34,789 nucleotides of DNA from the IMG/VR virus record IMGVR_UViG_3300025000_000277, positions 1 through 34,789 of that record. The stretch is one strand, 5' to 3'. Position numbers and translations under genes: made by a program. Positions within the stretch are counted from its first letter, which is position 1, and every line of letters begins with the position of its first letter. Shown here one piece after another: positions 1 through 34,789 of this stretch. The notes beneath the pieces were generated by a model. That model worked only from the letters and a program-made list of their open reading frames with translations. It was not told where the DNA came from and ran no database searches. This DNA is from a virus.

Positions 1-1545
1 CCGGTAAAACTGGCGTGGTTTTCTCCGGATTGCACACATCACAGCAGGGCCCGTGGCGGTAAGCCAAGGGAAAAGAATATTCGTGCACTTGCGTGGGTCA
101 CGCTTCGCTGGGCCGCTACTGTAAAGCCTGATGTAATTATGCTTGAAAATGTTGTTGAATTCCAGGAGTGGGGCCCACTTACTATAGAAGGTAAACCAGA
201 CCCGAAGCAGAAAGCGCGGACATTTAATAGTTTTGTTAATGCACTTAAGAGACAGGGTTACAAGGTAGAGTACCGGGAATTGATTGCATGTGATTACGGA
301 GCGCCGACAAGCAGAAAAAGATTCTTCCTTATTGCAAGGCGCGATGGTAAGCCTATTGTCTGGCCAGAGCCTACACATTGTGACCCGGACAGAATTGAAG
401 CCCGCTGCGGTTTATTGAAGCCATGGAGGACAGCGGCAGAGTGTATCGATTGGTCACGGAAATGTCCAAGCATATTTAGCAGGAAAAAGCCGCTGGCAGA
501 TAATACCCAGCGCCGGATAGCCAAAGGTGTAGATAAATTTGTATTGAAGAATCCAAAGCCGTTTATATGCCAAGTAAATTACGCAGGATCTAATCATCAT
601 TACTGTAACTTAATAGACAACCCATTGCCCACAATTACTTCAAAGAATGGGTTTGGATTGATTACACCTGTTATATCTCAAATTGGACAGACTGGATTCT
701 GCGATAATAGGTCGCAGTCACTTGATGAACCACTGACAACTATAATGACAAAACAGGAACATATGTTGGTAGCGCCAACACTTATTCAGTATCATGGTGA
801 GACAGGCGCAGAACACAGGGGGCAGCCAGTAGACGAGCCATTGAAAACTGTTGATGCTTCAAACCGATATGGCTTGACTGCAGCCTATATCTCAAAATAT
901 TATGGCGGCAACTATGATGGTGCAGGCTCTGATTTAAAAGAGCCGCTTCATACCGTAACCAGCATAGATCATAACGCGGTTGTCACAAGCCATCTTGTTC
1001 AATTCAATAACAATTGTGACGGACGAGATATGAACAAGCCTATTCCAACAGTGGTTGCCGGGCAAGGCCATTGGGGAGAAGTCAGAAGCTTTTTGACCAC
1101 CTACTACGGGAGCGATAAAGACGGACAGAGCATAAGCGAGCCACTACGTACAATTACCTCTAAAGATAGATTCGGGCTTATTTCAGTAACGGTTGTAAAA
1201 ATAATAAATGGTCGTTTTGGATACTGGCCCGAAGTCCGGGAATTGCTCAACAAATACTGTGATTATAACCTGGCAGACGATGAGCTTCTCATACTTAACA
1301 TAGGCGGAGAGCAATATTTTATTTGCGATGTCGGCATGCGAATGCTGGAGCCGAGAGAGTTATACAACGCACAAGGTGTGGGCCCTGATTATGTTATTGA
1401 TTTTGTGAAAGCGGATGGAAAGCGATATTCAAAGGCTGCGCAAGTGGCACGTTGCGGGAATATGGTTCCTCCACCATTCTCAAAAGCACTGGTTGAAGCA
1501 AATCTTCCAGAATTATGCGGACGTAAGGAGGCTATGAACCAATGA
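1..1545 (+). CDS. C5 cytosine DNA methyltransferase (5' end cut by window)
   Basis: The reading frame is open from base 1, so the N-terminal SAM-binding part lies outside the window. About 514 residues remain. Near the start is SPDCTHHS, the Pro-Cys catalytic loop (motif IV) in the form common in phage enzymes, followed by MLENVVEF (ENV, motif VI). The end has the GNMVPPPFSKAL motif IX/X region. The middle holds at least six imperfect repeats of the type EPLxTITSKxxFGLI (about 583-1190 nt), a feature of this phage MTase family in or near the target-recognition region. It should methylate cytosine at C5 to protect phage DNA or regulate genes. It overlaps the next gene by 4 bp. The family call is secure; the target sequence is unknown. 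Confidence 0.93.
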   Translation, partial: PVKLAWFSPDCTHHSRARGGKPREKNIRALAWVTLRWAATVKPDVIMLENVVEFQEWGPLTIEGKPDPKQKARTFNSFVNALKRQGYKVEYRELIACDYGAPTSRKRFFLIARRDGKPIVWPEPTHCDPDRIEARCGLLKPWRTAAECIDWSRKCPSIFSRKKPLADNTQRRIAKGVDKFVLKNPKPFICQVNYAGSNHHYCNLIDNPLPTITSKNGFGLITPVISQIGQTGFCDNRSQSLDEPLTTIMTKQEHMLVAPTLIQYHGETGAEHRGQPVDEPLKTVDASNRYGLTAAYISKYYGGNYDGAGSDLKEPLHTVTSIDHNAVVTSHLVQFNNNCDGRDMNKPIPTVVAGQGHWGEVRSFLTTYYGSDKDGQSISEPLRTITSKDRFGLISVTVVKIINGRFGYWPEVRELLNKYCDYNLADDELLILNIGGEQYFICDVGMRMLEPRELYNAQGVGPDYVIDFVKADGKRYSKAAQVARCGNMVPPPFSKALVEANLPELCGRKEAMNQ

Positions 1546-2114
1546 AAAATAAACAGAAAATATTTGTTTACATAATCGCTCTGGCAGTGACGCTTGTATG
1601 TTTAGGAGCCCTAGAAATGCGACACCAAAAGGATGAGGCGACTATCCACACTCTAAGGCAGGAAAACGCTGAATTAACAGAATTGCAGACCGTATCAGAT
1701 GAACTGATCCAGATACAAGCTGAACTCCTTGATGAATTAATTTTGCCACCTGAGGAGCTTCCAGCAGACAAATCTGATCGTGGTACTAATCGAGGCGAAT
1801 GCAGGATCATGGAGGTAACAGCATACGACTTGTCAGTGGAGAGCTGTGGTAAACCTCCTGGACATCCTGAGTACGGCATAACCGCAAGCGGGAAACGAGT
1901 CCGGGAATGGCACACGATAGCAGCGGGAAAAGGCATACCGTTTGGGACACAGGTTTATATCCCTTATTTCAAGGACAAGCCAAATGGCGGGATATTCACT
2001 GTGGAAGACAGGGGCGGAGCGATAAAAGACGGGCGACTGGATGTGTACATGGAAAGTAACTCAGAATGTATGGAGTTCGGGAGGCAAGAGTTAGAGGTTT
2101 ACATATTAGAGTAG
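1542..2114 (+). CDS. membrane-anchored 3D-domain protein
   Basis: A protein of 190 residues. Residues 7-24 form a hydrophobic signal or anchor segment, followed by a charged coiled-coil-like stretch (about 27-60) and a C-terminal 3D domain (about 90-190) with the Asp motifs VEDRGGAIKDGRLDVYM and the TASG and IPFGTQVYIP blocks of this family. 3D domains occur in MltA/RlpA-like, Rpf-like and phage lysis-associated proteins with a double-psi beta-barrel fold. The start is set by AAGGAGG about 9 nt upstream. It is translationally coupled to the methyltransferase (ATGA overlap). A cell-wall role is inferred. Its position away from any lysis cassette is unusual. Confidence 0.85.
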   Translation: MKNKQKIFVYIIALAVTLVCLGALEMRHQKDEATIHTLRQENAELTELQTVSDELIQIQAELLDELILPPEELPADKSDRGTNRGECRIMEVTAYDLSVESCGKPPGHPEYGITASGKRVREWHTIAAGKGIPFGTQVYIPYFKDKPNGGIFTVEDRGGAIKDGRLDVYMESNSECMEFGRQELEVYILE

Positions 2115-2265
2115 GGGGTGATGCCGAACATTTGTAAATGAGTTTCTATGCGGCACAAATGACAAAGGCTCTAGTGGGCGGCCATAGCCCACCGCCAAGC
2201 CCACTATAATGAATCGCATTGGTCGATATGCGAGGGCTAAAGAATAAAAGTGTCGGAGGTAAAGG

Positions 2266-2397
2266 ATGATTTTTGGATACAGCTGGTTTGAGGCATTGAA
2301 GTGTTACATTAAACCGTTTGAGTTTGTTCAGTGCCAATCCCAAAGTAAGCCAGTGCAACGCTCAAATGTAACCGGATATCCAAGTGGGTTTGTCTAG
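2266..2397 (+). CDS. possible 43-residue small protein
   Basis: The sequence reads from ATG at 2266 to TAG at 2395-2397. The ribosome site GGAGGT (2254-2259) is 6 nt upstream, which is the main argument for translation. The product begins MIFGYSWFEALKCY and has two cysteines; no family is recognised. The coding sequence overlaps a potential RNA stem (2303-2372), so conservation should decide between protein and RNA. Confidence 0.4.
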   Translation: MIFGYSWFEALKCYIKPFEFVQCQSQSKPVQRSNVTGYPSGFV

Positions 2398-2541
2398 CGA
2401 TTCACCGGGTCGCTACGATACAGCGGTGACAATTCAACAATTAATTAAAGGCAGACGGGCAGCCTATAATGCCGGGAGAAAGGCAAGGTGAGTTTAATGA
2501 CTAAGGGTAGATGGTAGACATATCCACAATACAACTTAATC

Positions 2542-2573
2542 AAGCGGGCTAATCAATGAGGTTCGCCCGCTTT
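2542..2573 (+). terminator. hairpin before tRNA-like gene
   Basis: AAGCGGGC (2542-2549) pairs perfectly with GCCCGCTT (2565-2572) around a 15-nt loop and is followed by only a short T run (TTTAT). It could end upstream transcription or act as a processing signal 5 nt before the tRNA-like acceptor stem. Confidence 0.4.
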
Positions 2574-2577
2574 ATCT

Positions 2578-2691
2578 GGGAGAGTTTCCGAGTGATTAAA
2601 GGAATGGGATAAGTGGAGGATGTGCACAGTCTGAACCATTTGCAAATCTCATGCGAAAGCTTCGTGGGTTTGAATCCCACCTTTCCCACCA
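2578..2691 (+). tRNA. class II tRNA-like gene with an enlarged anticodon loop
   Basis: All canonical arms except the anticodon loop can be placed. The acceptor is GGGAGAG (2578-2584) with CTTTCCC (2681-2687), discriminator A, and encoded CCA (2689-2691). The D arm is TTCC/GGAA around GAGTGATTAAA. The anticodon stem is TGGGA (2605-2609) with TCTCA (2647-2651). The 12-nt variable arm (2652-2663) contains GC-GAAA-GC. The T arm is GTGGG, TTTGAAT, CCCAC. Between the anticodon stem halves there are 37 nt instead of 7. Removing 30 nt would leave TTGCAAA, giving anticodon GCA (Cys), although the D and variable arms look more like tRNA-Tyr. The usual GG of the D loop reads GA. It may be an interrupted tRNA, a tRNA-like regulatory RNA or a decayed tRNA. 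Confidence 0.6.
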
Positions 2692-2725
2692 GCCGAAAGG
2701 CTAATAAATTGAAAGGGTGAAGTAA

Positions 2726-2998
2726 ATGAGCAACGAAGTAAAAATTGGGCAACAAGTGTATTTTGTGAATGCAGAGGGAAATGAGCGCCCGGCAATCATC
2801 GTCAATGTTTTCAGCCAGGAATCTGGATGTGCTAACCTTCTGGTGTTTGTTGATGGAAGCAATGACAAAGCAATGACTGTATATGATGGAAAAGGTGATT
2901 GTTATTGTGCGTCCATATGGGCAACGTCCGTAAACAAAGCAGAGCGCTGCGCTACGACAGGGACGTACCCTACAAGGACATGGCATTGGACTGAATAG
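2726..2998 (+). CDS. phage protein of unknown function
   Basis: A protein of 90 residues, starting after GAAAGGGTGAAGTAA. The N-terminal half (VKIGQQVYFVNAEGNERPAIIVNVF) looks like a small beta-barrel of the kind found in phage proteins with a closing TWHWTE motif. The C-terminal half has three cysteines. It is the first gene after the tRNA-like element and probably opens the early operon. The family resemblance is from memory only and the function is unknown. Confidence 0.75.
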   Translation: MSNEVKIGQQVYFVNAEGNERPAIIVNVFSQESGCANLLVFVDGSNDKAMTVYDGKGDCYCASIWATSVNKAERCATTGTYPTRTWHWTE

Positions 2999-3063
2999 CC
3001 ACGCCCGCCGGAGCGATATCCGGCCCAATCCGCAAAGGATAAATAAATTTATAGGAGGTCGTT

Positions 3064-3582
3064 ATGGAAAGGTCAAATTTTATCAAGCTGTTAGAGGAAT
3101 ACAAAGAAAAGGCGCTTCGTGAACTTACCAAAGAAAGCAAGGTACAGGCCGCATTGTTGATACAGGGCGAATTCAGACAAGCCATACAGGAACTTGAAAA
3201 GGTATGCCAAACAGCATCAACAGGACTTGAAAGAGTTACAAAAGAAGTCAGTAACATAATGGAGGCAAACACATTTCCAAATCAGTATAACCGCTGCTAT
3301 TTCAATTGTCCAACAACTAAAGTAATGGACATTGTTGTGGAGTTTCTTGCTCAAAAGGTTCGCGACTTACCAATTTTTTCGCAAAAGCGACATGAAATCA
3401 ACATTAAATTTGATGCCGCAATCAAGGCTGCAAAAGCTTCAAGGTCAGCCACAAAGTTAAAGGAATTAGCTGATGCGCTCGGCATTGAAGCGCCATCAAT
3501 TGAAGTTACATCAAGCGTATCTGCTACGGTCGATACGGAGTTTGTCAAGGAGAAAATCAAGTCAGTATTGTTACTAAAATAA
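3064..3582 (+). CDS. coiled-coil-rich hypothetical protein
   Basis: A protein of 172 residues with a strong TAGGAGG site 8 nt before the ATG. It is mostly charged and helical, with heptad-like stretches at about 5-65 and 105-140 and a short Cys pair (CYFNC, about 79-83) in the middle. No family is recognised. It lies in the same direction and operon as its neighbours, with short gaps. Confidence 0.75.
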   Translation: MERSNFIKLLEEYKEKALRELTKESKVQAALLIQGEFRQAIQELEKVCQTASTGLERVTKEVSNIMEANTFPNQYNRCYFNCPTTKVMDIVVEFLAQKVRDLPIFSQKRHEINIKFDAAIKAAKASRSATKLKELADALGIEAPSIEVTSSVSATVDTEFVKEKIKSVLLLK

Positions 3583-3600
3583 ATTTTAGGAGGGGTTAAG

Positions 3601-3717
3601 ATGTCGATGCAGCGCACAATACGCCGCCACCTTGGAGAGTTGACACAATTCACAAACAAATCGCGCGCAGCTGGAAAATTTACAAGGAAGAAAATGAAGA
3701 AGAAGCAAAGGAAGTGA
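3601..3717 (+). CDS. 38-residue basic small protein
   Basis: The sequence reads ATG to TGA and is preceded by TAGGAGGGG at good spacing. The product is extremely basic, ending FTRKKMKKKQRK, with no cysteines or membrane segment, and could bind nucleic acid. The strong ribosome site and tight fit between neighbours support a real gene. No family is recognised. Confidence 0.65.
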   Translation: MSMQRTIRRHLGELTQFTNKSRAAGKFTRKKMKKKQRK

Positions 3718-3727
3718 GGCACGCACC

Positions 3728-3904
3728 ATGAACTACGACACATTAGGCAAGGCACTACTCATATTCGCTGGAATGGCTGGCAGCATTATATTTCTGTACC
3801 TGTTCGCCAAGTTTATCACGTGGAAGGCGTTCAGGGATTGGGAGGTGGAGAAGGGGCAGAAAGTACTGGGGAGCGAGGAAAGGCACATTGATATTAAATT
3901 ATGA
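3728..3904 (+). CDS. 58-residue single-pass membrane protein
   Basis: The sequence reads ATG to TGA (3902-3904). Residues 9-30 form one hydrophobic helix (LLIFAGMAGSIIFLYLFAKF), followed by a charged cytoplasm-type tail rich in Glu and Lys. The ribosome site is GTGAGGCACGCACC. It is the size of many small phage membrane proteins; the function cannot be read from the sequence. Confidence 0.65.
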   Translation: MNYDTLGKALLIFAGMAGSIIFLYLFAKFITWKAFRDWEVEKGQKVLGSEERHIDIKL

Positions 3905-3919
3905 AGGGAGATGGTTGAA

Positions 3920-4123
3920 ATGAGACAAAGAAAACTAAAACTAAGTGGACTCCATGTAGGTGACAAAGTTATAATGCACACTTGTGCTGAATCAAGGCTC
4001 GATAAGTACAAGAATAAGGAGTTTACCTGTCTTACTGATCCGTGGAATTTATGCGGCAGTGAAGTTATTTTGCTAGATGGCGTAAGAGGTGGATTTGCAA
4101 CGGAATATCTCAGAAAGCAATAG
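3920..4123 (+). CDS. 67-residue hypothetical protein
   Basis: The ATG at 3920 is chosen over the in-frame ATG at 3911 because the site AAGGGAG (3904-3910) is 9 nt from the former but directly adjacent to the latter. The protein has a small beta-rich pattern (LHVGDKVIMHT, EVILLDGVRGGF), suggesting an SH3 or KOW-like barrel, and three cysteines. No family is recognised. It is followed by a small hairpin (GCCCT/AGGGC, 4128-4143) without a T run on this strand. Confidence 0.65.
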   Translation: MRQRKLKLSGLHVGDKVIMHTCAESRLDKYKNKEFTCLTDPWNLCGSEVILLDGVRGGFATEYLRKQ

Positions 4124-4234
4124 AAAAGCCCTCCGAGAAGGGCAAAGGTAAACAACTAAGCAGAGTATAGCACAGGCCAAGCGGAAACGCAAATATACGG
4201 TAAATGTATAAATATGCAGGGAGGCGATGGAGTT

Positions 4235-4456
4235 ATGACTAAAGAGGATAAAAAGAAATACTGTAGCGGTTGCTATAACGACATATACAACGGTGGAATG
4301 GCTAAAGAATGTTGGGGTCTTGGCGGTGCTGAACTTGTTATGAGAAAAGAGGTTCATGTTGACCAAATGCCGCCGTGGAATCAGAAGGCAAGAAAATTTC
4401 TATCGTGTTACAACAAGCCAAGGTATTGTTACATGTCACCCGAAAGAACATGTTGA
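4235..4456 (+). CDS. Cys-rich small phage protein
   Basis: A protein of 73 residues from the ATG at 4235, which has GGGAGG about 10 nt upstream; the longer in-frame ATG at 4214 has no clear site. It has five cysteines, including YCSGCYND at residues 9-16, plus Trp and aromatic residues, suggesting metal binding. Similar short Cys-rich proteins are frequent in clostridial phage early regions. The function is unknown. Confidence 0.7.
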   Translation: MTKEDKKKYCSGCYNDIYNGGMAKECWGLGGAELVMRKEVHVDQMPPWNQKARKFLSCYNKPRYCYMSPERTC

Positions 4457-4469
4457 AAGGCGGTGCATC

Positions 4470-4670
4470 ATGCAGGACATAACCATAGACATACACAGTT
4501 ACCCTACCAACGTGAGCCTACAGGACATACTTGATATGCTGAAAGAGTGGCAGAGGAAAGAGGCGGAAACGGTGGAGCAGTTGGAGGATGATTTGGCAGA
4601 GAAGGATGAGGAAATAGACAGGTTGAAGCGCAATTATTTTTATTCTTGGGGAGGGATGGGAAATGGCTAA
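4470..4670 (+). CDS. 66-residue coiled-coil protein
   Basis: The start ATG at 4470 follows AAAGGCGG. An open frame runs upstream to 4356, but that part lies inside the preceding gene. A beta-like N-terminus (ITIDIHSYPTNVSL) is followed by a long acidic coiled coil from about residue 20 to 55, rich in Glu and Lys with Leu at heptad positions. It overlaps the next small gene by 8 bp. No family is recognised. Confidence 0.65.
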   Translation: MQDITIDIHSYPTNVSLQDILDMLKEWQRKEAETVEQLEDDLAEKDEEIDRLKRNYFYSWGGMGNG

Positions 4671-4855
4671 AAGCGAGTTAAAAAAAAGACATGAAATCCC
4701 TTGCGAAACAAATACACTCACTCGCCAAGAAACACGGCAATTTATATATTAATGCGTGTCATTGCGAAGGTTCATCTTTAAGTTGGGTTACGTACGGAGA
4801 TAAGGAAGTTAACTTTTGGGATTTAGGTAATGGCAAGTCAAAATTCACAGATTAA
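4663..4855 (+). CDS. 63-residue small protein split by a frameshift at a poly-A run
   Basis: The ATG at 4663 has a strong site (GGGAGGG), but its frame ends after 29 codons. Skipping one base in the run of eight A (4680-4687) joins MAKSELKK to DMKSLAKQIHSLAKKHGN and continues to TAA at 4853-4855. The second frame alone would start at ATG 4691, which has no ribosome site. The simplest reading is one 63-residue protein with a slippage site, a recent indel, or a sequencing error in the homopolymer. The product has two close cysteines (CHCEG) and no recognised family. Confidence 0.55.
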
Positions 4856-4870
4856 TAGGGAGGTTGAAGA

Positions 4871-5356
4871 ATGAGCAAATTATATGAACTCGCAGGTCAA
4901 TACAATCAGTTATGGGATATGGTCAACGATGAAGCTGATTTGTCAGTATTGCAGGACACAATGGAAGGAATTGAGGGCGAAATCACCGATAAGGCTGAAT
5001 CAATCGCAAAGCTGATGAAATCCATTGAAGCAGACGAGAACAGCATCAAGACAGAGGAAGAACGCCTATACACCCGTAGGACAGCGTTAAAGAATCGGCG
5101 TGAATCTATCAAAGATTACCTGGAATTGCAGCTTATAGGGGCAGGAATCGACAAGGTAAAGGGTACTATGTTTACGGTATCGTTGCAGAACAATCCACCG
5201 AGTGTGAAGGTGGTTGATGAAAGCTTAATCAATCCAAAGTATTACAATATTCCTTCGCCTATCCTTGATAAAAAGGCTTTACTTGCTGAGTTGAAAGAAG
5301 GTAAACAGGTTGATGGGGCTGAGTTGCAGCAGACAAAAAGTATGAGGATAAGGTGA
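4871..5356 (+). CDS. Siphovirus Gp157-like protein
   Basis: A protein of 161 residues after GGGAGGTTGAAGA. A long N-terminal coiled coil (about 20-100) leads to the family's conserved end, with a region like VKGTMFTVSLQNNPPSV, then INPKYYNIP and KKALLAELKEGKQVDGAEL. This is the Gp157 family (first named in Streptococcus thermophilus phages), typically beside ssDNA-binding and annealing proteins, as it is here. A role with the recombination genes is inferred from context. Confidence 0.88.
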   Translation: MSKLYELAGQYNQLWDMVNDEADLSVLQDTMEGIEGEITDKAESIAKLMKSIEADENSIKTEEERLYTRRTALKNRRESIKDYLELQLIGAGIDKVKGTMFTVSLQNNPPSVKVVDESLINPKYYNIPSPILDKKALLAELKEGKQVDGAELQQTKSMRIR

Positions 5357-5360
5357 GAAT

Positions 5361-5996
5361 ATGAATAAAAGTGAATCAATCAAAAACTTTTCTATTGCAA
5401 TGGCTAAGTTTCAAGGAGAAGTAAAAAATCCACCAAAATCAGCAGATAACCCATTTTTCAAAAGTAAATATACTCCACTCGATGTACTAATAGACACAGC
5501 AAAACCCTTACTACTTGCTAATGGGCTAAGTTACATACAGTCGTGTTCTGGTGATGGCAGCAGTATTATTGTGACTACTCTGTTAATGCACAATTCCGGT
5601 GAATGGATAGAGCTGGACCCGTTGACATTGAAAGCCGATAAGGCCACCGCACAAGGTGCAGGTAGCGCAATCACATACGGTAGACGGTACGCATTAGCAG
5701 CAGCATTAGGGCTTGCATCTGATGAAGATGATGATGGTAATGGTGCAGAAGGTAACGATAAAAAGCCGCTGAAACCACCAAAACAGCAGCCAACAACAAA
5801 TAACCAGCCTCCACCGCAAATCCCTCCACAAAGCGAAGCTACGGACATAATAAGCGAAGCACAGCGCAAGAGATTGTATGCAATCAGCAAGGATGGCGAC
5901 AAGGCAAAGGAGATTATTGCAAAGTACGGCTATTCGTCAAGCAAGGATATTAAAAAAGTGGACTATGAGAAAATATGTAAGGAGATAGAGGTATGA
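5361..5996 (+). CDS. ERF-family single-strand annealing protein
   Basis: A protein of 211 residues. The N-terminal two thirds match the ERF superfamily: IAMAKFQGEVKNPPKSADNP, FFKSKYTPLDVLIDTAKPLL, and the GAGSAITYGRRYALAAALGL block (about 95-115), followed by an acidic EDDDGN segment. A Pro/Gln-rich linker (about 135-158) leads to a C-terminal helical region. ERF proteins anneal complementary single strands during phage recombination and genome circularisation. The gene overlaps SSB by 4 bp, so the two are co-translated. Confidence 0.92.
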   Translation: MNKSESIKNFSIAMAKFQGEVKNPPKSADNPFFKSKYTPLDVLIDTAKPLLLANGLSYIQSCSGDGSSIIVTTLLMHNSGEWIELDPLTLKADKATAQGAGSAITYGRRYALAAALGLASDEDDDGNGAEGNDKKPLKPPKQQPTTNNQPPPQIPPQSEATDIISEAQRKRLYAISKDGDKAKEIIAKYGYSSSKDIKKVDYEKICKEIEV

Positions 5997-6409
5997 ATAA
6001 GGTTATTTTAATGGGCCGGCTTACAAAGGATCCTGAACTTAAATATACAGCAAGCAATGTTGCTAAATGTACATTTAATCTGGCAGTAGACCGCAGGTTT
6101 ACAAAGCAAGGCGAGGAAAAACAAGTTGACTTTTTCAACATTATAGCATGGCAGAAACAGGCTGAATTCTGCGGTAAGTATCTAGTTAAAGGTACTAAAG
6201 TTGTATTGTCCGGCAGCATCCAGAATCGATCATGGGACGATAATGAGGGCAAGAAGCATTACATCACAGAGATTATTGCGGATGATGTGGAATTTGCAGA
6301 GGGGAAGAAGGCTGCAGATAAACCATTGAGCCAGAGCAATGACGGTGGTGGGTATACGCAGGGGGTCTATACTGAGTTAGATGGGCCAGACGATGAACTT
6401 CCATTTTAA
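5993..6409 (+). CDS. ssb: single-stranded DNA-binding protein
   Basis: A protein of 138 residues. It has an OB fold with the bacterial SSB signature: MNKVILMGRLTKDPELKYT, VDFFNIIAWQKQAEFCGKYL and KGTKVVLSGSIQNRSW. A Gly/Ser-rich linker ends in the acidic tail DDELPF, which recruits replication and repair partners. The length is normal for the family. It sits between the ERF protein and the replication genes. Confidence 0.96.
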   Translation: MNKVILMGRLTKDPELKYTASNVAKCTFNLAVDRRFTKQGEEKQVDFFNIIAWQKQAEFCGKYLVKGTKVVLSGSIQNRSWDDNEGKKHYITEIIADDVEFAEGKKAADKPLSQSNDGGGYTQGVYTELDGPDDELPF

Positions 6410-6423
6410 GGAATTGACATAGT

Positions 6424-6449
6424 GAGGGGTGAATAGCCCCTCTTAGGGG
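6424..6449 (+). promoter_or_regulatory. two competing hairpins around a ribosome site
   Basis: GAGGGG (6424-6429) can pair with CCCCTC (6437-6442) with a 7-nt loop. Alternatively CCCCT (6437-6441) can pair with AGGGG (6445-6449), which is the ribosome site of the next gene. The first fold frees the site and the second hides it. The arrangement suggests translational control, but this is read from base pairing only. Confidence 0.45.
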
Positions 6450-6459
6450 GCGATTAACT

Positions 6460-7125
6460 ATTGAAGGATGGATAAAACTATACCGTGAACTTATAAAAAA
6501 ACCAATATGGAAATTATCAACACCAGAACAAAAAACCATTCTTGTCACCCTTTTATGCATGGTAAACCATGATACTGAAGAATGGGAATGGCAAGGCAAA
6601 AAGTATATGTGTAGGCCTGGGCAAAAGATTACAAGCCTTGAAAAAATACGCAAAGAATGTGGCAAAGGTATCTCAATACAAAATATACGTACTGCCTTTG
6701 TTAGATTTGAAAAACTTGAATTTCTAACATACGAATCAACAAAGGAATCAAGACTTGTAACCGTTCTAAATTGGGAGTTGTACCAGTCGGTAGAAAGTAA
6801 TCAACAAAGCAATCAACAAACGGGTAACAAAGACCTAACAACTAACAAGAATGATAAGAATGATAAGAATAAAAAGAAATATATATACGCGGAATTTGTT
6901 CAAATGCTTCCCCTTGAATATCAAAAATTAATTAACCAGTACGGCGAGGTTAAAGTTAAAAAAATGATTGAAGTCTTGAACAACTACAAAGGTAGTAACG
7001 GTAAAAAGTATAAATCTGATTACCTTGCAATATTGAACTGGGTAGTTGATAGAGTAAGTCAAGGCGAGGTTAAGGGTGAGCAAAGTAAATACCGCGATAT
7101 GACAAATTATAAACCGGGGGAGTGA
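6460..7125 (+). CDS. phage replication protein with winged-helix N-terminus, probable ATT start
   Basis: The frame encoding EGWIKLYRELIKKPIW, a typical opening of phage replication initiator or replisome-organiser proteins, has no ATG, GTG or TTG between its upstream stop (6430) and Met at 6559. The only codon well placed after TTAGGGGGCG is ATT at 6460, so a 221-residue protein with an ATT start is proposed. A winged-helix region (about 1-115: ITSLEKIRKECGKGISIQNI, then VTVLNWELYQ) is followed by an Asn/Lys-rich linker and a C-terminal helical domain resembling DnaD-like tails (YLAILNWVVDR). It directly precedes the helicase, fitting an initiator or helicase-loading role. A start at 6559 would delete conserved sequence. 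Confidence 0.75.
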   Translation: MEGWIKLYRELIKKPIWKLSTPEQKTILVTLLCMVNHDTEEWEWQGKKYMCRPGQKITSLEKIRKECGKGISIQNIRTAFVRFEKLEFLTYESTKESRLVTVLNWELYQSVESNQQSNQQTGNKDLTTNKNDKNDKNKKKYIYAEFVQMLPLEYQKLINQYGEVKVKKMIEVLNNYKGSNGKKYKSDYLAILNWVVDRVSQGEVKGEQSKYRDMTNYKPGE

Positions 7126-7129
7126 TCAC

Positions 7130-8392
7130 ATGTTACCAAACAATCCAGAGATTGAAAAAAGTGTACTTGGCTGTTTACTGATGGGAAAGCTCGACTACGT
7201 TTTAAAACTATCAGAACTTGACTTTATGAGTGAAGTCAACCGGCAAATATACAAAACAATCCGGGAACTCTACGAACATAAATCTACAGTTGATGAATTC
7301 ACCGTATCGGATGCACTTGATATTGATAATGCGCTTGAAATAGTTGCAGGTCTCGCAAGTTACGTTTCAACTCCTGAAAATATGGAGTATTACATGGGCA
7401 TCTTGAAAACTTATACAATGCGCCGAGAGATTATCAAGGCTTCTATGAAAGCAAAGGAAATGGCAGAGGGCGAACGTTTTGAAAATGCAGTAGAGTTAAA
7501 AAGTGATGTGTTACAAGTGTTTGATATTGCTGTATATGACAACAAGAAGGCAGACAACACCTTAAAAGCAATAATGATGGCGGTTATGGACGATATTGAG
7601 GAAAAATTCAATGCACCAAATGAGCAGAAATATTTTACAGCATTCTATGACTTGGACAAGATCACCGCAGGACTTCACCCCGAAGAGTTAACTATCATTG
7701 CTGCGAGACCTGGAGTAGGGAAAACAGCCTTTGCGCTGCAGCTCATGTTGAACCTTGCAAAGAAGGACTGTAAATGCTTATTTGTATCTCGTGAAATGTC
7801 ACAAGTACAGATTGCTAAAAGGATCCTTTCAAATCTTGCTTTGGTAGATGGACAAAAATTAAGGTTCTGCAAAAGTCTTGTTGATTCGGATTGGCCCAAA
7901 ATTACCGGAATACTCACAGAGATTGAAAATATGCCAATAGAACTTAACGACAAACTATCAACAATACAAGAGATTAGGGCATATTGCAGAGAACTCAAAG
8001 GCAAAGGATCCATTGACCTGCTAATAGTTGACTATCTGCAATTATGCCGGAGCATGAAAAAGACAGAGAGCAGACGGCAGGAGATCGAAGACATATCAAG
8101 GCAGCTCAAAGAGATCTCGCTTGAATTCTCAATACCGGTAATAGCACTAAGCCAGCTTTCCCGTGACAGCAGCAAGACAGGCAGAGAACCAGAGTTACAT
8201 GATTTAAGAGAATCCGGCAGTATTGAGCAGGATGCGGACAATGTAATATTCCTCCACGTACCCAAAGAAACCGATGAAGCAGCAGACAACTTTGATATTA
8301 AGGTGATAGTCGGAAAGCAAAGGAATGGGCCTACTGGATACATATATCTGAGATATTACAGGAGAACCTTCAAGCTTTGCAATTTGAGGTGA
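7130..8392 (+). CDS. dnaB: replicative DNA helicase, DnaB type
   Basis: A protein of 420 residues starting after GGGGGAGTGATCAC. The N-terminal domain (about 1-105) begins NPEIEKSVLGCLL. The RecA-like core has Walker A ARPGVGKTA at 192-200, a Walker B region LLIVDYLQL at 297-305, then VIALSQLSRDSS and DLRESGSIEQDADNVIFL, all standard DnaB motifs. It unwinds DNA at the phage fork. It follows the replication protein by 4 nt, consistent with an initiator-helicase pair. Confidence 0.96.
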   Translation: MLPNNPEIEKSVLGCLLMGKLDYVLKLSELDFMSEVNRQIYKTIRELYEHKSTVDEFTVSDALDIDNALEIVAGLASYVSTPENMEYYMGILKTYTMRREIIKASMKAKEMAEGERFENAVELKSDVLQVFDIAVYDNKKADNTLKAIMMAVMDDIEEKFNAPNEQKYFTAFYDLDKITAGLHPEELTIIAARPGVGKTAFALQLMLNLAKKDCKCLFVSREMSQVQIAKRILSNLALVDGQKLRFCKSLVDSDWPKITGILTEIENMPIELNDKLSTIQEIRAYCRELKGKGSIDLLIVDYLQLCRSMKKTESRRQEIEDISRQLKEISLEFSIPVIALSQLSRDSSKTGREPELHDLRESGSIEQDADNVIFLHVPKETDEAADNFDIKVIVGKQRNGPTGYIYLRYYRRTFKLCNLR

Positions 8393-8396
8393 AGAT

Positions 8397-8684
8397 ATGG
8401 TGATGGACAGAGACACAGCAGTATTACAATTTATCGATGGAACACATGATATTACAATTTCACAAATGAGAAGTATGCCATATAAGTTATATCTTCAAAC
8501 AAAACACTGGCAACATTTCAGAGTTGAAGCATTAAGATTTGCACAATACAAGTGCGAACATTGCGGATGTGAGAATGAAGAACTGAACGTTCACCACAAA
8601 AGCTACATAAATGTGGGATGTGAGACATTCAACGATGTAATTGTGCTTTGCAAAGAATGCCACAGGATATTCCACGGCAAGTGA
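8397..8684 (+). CDS. small HNH nuclease-like protein
   Basis: A protein of 95 residues (start at 8397, with a second Met at 8403). The C-terminal half is a compact HNH fold: CEHCG at 53-57, LNVHHKSY at 64-70, N79 in TFNDVIVLC, and CKECHRIFH at 85-93. The two CxxC pairs would bind structural zinc, and His66-His67 with Asn79 and His89/His93 form the active region. It may nick or repair DNA. The gene lies 4 nt after the helicase. Confidence 0.85.
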   Translation: MVMDRDTAVLQFIDGTHDITISQMRSMPYKLYLQTKHWQHFRVEALRFAQYKCEHCGCENEELNVHHKSYINVGCETFNDVIVLCKECHRIFHGK

Positions 8685-8747
8685 TCCGGCTGCATCATGT
8701 CGGATGAAGAAATACACAGGCTAATAGAAAATTTGTGAGGTGATACC

Positions 8748-8945
8748 ATGCAAAAGCCACCAATCGGTATAATGCCTAAAAAGATGTGGGATGAAATACG
8801 GATGGAAGGTTTAGCAGATGCAATAAACCGATACAGTGAAGCAAAAGCGCCCGTACCGTATGAGTGGGCAAAAGAATATATGTTGCTTGTGAATCGGTAC
8901 AGCAAGAAAAGCACATTAGCAGATCAGGAGGAATTTGACGGATGA
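8748..8945 (+). CDS. small phage protein of unknown function
   Basis: A protein of 65 residues with GTGAGGTGATACC before its ATG. The pattern KPPIGIMPKKMWDEIR, then a Tyr and EAKAPVPYEWAKEY is a short helical phage protein I have seen in many Firmicute phages, but it has no known function. It overlaps the next gene by 4 bp. Confidence 0.75.
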   Translation: MQKPPIGIMPKKMWDEIRMEGLADAINRYSEAKAPVPYEWAKEYMLLVNRYSKKSTLADQEEFDG

Positions 8946-9178
8946 AGATATCACATAACGACCTACTCAGAGCCGAAGAACACCGCCACATTATAACGGT
9001 TCAATCTGGCTTTCCTGAAATCGCCTACGCCATAGAGAAGGATTCGCTTTGGATTATAAATCGGCAGACGGGCGCGCAGTTGGAAGTGTCGGCGGAAAAT
9101 GTATACAAGTTTGCGGATGAAATGTTGAGTGTGGCGGAACTGTATATGGGACAGGCGGGATTACATAAGGTGAGTTGA
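8942..9178 (+). CDS. hypothetical protein
   Basis: A protein of 78 residues whose ATG overlaps the previous stop (ATGA) with GGAGG upstream. It is beta-rich in the centre (HIITVQSG, LWIINRQTGAQLEVS) and helical at the end. No family is recognised. It is certainly in the operon. Confidence 0.7.
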   Translation: MKISHNDLLRAEEHRHIITVQSGFPEIAYAIEKDSLWIINRQTGAQLEVSAENVYKFADEMLSVAELYMGQAGLHKVS

Positions 9179-9216
9179 TTCAACAAATATAAATATTGTG
9201 CAGAAAGGACAAAGCA

Positions 9217-9456
9217 ATGGTACATGAATTAAAAACAATATCTCCGTATTACGAAGAGATAGAAAAAGGTAATAAACGCTTTGAAATAAGATTGAACGAC
9301 AGGGATTATAAAGTCGGTGATATATTAGCACTTCGACACTGGAGTGATTTTAGGGGGTGCTTTACAAGAGAACAAAGGATATACGTCAAGGTCACATACA
9401 TTCTTGATGATGAACGATTTTTGCAACCGGGATATGTATGTATGTCGATTGAATAA
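9217..9456 (+). CDS. DUF3850 / ASCH-like protein
   Basis: A protein of 79 residues. The ATG at 9217 is preferred over 9196 because AGAAAGGACA precedes it. The sequence HELKTISPYYEEIEKGNKRFEIRLNDRDYKVGD is the DUF3850 signature (ASCH/PUA-like small barrel), followed by IYVKVTYIL and PGYVCMSIE. These proteins probably bind RNA or modified nucleotides; none of this is shown here. Confidence 0.88.
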   Translation: MVHELKTISPYYEEIEKGNKRFEIRLNDRDYKVGDILALRHWSDFRGCFTREQRIYVKVTYILDDERFLQPGYVCMSIE

Positions 9457-9731
9457 CTGCGCAATAACAAGATAGTCCCTACTAAATCAATCGCTTGAAG
9501 GCGGCGTTGATAATAAAATACTTTTCATAAATTAATTAAGTTACGGTAAAACTTATGTATCCTGGCTGATACAAAGTGGACGAAGCCTTCTAAGCCCGAA
9601 CATAAGCAGCCAATGGGCAAGAGTGCTGATAAAACAATGTAAATGCTATTGTAGCGAGCAAAACGGTATCGTGTCCAAGCTAAATTAAGTTAAACGTAAA
9701 ATTAGTCAACATAATAATTATTAGCCTTAAA
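9457..9731 (+). other. 275-bp intergenic region with repeats and hairpins
   Basis: No gene is seen. It begins with CGCAATAACAAGA (9460-9472), a 13-mer repeated at 13259-13271, also just after a stop codon. An imperfect direct repeat near 9530-9554 and 9680-9704 (both containing ATTAAGTTA and GTAAAA) flanks about 125 bp. Inside are a GTATC/GATAC hairpin (about 9557-9572), a CTTATGT/ACATAAG closing stem, and ACAAT/ATTGT. It could be a small structured RNA or the scar of a lost element. Confidence 0.35.
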
Positions 9732-9875
9732 ATGGCGTACAGGGCAATGCTGGAGAGGTTGGAATATAGCAGACTTGGCTTATGCCCGATATGTAATAAG
9801 CATGAAAAAGATGATGGACATGAAGATTGGTGCGAACTTGCAACATTGTTGAGGGAAAGTGAGGTAGAGGGATGA
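9732..9875 (+). CDS. 47-residue small Cys-containing protein
   Basis: The sequence reads ATG at 9732 to TGA at 9873-9875, overlapping the next ATG by 4 bp. The product has CPIC at residues 18-21 and then His24, His30 and Cys34, which could form one zinc site. The ribosome site is weak, but the ATGA coupling and the charged, well-behaved composition support a gene. No family is recognised. Confidence 0.55.
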   Translation: MAYRAMLERLEYSRLGLCPICNKHEKDDGHEDWCELATLLRESEVEG

Positions 9876-10135
9876 AATATAAACCAGAAGATTATAACAT
9901 AACCGATGCTGGGTTTTATGGTCTTGACGACGGAGATATTGAGAACTACGAGGAAAAGTTGGTGAAATGTCGCAAACCGCATAGATGCGCAGGCGGATGC
10001 GAAAAAGAAATTAATGCAGGTGAATATGCTATACGTGAAACTGGATTCATGGATGGGCATCCGGTAGCATCATACACTTGTACAAATTGTATGGATAACT
10101 GGCTTGATGTAATTAATGGGGAGGTTGAGGGATGA
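9872..10135 (+). CDS. Cys-rich zinc-binding-like phage protein
   Basis: A protein of 87 residues. Cys33, CAGGC (39-43) and CTNC (70-73) with nearby His suggest a zinc-binding fold (KCRKPHRCAGGCEKEI, then a Gly-rich strand). It is coupled to the genes on both sides by ATGA overlaps. The function is unknown. Confidence 0.72.
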   Translation: MKYKPEDYNITDAGFYGLDDGDIENYEEKLVKCRKPHRCAGGCEKEINAGEYAIRETGFMDGHPVASYTCTNCMDNWLDVINGEVEG

Positions 10136-10803
10136 GATTGACGGTGAATCAAATAAAAGAGCGGTTAAACAAAGCGACACCTGGCAAATGGAAAGCCGAA
10201 ATAACCAACATGGAAGAACCGGGTTATGAACAGTTTACAAAGAAAATAGATATCGTTAAAAAAGAGGGGCAAACGACTTATGTAATAGCTCGCATGGATT
10301 GGAGCAGTCCGCCAAGAGACACAGCAGAATTTATTGCACATGCACCAGAGGATATACGATTTTTGTTTGACACCATAGAAGCCTTGCGGCAGGAAAATGA
10401 AAGGCTTGAAAACAAGTGTATGGATGCTGCAAAGGCTATGTATGAGGCTCAGGCACAGAATGGGGCTATGAGAAATGGATTAAACAGAATAAGAGAAAGA
10501 GCGGAACTATTTTTCAGAAAAGGCGCATCTAGTAGACCGAGGAAATCAGCGGTTAACGCTTGCTCGTGGATATATGAAGAATGTTTCGGTGTTATAGGGG
10601 ATTTGCATAAAGTCTCTGAAGCTGTCTACCACAACCCCGCCGATGTGGAGGCGCTGAAGGTGGCAAGGGAGGCAATAAAAGACTTCATTGATAAGGCTTA
10701 TATTTTTACAGGTGGCAATGAAAACTTCATAGTGCATGATAGCAGTTATTGGAAATTTAAAGAAGTCCTTGCGGCAATAGATAAGGTGGTGATGGGGGAA
10801 TGA
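10132..10803 (+). CDS. Ead/Ea22-like phage protein
   Basis: A protein of 223 residues. The N-terminus has the ATPGKWKAE motif and later DTAEFIAHAPEDIRFLFDTI, followed by a coiled coil (LRQENERLENKC). This pattern is typical of Ead/Ea22-like and related phage early proteins of unknown role. The C-terminal third is a separate helical region. ATGA overlaps at both ends indicate tight coupling. Confidence 0.75.
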   Translation: MRLTVNQIKERLNKATPGKWKAEITNMEEPGYEQFTKKIDIVKKEGQTTYVIARMDWSSPPRDTAEFIAHAPEDIRFLFDTIEALRQENERLENKCMDAAKAMYEAQAQNGAMRNGLNRIRERAELFFRKGASSRPRKSAVNACSWIYEECFGVIGDLHKVSEAVYHNPADVEALKVAREAIKDFIDKAYIFTGGNENFIVHDSSYWKFKEVLAAIDKVVMGE

Positions 10804-11537
10804 GTTTCAGACCGATTTACGAGCCTAGAACAAGAGCAAGAGAATACAGCGACCTTGCAATAAATATTTATACCGGATGCAACCACGGGTGTACATATTG
10901 CTACGCAAGCCAAATGTTTAACCGGTATCACCCAACGGCAAATTTTGCAGATGTGAAACCGCGTGATGGAATTGTCGAAGCTGTAAAAAATCAATTGTCA
11001 GGCGGCAAATACAAGGGTAAGAAAATAATGCTGTGCTTTATGTGTGATCCTTATCCAACGGAGATTGACACCACACCGACAAGAGAGATTATTAAGCTAA
11101 TCAAGGATGCAGGGGCAAATGTATCTGTACTGACAAAGGGCGGTATGAGGGCAGTAAGAGACTTTGACTTGTATGGCGAAGGTGATTCTTTTGGGACAAC
11201 ATTGACCTTTGCGGATGCTGACAAAAGCCTTGAATGGGAGCCACACGCAGCGGAACCACTTAGTAGGATACAGGCAATTGTAGAAGCCCACGAAGCAGGA
11301 ATTAAAACGTGGGTGAGCCTTGAACCGGTTATCAGTACGCAGGATGCAATAGGATTTGTAACGGACATGCACAGGCACGTTGACTTGTGGAAAGTTGGGC
11401 GGTGGAATCACAACGCTAGAGCAAATAAGATTGATTGGGGCAGGTTTGGGCGAAACATTGAAAGCATTCTGAAAATTCTAAAATGTGAGTATTACATCAA
11501 GGATGATCTGCGGAAGGAGATGGAGTGCAATGGCTAA
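10800..11537 (+). CDS. radical SAM protein, spore-photolyase-like family
   Basis: A protein of 245 residues. The cluster motif CNHGCTYC gives Cys27, Cys31 and Cys34 for a 4Fe-4S cluster. It is preceded by RTRAREYSDLAINIYTGC, as in SPL-type radical SAM proteins often found in phages and defence or repair loci. Later parts include IMLCFMCDPYPT, LTKGG and TWVSLEPVI, as in this family's barrel. The substrate is unknown; DNA repair or nucleotide modification is possible. It overlaps the RecU-like gene by 8 bp. Confidence 0.85.
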   Translation: MSFRPIYEPRTRAREYSDLAINIYTGCNHGCTYCYASQMFNRYHPTANFADVKPRDGIVEAVKNQLSGGKYKGKKIMLCFMCDPYPTEIDTTPTREIIKLIKDAGANVSVLTKGGMRAVRDFDLYGEGDSFGTTLTFADADKSLEWEPHAAEPLSRIQAIVEAHEAGIKTWVSLEPVISTQDAIGFVTDMHRHVDLWKVGRWNHNARANKIDWGRFGRNIESILKILKCEYYIKDDLRKEMECNG

Positions 11538-12006
11538 TGCAGGTAAGGATTTTGAACAGGACTTCATCAAATCAGTTCCCGACAGTGTATACCATTATCG
11601 TTTCAAGGATGGTACCGCAGCATGGGGAGAACAGGAGACAACACGCTTTCAACACAGCAATATATGCGACTTCCTGCTATTCGATGGCAGGCTATGGCTA
11701 ATAGAGTTAAAATCGCACAAAGACAAGTCAATTCCATTCAACTGTATCCGAGAAAATCAGCTTAAAGAGTTATCAATGGCAGATTGTGTGGCAGGTATAA
11801 TTCCAGGATTCATATTTAACTTCCGCGATTTAAACAAAACTTATTTTATACACATAAAGCATATTTATTACTTTTATCATCATGCAGACCGAAAGAGTTT
11901 CCCACTTGAATGGGTGCAGCAGCATGGAACGGAAATTAAAGCAGAACTAAAGAAAGTCCATTATCGATATTATGTCAAGGAATTTTTACAAGAGATAGGA
12001 GTGTGA
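11530..12006 (+). CDS. RecU-like Holliday junction resolvase
   Basis: A protein of 158 residues from the ATG at 11530, with AAGGAGATGG upstream; the longer frame back to 11485 lies in the previous gene. The family signature is clear: GKDFEQDF, then NICDFLLF with catalytic Asp47, LIELKSHKDKSIPF with Glu59 and Lys61, and IRENQ. RecU-like nucleases cut four-way junctions. This fits the ERF/SSB/helicase set upstream. Confidence 0.87.
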   Translation: MANAGKDFEQDFIKSVPDSVYHYRFKDGTAAWGEQETTRFQHSNICDFLLFDGRLWLIELKSHKDKSIPFNCIRENQLKELSMADCVAGIIPGFIFNFRDLNKTYFIHIKHIYYFYHHADRKSFPLEWVQQHGTEIKAELKKVHYRYYVKEFLQEIGV

Positions 12007-12011
12007 GGGGA

Positions 12012-12188
12012 ATGGCAAAATATAGAGGAAAATACGCAAAATGCAGGAAATGTAAACACGTATGGAATGTTGGTATGTGGATCGTATGGGTTAGGGATAG
12101 CTGCAAAAACGATAAAACGTTGATGCTTTCATCCGGCAAAGCAGTTGGCGAGCCCATGTGTGAAGAGTGCAAATATTTTGAAGAATAG
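12012..12188 (+). CDS. small zinc-ribbon-like protein
   Basis: A protein of 58 residues. ATG 12012 is chosen with AGGAG about 10 nt upstream; a GTG at 12003 is possible. CRKCKH near the start and CEECKYF near the end (four Cys plus a middle Cys) suggest a zinc ribbon. The leader GGAGTGTGAGGGGAATG is nearly the same as that of the next gene, suggesting duplication of the ribosome-site region. Confidence 0.65.
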   Translation: MAKYRGKYAKCRKCKHVWNVGMWIVWVRDSCKNDKTLMLSSGKAVGEPMCEECKYFEE

Positions 12189-12199
12189 GAGTGAGGGGA

Positions 12200-12424
12200 A
12201 TGCTATTTTGCACATGTGGCAGCATCATCCAAGACGGCATATGCACCAATAAACGCTGCACGAGCCGGAATGAGGCGTTACTGAGCTGGATAATAAATGG
12301 CAAGCTAGAGAGGTTTAAAAGGCCTGTGACACTGGCAGAGGCAATTGAGGCGGTAAAGGATAAGAGTGAACTGGTTGAAAAGGTTCGAAAAACAGCAAAA
12401 GACGATACAAACCAAAAGGGGTGA
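12200..12424 (+). CDS. small zinc-ribbon protein
   Basis: A protein of 74 residues. An N-terminal ribbon (CTCGSIIQDGICTNKRC, four Cys) is followed by a helical tail. ATG 12200 has AGGAG 8 nt upstream. The stop overlaps the GTG start of the next gene. It may bind nucleic acid or a partner; no family is recognised. Confidence 0.68.
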   Translation: MLFCTCGSIIQDGICTNKRCTSRNEALLSWIINGKLERFKRPVTLAEAIEAVKDKSELVEKVRKTAKDDTNQKG

Positions 12425-13074
12425 GTAAATTGGGGTTGATCGAGCATGACCCACGCGACACGGCGTATGTAGCTCTCTTTGTAGCAATCAAATGGTATGA
12501 GTTTATACCAAGCGAAGCTGCTTTAAAAATTGCGGCAGGTCAATCCCATCGGCTTCCGGGAAGAAAACTCACGCCGGAAATGTTTGCAGAGATGCAAAAG
12601 ATTATGGATAGCCCAAATTTTTATAACATAAACAGCTTTGTCAAAAAATACAGAGTGAACAAATACGAAATTTTAGAGGCAATAGCAGGTCAAAACGCAA
12701 ATGAGGAGGTTATTATGTCGATACAGACAGAGAGGTTACTTAAAAGACTGAAGGACTTAGCCGAGGACTGCAAGGCGGTAGATTGCGAGAAGTGTCCACT
12801 CGATAAAATTATGTGTGGAGAGTATACACTGTGTGAAGTGCTGACGGATACGGCGATTGACGGTAAAGGAAAGCTTGAATTGAGAAAAGTCATACCTAAG
12901 TCATACCAAAGTCATACCGTTGAAGATTTAGAGGCGGATATAGTAAGAAAGACATATAAACTGCACAAAAAAGCTGATGATGAAATGCACACATATGCGG
13001 AGAAGCATCCGAGGGAAAAAATACAGGACATTGTTAGTTTAGCATTGCTGGAATATGTGGAGAGAAGGAAATAG
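12421..13074 (+). CDS. two-part hypothetical protein with a strong internal start
   Basis: A GTG start at 12421 with AAAAGGGG gives 217 residues. The first 98 residues look helical (SEAALKIAAGQSHRLPG, then a possible HTH region NSFVKKYRVNKYEILEA). In-frame ATG 12715 is preceded by GAGGAGG at 6 nt, an excellent site, so a 119-residue C-terminal protein (CKAVDCEKCPLDKIMCG, then a helical end) is probably also made or was once separate. No family is recognised for either part. Confidence 0.65.
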   Translation: MSKLGLIEHDPRDTAYVALFVAIKWYEFIPSEAALKIAAGQSHRLPGRKLTPEMFAEMQKIMDSPNFYNINSFVKKYRVNKYEILEAIAGQNANEEVIMSIQTERLLKRLKDLAEDCKAVDCEKCPLDKIMCGEYTLCEVLTDTAIDGKGKLELRKVIPKSYQSHTVEDLEADIVRKTYKLHKKADDEMHTYAEKHPREKIQDIVSLALLEYVERRK

Positions 13075-13110
13075 GCTCGGATAATATAAAGAGTGTGAAG
13101 GAGAGTAATT

Positions 13111-13251
13111 GTGAAAATATCTAGTGAAGAGTATTTTTTTATTGAATGGCTTATTATTGCAAGAGGCATGACAGAAGAAAGTTATAATAAATTAACAATT
13201 AATGAAATTGTGGCATTAAAAGCAGAATACGCAAGAATTATGAGAAATTAA
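13111..13251 (+). CDS. 46-residue small protein
   Basis: A GTG start at 13111 has GAAGGAGAG at good spacing; the stop is TAA at 13249-13251. It is helical with aromatic residues near the start (EEYFFIEWLIIARGM) and no cysteine. The 13-mer CGCAATAACAAGA follows 7 nt after the stop, as it does 3 nt after the gene at 9456. Confidence 0.55.
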   Translation: MKISSEEYFFIEWLIIARGMTEESYNKLTINEIVALKAEYARIMRN

Positions 13252-13307
13252 TTGCCTACGCAATAACAAGACAATTCAAATTCGTAAATATGGCGAGGTA
13301 AAAAACT

Positions 13308-13460
13308 ATGGATTATTTAAAATGCAAGAAAAAACACTTCGTAGATTGGCAAGGTCTATGTATGGCTGAAAGATGGAAATGTAGATGGTTTTCGATAAGC
13401 TATATCAGTAATTATTGCCCAGTTTGCAATAAAGGCCGTACCAAATGGTTAATAACTTAG
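13308..13460 (+). CDS. 50-residue Cys-rich basic protein
   Basis: The sequence reads ATG 13308 to TAG 13460 with GGCGAGG upstream. Five cysteines, including a CPVC ribbon near the end, and many Lys, Arg and Trp suggest a small zinc-binding nucleic-acid protein. It is the last plus-strand gene before the opposing cluster. Confidence 0.6.
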   Translation: MDYLKCKKKHFVDWQGLCMAERWKCRWFSISYISNYCPVCNKGRTKWLIT

Positions 13461-13485
13461 TCTGTAATAATAAAAATGCGTGCAT

Positions 13486-13519
13486 AAAAAAAGAGCCGGA
13501 GCCATCAGCCCCGGTTCTT
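13486..13519 (-). terminator. terminator of minus-strand recombinase operon
   Basis: AAGAGCCGG (13491-13499) pairs with CCGGTTCTT (13511-13519) with one G-T pair. On the minus strand it is followed by seven T (complement of 13486-13492). The hairpin overlaps the last codons of the recombinase. It also lies where plus-strand early transcription would end, so it may work in both directions. Confidence 0.8.
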
Positions 13520-14089
13520 CTGCTTTTCAAATTGTCTAATCCACCGATACACCGTTGACCGGCTTGTTTCCAGTAGCCTTGCCAATTCAACCTTTGTGAT
13601 TTCGCCTTCCTGCATCCGGCTATAGTATTTCTCAAAACTGTCCGGCAACACCGGCTCAGGTCTGCCAAACGGGATACCTGATTTAGTGCCGTATCGCTTC
13701 GCCTTCTCCACGCCTTCCCGGACACGTTCAACGGCAACCTCTCGTTCCATTTCAGCCACAGCGCCCAAAATGGTTAGCAAAAATTTATAGGTGCTGCCGG
13801 ATGAATCGATGCCTTCCTTCACAAAGTGGACCGTAACGCCCATTGAAACAAACTGTTCTGTCAATCGGCGCAGATCGTCAACATTACGGCCTAATCGGCT
13901 GATTGATTCACAATATACATGATCGCCTCGTTTGACATCGGCAATCAGCATTTTCAGTTTAGGGCGTTCGGCGTTTTTACCGCTTGCTTTGTCAACATAT
14001 CTGCAGTCTATTTTGATATGTTCCAGGCTGATTTCTTGGCGGCGTTCGTCTTGGTGGAGAGTTGAGACACGTTCATATGAGTAGTTCAT
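13505..14089 (-). CDS. serine recombinase (resolvase/invertase family)
   Basis: A protein of 194 residues. The catalytic domain starts YERVSTLHQDERRQ with nucleophile Ser9. It continues with the Arg-rich block YCESISRLGRN and the long helix LTILGAVAEMEREV, and ends in a HTH (ITKVELARLLETSRSTVYRWI). The length and layout are those of Tn3-type resolvases and Hin/Gin invertases. It could resolve dimers, invert DNA or be a domesticated transposon gene. No paired inverted crossover sites were recognised. Its start overlaps the stop of the small upstream gene. Confidence 0.92.
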   Translation of the reverse strand: MNYSYERVSTLHQDERRQEISLEHIKIDCRYVDKASGKNAERPKLKMLIADVKRGDHVYCESISRLGRNVDDLRRLTEQFVSMGVTVHFVKEGIDSSGSTYKFLLTILGAVAEMEREVAVERVREGVEKAKRYGTKSGIPFGRPEPVLPDSFEKYYSRMQEGEITKVELARLLETSRSTVYRWIRQFEKQKNRG

Positions 14090-14232
14090 ACTATCACCCT
14101 TTCAGCGGTTAATACTGATACCATACCATTGCAAAGCAATTCAATCAAGCCGTCCTTACCGACTACCACCTTTATTCTTTCTGCGGATTTAAATATGCTA
14201 TGCTTAAGATATTCGACTTCAAATCGTTCCAC
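14086..14232 (-). CDS. 48-residue protein coupled to recombinase
   Basis: It starts at a GTG with AAAGGAG upstream and ends TGA inside the recombinase's ATGA. It is a small beta/helix protein (FEVEYLKHSIFKSAERIKVVV) of unknown function. The translational coupling suggests a co-factor or leader for the recombinase. Confidence 0.6.
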   Translation of the reverse strand: MERFEVEYLKHSIFKSAERIKVVVGKDGLIELLCNGMVSVLTAERVIV

Positions 14233-14336
14233 GACATTAAGCTCCTTTCATAGTCTATAAGCGTTAAGGTGACTTTCGCCACCTTTGGAGAATTTTACTC
14301 CATCCAGCCGTTAAGCTGGCAACCTCGGGACTTAAT

Positions 14337-14486
14337 TTATTCAACATTCCGGATATCAATTGCCTCATAGTTCTCGTACCACCGCTCATATAGTGCTTTG
14401 TAGTCCTTATTTTCAGTCCGTGCGTACTCGTTCCACAATGCCTGTTGTATAAGGGATTTAAGGTATTCGTGGCGTTCTGCTGGCAT
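14337..14486 (-). CDS. 49-residue helical protein
   Basis: The ATG at 14486 follows GGGAGGTAAACAGG; the stop is TAA. It is charged and helical with many Tyr and Trp (RHEYLKSLIQQALWNEYART, then YERWYENYE). No family is recognised. The ribosome site overlaps the upstream gene's stop. Confidence 0.6.
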   Translation of the reverse strand: MPAERHEYLKSLIQQALWNEYARTENKDYKALYERWYENYEAIDIRNVE

Positions 14487-14491
14487 CCTGT

Positions 14492-14623
14492 TTACCTCCC
14501 TGCCATAATGGATTTATTCGCCGCCATTACCCGGGCGAAACGGGCGCGGTGTTCTTGGTCGATGCGGTATGTTTCGTCCGCTGTCATGCGGATCAGGTGG
14601 ATTAGTTTGATACGTAATTTCAT
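14492..14623 (-). CDS. 43-residue basic small protein
   Basis: The ATG at 14623 follows GGGAGGTCACCCC; the stop TAA lies in the next gene's ribosome site. It is helical and rich in Arg (KLRIKLIHLIRMTADETYRI). No family is recognised. Its tight packing with both neighbours supports it. Confidence 0.6.
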   Translation of the reverse strand: MKLRIKLIHLIRMTADETYRIDQEHRARFARVMAANKSIMAGR

Positions 14624-14883
14624 GGGGTGACCTCCCTTATATCTCTTCTGTGTATAAAATCCTGGATATAGTACGGCTGTTTATGTATAGGTAAATACCT
14701 CATATCATATCTTGTTGTTACTTTTGTTAACAATCCGGGAATGTCATAAACTCCGTATTCTATTTCTATAAAATAGCCATTACAAATAACAACATCACCT
14801 TCTTTAAATTTATCAGCAGAACTATTTTTTAATTCTATCCTTGTCAAGATATATATATTATCTTTGTTAACCATATCATACAA
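14620..14883 (-). CDS. hypothetical protein
   Basis: A protein of 87 residues starting at 14883 with AGAAAGG 5 nt upstream. It is beta-rich (IYILTRIELKN, FKEGDVVICNGYFIEIEYG) and may be a small barrel. No family is recognised. It overlaps the next gene by 4 bp. Confidence 0.65.
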   Translation of the reverse strand: MYDMVNKDNIYILTRIELKNSSADKFKEGDVVICNGYFIEIEYGVYDIPGLLTKVTTRYDMRYLPIHKQPYYIQDFIHRRDIREVTP

Positions 14884-14916
14884 CCTTTCTGTCCTTTATT
14901 GCCGGAGTGCTAAGGC

Positions 14917-15129
14917 TTAGTGAAATTTTACGCACTGTATTGTGGAAAATGTACAGTCTTTGTACTTTCTTGGGTGAGCCGCCTGAGTTCTTCTGGCACT
15001 GTTTAGAGCTTCAATCTTTGCGTTTATTTCGCTGTCAGACCTAATTACAAAAGTCAATGCAGAAGGTGTCTTTACGGACTTTGATGTGGTTTCAGGTTTA
15101 TTAATTTTAATCTTAATTTCGTACACCAT
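14917..15129 (-). CDS. hypothetical protein
   Basis: A protein of 70 residues. ATG 15129 has GGAGG 5 nt away; the in-frame TTG at 15141 is less likely. It begins with a strand (YEIKIKINKPE) and a Lys/Ser/Thr linker, then FVIRSDSEINAKIEALNSARR. No family is recognised. Confidence 0.65.
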   Translation of the reverse strand: MVYEIKIKINKPETTSKSVKTPSALTFVIRSDSEINAKIEALNSARRTQAAHPRKYKDCTFSTIQCVKFH

Positions 15130-15176
15130 ATCTTCCTCCAATCCGCCCGGATATAGCCGCCGGGCTCGGCTTGCTA

Positions 15177-15205
15177 TTGATTGAAGGCCGCAAGCGTGTT
15201 ATAAT
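15177..15205 (+). promoter_or_regulatory. plus-strand promoter antisense to DUF932 gene end
   Basis: TTGATT (15177-15182), a 17-nt spacer and TATAAT (15200-15205) with TG one base before it (extended -10) form one of the best promoter matches in the window. It points into the 3' end of the oppositely oriented DUF932 gene and lies inside a GGCCGCA/TGCGGCC inverted repeat (15186-15217). Confidence 0.6.
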
Positions 15206-15229
15206 TTACCTGCGGCCACTTGTGCTGCT

Positions 15230-15274
15230 ATATAGGCAATCTGTGTCACTGTGCTTGTGCTAGGTTGCCTATAT
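15230..15274. repeat. 10-bp perfect inverted repeat at DUF932 gene end
   Basis: ATATAGGCAA (15230-15239) and TTGCCTATAT (15265-15274) are perfect complements around 25 nt. The repeat spans the stop codon of the minus-strand DUF932 gene. Transcripts from the plus-strand promoter at 15177 would form this stem immediately and then meet a few U. It may be a terminator or an antisense-RNA stem. Confidence 0.6.
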
Positions 15275-16124
15275 TTATGCCATTCTTTAATTGTGCCATA
15301 CCCTCTGCAAGTGTCCATAACGCCCGGTTCAGACCAACAAGATTATCGATGGACTGTACCTCTCGGGTAGTTGTGCGATTGCCTGACTGGTTTCTGCCCC
15401 TCATACCACCACGAACGAGGTTCTCTTGGAGCCGGTTGAATGTGACCCATAAACTATCGTCCTGGTCTTCTCTGCGATTGGCCCATAACACTCTGTCAGT
15501 GGATACAGGAGAGAGAATTTTGTTTTCTTCATCCCTGCCAAATCTCAAATCCAGTGCAGCAGATGCAAGTAATTTTTGCTCAGGTCTGGAAAGCTGCAAT
15601 GCCTGCATACTTTCGCGGGAATCGTCCACAATTTCAAACTCGTCAACAATCCGGTATGCGGCCTCTATAACGTCGTTGCGGATATCACCGTTGTGCCTGA
15701 CCCTGTAGTCCTCGACCGTATCACCTGCAATGCATCCATTCTGGCATACAAACCGGAAATACCCTGCAAGCAACTGATAGCTACTCGTACCATCATGAGA
15801 GTTGACAAGTATAATTTCGTTTGCGCCCTCAGAGTTGGCAATGTCGTTTACGTGCCTGAGTCTTAACATGTGCTTGGTGAATTCAGATTTGCCCTCGATG
15901 CGGCTCATTGCCTGTGCTGCGAAAAACGGTACAAATCCCTCTTTTCTCAGTCCATCCAACACGCTAGCAGTGGGTATGTAAGTATACCTGCTGCTGCGAC
16001 TTCCATGCGCTTCTGGTGCAAAAATACTTGGTACTACGTTCATAATCTGTTCGTTGCTCAGCGGTTCCATTGAGCGGATAGAGCGACCATTCTTTCCGAT
16101 TGATGTTGCTAACATTCTTGTCAT
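15246..16124 (-). CDS. DUF932 phage/plasmid protein
   Basis: A protein of 292 residues from ATG 16124, where AGAAGGGAA stands 6 nt upstream; a longer frame to 16190 lacks a site. DUF932 features are seen: TYIPTASVLDGLRKEGFVPF near the start, ANEIILVNSHDGTSSYQLLAGYFRFVCQNGC in the middle, and a C-terminal NRLQENLVRGG with SIDNLVGLNRALWTLAE. The family occurs in phages, plasmids and genomic islands; its role is not established. It belongs to the minus-strand operon read from about 17050. Confidence 0.92.
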   Translation of the reverse strand: MTRMLATSIGKNGRSIRSMEPLSNEQIMNVVPSIFAPEAHGSRSSRYTYIPTASVLDGLRKEGFVPFFAAQAMSRIEGKSEFTKHMLRLRHVNDIANSEGANEIILVNSHDGTSSYQLLAGYFRFVCQNGCIAGDTVEDYRVRHNGDIRNDVIEAAYRIVDEFEIVDDSRESMQALQLSRPEQKLLASAALDLRFGRDEENKILSPVSTDRVLWANRREDQDDSLWVTFNRLQENLVRGGMRGRNQSGNRTTTREVQSIDNLVGLNRALWTLAEGMAQLKNGINIGNLAQAQ

Positions 16125-16220
16125 AGTAAATTCCCTTCTGGAGCGGATTGCGCCCCGCTGAGTGACCTTGGCCATCGTCAGGCACTGCATTACAGTGCGA
16201 CCGGGAAACCCGGTTTCGGC

Positions 16221-16325
16221 CTATTCATGATTAGAGTTAAACCAATCCATATCGGCGATGCTTGCCAGCGAGTCAAATATGCGCTCATAGGCTCGTTTGC
16301 CTATCCATTTAATGCGATATTTCAT
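16221..16325 (-). CDS. 34-residue small protein
   Basis: The ATG at 16325 follows GAAAGGATGGGATGAT; an in-frame ATG six codons upstream (16343) is also possible, giving 40 residues. It is basic at the start and acidic at the end (MKYRIKWIGKRAYERIFDSL). A tight CCGGG/CCCGG hairpin (16201-16213) separates it from the DUF932 gene. Coding status is likely but not certain. Confidence 0.5.
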   Translation of the reverse strand: MKYRIKWIGKRAYERIFDSLASIADMDWFNSNHE

Positions 16326-16354
16326 ATCATCCCATCCTTTCATATTCTTGCTAC

Positions 16355-16410
16355 GTGCAGGAGATTGCCTCCTTTCGTCCTGCACCCGCTTTGGGCCAAA
16401 AGCACTAATT
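16355..16410 (-). promoter_or_regulatory. hairpin cluster between two minus-strand genes
   Basis: GTGCAGGA (16355-16362) and TCCTGCAC (16378-16385) form an 8-bp stem that on the minus strand encloses AAAGGAGG, a strong ribosome-site sequence. TTTGGGC and GCCCAAA nearby (about 16391-16424) make a second stem. It may be a processing or translational control site for the small gene and DUF932. Confidence 0.4.
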
Positions 16411-16434
16411 TAGAGACGCCCAAACGTCTTATTT

Positions 16435-16881
16435 CTATGCCGCCTTTTGTTTAGCGGTCTTTTCAGCCCTTCTGTTGATTTGATAATGTACATACTCAAT
16501 GCTGCTGAAGCGTAAAGAATCGTTATCTTTTTTGAGATATTCAAGGATTATCTTAGATGCTTCATTTGTCGGGAAACTATATTGCCAATTGCGTTTCTGT
16601 TCCCACTTACGAGCGATACGTGCCATGTTAAACAGTTTGCTTGAATCAAGGCTGAGGATTGCTGCGACTTCATCAATCGCGTTTCTGCCGCAGTATTCTT
16701 CTCGGTCCCGTTTGATGTAAGTTTCCTTTTCGCTTTGTGTCCATCTCCAAGACGGTTTTTTACATACCATCTTGTAAGCTTGGTAGGTGTCAAAGTAATT
16801 TCGCACCATCCACAACAGGCGGTCAACGTCAATTTTTACATCTGCATTGCTTTCTTCTTTTCCACATATCCAACACTTCAT
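16435..16881 (-). CDS. hypothetical protein with N-terminal CxxC
   Basis: A protein of 148 residues starting after AGGAGGTTTTATT. It has MKCWICGKEE at the start, an aromatic helical region (LLWMVRNYFDTYQAYKMVC) and a basic tail. It is the first gene of the minus-strand operon whose promoter is near 17053-17082. No family is recognised. Confidence 0.72.
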   Translation of the reverse strand: MKCWICGKEESNADVKIDVDRLLWMVRNYFDTYQAYKMVCKKPSWRWTQSEKETYIKRDREEYCGRNAIDEVAAILSLDSSKLFNMARIARKWEQKRNWQYSFPTNEASKIILEYLKKDNDSLRFSSIEYVHYQINRRAEKTAKQKAA

Positions 16882-17052
16882 AATAAAACCTCCTAAGTTT
16901 ATTTGTTTGCTATGTGCAGACCAGCCAATCCTTTAATTGCTCCCTCTATACTGTGCTATGCACTTCTAGGTATGACCTGCGGATGCAGGCTATTGGGGAT
17001 TAGCTGTTAAGTTGTCAATGTTCGCCGTTTGTGTTGCACTTTCGATAGTTTT

Positions 17053-17082
17053 ATGATACACCCAGCAGTATTTACATGTAAA
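17053..17082 (-). promoter_or_regulatory. minus-strand promoter with 12-bp palindrome
   Basis: On the minus strand, TTTACA (17082-17077), 18 nt, then TATCAT (17058-17053) with a preceding TG. The -35 lies within TTTACATGTAAA (17071-17082), a perfect 12-bp palindrome and a likely repressor site. The promoter sits just after the terminator of the RHH-like gene and about 170 nt before the operon's first gene. Confidence 0.6.
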
Positions 17083-17086
17083 ACGT

Positions 17087-17128
17087 GAAAAAAATACCGT
17101 TTATCTCGATTTGACGAAATTAAACGGT
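17087..17128 (-). terminator. terminator of the RHH-like gene
   Basis: ACCGTTTA (17096-17103) pairs with TAAACGGT (17121-17128). On the minus strand the stem is followed by A and then seven T. It ends transcription from the gene at 17145 before the next promoter. Confidence 0.8.
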
Positions 17129-17144
17129 TTTATCTCTCGTTATC

Positions 17145-17354
17145 TCATTTGCTCGCATTGTTTCGCTTGTTTTCTTTCATTTTTAAAATTTCCGATTCAC
17201 GTTTGCCGTATTCGGAATGGATAAGGTTATTCAAGGCTTGCGTACTACTAATACTATCTAAATCGGCTATATCAGCCAATCTTCGGCGTGTAGTTTCGGT
17301 GAATCTATAGCTAGTGTGCTTAGTCTTGGGAATATATTTCTTTTTATCTGGCAT
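17145..17354 (-). CDS. ribbon-helix-helix-like regulator
   Basis: A protein of 69 residues from ATG 17354, preceded by GGAGG. The region HTSYRFTETTRRRLADIADLDSISSTQALNNLIHSEY has the strand, helix, turn, helix layout of Arc/CopG-type DNA-binding proteins, and the tail is basic. It has its own promoter and terminator and is divergent from the metallopeptidase gene. It could bind the TTTACATGTAAA palindrome nearby; that link is inferred. Confidence 0.68.
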   Translation of the reverse strand: MPDKKKYIPKTKHTSYRFTETTRRRLADIADLDSISSTQALNNLIHSEYGKRESEILKMKENKRNNASK

Positions 17355-17393
17355 TCTCTGATTTCCTCCATGCAGGTAGTTTTGTATGTACAC

Positions 17394-17422
17394 ATTATAG
17401 TATGGATTTGGGCCGATTGCAA
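17394..17422 (-). promoter_or_regulatory. minus-strand promoter of the RHH-like gene
   Basis: On the minus strand, TTGCAA (17422-17417), exactly 17 nt, then TATAAT (17399-17394). It is well placed for the gene starting at 17354 and lies in the divergent gap before the metallopeptidase gene. Confidence 0.75.
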
Positions 17423-17478
17423 GAGGACAAAAGGATGCAGCCGAAATAAGGTAAAATAATATTAAGGGAGTTGATTAC

Positions 17479-18069
17479 ATGCCTAGAAATGCCTTATGCG
17501 AACAATGTATACTATCAGATATGTGCGAGGATAGATGCCCGGCACTGAATAAGTTGTTGGAAATATATAAGCAGACTAGAACAAAAGACCAGCACCAATT
17601 AATTAAAAAACTGTTGAAAGAGTTAAACATAAGAGATGCCGAGCCATCGAAGGATCTGCGGAAGCTGGCTGATCAGATTATAAGTAAATTTCCGGAACTG
17701 GCGATCATACCGGAATATGATGTTAGAATCGGTTATGTGCTGAGTCAGGAGAAACCAGCCGGAACAAAGATTAAATATGCAGATTGCCGCAAGGTAAAGT
17801 TAACTTATCAGGCTTGGCTCCCGTTTAATTTTATTATTACATTTTATGAACCGAATACGGAACTGCTGAGCGAGAACCAGAAAAAAATACTAATGCTGCA
17901 TGAACTGAAACATATCGGAATAGGCGAAAAGGGATTGAAGCTGGAAGAACATGACCGGGAAGATTTTGCAGATATATTGAAACGATATGGAATTGATTGG
18001 AATATGTATGGTGAAGAAGTGACGGACATATTGGGTGAAGATAATATTACTTTGAATGAAGGTGAGTGA
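17479..18069 (+). CDS. phage metallopeptidase
   Basis: A protein of 196 residues with GGGAG upstream. Cys7, Cys10, Cys16 and Cys20 form an N-terminal cluster. The active-site motif HELKH is at 141-145, followed by EEHDREDFADILKRYGIDW, as in the putative phage metallopeptidase family (related to ImmA-like zincins). It may cut a repressor or process a phage protein. No CI-type repressor is seen beside it. It overlaps the next gene by 4 bp. Confidence 0.85.
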   Translation: MPRNALCEQCILSDMCEDRCPALNKLLEIYKQTRTKDQHQLIKKLLKELNIRDAEPSKDLRKLADQIISKFPELAIIPEYDVRIGYVLSQEKPAGTKIKYADCRKVKLTYQAWLPFNFIITFYEPNTELLSENQKKILMLHELKHIGIGEKGLKLEEHDREDFADILKRYGIDWNMYGEEVTDILGEDNITLNEGE

Positions 18070-18581
18070 ATATGGGAGAAAATGGATTGAGTGGTAATGA
18101 CAACATGATGACAGTAATACAAAACTTAACAGAATATCAACCAACAGAGAAAGAGAGTCAATTACTTGAAGTGTTGCTTACTCCTGAACACAGGATGAAA
18201 AGCATCACTGATATTTGTAAGCTTGCTTGTTGTTCAAGGGTAATCTACTACGAAGCATTCAAAAAGCCCGGATTTCAAGCACTTTATAAGGCTCAGTCAC
18301 GTGCTTTGGTCGACCAGTCGGTTGCTCCTGTCCTGAATACCTTCGTTCGTGAAGCTCTGCGCGGATCCTTCCAGCACGGCAAGGTGATTCTTGAAATGGC
18401 TGGGCTCTACAGTGAGAAGTCACAAGTTGACGTTAATATGGACTTTAATATCAACTTGACTGTAGATGAGCGCAGAAGCCGAATAGCTCAACTATTAGGT
18501 ACAAAACAGCTAGACACCGCTATTCCAGTGGATTTTGCGGCAGTAGAGGACAAAGAAAAAGAGCCTTTCAGCTCAGATTAA
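18066..18581 (+). CDS. small-terminase-like HTH protein (phBC6A51 type)
   Basis: A protein of 171 residues with an N-terminal HTH region (SITDICKLACCSRVIYYEAF) and a helical core ending FQHGKVILEMAGLYSEKSQV, the pattern seen in phBC6A51-type proteins and small terminase subunits that bind the pac or cos site. It would pair with the large subunit at 21769, an unusually large gap of about 3.2 kb. A related DNA-binding regulator is the alternative. Confidence 0.65.
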   Translation: MNMGENGLSGNDNMMTVIQNLTEYQPTEKESQLLEVLLTPEHRMKSITDICKLACCSRVIYYEAFKKPGFQALYKAQSRALVDQSVAPVLNTFVREALRGSFQHGKVILEMAGLYSEKSQVDVNMDFNINLTVDERRSRIAQLLGTKQLDTAIPVDFAAVEDKEKEPFSSD

Positions 18582-18860
18582 AACAGTATTAATTTTTTGC
18601 CCTGTATTGTCTTTGATGCCTTCGGCGGTAATCTTTATATGCAGGGCTTTTTCTATTTCGGAGATTGTCATACCTAGTAATTTAAAATATAGTTGCAGTA
18701 GTTTATTAGCCTTTTCGTAGTCCGATAAGCCTTTATTATCTGCATATCTTATTGTTATTTGGTTTTCAAATCTTACTGTAAGAGTGATATAGTCTATTGT
18801 ATAGTCATATACAAGTTGTATTTTTTCGCCTTTATGGGGTAATGTTTTGCTTTTTGCCAT
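18573..18860 (-). CDS. hypothetical partner of tyrosine recombinase
   Basis: A protein of 95 residues downstream of the recombinase in the same direction, with GGAGG before the ATG. It is beta-rich in the centre (YDYTIDYITLTVRFENQITI) with a helical end. Its 3' end overlaps the convergent gene at 18581 by 9 bp. No family is recognised. Confidence 0.65.
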   Translation of the reverse strand: MAKSKTLPHKGEKIQLVYDYTIDYITLTVRFENQITIRYADNKGLSDYEKANKLLQLYFKLLGMTISEIEKALHIKITAEGIKDNTGQKINTVLI

Positions 18861-18871
18861 TTTAAGGCCTC

Positions 18872-19417
18872 CTATAAATTAAGATTAATATAAACATTTT
18901 CAATATCGTCCTGGGTAATTCCGATATAGCGTAAAGTGATTGCTGGCGTGCTGTGATTAAATATCTGTTGTAGTAATGTGATGTCAATCCCCTGCTTATA
19001 TGCCCAATAGCCAAATGTTTTCCGCAATGTGTGAGTTCCTACGTTAATGCTAAGCTTTGCCTTTTTAGCCGCATCATTTAATATAGTCCACGCTTGCACC
19101 CTTGTAATTGGCTTATTTTCGCCTTTTCTGCTCCGGAATATATAATTATCATCCTGCATTTTATTGTTGTTCAAATACGCCTTTATAGCTTTGCTTGCTA
19201 CATCATCAAGAGTAACAGTTCTTTGTTTGCCGGTTTTAATCTCTTTTAATTTAATAGATTGGCTTGTAACATCTTTTACTTTCAGTTCCAACAAATCGGA
19301 TATTCTCAGTCCTGTATTGATTCCGAGAGTAAATAACAGCAGATCCCTTTCGTTAGTAAAGCTTCTTTTCATTTTCTCAATCTGCTTTTTATCCTTAATA
19401 GCTCCAACCTCATTCAT
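18872..19417 (-). CDS. tyrosine recombinase, catalytic domain only
   Basis: A protein of 181 residues from ATG 19417, which has GGAGG 7 nt upstream. All catalytic residues are present: Arg38 in TGLRISD, Lys64, His129 and Arg132 in THTLRKTFG, His155 in NHSTPAIT and Tyr164 in RYIG. It lacks the N-terminal core-binding and arm-binding domains of typical phage integrases, so it resembles small XerC/D-like phage recombinases. It may resolve dimers, integrate the phage, or both. Confidence 0.9.
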   Translation of the reverse strand: MNEVGAIKDKKQIEKMKRSFTNERDLLLFTLGINTGLRISDLLELKVKDVTSQSIKLKEIKTGKQRTVTLDDVASKAIKAYLNNNKMQDDNYIFRSRKGENKPITRVQAWTILNDAAKKAKLSINVGTHTLRKTFGYWAYKQGIDITLLQQIFNHSTPAITLRYIGITQDDIENVYINLNL

Positions 19418-19461
19418 TTTGTCACCTCCATTCAATTTAACTCATAAATGATATTATAAGC

Positions 19462-19590
19462 TATTATGTTAGATTCGTTAAGTCTCAAAAACAATGTTTA
19501 AATTGTGTTATGGCTTGTTATGCCTTGATATTACTGCATTATCTCTTGTTTTCTCAATATAACATATTCTTATTGTGTTAGATTCATTTA
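19462..19590. repeat. direct repeats near tyrosine recombinase start
   Basis: TATTATGTTAGATTCGTTA (19462-19480) recurs as TATTGTGTTAGATTCATTTA (19571-19590), sharing TGTTAGATTC. Related TTATG motifs lie between them (19508-19524). Repeats just upstream of a tyrosine recombinase often bind it; an attachment or resolution site is inferred, not shown. Confidence 0.45.
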
Positions 19591-19621
19591 TAGCACACTC
19601 GATAAGCATTGCCACACTATC

Positions 19622-19658
19622 AGCAGGAGCCGGACAACTGGCCACCTGCTATATTTTT
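19622..19658 (+). terminator. strong plus-strand terminator
   Basis: AGCAGG (19622-19627) pairs with CCTGCT (19645-19650), and inside it GCCGG pairs with CTGGC around ACAA. The stem is followed by ATATTTTT. It would stop plus-strand transcription arriving from the 18 kb region, insulating the late block. Confidence 0.7.
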
Positions 19659-19909
19659 GTCCAAGGCGTAGCAGCCGGAGCCGGACCGTATAGGGGGGCG
19701 TGGGTCTGATTTGGCAGAGAACCGATGCCTCGACTACCCCCGGCTTTTCCCTAGAGGTGGTAATAGTACTATGATTATCCAACGAGCATAGTTGCAAATA
19801 TATTCAAACTATCCCCATCATCCGACCATTTCGTTGAACTCACCGATATGGTTTCTATAATCAGGTTCACTTCTTCCAAGGCTATCTGCGTCTATTCAGA
19901 GGCGAAAGA

Positions 19910-19933
19910 GACTCGTCATTTCAGTGATAAAAT
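19910..19933 (+). promoter_or_regulatory. late-type promoter motif 1
   Basis: GACTC, 10 nt, TGA, TAAAAT. It has the same spacing as the sites at 28492 and 34709. It lies about 210 bp before the RepL-like gene and could drive the 20-23 kb genes. Confidence 0.5.
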
Positions 19934-20042
19934 TAATGTATGGAGAAACAGTTTTACTTCAAAAGAACGTTGGATTTCGGTCTAAGACTAAAGAGAAAAG
20001 TCCATAGCTGGAACATACTTGGCAGTAAGGATTGACTCAAAA

Positions 20043-20100
20043 CATATGTCCAGATTTCGGTATATATAATGGCGTTTTTGTGACGTTTTCTGGACATATG
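20043..20100. promoter_or_regulatory. 12-bp inverted repeat around TATAAT-like box
   Basis: CATATGTCCAGA (20043-20054) and TCTGGACATATG (20089-20100) are perfect complements separated by 34 nt that contain TATATATAAT (20061-20070). The layout suits two operators flanking a -10 box, a looped repressor, or an origin hairpin. It lies 41 bp before the RepL-like gene. A -35 is not obvious. Confidence 0.55.
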
Positions 20101-20141
20101 AATTTAAACACTTAGAGCTGTAAGGCGTAGAGGGGATTTGC

Positions 20142-20717
20142 ATGAATAAGACGATTGATAAAACGATTAAAGCTCATGTTGTAAGTGCTGAAACAGGTGA
20201 GATAACAACAGAAATATACGAAGGTGACAGCATACGGCGTAAAGAGAGTCAGGAAGCCTATCAGAAGTTTGAGGATGATAAGAAAAATAAAAAACCGCCT
20301 GAAACAATTATATGGAATATGTCAAATTTCATGAAGATGAACATAATGGAAGTTCGGTTGTGGATGGATGATTTAAGCCAAGCGGAGAAGGCTTTTTTAT
20401 TCTCGGTAGTTCCCTGCGTTTCCTACGATGATTGTCACCTGCAAACACATGATGGCAAAGATGTTGGAACGGAGGACTTGGTAGAAATCACGAAACTGTC
20501 CAGAGGCCTCGTCTATGAAACAATTAGAACGCTTATTCAGAAAGATATTTTGTATCGTGGCAAAAACTCAAAGAACCGCCAGTATTTCGTTAACCCGTGG
20601 ATATTCTGCAGGGGCAATCACATTAACAAGGTACTTAAAACTATGTTTAAGAACTACAAAATTAGGATATTGGGAGGAAAAGCATGGAAGGATGTAAAAG
20701 AGAAAAAAGACAAGTAA
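20142..20717 (+). CDS. RepL-like winged-helix protein
   Basis: A protein of 191 residues. After a polar N-terminus (VVSAETGEITTEIYEG), a winged-helix region carries LVEITKLSRGLVYETIRTLIQKDILYRG and then RQYFVNPWIFCRGNHINKVL, the pattern of RepL-type plasmid replication proteins of Firmicutes. It may start plasmid-like replication at the adjacent inverted repeat or regulate the late promoters. The start has AGGGG upstream. The next gene overlaps its end by 34 bp. Confidence 0.65.
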   Translation: MNKTIDKTIKAHVVSAETGEITTEIYEGDSIRRKESQEAYQKFEDDKKNKKPPETIIWNMSNFMKMNIMEVRLWMDDLSQAEKAFLFSVVPCVSYDDCHLQTHDGKDVGTEDLVEITKLSRGLVYETIRTLIQKDILYRGKNSKNRQYFVNPWIFCRGNHINKVLKTMFKNYKIRILGGKAWKDVKEKKDK

Positions 20718-20941
20718 AAAACGGGTTTTACTACTACCCTATTGGATCAGATTTATCACGCGGATACGGCATCACATACAATCTCCAAACAAGGCGAATT
20801 ATTAGGTCAAAATGTCTCGGAGCATCTGGTAAGCAAATGTCTAAAAGTGAGTGGCAAGAGTACATTGAAGCCAACATCAATGAAACAGTAGTCGAGGTTA
20901 ATGAGCAATTCTATATTGTGCCAGAAGGGATTACTGTATGA
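20684..20941 (+). CDS. hypothetical protein
   Basis: A protein of 85 residues. Its ATG lies inside the previous gene, with a good GGGAGG site. It is beta-rich (GFYYYPIGSDLSRGYGITYN, then VVEVNEQFYIVPEG). No family is recognised. The stop overlaps the next start (ATGA). Confidence 0.7.
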   Translation: MEGCKREKRQVKNGFYYYPIGSDLSRGYGITYNLQTRRIIRSKCLGASGKQMSKSEWQEYIEANINETVVEVNEQFYIVPEGITV

Positions 20942-21285
20942 CAACAAACCAAATCCTATCGACCGAATATTCCGAAAACTTTGACACTCTCCGAAAGAAT
21001 CGTATGGTAATGAGCCACTACAAATATGGTCCAATTAAAGCCAATTACGAAAACAAATCTGGTGCGTTTGTTGATATGCACAAAACAATAGAATTGCGCT
21101 GGGAGAAATATCTTGAAACCGGGAATACAGAATTCCTTGCTGACCTTGCTAATTTCTGCATGATTGAATTTATGTATCCGCAACACCCAAACGCACACTT
21201 TGAGGCTACCGATAGCGATAAAAGCCCGGGATTGGTTGGAATGAGTATCAAAGAGGTTGAAACATTTAAGCTACTGAATGATTGA
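20938..21285 (+). CDS. conserved phage protein of unknown function
   Basis: A protein of 115 residues. The part LRWEKYLETGNTEFLADLANFCMIEFMYPQHPNAHFEATD matches a short phage protein common near terminase genes whose role is not known. It is coupled to the preceding gene by an ATGA overlap. Confidence 0.75.
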   Translation: MTTNQILSTEYSENFDTLRKNRMVMSHYKYGPIKANYENKSGAFVDMHKTIELRWEKYLETGNTEFLADLANFCMIEFMYPQHPNAHFEATDSDKSPGLVGMSIKEVETFKLLND

Positions 21286-21307
21286 TGAAGCCTGAAAGGA
21301 TGATTTC

Positions 21308-21493
21308 ATGCTGTACCATACCAAGCAGGAACTATTATCCGCAATTCGCCTGGCAATCGAAGAGTTGGACAAGGGCAATCCGGACTATGAAGATATAGCA
21401 TGTTTACTGGACGAGTGTTCCGAAATGTTGGCGCCGGAGATTGAATATTTGAAAGCGAGGATACACCATGGTTCAAGTCACCCTGCACGGTAA
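21308..21493 (+). CDS. hypothetical helical protein
   Basis: A protein of 61 residues with GAAAGGATG before the ATG. It is helical and acidic (LLSAIRLAIEELDKGNPDYEDIACLL). It overlaps the next gene by 26 bp. No family is recognised. Confidence 0.6.
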   Translation: MLYHTKQELLSAIRLAIEELDKGNPDYEDIACLLDECSEMLAPEIEYLKARIHHGSSHPAR

Positions 21494-21782
21494 AAACAGA
21501 ATACACGAACGATGCGGAATCAAGGTAAAAAGCGCTGAACGGTTGGCGAACATTGCATTTGAAAAAGGTCTGTGCCAATCCGATGTATCCGGTTCGCTTC
21601 ATGGATATTTAGTCTCCATATACGACTTTAACGGGCAAGCCAACAATATCCGGCTGTATGGTGACAAGATATACATATTCTGCGGTGACGTGCTGGTGAC
21701 CGTCTATGACACGCCAAAACGCTTTCAGAACACGATAAACCATATCATGTGTAAAAGGAGAGACAACATTGAACAAAGATGA
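21468..21782 (+). CDS. conserved phage protein of unknown function
   Basis: A protein of 104 residues. It begins VTLHGKNRIHERCGI and contains ANNIRLYGDKIYIFCGDVLVTVYDTP, a pattern I recognise from many phages without a known role. It overlaps the start of the large terminase gene by 14 bp, so its translation probably feeds that gene. Confidence 0.75.
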   Translation: MVQVTLHGKNRIHERCGIKVKSAERLANIAFEKGLCQSDVSGSLHGYLVSIYDFNGQANNIRLYGDKIYIFCGDVLVTVYDTPKRFQNTINHIMCKRRDNIEQR

Positions 21783-23622
21783 ACTGCTGAAAATGCTTGA
21801 ATCAGGTAGACTGAGCGATAAGGAAGAGATAGAGCTTCTGCAACTGCTTGAAGCTGAACGGAAAGAAGAAGCGCTGCAGGATGAGGTTATTTTTGCTGAA
21901 GAGTACATAAAAATCGTCAATAAAAACGGCGAATTAGTACCGCTTAAGCTCAATAGCATACAGCGTAAAATCCATGAAACAAAGAAGAAATTACGCGCAT
22001 TAGGAAAACTGGTAAGAATCATTGTTATCAAGCCTAGACAGTGTGGCGTTTCTACTGATGCACAGGGCAATATGATTTACAACACAACAACCAAAGAGAA
22101 CCGGACAGGTTTGATTGTCGCCCATACGCAACCTGCAACGACTATCATATTTGAAAAAGCAAGATATATGTATACCAATCTTCCGGCACACACAAAACCG
22201 CTCTTACAGGCTTCTAATGCCAAGGAACTTGTATTTGACAGACCAACAGGCTACAAAGGGAAGGGCAAGGGATTGCACAGCAAGATAAGCATACAGGTAG
22301 CAGGAGATGTCAACATAGGCCGTGGTGACACTATACATTATTTCCATGCCAGCGAATTCGCTTTCTGGCCTGCTCCAGATGGTAAAAGCCCAAAGAAACA
22401 GCTTGCAGGTATAATGGCAGCCATGCCGAAAACTCTTGATACAGATGCTGAAATTGAATCAACAGCAAATGGGTATAACGACTTTAAAGAGCTGTGCGAC
22501 GACGCTTTAGACGGAAAAAACGAATGGACATTACTATTCTTTGCATGGCACGATTTTGAGTTGAACGTCATGCCTTGCACGGAAGAAGAACGCCAAAAAC
22601 TATTAAACAGCATTGACGAAAAAGAAGTTAGGGAATACCTTCTAGGAACAGAAGGACAGCCTGGAATAATCAAAGCATTTAATCTCACAAAAGAACAAAT
22701 CAAGTGGTGGATATGGACATATAGAAACGATAACAACGGCGACCTTCCAATGATGCAGCAGGAAAATCCTTCATCATACAATGAGGCGTTCATAGCATCA
22801 GGTACACCAATATTTAACAACGCAAGAGTTAACGCAAGGATTGAAGTGTTGCGTAAAAAATATAAAGACGTAAAGCCCGGAGATTGCCCGAAGCGTGGAC
22901 ATTTTTATTTCGAGTGGGATAATCCAGAAACAGAAGATAGGATAAAAGAAAAGTCTATCAGGTGGGTTGACGACCCGAACGGCTATATCACAATATATGA
23001 GCCTCCACAATCCGGATACCCTTATGTCATAGGTGGCGATACCAAAGGGGAAAGTATAAACAGCGATAAGTATGCTGGTGCTGTAATAAACAATGTTACT
23101 GGAAATAGAGCAGCTACATTACACGGGCAGTGGACACATTCAAAGCCTTATACGTGGCAAATGTACTGTTTAGGCATGTATTACAACCTTGCTTTAATCG
23201 GAATAGAAATGAATTTTAATACTGGCCCAATTGAAGAACTTGAACGACTTCATTATCCACGGCAATATATGAGAAAAAAATACGACGATCTTTCTGGTGA
23301 ATTCAAAAATGCTCACGGATGGAAAACTGATGGCAATACCAGAAGGTTAATAATCGACAAAGAAATCCATTTAATAAATAACAACATTGAACTATTTAAT
23401 GATATTACCATGCTCAATGAATGTATCACCTTCATTCGCAAAGATGGTAAACCTGATGCCATGAACGGCAAACACGACGACGCTTTATTCGCAGACATGA
23501 TAGCCAACGAAATAAGGCGGCACCAGTCTTTCCAGTCAGAAACAATCCGAGAAGTCCAGCGCGGCAGCTTCGACAACGATAATTCAAGTAGCGGATATGA
23601 GAGCGAATCGCCATTCGATTGA
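21769..23622 (+). CDS. terL: terminase large subunit
   Basis: A protein of 617 residues with a TTG start 9 nt after AAAAGGAG. The ATPase has an adapted Walker A KPRQCGVST at 88-96 and Walker B with the acidic residue in IHYFHASEFAFW at 189-200. The nuclease domain has IGGDTKGES with Asp424 and an acidic pair KHDDALFADMIANE near 567-580. It drives DNA into the head and cuts it. An N-terminal acidic helical region (1-45) would meet the small subunit. Confidence 0.95.
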   Translation: MNKDELLKMLESGRLSDKEEIELLQLLEAERKEEALQDEVIFAEEYIKIVNKNGELVPLKLNSIQRKIHETKKKLRALGKLVRIIVIKPRQCGVSTDAQGNMIYNTTTKENRTGLIVAHTQPATTIIFEKARYMYTNLPAHTKPLLQASNAKELVFDRPTGYKGKGKGLHSKISIQVAGDVNIGRGDTIHYFHASEFAFWPAPDGKSPKKQLAGIMAAMPKTLDTDAEIESTANGYNDFKELCDDALDGKNEWTLLFFAWHDFELNVMPCTEEERQKLLNSIDEKEVREYLLGTEGQPGIIKAFNLTKEQIKWWIWTYRNDNNGDLPMMQQENPSSYNEAFIASGTPIFNNARVNARIEVLRKKYKDVKPGDCPKRGHFYFEWDNPETEDRIKEKSIRWVDDPNGYITIYEPPQSGYPYVIGGDTKGESINSDKYAGAVINNVTGNRAATLHGQWTHSKPYTWQMYCLGMYYNLALIGIEMNFNTGPIEELERLHYPRQYMRKKYDDLSGEFKNAHGWKTDGNTRRLIIDKEIHLINNNIELFNDITMLNECITFIRKDGKPDAMNGKHDDALFADMIANEIRRHQSFQSETIREVQRGSFDNDNSSSGYESESPFD

Positions 23623-23631
23623 GGAAGAAAG

Positions 23632-23655
23632 TACACTGAAAAACCGTGATAGAAT
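23632..23655 (+). promoter_or_regulatory. late-type promoter motif 2
   Basis: TACAC, 10 nt (ending AAAAACCG), TGA, TAGAAT. It shares its spacing and the AAACCG-TG stretch with the site at 28492. It lies 28 bp before the gene at 23683, with no terminator between. Confidence 0.5.
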
Positions 23656-23682
23656 TATAAGTGAAGGGAAGGTGTTTATAAA

Positions 23683-24009
23683 ATGCCGAAACAATTTTTC
23701 TATCAAGATAGCGCAACAGGTAAAGACATTCTACACGACTGTATCGACAGGTCGCTTCTATTACTGCCCGAAATGCTTCAATCAAACAAAAAGATGGATG
23801 CAAACAAAGTAACCGCTATTGTAGCGGCTATTGAAAAATTGCTTGTTATAAGAAAGCAATTTGTCCAGGATTGGCTTTATCCAGTAGAGATAGCTTCAAG
23901 CACGAACTTCTCTGAATGCTCTGGAAAAATTAAACAAGCAGCAAAAGAGTATTGGAGCAATAAGTTTGAAGCAATGGACAAAGAACTTGAACAGGAGGAA
24001 ATGCCATGA
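23683..24009 (+). CDS. hypothetical protein
   Basis: A protein of 108 residues after GGGAAGGTG. It is helical with an aromatic core (LLLLPEMLQSNKKMDANKVT, then VQDWLYPVEIAS). It is the first gene after a late-type promoter. No family is recognised. Confidence 0.68.
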   Translation: MPKQFFYQDSATGKDILHDCIDRSLLLLPEMLQSNKKMDANKVTAIVAAIEKLLVIRKQFVQDWLYPVEIASSTNFSECSGKIKQAAKEYWSNKFEAMDKELEQEEMP

Positions 24010-24326
24010 AACAGTACATATCTGAAGAACAATTAAACGAACTGACATGGGGGCAGCAAAGCAAACTTGCTTGTTTGATATACGGAAACACTATACCGGC
24101 TCCAATTGATGGCAATGAGGTTACAATAGGTAAAATGATTGAACTTCTTGCTGAACAAAAAGACTTCGTACATTTTACCGTTTGGGATAGCAAATCTGAA
24201 ACGAGAGGAATTAAATATCAGAAAATAGCAATTGTTGATGGGGCTGGGGAAGATTGCAGCATGGTGCAGCATGAAAGCGAAGAGATTTGTGACGCTTTGT
24301 GGGAGGCGGTGAAAACAATATTATGA
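24006..24326 (+). CDS. hypothetical protein
   Basis: A protein of 106 residues, coupled by ATGA to both neighbours. It has an N-terminal SEEQLNELTWGQQSKLACLIYG region and later FVHFTVWDSKSETRG. No family is recognised. Confidence 0.68.
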   Translation: MKQYISEEQLNELTWGQQSKLACLIYGNTIPAPIDGNEVTIGKMIELLAEQKDFVHFTVWDSKSETRGIKYQKIAIVDGAGEDCSMVQHESEEICDALWEAVKTIL

Positions 24327-24565
24327 TTAACCTATTTCTCATCCTCGGCATCGCCCTAATCCTTCTCCTCTCCACCTACACCGCCCTAATCTACGGCATC
24401 CGTCTCGGCAAAGCTATGCAGCATGATATTCCACCTGTGCCGATTGAATCAGCCGTGAATGCCTTTAAGGGAGTGTACAAGCTGATAAAGAGCAAGACGC
24501 ATAAATCGTATTATGAGAAGAAAGTACCAAAACAGGACGATGGTACAAACCCATTGTGGCAGTAG
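24323..24565 (+). CDS. single-pass membrane protein
   Basis: A protein of 80 residues from ATG 24323, which overlaps the previous stop; a GTG at 24299 inside the previous gene is less likely. Residues 1-23 form a hydrophobic helix (INLFLILGIALILLLSTYTA), followed by a basic tail. Function unknown. Confidence 0.68.
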   Translation: MINLFLILGIALILLLSTYTALIYGIRLGKAMQHDIPPVPIESAVNAFKGVYKLIKSKTHKSYYEKKVPKQDDGTNPLWQ

Positions 24566-24584
24566 GAGGGAGGAATGAAAAGTA

Positions 24585-24854
24585 ATGAGCAGATTTATAG
24601 CAAGACAACCAAACGGACTATTATGTAGATTTTCAACAGTTGTCGATTGCCCTACGGCTTGGAACATGACCGAACAGGAATATATCAATCTGTGTATTGA
24701 AGAAGCGAAGGAAGAAGCTGAACGGGAGGCTAAAGAAATTCTTGCTAAATACGTCAGGCCTTTTAACCAAGTGATGGTTTCATTTAAACCTGAGAACATG
24801 ACAAAGAAAAAATTTGAGGAGTTTTTAAAGGAAACAGCGATAAAGATTGATTAA
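24585..24854 (+). CDS. conserved phage protein of unknown function
   Basis: A protein of 89 residues with GGAGGGAGG upstream. It starts MSRFIARQPNGLLCRFSTVVDCPTAWN, an opening I associate with small phage proteins, then has a charged coiled coil. The function is unknown. Confidence 0.72.
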   Translation: MSRFIARQPNGLLCRFSTVVDCPTAWNMTEQEYINLCIEEAKEEAEREAKEILAKYVRPFNQVMVSFKPENMTKKKFEEFLKETAIKID

Positions 24855-24884
24855 ACAGGCTATAAGCCGGAAGGAAGGGCTATT

Positions 24885-25091
24885 GTGAGTTATAAAGCAA
24901 AAATAACCGATTGGCTAAAATCGTGCATCGAAGGTTTGGAATCAGCAGAACCAAATAAACCAAACGGTAACATCGAAATGACAGTTGAGCTTAGAGATGT
25001 AATAGTTGAAAACTTAAAGAAGCTTGACGAGTACAATAAACAACTACAAAAAGCGCATGTTGTTAATGCGGCAGAAATGATGGAGAGGTAA
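24885..25091 (+). CDS. hypothetical helical protein
   Basis: A protein of 68 residues from a GTG with GAAGGAAGG upstream. It is helical and ends in a coiled coil (VENLKKLDEYNKQLQKA). No family is recognised. Confidence 0.62.
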   Translation: MSYKAKITDWLKSCIEGLESAEPNKPNGNIEMTVELRDVIVENLKKLDEYNKQLQKAHVVNAAEMMER

Positions 25092-25093
25092 AC

Positions 25094-25501
25094 ATGCTAT
25101 ACAAAGAAACTGAATGTATTTTATCCGAACAGCAGATTAAAGACAAACTGCAATACTGGAAAGCCATACTAGGCCTTGAAAATTGGGAAATTAAGATTTT
25201 GCTTAAACGTCAAAGAGATATGAAACCAGACACGCAAGCGAATGTCTCATGGGTGATTCAGAAAGCCTCGGCAACGATCGCTATGGTGTGCAACGAGGAT
25301 TACGATAGCTGCCTGTGGCCTCGTGATATGGAACAGTCTCTTGTGCATGAACTACTGCATGTCAAATGTTCTGTGTTTGATAGCTTTGAGGATGGCACTC
25401 TGCAAGACGTTATGCACGAACAATACATCGACAGTATGGCAAAAATTATTGTCACGATGGATAGAGAAAGGCGTGGAGAGTATGCCAATGCAAGGCCGTA
25501 G
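25094..25501 (+). CDS. zincin-like phage protein
   Basis: A protein of 135 residues. HELLH at 85-89 in SLVHELLHV is the zinc motif HExxH, and His108-Glu109 further on (VMHEQYIDSMA) could complete the site. An N-terminal region (QYWKAILGLENWEIKILL) resembles SprT-type or phage metallopeptidases. It is the second HExxH protein of the window. Its overlap with the next gene suggests co-translation. Confidence 0.7.
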   Translation: MLYKETECILSEQQIKDKLQYWKAILGLENWEIKILLKRQRDMKPDTQANVSWVIQKASATIAMVCNEDYDSCLWPRDMEQSLVHELLHVKCSVFDSFEDGTLQDVMHEQYIDSMAKIIVTMDRERRGEYANARP

Positions 25502-25715
25502 AAAGCCCTATACAGCAATCGGAATCAAGCGGTGCAAATGTGTACGCTGTGACAAACCAGCTCATGCAGCATGGCAAGCGTGCGCAGATGGAAGGCTTCA
25601 CAGACCGCTGTGTATCGAGTGCGATATTGCACTGAATGAAATGGTGCTGAAATGGGTGGGTTTTCCGGATTGGGAAGAAAAGATGCTGAAGTATAAGGAT
25701 GGGCTAAGGAGGTAA
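25488..25715 (+). CDS. zinc-finger-like phage protein
   Basis: A protein of 75 residues from ATG 25488, with GGAGAG 7 nt away; ATG 25482 is possible. CKCVRC and a later CIEC, with spaced His, suggest a treble-clef or ribbon. An open frame extends upstream but only within the previous gene. Function unknown. Confidence 0.65.
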   Translation: MQGRRKPYTAIGIKRCKCVRCDKPAHAAWQACADGRLHRPLCIECDIALNEMVLKWVGFPDWEEKMLKYKDGLRR

Positions 25716-25717
25716 CC

Positions 25718-25900
25718 ATGCAACTCCAAAAGATAAAATGTACCAATCCGGAATGCAACAAAACTCTTGGTGAGGCATCCGGCGAATTTAAAAGGATATG
25801 CCAACGATGCGGATGGACAACTCATGTTGTAGTAACGTCCGATGGCATTATAAAGTTAAGCGAAAACGGAAAAGGCGAAAGGGTGAAGGCTAATGGTTAA
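25718..25900 (+). CDS. Com-like zinc-ribbon protein
   Basis: A protein of 60 residues after AAGGAGG. KIKCTNPECNKTLGEASGEF and RICQRCGW form a four-Cys ribbon like the Mu Com translational regulator family. Com binds RNA to allow translation of a phage gene. Here the partner gene is not evident. Confidence 0.75.
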   Translation: MQLQKIKCTNPECNKTLGEASGEFKRICQRCGWTTHVVVTSDGIIKLSENGKGERVKANG

Positions 25901-26114
25901 GGATTGTGCCGGACTAAAAGACGGTAAATGTACGTGGCTGAGAAACGATAAGTGTAAAGGGGCAAGGTGTTCTTTCTACAAGACCAAAGAACAGGAAGAA
26001 GCTTCACGCAGTAAGGCATCAAGCCGCATTGCCAGTCTCGAACAAAGCCAACAAGTATACATAGCAGATAAATATTGCAGTGGTAAAATGCTGTGGTTAC
26101 AAGGGGATAATTGA
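25893..26114 (+). CDS. Cys-rich phage protein
   Basis: A protein of 73 residues, overlapping the Com-like gene by 8 bp. CAGLKDGKCTW, CKGARC and later YCSGK form a compact Cys-rich unit. Its stop lies 19 bp before the -10 box of late promoter 3. No function is recognised. Confidence 0.68.
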   Translation: MVKDCAGLKDGKCTWLRNDKCKGARCSFYKTKEQEEASRSKASSRIASLEQSQQVYIADKYCSGKMLWLQGDN

Positions 26115-26136
26115 TTTAAGTAAACCATGTTAAAAT
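26113..26136 (+). promoter_or_regulatory. late-type promoter motif 3
   Basis: GATTT, 10 nt (ending AAACCA), TGT, TAAAAT. This is the weakest match to GACTC, but the extended -10 and spacing agree with the other sites. It lies just upstream of a terminator (26172-26212) and the portal gene. Confidence 0.48.
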
Positions 26137-26171
26137 AAAGGTAACAGAATACATAAATTAGAGCAACCCGC

Positions 26172-26212
26172 GCGGTTCGGTCAGTAGAAATACTGTCTGA
26201 ATCGCTTTTTTT
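26172..26212 (+). terminator. strong leader terminator before portal gene
   Basis: GCGGTTCGGTCAGTA (26172-26186) pairs with TACTGTCTGAATCGC (26191-26205) with two G-T pairs and one mismatch around GAAA, followed by seven T. An alternative AACC/GGTT stem (26165-26177) overlaps its left arm. With the promoter at 26131 it makes a leader of about 70 nt that stops 17 nt before the portal gene start, so portal expression needs read-through or another start. Confidence 0.82.
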
Positions 26213-26229
26213 ATTTACAGGAGGTACAT

Positions 26230-28296
26230 ATGGCACTATTTGGATTGGTCAAGGACAATAAAAAAGTATCCCCCCGCAACACGCAGGAAGAAAACGATCT
26301 TGTCTGCAAGATTGATACCGCTCAACAGTATGCAGAGGGTGGAACACGAACCGATATTGAAGTGTGCTGGGAGGATGAATACAAAATATATCAGGGCGGT
26401 GGCAAACAATGGGACACCACAAAAGGGCTTCGTACGTCCAAAGGTAAGAAGCGCAATTTCAATAGTGAAGATAATTTCGTATTCCCCATGATGCGTAATA
26501 TGCTTGCACCTTTCTCCGTTGCTCCATCAATGGAAATATCCGGCGTTGAACCAATGGATGATGAAGCTGCCGACACATTAAATAACCTTGTACCGCATAT
26601 TCTGTCCCGAAACAAATTTCAAGACCAATGGGGTAAACTTGCTGAACAGTTTGTCGGGTATGGTCCTGCTATAGAATATGTCGGATATGACCAGCACTGG
26701 ATAGGTGGTACCGGACCCGACAAATGGGTAGGTGAGATTAAGACTGAAGCTGTCAAGAAAGAAGAATTTTACCCCGATCCTGCCATACTGGATTTAGAGG
26801 AACGGTTACAGGATTGCTCATATATCAACCGGAAACAGCGCAAAAAATTACAATGGTTTGCTGACACCTGGGAGAAGGGCCAATACGTCCTTGAAGATTC
26901 ACTTGATATTCCAAAAGGCAAAGAGGATGAAGGGCAAGAACCAAATCAAGCCACACTGATTACCCATTTCCACAAAGGAACGCCTTATTTCGTATCGGAT
27001 GAATGGAAGAAGATATTCCTTGAAAAAGCTCAATTAGCAGAATCAGAATCAAATCTGCCCTTCTACGCCAAAGATTTACGAGATATGGCGGAGGGTACAT
27101 TAAAGGGCGTACATTGTGCCTACAAAGCCGGTACAATTCTATTGGACTATATACCATACATATATGACGATGGGCTGTATCCCTTCGTTTACAGGGTGCT
27201 ATACTCTGACGAAAAGCAACCTTGGGGAATGGGCGAGATACGGAACGTTGTCATACCTCAAATCCTACACAACAAGGCTGATGAAATCGAACTGGGCGCA
27301 ATGCTTGGACAAGGCTTAGGCGGAGCGTATTATAATCAAGGCGCCTTGTCGAATGCTCAACGCGAGGAACTCATGGACAATATTGCCAAAGCGAACGCAT
27401 GGCATGAGGTTACTGACATAAACGGAATCCATGAAAAGAAAGCCGTACAAGTGCCAGCCAGCATAATCAATTTCAAAGAAGGTAAGAAGGATGTAATTGA
27501 CTTAATAAGCGGAAACACGGCTATTCTGCAAGGTTTATCCATCGGCGCAAACGTACCGTATAAAACCGTTGCTGAACTTGGCGCAAGGGCTGATGCAAGA
27601 ACGCGGCATAAAGCAAAGGTACTGGAAGGCTTCATGATTGAGTTTGTACAGCTTATCATAAACCGTATCGCACAATTCTATACAGAAGATAGGAAGTACC
27701 GCATATTGGGTGAGAATCAAGCCAAACAGATACAGGCTAAAGCATATAAAGTATTGCAGGAGATAGCTTCTGCACCGCAAGGAACTGACCCAGCAACGCA
27801 GTTACAGGCTATGGTAGACCTTCTGACATTCATTAAGACACAGCAAGAGAAGCCTAAATCCGGTACATTCAAACGCGGTATGCTGGTTAAAACATGGGAC
27901 AGACAAACAGATGAAAACGGTCAATCAATGGTAGAGGAATTTATACCGGAGTTTGACGTCAAAGTTAAGATAGCAGAGGATAAGCCTACAGACAGGAACT
28001 ATTATACAACAATGGCTATACAGCTACTTGGTAAAGCAATGGGAACTAAGGCTTTGTGGAAAACTCTCGATGAAGGTCGCTTCCCTCCGATTGATGAAAT
28101 TCTGGCTGAACTTGATGAGATGCAGAAGGCACAAGCGGAAGCAGTATCACAACAGCAACAGGCTATGATGCAAGCACAACAACAGGAGAAGGAACAGGAT
28201 AAACAAGCAAGCCTCGAAAAGATAGATAGGCAGAATCAATCCATGGAGAAGCAGGTTGCAATGTCGGCTATGGCGAAAGCGGGTGCTAAACGATGA
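26230..28296 (+). CDS. portal protein
   Basis: A protein of 688 residues with ACAGGAGG before the ATG. It follows terminase and precedes scaffold and capsid. Its length and acidic helical core (LAEQFVGYGPAIEYVG, then QILHNKADEIELGAMLGQ, VAELGARADARTRHKAKVLEG) match large portal proteins of the P22-like class. The last 70 residues are Gln/Glu-rich (EAVSQQQQAMMQAQQQEKEQ), typical of portal C-termini. It forms the ring through which DNA enters the head. Confidence 0.85.
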   Translation: MALFGLVKDNKKVSPRNTQEENDLVCKIDTAQQYAEGGTRTDIEVCWEDEYKIYQGGGKQWDTTKGLRTSKGKKRNFNSEDNFVFPMMRNMLAPFSVAPSMEISGVEPMDDEAADTLNNLVPHILSRNKFQDQWGKLAEQFVGYGPAIEYVGYDQHWIGGTGPDKWVGEIKTEAVKKEEFYPDPAILDLEERLQDCSYINRKQRKKLQWFADTWEKGQYVLEDSLDIPKGKEDEGQEPNQATLITHFHKGTPYFVSDEWKKIFLEKAQLAESESNLPFYAKDLRDMAEGTLKGVHCAYKAGTILLDYIPYIYDDGLYPFVYRVLYSDEKQPWGMGEIRNVVIPQILHNKADEIELGAMLGQGLGGAYYNQGALSNAQREELMDNIAKANAWHEVTDINGIHEKKAVQVPASIINFKEGKKDVIDLISGNTAILQGLSIGANVPYKTVAELGARADARTRHKAKVLEGFMIEFVQLIINRIAQFYTEDRKYRILGENQAKQIQAKAYKVLQEIASAPQGTDPATQLQAMVDLLTFIKTQQEKPKSGTFKRGMLVKTWDRQTDENGQSMVEEFIPEFDVKVKIAEDKPTDRNYYTTMAIQLLGKAMGTKALWKTLDEGRFPPIDEILAELDEMQKAQAEAVSQQQQAMMQAQQQEKEQDKQASLEKIDRQNQSMEKQVAMSAMAKAGAKR

Positions 28297-28481
28297 ATGA
28301 GACAGGTGAAATTGTTAAGGCATTAGTAGACGAAAGAGTGATATTCTGTTCAAAGTGTGGGCATAAGATAGCTTCAACAAAAGGCTTCAAGCGCGGTTTA
28401 GGTAATGGCAGTATATTTCTTATCTGCAAACATAAAGATGCAGGAAAGGTTTGCAAGACAGTAAATCAGATTGATTTGTAG
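28293..28481 (+). CDS. small zinc-ribbon protein
   Basis: A protein of 62 residues coupled to the portal gene (ATGA). CSKCGHKI and then CKHKDAGKVC form a likely zinc site. Com-like or host-modifying ribbons are common here in phages. The function is unknown. Confidence 0.7.
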   Translation: MNETGEIVKALVDERVIFCSKCGHKIASTKGFKRGLGNGSIFLICKHKDAGKVCKTVNQIDL

Positions 28482-28491
28482 GCGATAAAAG

Positions 28492-28515
28492 GACTCATAA
28501 AAACCGTGCTATACT
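28492..28515 (+). promoter_or_regulatory. late-type promoter motif 4
   Basis: GACTC, 10 nt (ATAAAAACCG), TGC, TATACT. The -10 is close to consensus with an extended TG. It begins a leader that ends in the terminator at 28608, before the scaffold gene. Confidence 0.55.
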
Positions 28516-28545
28516 GAAATTGAAGGACAATTAAATCGCAAGTAA

Positions 28546-28608
28546 AACTGCTTTAAGCGGTTGCAAACGAGAGACTTGAAAAAGTTTCCCGAGCAGCCGC
28601 TTTTTTTT
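28546..28608 (+). terminator. leader terminator with competing hairpin
   Basis: AAGCGGTTGC (28555-28564) pairs with GCAGCCGCTT (28593-28602), enclosing the inner stem GAGACTT-GAAA-AAGTTTC, and is followed by eight T (28601-28608). AACTGC (28546-28551) can instead pair with GCGGTT (28557-28562) and break the terminator. This is the layout of a transcriptional attenuator. Confidence 0.78.
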
Positions 28609-28679
28609 ATTTGAAACCATCCGGTGACACCAACCGGTTAGTTAATATATCGCCGAAACCAGGCGGGAGGAATTGAAAC

Positions 28680-29690
28680 ATGATTAAGAACATTTATCTC
28701 CAACGATTCGCAGAAGAAACCATTCCGGCGAAGCAGGAGGAAGTGAAGGACATTGGCAACAAGCCGGAGGAACCAAAGCCATTTACCAGCACAATACGCA
28801 GCATTTTTGGCTTGAAGGACAAGGAACCCGTCAAAGCGGAACCGGCGAAAGAGATTGACAAAAAGCCAGATGAAAAGCCAGTGGAAGAAAAGCCAGTGGA
28901 AGAAAAGCCAGTGGAAGAAAAGCCGGAAACTTCAAAGGAACCTGACACCAAGGAACCTGAGAAAGCCGCAGAGGAAGAATACGACACCCTCACAGTTCTT
29001 GGCAAGGAAAAGAAAGTTCCCGTCAGTGAACGCAAAATGTGGATGCAGAAGGGAATGGATTATGACTTTGTTAAGGGTGAGAAGGTGAAGGCAGAAGCGG
29101 CACTTTTGAGAGTTGCTAAACTTGAAGGCTTCAACACAGTTGATGAATACCTTGCGGAAGTTGGCAATCGGGAGAAGGCAAAACTGGCTGAACAGATTGA
29201 GGAAGCTGCTGGCGACCCTGACAAGATTAACGAGATTGTTCAGAACCATCCGGTAGTAGTTAAGACCAAAGAGGAACGGCGCGAGTTGGATTACGTGAAG
29301 GCCAAAACAGAACTCAGCAAGAGCGAGTTTTTCGCGAAGCTTGAACCGGAACTCGACAGATTGATGGAAGTTAACCCGACAGCCGACCCAAAGCTTGTTT
29401 ATCCGCTTATAGTCGGACAGTACGTTATGTCGGACGAGTACAAGCAGGAACAGGCTGCAAAGGGTACACAGGCTGCGCAGGAAAAAGCAGAAGCAAAGGC
29501 GGCGGCTGAGAGAAAAGTAATTTCCAACACACACGACAAAGAGCGGAGGACTACCCCTAAAGGTGGAGATGCCGGAGACGGCAAGGACGTTGTAATGGCT
29601 TCCGACTTCACAAAGAAAATTTCCGACATATTCGGAGTTTCGGCTTCAAAAGTAGCACAGAGATCACATGAAAAAATGAAAAGGAGTTGA
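28680..29690 (+). CDS. scaffold-like capsid assembly protein
   Basis: A protein of 336 residues after GGCGGGAGG. It is acidic and helical: a Pro/Glu/Lys-rich part with tandem KPVEE units at about 66-80, coiled-coil segments, and an Ala/Glu/Lys tail (about 260-290), ending with a basic C-terminus (SHEKMKRS). It lies between portal and capsid, the place of scaffolding proteins. The call rests on composition and position. Confidence 0.75.
   Translation: MIKNIYLQRFAEETIPAKQEEVKDIGNKPEEPKPFTSTIRSIFGLKDKEPVKAEPAKEIDKKPDEKPVEEKPVEEKPVEEKPETSKEPDTKEPEKAAEEEYDTLTVLGKEKKVPVSERKMWMQKGMDYDFVKGEKVKAEAALLRVAKLEGFNTVDEYLAEVGNREKAKLAEQIEEAAGDPDKINEIVQNHPVVVKTKEERRELDYVKAKTELSKSEFFAKLEPELDRLMEVNPTADPKLVYPLIVGQYVMSDEYKQEQAAKGTQAAQEKAEAKAAAERKVISNTHDKERRTTPKGGDAGDGKDVVMASDFTKKISDIFGVSASKVAQRSHEKMKRS
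28875..28919 (+). repeat. three tandem 15-bp repeats in the scaffold gene
   Basis: AAGCCAGTGGAAGAA occurs three times in perfect tandem (28875-28889, 28890-28904, 28905-28919), with partial copies on both sides. Each unit encodes KPVEE. The copy number is likely to vary by slippage. Confidence 0.92.
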
Positions 29691-29696
29691 TTTTAG

Positions 29697-30362
29697 ATGG
29701 CAGGTTTTTATTGGGCAAAGGATCTTAATGGTTCAAAAGTGCCAAACATACAGCCTCTACCCATACCTACAGCAACAGCAATTGAACAGGGGGAAATAGT
29801 TCTGTTTACCTCTGGAACTGGCGTTGCGGTATTAGCGGACCAAGACCAGGACGACCCGGCGATTGGTGCTGCTATAAACGCACATGCGGCCAATAGTGGG
29901 ACTGAAATAAAAGTATCCACTTCGCCCACGGCAGTTTACGGGCATAAGTGCGACAACATTATAACCGCAACAGGTGGAAGTACGACTACCTTTGTTGTTG
30001 CTGGCTTACTGCCTCAGACAGATAACCTCTGGATAGGTGGAAGATTGGAAGTTGTTACTTGTGCAGCTGACAGTTCTTTGGTTGGCAAGAAAATCTCTAT
30101 CACCGATTCCACAGGTAATACCGGAACAATCACATTTGGCGCACAGACCGCAGCTTTTGCAGCAGGTGACACCGCCAAGCTTTGTCCGGGGCCTTTGGCA
30201 ATAGGCGAGCATGGATGGGATTTGGATGCAAACAGCATGAACATCGATTGGGATACCAACGGTGGAGAACAATTACTGCTCGTAGATGCTGATCCTGCAA
30301 ACATGACCGCTTACTTCATGTTAAGGCTTCACCAGTTTGGTAATGACGGAGCAGCTAAGTAA
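29697..30362 (+). CDS. capsid-associated (decoration-like) protein
   Basis: A protein of 221 residues, rich in Thr, Gly and Ala and beta-like throughout (IEQGEIVLFTSGTGVAVLAD, then ISITDSTGNTGTITFG). Its place before the major capsid gene and its composition suggest a decoration or cement protein, but no family motif is recognised. Confidence 0.6.
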   Translation: MAGFYWAKDLNGSKVPNIQPLPIPTATAIEQGEIVLFTSGTGVAVLADQDQDDPAIGAAINAHAANSGTEIKVSTSPTAVYGHKCDNIITATGGSTTTFVVAGLLPQTDNLWIGGRLEVVTCAADSSLVGKKISITDSTGNTGTITFGAQTAAFAAGDTAKLCPGPLAIGEHGWDLDANSMNIDWDTNGGEQLLLVDADPANMTAYFMLRLHQFGNDGAAK

Positions 30363-30410
30363 AGTCCTGTAGACAACAGGCAAATCAACAATAAGAAGGA
30401 GTGAATTTTA

Positions 30411-31307
30411 ATGCCAATTACGAGAGAACAGTGGATAGAGCTTGAAGGCGCAACATATGAGTTGTGGGACAAAGAAACTAAGAAAAGGCCTGACTACAAC
30501 GCCATGCTTTACAATGTTCAGGGATCAGATAAGTCGCAAGAGAATCACCTCGGCGTGGGTTCCATAGGGCAAATGGCTCCATGGACAGGATCTGTGTCAT
30601 ACGCAGAATTCCAGAAGGGCTACAGCAAGGGGTACAGGCACGCAAAATACAGCAGAGGCATTCAGTTTGAAGAAGAACTCTTCAGATTTGCTGAATACAA
30701 CGAAATGAAGAAGCGTACAGTTAAACTTAATACTGCCGTGTACAAGACCTTGCAGGCACACGGCGTATCAACGTTTAACAATGCGTTTGATGCAACCTTT
30801 GCAGGGCCTGACGGAGTGGCACTATGCTCAGCATCCCATCCGTATTCACCAAGCAACGCAACATTGCAGAGCAACCTGTTTACTTACGATTTGACAGTTC
30901 CCAATCTGAACACTGTCTTTAATGCAATGAGCGCATTCAAAGACGATCAAGGCGATCTGTTAATGACCACGCCAAACGTGCTTATAACAGGTATGTATTA
31001 CCGTGAGCAGGCTTTGAAGATTTGCGGTCCTAAAGCTGGCGACAAAGAGCCTGGTATAGCCGACAACGACGCCAACATCTACAAAGATGATCTGACCTAT
31101 GTCTACCATCCGATGATCACCGGCAAGAAATGGTTTTTGGGTGATAGAGACTTGATGAATGACATGCTGAATTGGTACAACGCAAGAGTACCTGCTATAA
31201 AGACAGAAGTTGACTTCGATAGCGAAGTACAGAAGTACGCTTGCATAGGTATGTGGAGCTATGGGTTTGATGACTGGAGCTTCTGCGCGGGAAGTAGCGC
31301 CGACTAA
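30411..31307 (+). CDS. major capsid protein
   Basis: A protein of 298 residues with AAGGAG at good spacing. It shows HK97-fold-type capsid features: FEEELFRFAEYNEMKKRT in a long helix region, GPDGVALCSASHPYSP (a motif of Mu gpT-like and related capsid proteins), then NVLITGMYYREQALKI and WFLGDRDLMND. It lies after scaffold and decoration genes and is followed by an attenuator-like hairpin. Confidence 0.88.
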   Translation: MPITREQWIELEGATYELWDKETKKRPDYNAMLYNVQGSDKSQENHLGVGSIGQMAPWTGSVSYAEFQKGYSKGYRHAKYSRGIQFEEELFRFAEYNEMKKRTVKLNTAVYKTLQAHGVSTFNNAFDATFAGPDGVALCSASHPYSPSNATLQSNLFTYDLTVPNLNTVFNAMSAFKDDQGDLLMTTPNVLITGMYYREQALKICGPKAGDKEPGIADNDANIYKDDLTYVYHPMITGKKWFLGDRDLMNDMLNWYNARVPAIKTEVDFDSEVQKYACIGMWSYGFDDWSFCAGSSAD

Positions 31308-31320
31308 GCAATAATTAATG

Positions 31321-31346
31321 GGGAGGGCAACCTCCCTGTCCTTTTG
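31321..31346 (+). terminator. hairpin after the capsid gene
   Basis: GGGAGG (31321-31326) pairs with CCTCCC (31331-31336) around GCAA, followed by TGTCCTTTT. It probably acts as a partial terminator or mRNA stabiliser that raises capsid over the downstream gene. Confidence 0.65.
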
Positions 31347-31363
31347 AAAGGAGGATGTGAATT

Positions 31364-32326
31364 ATGGGTTATACTCATTTTAGCCACTTATCAGGCATTA
31401 ACGGCTTGGCTGTCGGAAAGAAAGGCAGCGAAAAAGTTATAGCCGATGCGCTCGGCAGAATGTACCTCAACTTTGAACCCGGCAATCAGTTTTATGTTGA
31501 TTCCGGCTCAGGCAGTTCAAGTAATGACGGTCTAACTTGGGCAACCGCTTTGGCAACAATTGATCAGGCCAACAACAAATGTACCGCCAACAACGCTGAT
31601 GTTATATGGGTAGCTCCAGGACATACCGAAACGATAACCGGCACCGATATCACAATGGACATTGCCGGCGTAACCGTAGTTGGACTTGGCAAAGGCTCTC
31701 TGATGCCTCAGATTAAGCACAATCACGCAGATGCAGAGGTTTCTGTAGCAGCTGATAACGTAACATGGATGAACATAAGGCATAGTGCCGATGTTACTCT
31801 CGTTAAGGTTGCCATTGAGATTGAGGATGGTGTAGATTATTGCACAGTAAAAGGCTGTGTGTTTGATGTAGTGGCAACCACCACTGACGAATTCCTTGTA
31901 AGCGTTCGGACGAATGATGCCTCCAACTTTGCACTAATCGAGGACAATGACTTCGATATGGGGCTTGGTGGAGCAGTAGCGGCGGTATCCTTCACGAAGG
32001 ACACTGACGGAACGGTAGTAAGGGGTAACAGGATACAGGGCGATTATTCAACGGCTTGTATTGAAGGAATCACAACCGCGTCAACCAAAGTGCTGATTGA
32101 AGGTAACCTGCTTATCAACGGCTCTGCTACAGATTTGGGGACAGAACCTTGTATTCAGCTTTTGACCGCATCAACCGGAACAATCAGAGACAATGACTGC
32201 GTATGTAACCTTGCAACAATGGTTGCCGCTGTCGTTGCAGATGCATGTATGCTGTTTAGAAACTATTACAACGAGGACGTTCAGGGAACTGGTACCATCC
32301 TTGGTGTAGCTTCGGCAGATGGCTAA
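31364..32326 (+). CDS. right-handed beta-helix virion protein
   Basis: A protein of 320 residues with AAAGGAGG upstream. After a short N-terminal part comes GNQFYVDSGSGSSSNDGLTW and ADVIWVAPGHTETITG, then regular short strands with Asn/Asp turns (VTVVGLGKG, CTVKGCVFD, ALIEDNDFDM, VLIEGNLLI, TIRDNDCVC). This is a parallel beta-helix as in pectate-lyase-like and phage fibre proteins. Its place between capsid genes suggests a head surface or fibre role; enzyme activity is unproven. Confidence 0.75.
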   Translation: MGYTHFSHLSGINGLAVGKKGSEKVIADALGRMYLNFEPGNQFYVDSGSGSSSNDGLTWATALATIDQANNKCTANNADVIWVAPGHTETITGTDITMDIAGVTVVGLGKGSLMPQIKHNHADAEVSVAADNVTWMNIRHSADVTLVKVAIEIEDGVDYCTVKGCVFDVVATTTDEFLVSVRTNDASNFALIEDNDFDMGLGGAVAAVSFTKDTDGTVVRGNRIQGDYSTACIEGITTASTKVLIEGNLLINGSATDLGTEPCIQLLTASTGTIRDNDCVCNLATMVAAVVADACMLFRNYYNEDVQGTGTILGVASADG

Positions 32327-32335
32327 TAACTATGT

Positions 32336-32362
32336 GGGCAGCGTAAAACCTGCCCTTTCCTT
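32336..32362 (+). terminator. hairpin after beta-helix gene
   Basis: GGGCAG (32336-32341) pairs with CTGCCC (32350-32355), followed by TTTCCTTT. It resembles the hairpin after the capsid gene and may likewise reduce read-through. Confidence 0.62.
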
Positions 32363-32376
32363 TATGGAGGTAGAAT

Positions 32377-32583
32377 ATGAAGGTTAAGTTTATAGAAGAT
32401 TATGGACAGTATCACAGAGGTATGCAGTATCCAATAGAACAGGTTGGCACAGAACTGGCGGCACGGTTTGAATCAAATGGGATAGCTAGAATATTCCCAT
32501 TAGCCGACATTGAACCTGAAATCAAGCCTGCAGAATCGGTTAAAGAAGTTAAATCGAAGCCGGTCAAGAAAGGTAAAAAGTAA
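32377..32583 (+). CDS. small protein with basic tail
   Basis: A protein of 68 residues with ATGGAGG upstream. The N-terminal part is a small domain (VKFIEDYGQYHRGMQYPIEQ) seen in short phage head-region proteins, and the C-terminus is Lys-rich (KPVKKGKK). The stop overlaps the next ATG (TAATG). Confidence 0.65.
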   Translation: MKVKFIEDYGQYHRGMQYPIEQVGTELAARFESNGIARIFPLADIEPEIKPAESVKEVKSKPVKKGKK

Positions 32584-32864
32584 TGGAATACAAAGGCTAT
32601 AACATAAGTGAGATAAATTCAATCATATTGCTTGATATATTGCAGGTACAGCAGGAGATTCTTGCTGAGTTGAAACGGGCAAATCCTGTTGAATCATTGC
32701 CATTTGAGGATGATTCACCAGAAGTCACAGAAGCAATCGTTCAAGCAACAAATCAGATTGAAGTATTGACAAAAGAAATTGAAAAGCCTGTTAAGAAACC
32801 GGTTCAGAAGAAGCCAGCAAAGAAGAAAGCAATTAAGAAGAAAACGAGCAAACCCAAGGCTTAA
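32583..32864 (+). CDS. protein with Lys-rich histone-like tail
   Basis: A protein of 93 residues. An acidic helical first half (ILLDILQVQQEILAEL) leads to a very basic last third with KKP and KKK repeats (KPVKKPVQKKPAKKKAIKKK). The tail resembles H1-like DNA-condensing proteins and could meet DNA in the head. Function is inferred from composition only. Confidence 0.62.
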   Translation: MEYKGYNISEINSIILLDILQVQQEILAELKRANPVESLPFEDDSPEVTEAIVQATNQIEVLTKEIEKPVKKPVQKKPAKKKAIKKKTSKPKA

Positions 32865-32883
32865 TATAAAGGAGTGATTACTC

Positions 32884-33225
32884 ATGATTAATGACGTATT
32901 AGACCATATCTTCCACGATGCAGCTACAGTAGCTGGAAACGGTAAATTCCTCGATGTAAAGTATTTTAAGACACTCACGGTTGAAACGTTTAGTTCTGTT
33001 GCAAATTCTGCAAGGACTATCACATTTTATAGCAAAGGCCCAAGTGGAGTTTTAAAAGCCCTCGCCGGTGTTAAAGTTAGCGCTTCTCCATTGACAACAG
33101 CCGTAAGCACAACAGGGACAGGCGAAACGTGGCAATTTGACGTAACAGGTCTGCACAAGGTTTACATGGATTTAACTGCAATAACAGATGGCACAGTATC
33201 GGTTCATGGCCGCGCAGTTTCGTAG
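32884..33225 (+). CDS. virion-like beta protein
   Basis: A protein of 113 residues after AAAGGAG. It is Thr/Ser-rich with beta pattern (LTVETFSSVANSARTITFYS, then WQFDVTGLHKVYMDLTAI). It sits in the structural block and is similar in style to decoration or fibre-attachment proteins. No family is recognised. Confidence 0.6.
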   Translation: MINDVLDHIFHDAATVAGNGKFLDVKYFKTLTVETFSSVANSARTITFYSKGPSGVLKALAGVKVSASPLTTAVSTTGTGETWQFDVTGLHKVYMDLTAITDGTVSVHGRAVS

Positions 33226-33241
33226 AAGGATGGTGAGTTAA

Positions 33242-33631
33242 ATGGGAGATATTATAGCAAGAGGAATGGCAGGAGATAATACCGAGGACTTGGCATCTAT
33301 TACGAACTATGTCACCGTACTCGATAACGGCTCAGATGTATACCCTATCGACATGGCAAATGCAGGAATCAAGAACGTAAAAATCACAACAGCCGATGCA
33401 GATGCTAAAGCCGTAACAGTGTTAAACGTCCCCGCCGGTGATGTGGAGATATTCTTAGAGTTGACCTACACCAATGCCGCAGCTATAACGTGGACAATGA
33501 GCGCAGGAAGTACACTTGTGTGGTTGAGTGGTTCAGCACCATCCTTGACCGCAGGAAAGACCTATCGTATGGCCTTCTTCCGCAAGTCTGGCACAACTGT
33601 ATGGCATGGTACAAGTGTCGGGGGGTGGTAG
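33242..33631 (+). CDS. virion-like beta protein
   Basis: A protein of 129 residues with AGGATGGTGAG upstream. It is Thr/Ala-rich and beta-like (KAVTVLNVPAGDVEIFLELT, then TYRMAFFRKSGTTVWHG). Its neighbours suggest a virion role. No family is recognised. Confidence 0.6.
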   Translation: MGDIIARGMAGDNTEDLASITNYVTVLDNGSDVYPIDMANAGIKNVKITTADADAKAVTVLNVPAGDVEIFLELTYTNAAAITWTMSAGSTLVWLSGSAPSLTAGKTYRMAFFRKSGTTVWHGTSVGGW

Positions 33632-33632
33632 G

Positions 33633-34178
33633 ATGATGACTTTGGCGAAACAGCTATTGTTTATGGGTGGTAACATTGATTACACTAACTTATTTGCACA
33701 AGGTGATTGTGAGGCAACTACAGGGTGGACACCATATCATATAACGCTTGTCACAGATGCAGATAATAAGTATGAGGGAACTAATTGTTTAAAAGTTACA
33801 ATATCCGCAACTTATACAAATGGAATAGGGTTTATTAATGTATTGCCTTTACTAAACACATCAAAATATTATTTAATATCAGGTTATGTAAAAAATAACG
33901 ATGCTACTACTGGAATAAAACTAAGGGCGAGTTGTACGGGAGATAAGGGCAATGTTGACAGTGCGTATAACGCAACAACAAGCTATGTTAGGATTGGAGT
34001 AATATTGCAGCCATCGGATTTTGATGGGGCTACCGACATGAAACTTACATTGTACGTTGACGGTGTGGCAGGACAATCCGCATACTTTGACGCAGTTATG
34101 CTTAACGAAATTTCCGCAGCCGATTATGCAGCCGGTGTTGATGCTTGTCTTGCGAAATATCCATACAAAGCACCATAG
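33633..34178 (+). CDS. CBM-like jelly-roll virion protein
   Basis: A protein of 181 residues from ATG 33633; the frame to 33606 lies in the previous gene. The pattern LFAQGDCEATTGWTP, YEGTNCLKVTIS, YYLISGYVKNND and AYFDAVMLNE is that of CBM4/9-type beta-sandwiches that bind sugars. In phages such domains decorate heads or tails for surface binding. The sugar is unknown. Confidence 0.72.
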   Translation: MMTLAKQLLFMGGNIDYTNLFAQGDCEATTGWTPYHITLVTDADNKYEGTNCLKVTISATYTNGIGFINVLPLLNTSKYYLISGYVKNNDATTGIKLRASCTGDKGNVDSAYNATTSYVRIGVILQPSDFDGATDMKLTLYVDGVAGQSAYFDAVMLNEISAADYAAGVDACLAKYPYKAP

Positions 34179-34188
34179 GAGGTAAATT

Positions 34189-34482
34189 ATGTACGGACGA
34201 ATAACCAATAGAACAGAATTATTTCTACCCACATCTGGCACACTGTCAGACGGCAGGACAGTATCAAACTATCACCTACTACCTGCTGAAATGCTCATAG
34301 CAGAAGGGTGGAAGCCTATAGAGGAAGTCAAGCCAGCGTTTGACGAAGCAACACAGTATTTGCAGATGGATAGTGCTGTAGATACAGGAGATAAAATCAC
34401 TGTAACCTATGTAGCTGTAGCTATACCGACAGATGAATTATCCGCAATGGAAGATTTGCTTCTCGCTGAAATGGGGGTGTAG
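34189..34482 (+). CDS. XkdW-like protein
   Basis: A protein of 97 residues after GGAGG. It contains LLPAEMLIAEGWKPIEEVKP and DEATQYLQMDS with GDKITVTYVAV, resembling the XkdW family found with phage structural genes. The exact role is not known. Confidence 0.68.
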   Translation: MYGRITNRTELFLPTSGTLSDGRTVSNYHLLPAEMLIAEGWKPIEEVKPAFDEATQYLQMDSAVDTGDKITVTYVAVAIPTDELSAMEDLLLAEMGV

Positions 34483-34484
34483 GC

Positions 34485-34649
34485 ATGGATAGAGCGGAAT
34501 TTTTAGGTAAGATGCTTGCAAAGGGTAAGATTACACAGACACAGATTGATAAATTGCAAGTGAAGGAAGAAGCAATTGCAAAATACAAGAAGGATAAAGC
34601 GAAATTGACTAAGCCTGAGTTACAGGAATTGCTTGATAAATTGACTTAG
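34485..34649 (+). CDS. 54-residue helical protein
   Basis: ATG 34485 lies just after the XkdW-like stop, with GGGGGTG upstream. The product is basic and helical (EFLGKMLAKGKITQTQIDKL), like short proteins that follow XkdW (XkdX-like size). It ends at TAG 34647-34649. Confidence 0.6.
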   Translation: MDRAEFLGKMLAKGKITQTQIDKLQVKEEAIAKYKKDKAKLTKPELQELLDKLT

Positions 34650-34659
34650 TTACTTCGAC

Positions 34660-34693
34660 ATAGGAGGCTAGTGCGCACTACTTATAACCTATG
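34660..34693 (+). repeat. nested inverted repeat
   Basis: CATAGG (34660-34665) pairs with CCTATG (34688-34693), enclosing the perfect 12-bp palindrome TAGTGCGCACTA (34669-34680). There is no T run, so it is more likely an operator, processing site or cruciform than a terminator. It lies just before late promoter 5. Confidence 0.6.
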
Positions 34694-34708
34694 AGTCAAG
34701 GAAGAAGG

Positions 34709-34732
34709 GACTCCCTCAAACGATGATAAAAT
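34709..34732 (+). promoter_or_regulatory. late-type promoter motif 5
   Basis: GACTC, 10 nt (CCTCAAACGA), TGA, TAAAAT. ACTCCCTC (34710-34717) is also complementary to GAGGGAGT (34740-34747), which contains the ribosome site of the next gene. It should drive the gene cut by the window end. Confidence 0.52.
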
Positions 34733-34755
34733 TATTGTAGAGGGAGTTGATTTTT

Positions 34756-34789
34756 GTGGAAAACCGTAATGGCGAAACAGTGAAGCACA
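34756..34789 (+). CDS. start of a gene cut by the window end
   Basis: A GTG at 34756, 9 nt after AGGGAG, opens a frame reading VENRNGETVKH to the end of the window. Only 11 codons are visible, so no function can be given. Position after the structural genes would fit a lysis or tail gene, but this is a guess. Confidence 0.5.
   Translation, partial: MENRNGETVKH

What the first reader, a model, noticed from the sequence alone, without database searches (positions are those of the whole stretch)
2578..2691. tRNA-like gene with about 30 extra bases in the anticodon loop
Acceptor, D, anticodon-stem, variable and T arms plus encoded CCA are all in place, yet the anticodon loop is 37 nt instead of 7. 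The excised form would have anticodon GCA on a Tyr-like class II body. Bacterial tRNA introns are normally large group I introns; a 30-nt insertion is too small for that. It could be a spliced tRNA, a tRNA mimic or a decoy. The normal conservation of the arms suggests selection.
Basis: partly seen in the sequence, partly recalled or inferred. Interest (0 to 1): 0.68.

Follow-up and report, generated by a model that had tools for sequence, protein, structure and literature searches.

The report
Phage tRNA-like element, unable to decode
A piece of phage DNA encodes an RNA whose upper half is a well-formed tRNA but whose codon-reading loop is replaced by a long hairpin; related phages carry other crippled tRNAs in the same spot before a gene, which suggests the phage uses the tRNA shape as a cutting or protecting signal in its mRNA rather than for translation.

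Summary
Window 2578-2691 (+) folds as a class II tRNA body (7-bp acceptor, D arm, anticodon stem, variable arm, T arm, encoded CCA) with a 37-nt anticodon loop, and the cloverleaf is the minimum-energy fold. Standard tRNA finders miss it. It is unlikely to be chance: no element scored as high in five shuffled copies of about 500 kb.

The spliced-tRNA reading is not supported. The insert folds back to lengthen the anticodon stem, matches no known intron family, and no uninterrupted copy was found.

Four other phage contigs carry tRNA-like elements in the same slot, none with a normal decoding form: one Leu-like with an insert of about 100 nt, and three of about 60 nt lacking at least one arm. 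The slot is: GC hairpin, 5-6-nt AU-rich leader, tRNA-like body, (C)CA, hairpin AGCC-GAAA-GGCT, small ORF. None of 14 contigs has a tRNA above the Rfam cut-off.

Best reading: a tRNA-derived element co-transcribed in a polycistronic mRNA, whose acceptor, T arm and elbow serve as an RNase P processing site and 5' cap. Function is inferred, not shown. A decaying tRNA gene remains the main rival.

The parts
2542..2572 (+). GC-rich hairpin AAGCGGGC...GCCCGCTT just upstream; would be the 3' end barrier of the upstream message after RNase P cleavage
   Evidence: Folds at -17.3 kcal/mol; the same kind of hairpin is at the same distance in G008 and G009
2573..2577 (+). 5-nt leader TATCT between hairpin and tRNA-like body; A at -4 and U at -1
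   Evidence: Leader is 5 nt in window, G008, G009 and 6 nt in G012; A(-4) and U(-1) in all four
2578..2691 (+). tRNA-like element, class II body, 37-nt anticodon loop, encoded CCA
2610..2646 (+). Enlarged anticodon loop; 2611-2616 pairs with 2636-2641 to lengthen the stem, GCA at 2642-2644 lies in a bulge
   Evidence: Minimum-energy and centroid fold
2664..2691 (+). T arm, 3' acceptor strand, discriminator A and CCA: the part kept in all slot elements (CCA reads ACA-A in G005 and G008)
2691..2702 (+). Hairpin AGCC-GAAA-GGCT that begins at the A of CCA
   Evidence: Identical in eight related contigs, five of them with a tRNA-like before it
2726..2998 (+). Small ORF (90 aa, no family match) whose mRNA would begin with the tRNA-like element

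Best explanation
A tRNA-derived element that no longer decodes, co-transcribed inside a phage polycistronic mRNA and kept for its top half. Inferred steps: the nascent mRNA folds the tRNA-like body; host RNase P clamps the elbow and T-stem/acceptor stack and cuts between 2577 and 2578. This leaves the upstream message ending in a 31-nt hairpin plus a 5-nt tail, and the downstream message starting with a folded tRNA-like cap and a second hairpin at the CCA, which would shield both new ends from decay and uncouple expression of the two genes. The anticodon arm is then under no decoding constraint, so it could be lengthened here and remodelled or lost in relatives. Shown: the structure, the shared slot, the loss of normal decoding form in every slot copy, the same-strand gene context. 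Not shown: transcription, cleavage, or any effect on expression.
For: Acceptor and T arm fully paired and better than shuffles. Five phage contigs have a tRNA-like in the same slot, with a hairpin 5-6 nt upstream in four of them and the hairpin AGCCGAAAGGCT directly after (C)CA in all five. The middles differ freely (missing arm, 30-nt and about 100-nt inserts) while acceptor and T arm stay paired, with one weak pair in G009. No contig of 14 has a tRNA over the Rfam cut-off, so these phages are not simply carrying decoding tRNAs (ARAGORN). U56 in the T loop, where 73 of 73 real tRNAs have C, is matched by A19, so the elbow pair could still form. Genes on both sides are on the same strand, with no promoter match. 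[quoted passage not shown] it measures along the T-stem/acceptor stack from the elbow (PMC4810234).
Against: No RNA data. Three relatives have the two hairpins without any tRNA-like, so the element is dispensable. The window copy has no close homologue, so selection on its own sequence cannot be tested. Fold z-scores for the window and G009 copies are weak (-1.5 and -0.3). The A(-4)/U(-1) match and the A19/U56 pair rest on very few cases. G008 and G009 have an imperfect acceptor.
Confidence: 0.45

Rival explanations
1. Decaying tRNA genes: the phages captured tRNA genes at a recombination junction and the copies are degenerating; the window copy gained a 30-nt insertion and does nothing.
For: tRNA-likes are present or absent and differ in kind between close relatives at the same place; the shared 3' flank precedes different small ORFs, as at a module junction; isotype bodies differ (Tyr/Ser, Leu, Ser, Asn/Arg).
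Against: All stems of the window copy are intact; the G005 mini element has 7 of 7 and 5 of 5 pairs and z = -4.1 although an arm is gone; no intact tRNA exists in any of 14 contigs, where decay in progress would leave some.
Confidence: 0.28
2. Stable tRNA mimic acting in trans: released from the mRNA, it titrates a host factor, for example a tRNA-cleaving defence nuclease, RNase P, the CCA enzyme or a synthetase.
For: Encoded CCA, a Tyr/Ser-like body and a strongly altered anticodon arm; phage tRNA-Tyr is known to counter a retron that degrades host tRNA-Tyr (PMC11555353).
Against: In that published case an ordinary tRNA supplies the lost function, not a mimic; slot elements in relatives derive from other isotypes or lack arms, so no common target; no own promoter match.
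Confidence: 0.13
3. Integration (attP) site carrying host tRNA sequence.
For: Related phages carry tRNA 3' ends that look like attP: G011 (Leu), G008 and G009 (Pro); the window has a tyrosine recombinase.
Against: Those sites are elsewhere in the genomes, apart from this slot; the window recombinase (18872-19435) is 16 kb away; the element has both tRNA halves plus an insert, not only a 3' end.
Confidence: 0.05
4. Working tRNA whose 30-nt insert is removed by splicing, giving anticodon GCA on a Tyr-like body.
For: Flanks are good tRNA halves and a 7-nt loop TTGCAAA could be drawn; the G012 copy also has an insert in the anticodon region and ARAGORN reads it as a tRNA with an intron.
Against: No bulge-helix-bulge and no intron family in Rfam; bacteria are not known to remove 30-nt tRNA introns; GCA (Cys) would disagree with the Tyr/Ser body; slot relatives lack arms and could not decode either.
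Confidence: 0.04

Closest known systems
Non-tRNA substrates of bacterial RNase P: phage P1/P7 C4 antisense RNA, phage M3 RNA, his operon mRNA, acceptor/T-arm model hairpins (PMC11143913)
   Same: tRNA-like top half in a phage or mRNA context; cleavage expected 5' of the acceptor stem
   Different: Here the body is recognisably derived from a whole tRNA with CCA and sits in an intergenic slot shared by several phages; cleavage not shown
tRNA punctuation of mitochondrial transcripts and D-armless mitochondrial tRNAs (from own knowledge; D-armless tRNAs in PMC7609411)
   Same: tRNA shapes between genes as cutting signals; an arm may be missing
   Different: Mitochondrial tRNAs decode; these lack a normal anticodon loop
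Phage-encoded tRNA genes, including those that counter anticodon nucleases (PMC11555353)
   Same: tRNA bodies in a phage genome
   Different: Those decode; none here passes tRNA models
MALAT1 mascRNA (from own knowledge)
   Same: tRNA-like without decoding role, cut out by RNase P
   Different: Eukaryotic, at a 3' end, and RNase Z dependent

Membership tests
Canonical bacterial tRNA gene | 7-nt anticodon loop with U33 and a readable anticodon | tested here: not met
   Loop is 37 nt and partly paired
Canonical bacterial tRNA gene | Score over the tRNA model cut-off | tested here: not met
   16.9 bits against 29; ARAGORN none
Canonical bacterial tRNA gene | Acceptor, D, T arms and CCA | tested here: met
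Intron-containing tRNA | Known intron type (group I core, or bulge-helix-bulge) | tested here: not met
   No Rfam intron hit; fold shows an asymmetric 1/5-nt bulge, not two 3-nt bulges
Intron-containing tRNA | Homologue without the insert | tested here: not met
   None found among relatives or by pattern scans
RNase P substrate | Stacked acceptor and T stem with T loop, RCCA at 3' end, unpaired leader | tested here: met
   7 + 5 bp, ACCA, 5-nt leader between structured parts
RNase P substrate | Cleavage 5' of the acceptor stem | not testable with these tools
   Needs enzyme assay
Phage attachment site | tRNA 3' end next to the integrase gene | tested here: not met
   Recombinase 16 kb away; relatives' attP-like sites lie elsewhere

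The most novel reading that the evidence does not exclude
An uncultured phage clade uses interchangeable, non-decoding tRNA-derived cassettes as punctuation in its mRNAs: host RNase P cuts at them and the tRNA-like body caps the downstream message. Freed from decoding, these cassettes take on shapes (lost arms, 30-100-nt anticodon-arm inserts, altered elbow pairs) not seen in working bacterial tRNAs.
Probability: 0.3. Interest if true: 0.72.

Novelty: new variant of a known kind. Interest (0 to 1): 0.5.

Why it matters
If true, phages would have a tRNA punctuation system like that of mitochondria, built from former tRNAs and invisible to standard tRNA annotation programs. It would also give natural bacterial RNase P substrates freed from decoding, which separates what RNase P needs from what the ribosome needs. 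Even if they are only relics, the set shows that tRNA finders miss a class of phage tRNA-derived genes.

Tried and rejected
Close homologues of the element in annotated phages: none. Exact patterns for its 5' part and its T arm in viral contigs: none. Relatives of the downstream ORF: none. Prophages: a terminase scan of genome contigs and a portal-protein search of 398 genomes of one phylum found none, so the host is unknown. Two bacterial tRNA-Met spacers share CCACCAGCCGAAAGGCTAA, but the number of matches in that collection is about what chance gives, so they were not used. Group I intron in the G012 insert: no Rfam match. Relaxed ARAGORN gives too many other hits to be evidence. A C19-G56 inversion in the G005 Asn-like element (T loop TTGGAAT) is possible, but its D-loop register is uncertain, so it is not counted. 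The palindrome in the end loop (possible kissing dimer) has a chance of roughly 5-20% and was left aside.

Full report
What is there. The window is an IMG/VR phage record of 34,789 bases; a 20-kb query found no close relative among 50,697 annotated phages. At 2578-2691 (+) lies a sequence that folds as a class II tRNA: acceptor GGGAGAG/CUUUCCC, UU, D arm UCC-GAGUGAUUAAA-GGA, anticodon stem UGGGA/UCUCA, variable arm UGCGAAAGCUUC, T arm GUGGG-UUUGAAU-CCCAC, A73 and CCA. The cloverleaf is the minimum-energy fold. The anticodon loop is 37 nt. Within it AAGUGG pairs with CCAUUU, so the arm becomes a long bulged stem with a 19-nt end region, and the would-be anticodon GCA lies in a bulge.

Is it more than chance. 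Energy alone is not convincing (z = -1.5). Two other tests are better. A scan for a paired 7-bp acceptor plus T arm found six placements at score 13 or more in 503 kb of this and related phages, the window element among them, and none in five shuffled sets. Not all six are credible: one is a second register of the G012 element and one, in G011, shows no other tRNA feature. Aligned to 89 real bacterial tRNAs, the element scores 66 with tRNA-Tyr and 65 with tRNA-Ser, against a maximum of 31 for 30 shuffled copies. It descends from a class II tRNA.

Relatives. The terminase led to seven viral contigs. The closest, G005 (IMGVR_UViG_3300025000_000284, terminase 80% identical), has at the same site a short element: GGGGAAG UAGC GGACC-UCAUGUU-GGUCC CUUA GUGAG-UGCAAUU-CUCAC CUUCCCC ACA, a tRNA shape without a D arm (z = -4.1). 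Its middle hairpin loop lacks U33. An HNH ORF sits between it and the upstream hairpin. The shared 3' flank (C)CA-AGCCGAAAGGCUAAUAAAUU was used as a probe. It gave G008 and G009, with an element of the same 5' and 3' ends and a different middle, and G012, with a tRNA-Leu-like body interrupted by about 100 nt, which ARAGORN calls only when introns are allowed. In G010, G011 and G013 the two hairpins are joined directly, without a tRNA-like.

The slot. In the window, G008 and G009 a GC-rich hairpin ends 5 nt before the first acceptor base, and in G012 6 nt before; the leader has A at -4 and U at -1 in all four. The 3' hairpin AGCC-GAAA-GGCU starts at or next to the last A of (C)CA in all five, and leads into the start of a small ORF that differs between phages. 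In the window the genes on both sides are on the same strand and no promoter match was found in the region, so co-transcription is likely but not shown.

Two further tRNA-like elements in G005, one Asn/Arg-like just upstream of a ribosome-binding site (L006 12654-12735) and one Ser-like with a remodelled anticodon region (L006 13817-13926), are absent at the corresponding places of the window. No contig of the 14 has a tRNA over the Rfam cut-off; the tRNA 3' ends found in G008, G009 and G011 look like attachment sites.

What it does. The slot copies keep acceptor and T arm and differ, or are damaged, in the parts that only decoding needs. The window copy has U56 in the T loop, where 73 of 73 real tRNAs have C, and A19 in the D loop, so the elbow pair could still form; this is one case and only suggestive. 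[quoted passage not shown] it clamps the elbow and measures along the T-stem/acceptor stack (PMC4810234); it contacts the leader, with a preference reported at -4 (PMC11143913). I therefore favour a processing site and 5' cap in the phage mRNA (0.45). The main rival is a set of decaying tRNA genes at a recombination junction (0.28), which the variable presence would also fit. A trans-acting mimic (0.13), an attachment site (0.05) and a spliced tRNA (0.04) are less likely.

Limits. The window element has no homologue close enough to test selection on its own sequence; five slot elements are few, and two of them (G008, G009) are near copies; the host is unknown; nothing was measured at the RNA level.

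Noticed in passing
window 16349-16429 (-): Pistol self-cleaving ribozyme, 41 bits over a cut-off of 34.5, between a DUF932 gene (15246-16190) and the ORF 16435-16881, all on the minus strand.
   Followed up: no
window 2621-2628: Palindrome TGTGCACA in the end loop of the extended anticodon arm could let two RNAs pair loop to loop; the chance of such a palindrome is not small.
   Followed up: no
G005, L015 2955-3485 (-): HNH endonuclease-like ORF lies between the upstream hairpin and the mini tRNA-like and overlaps the 5' part of the latter.
   Followed up: partly
L006 12654-12735 and L006 13817-13926 (+): Two further non-canonical tRNA-like elements in G005, one Asn(GUU)-like with 2 extra nt between acceptor and T stem, one Ser-like; both absent from the window at the corresponding places.
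   Followed up: partly
L024 2475-2544 (-), contig IMGVR_UViG_3300021256_000166: Another tRNA-like below detection in a distant phage, with a 4-bp anticodon stem and loop TTAAAAT.
   Followed up: no
L043, L044, L045 (middle of each locus): tRNA 3' ends (Leu, Pro, Pro) followed by hairpins with T runs in G011, G008 and G009, probably attP sites; they hint that these phages are temperate.
   Followed up: no
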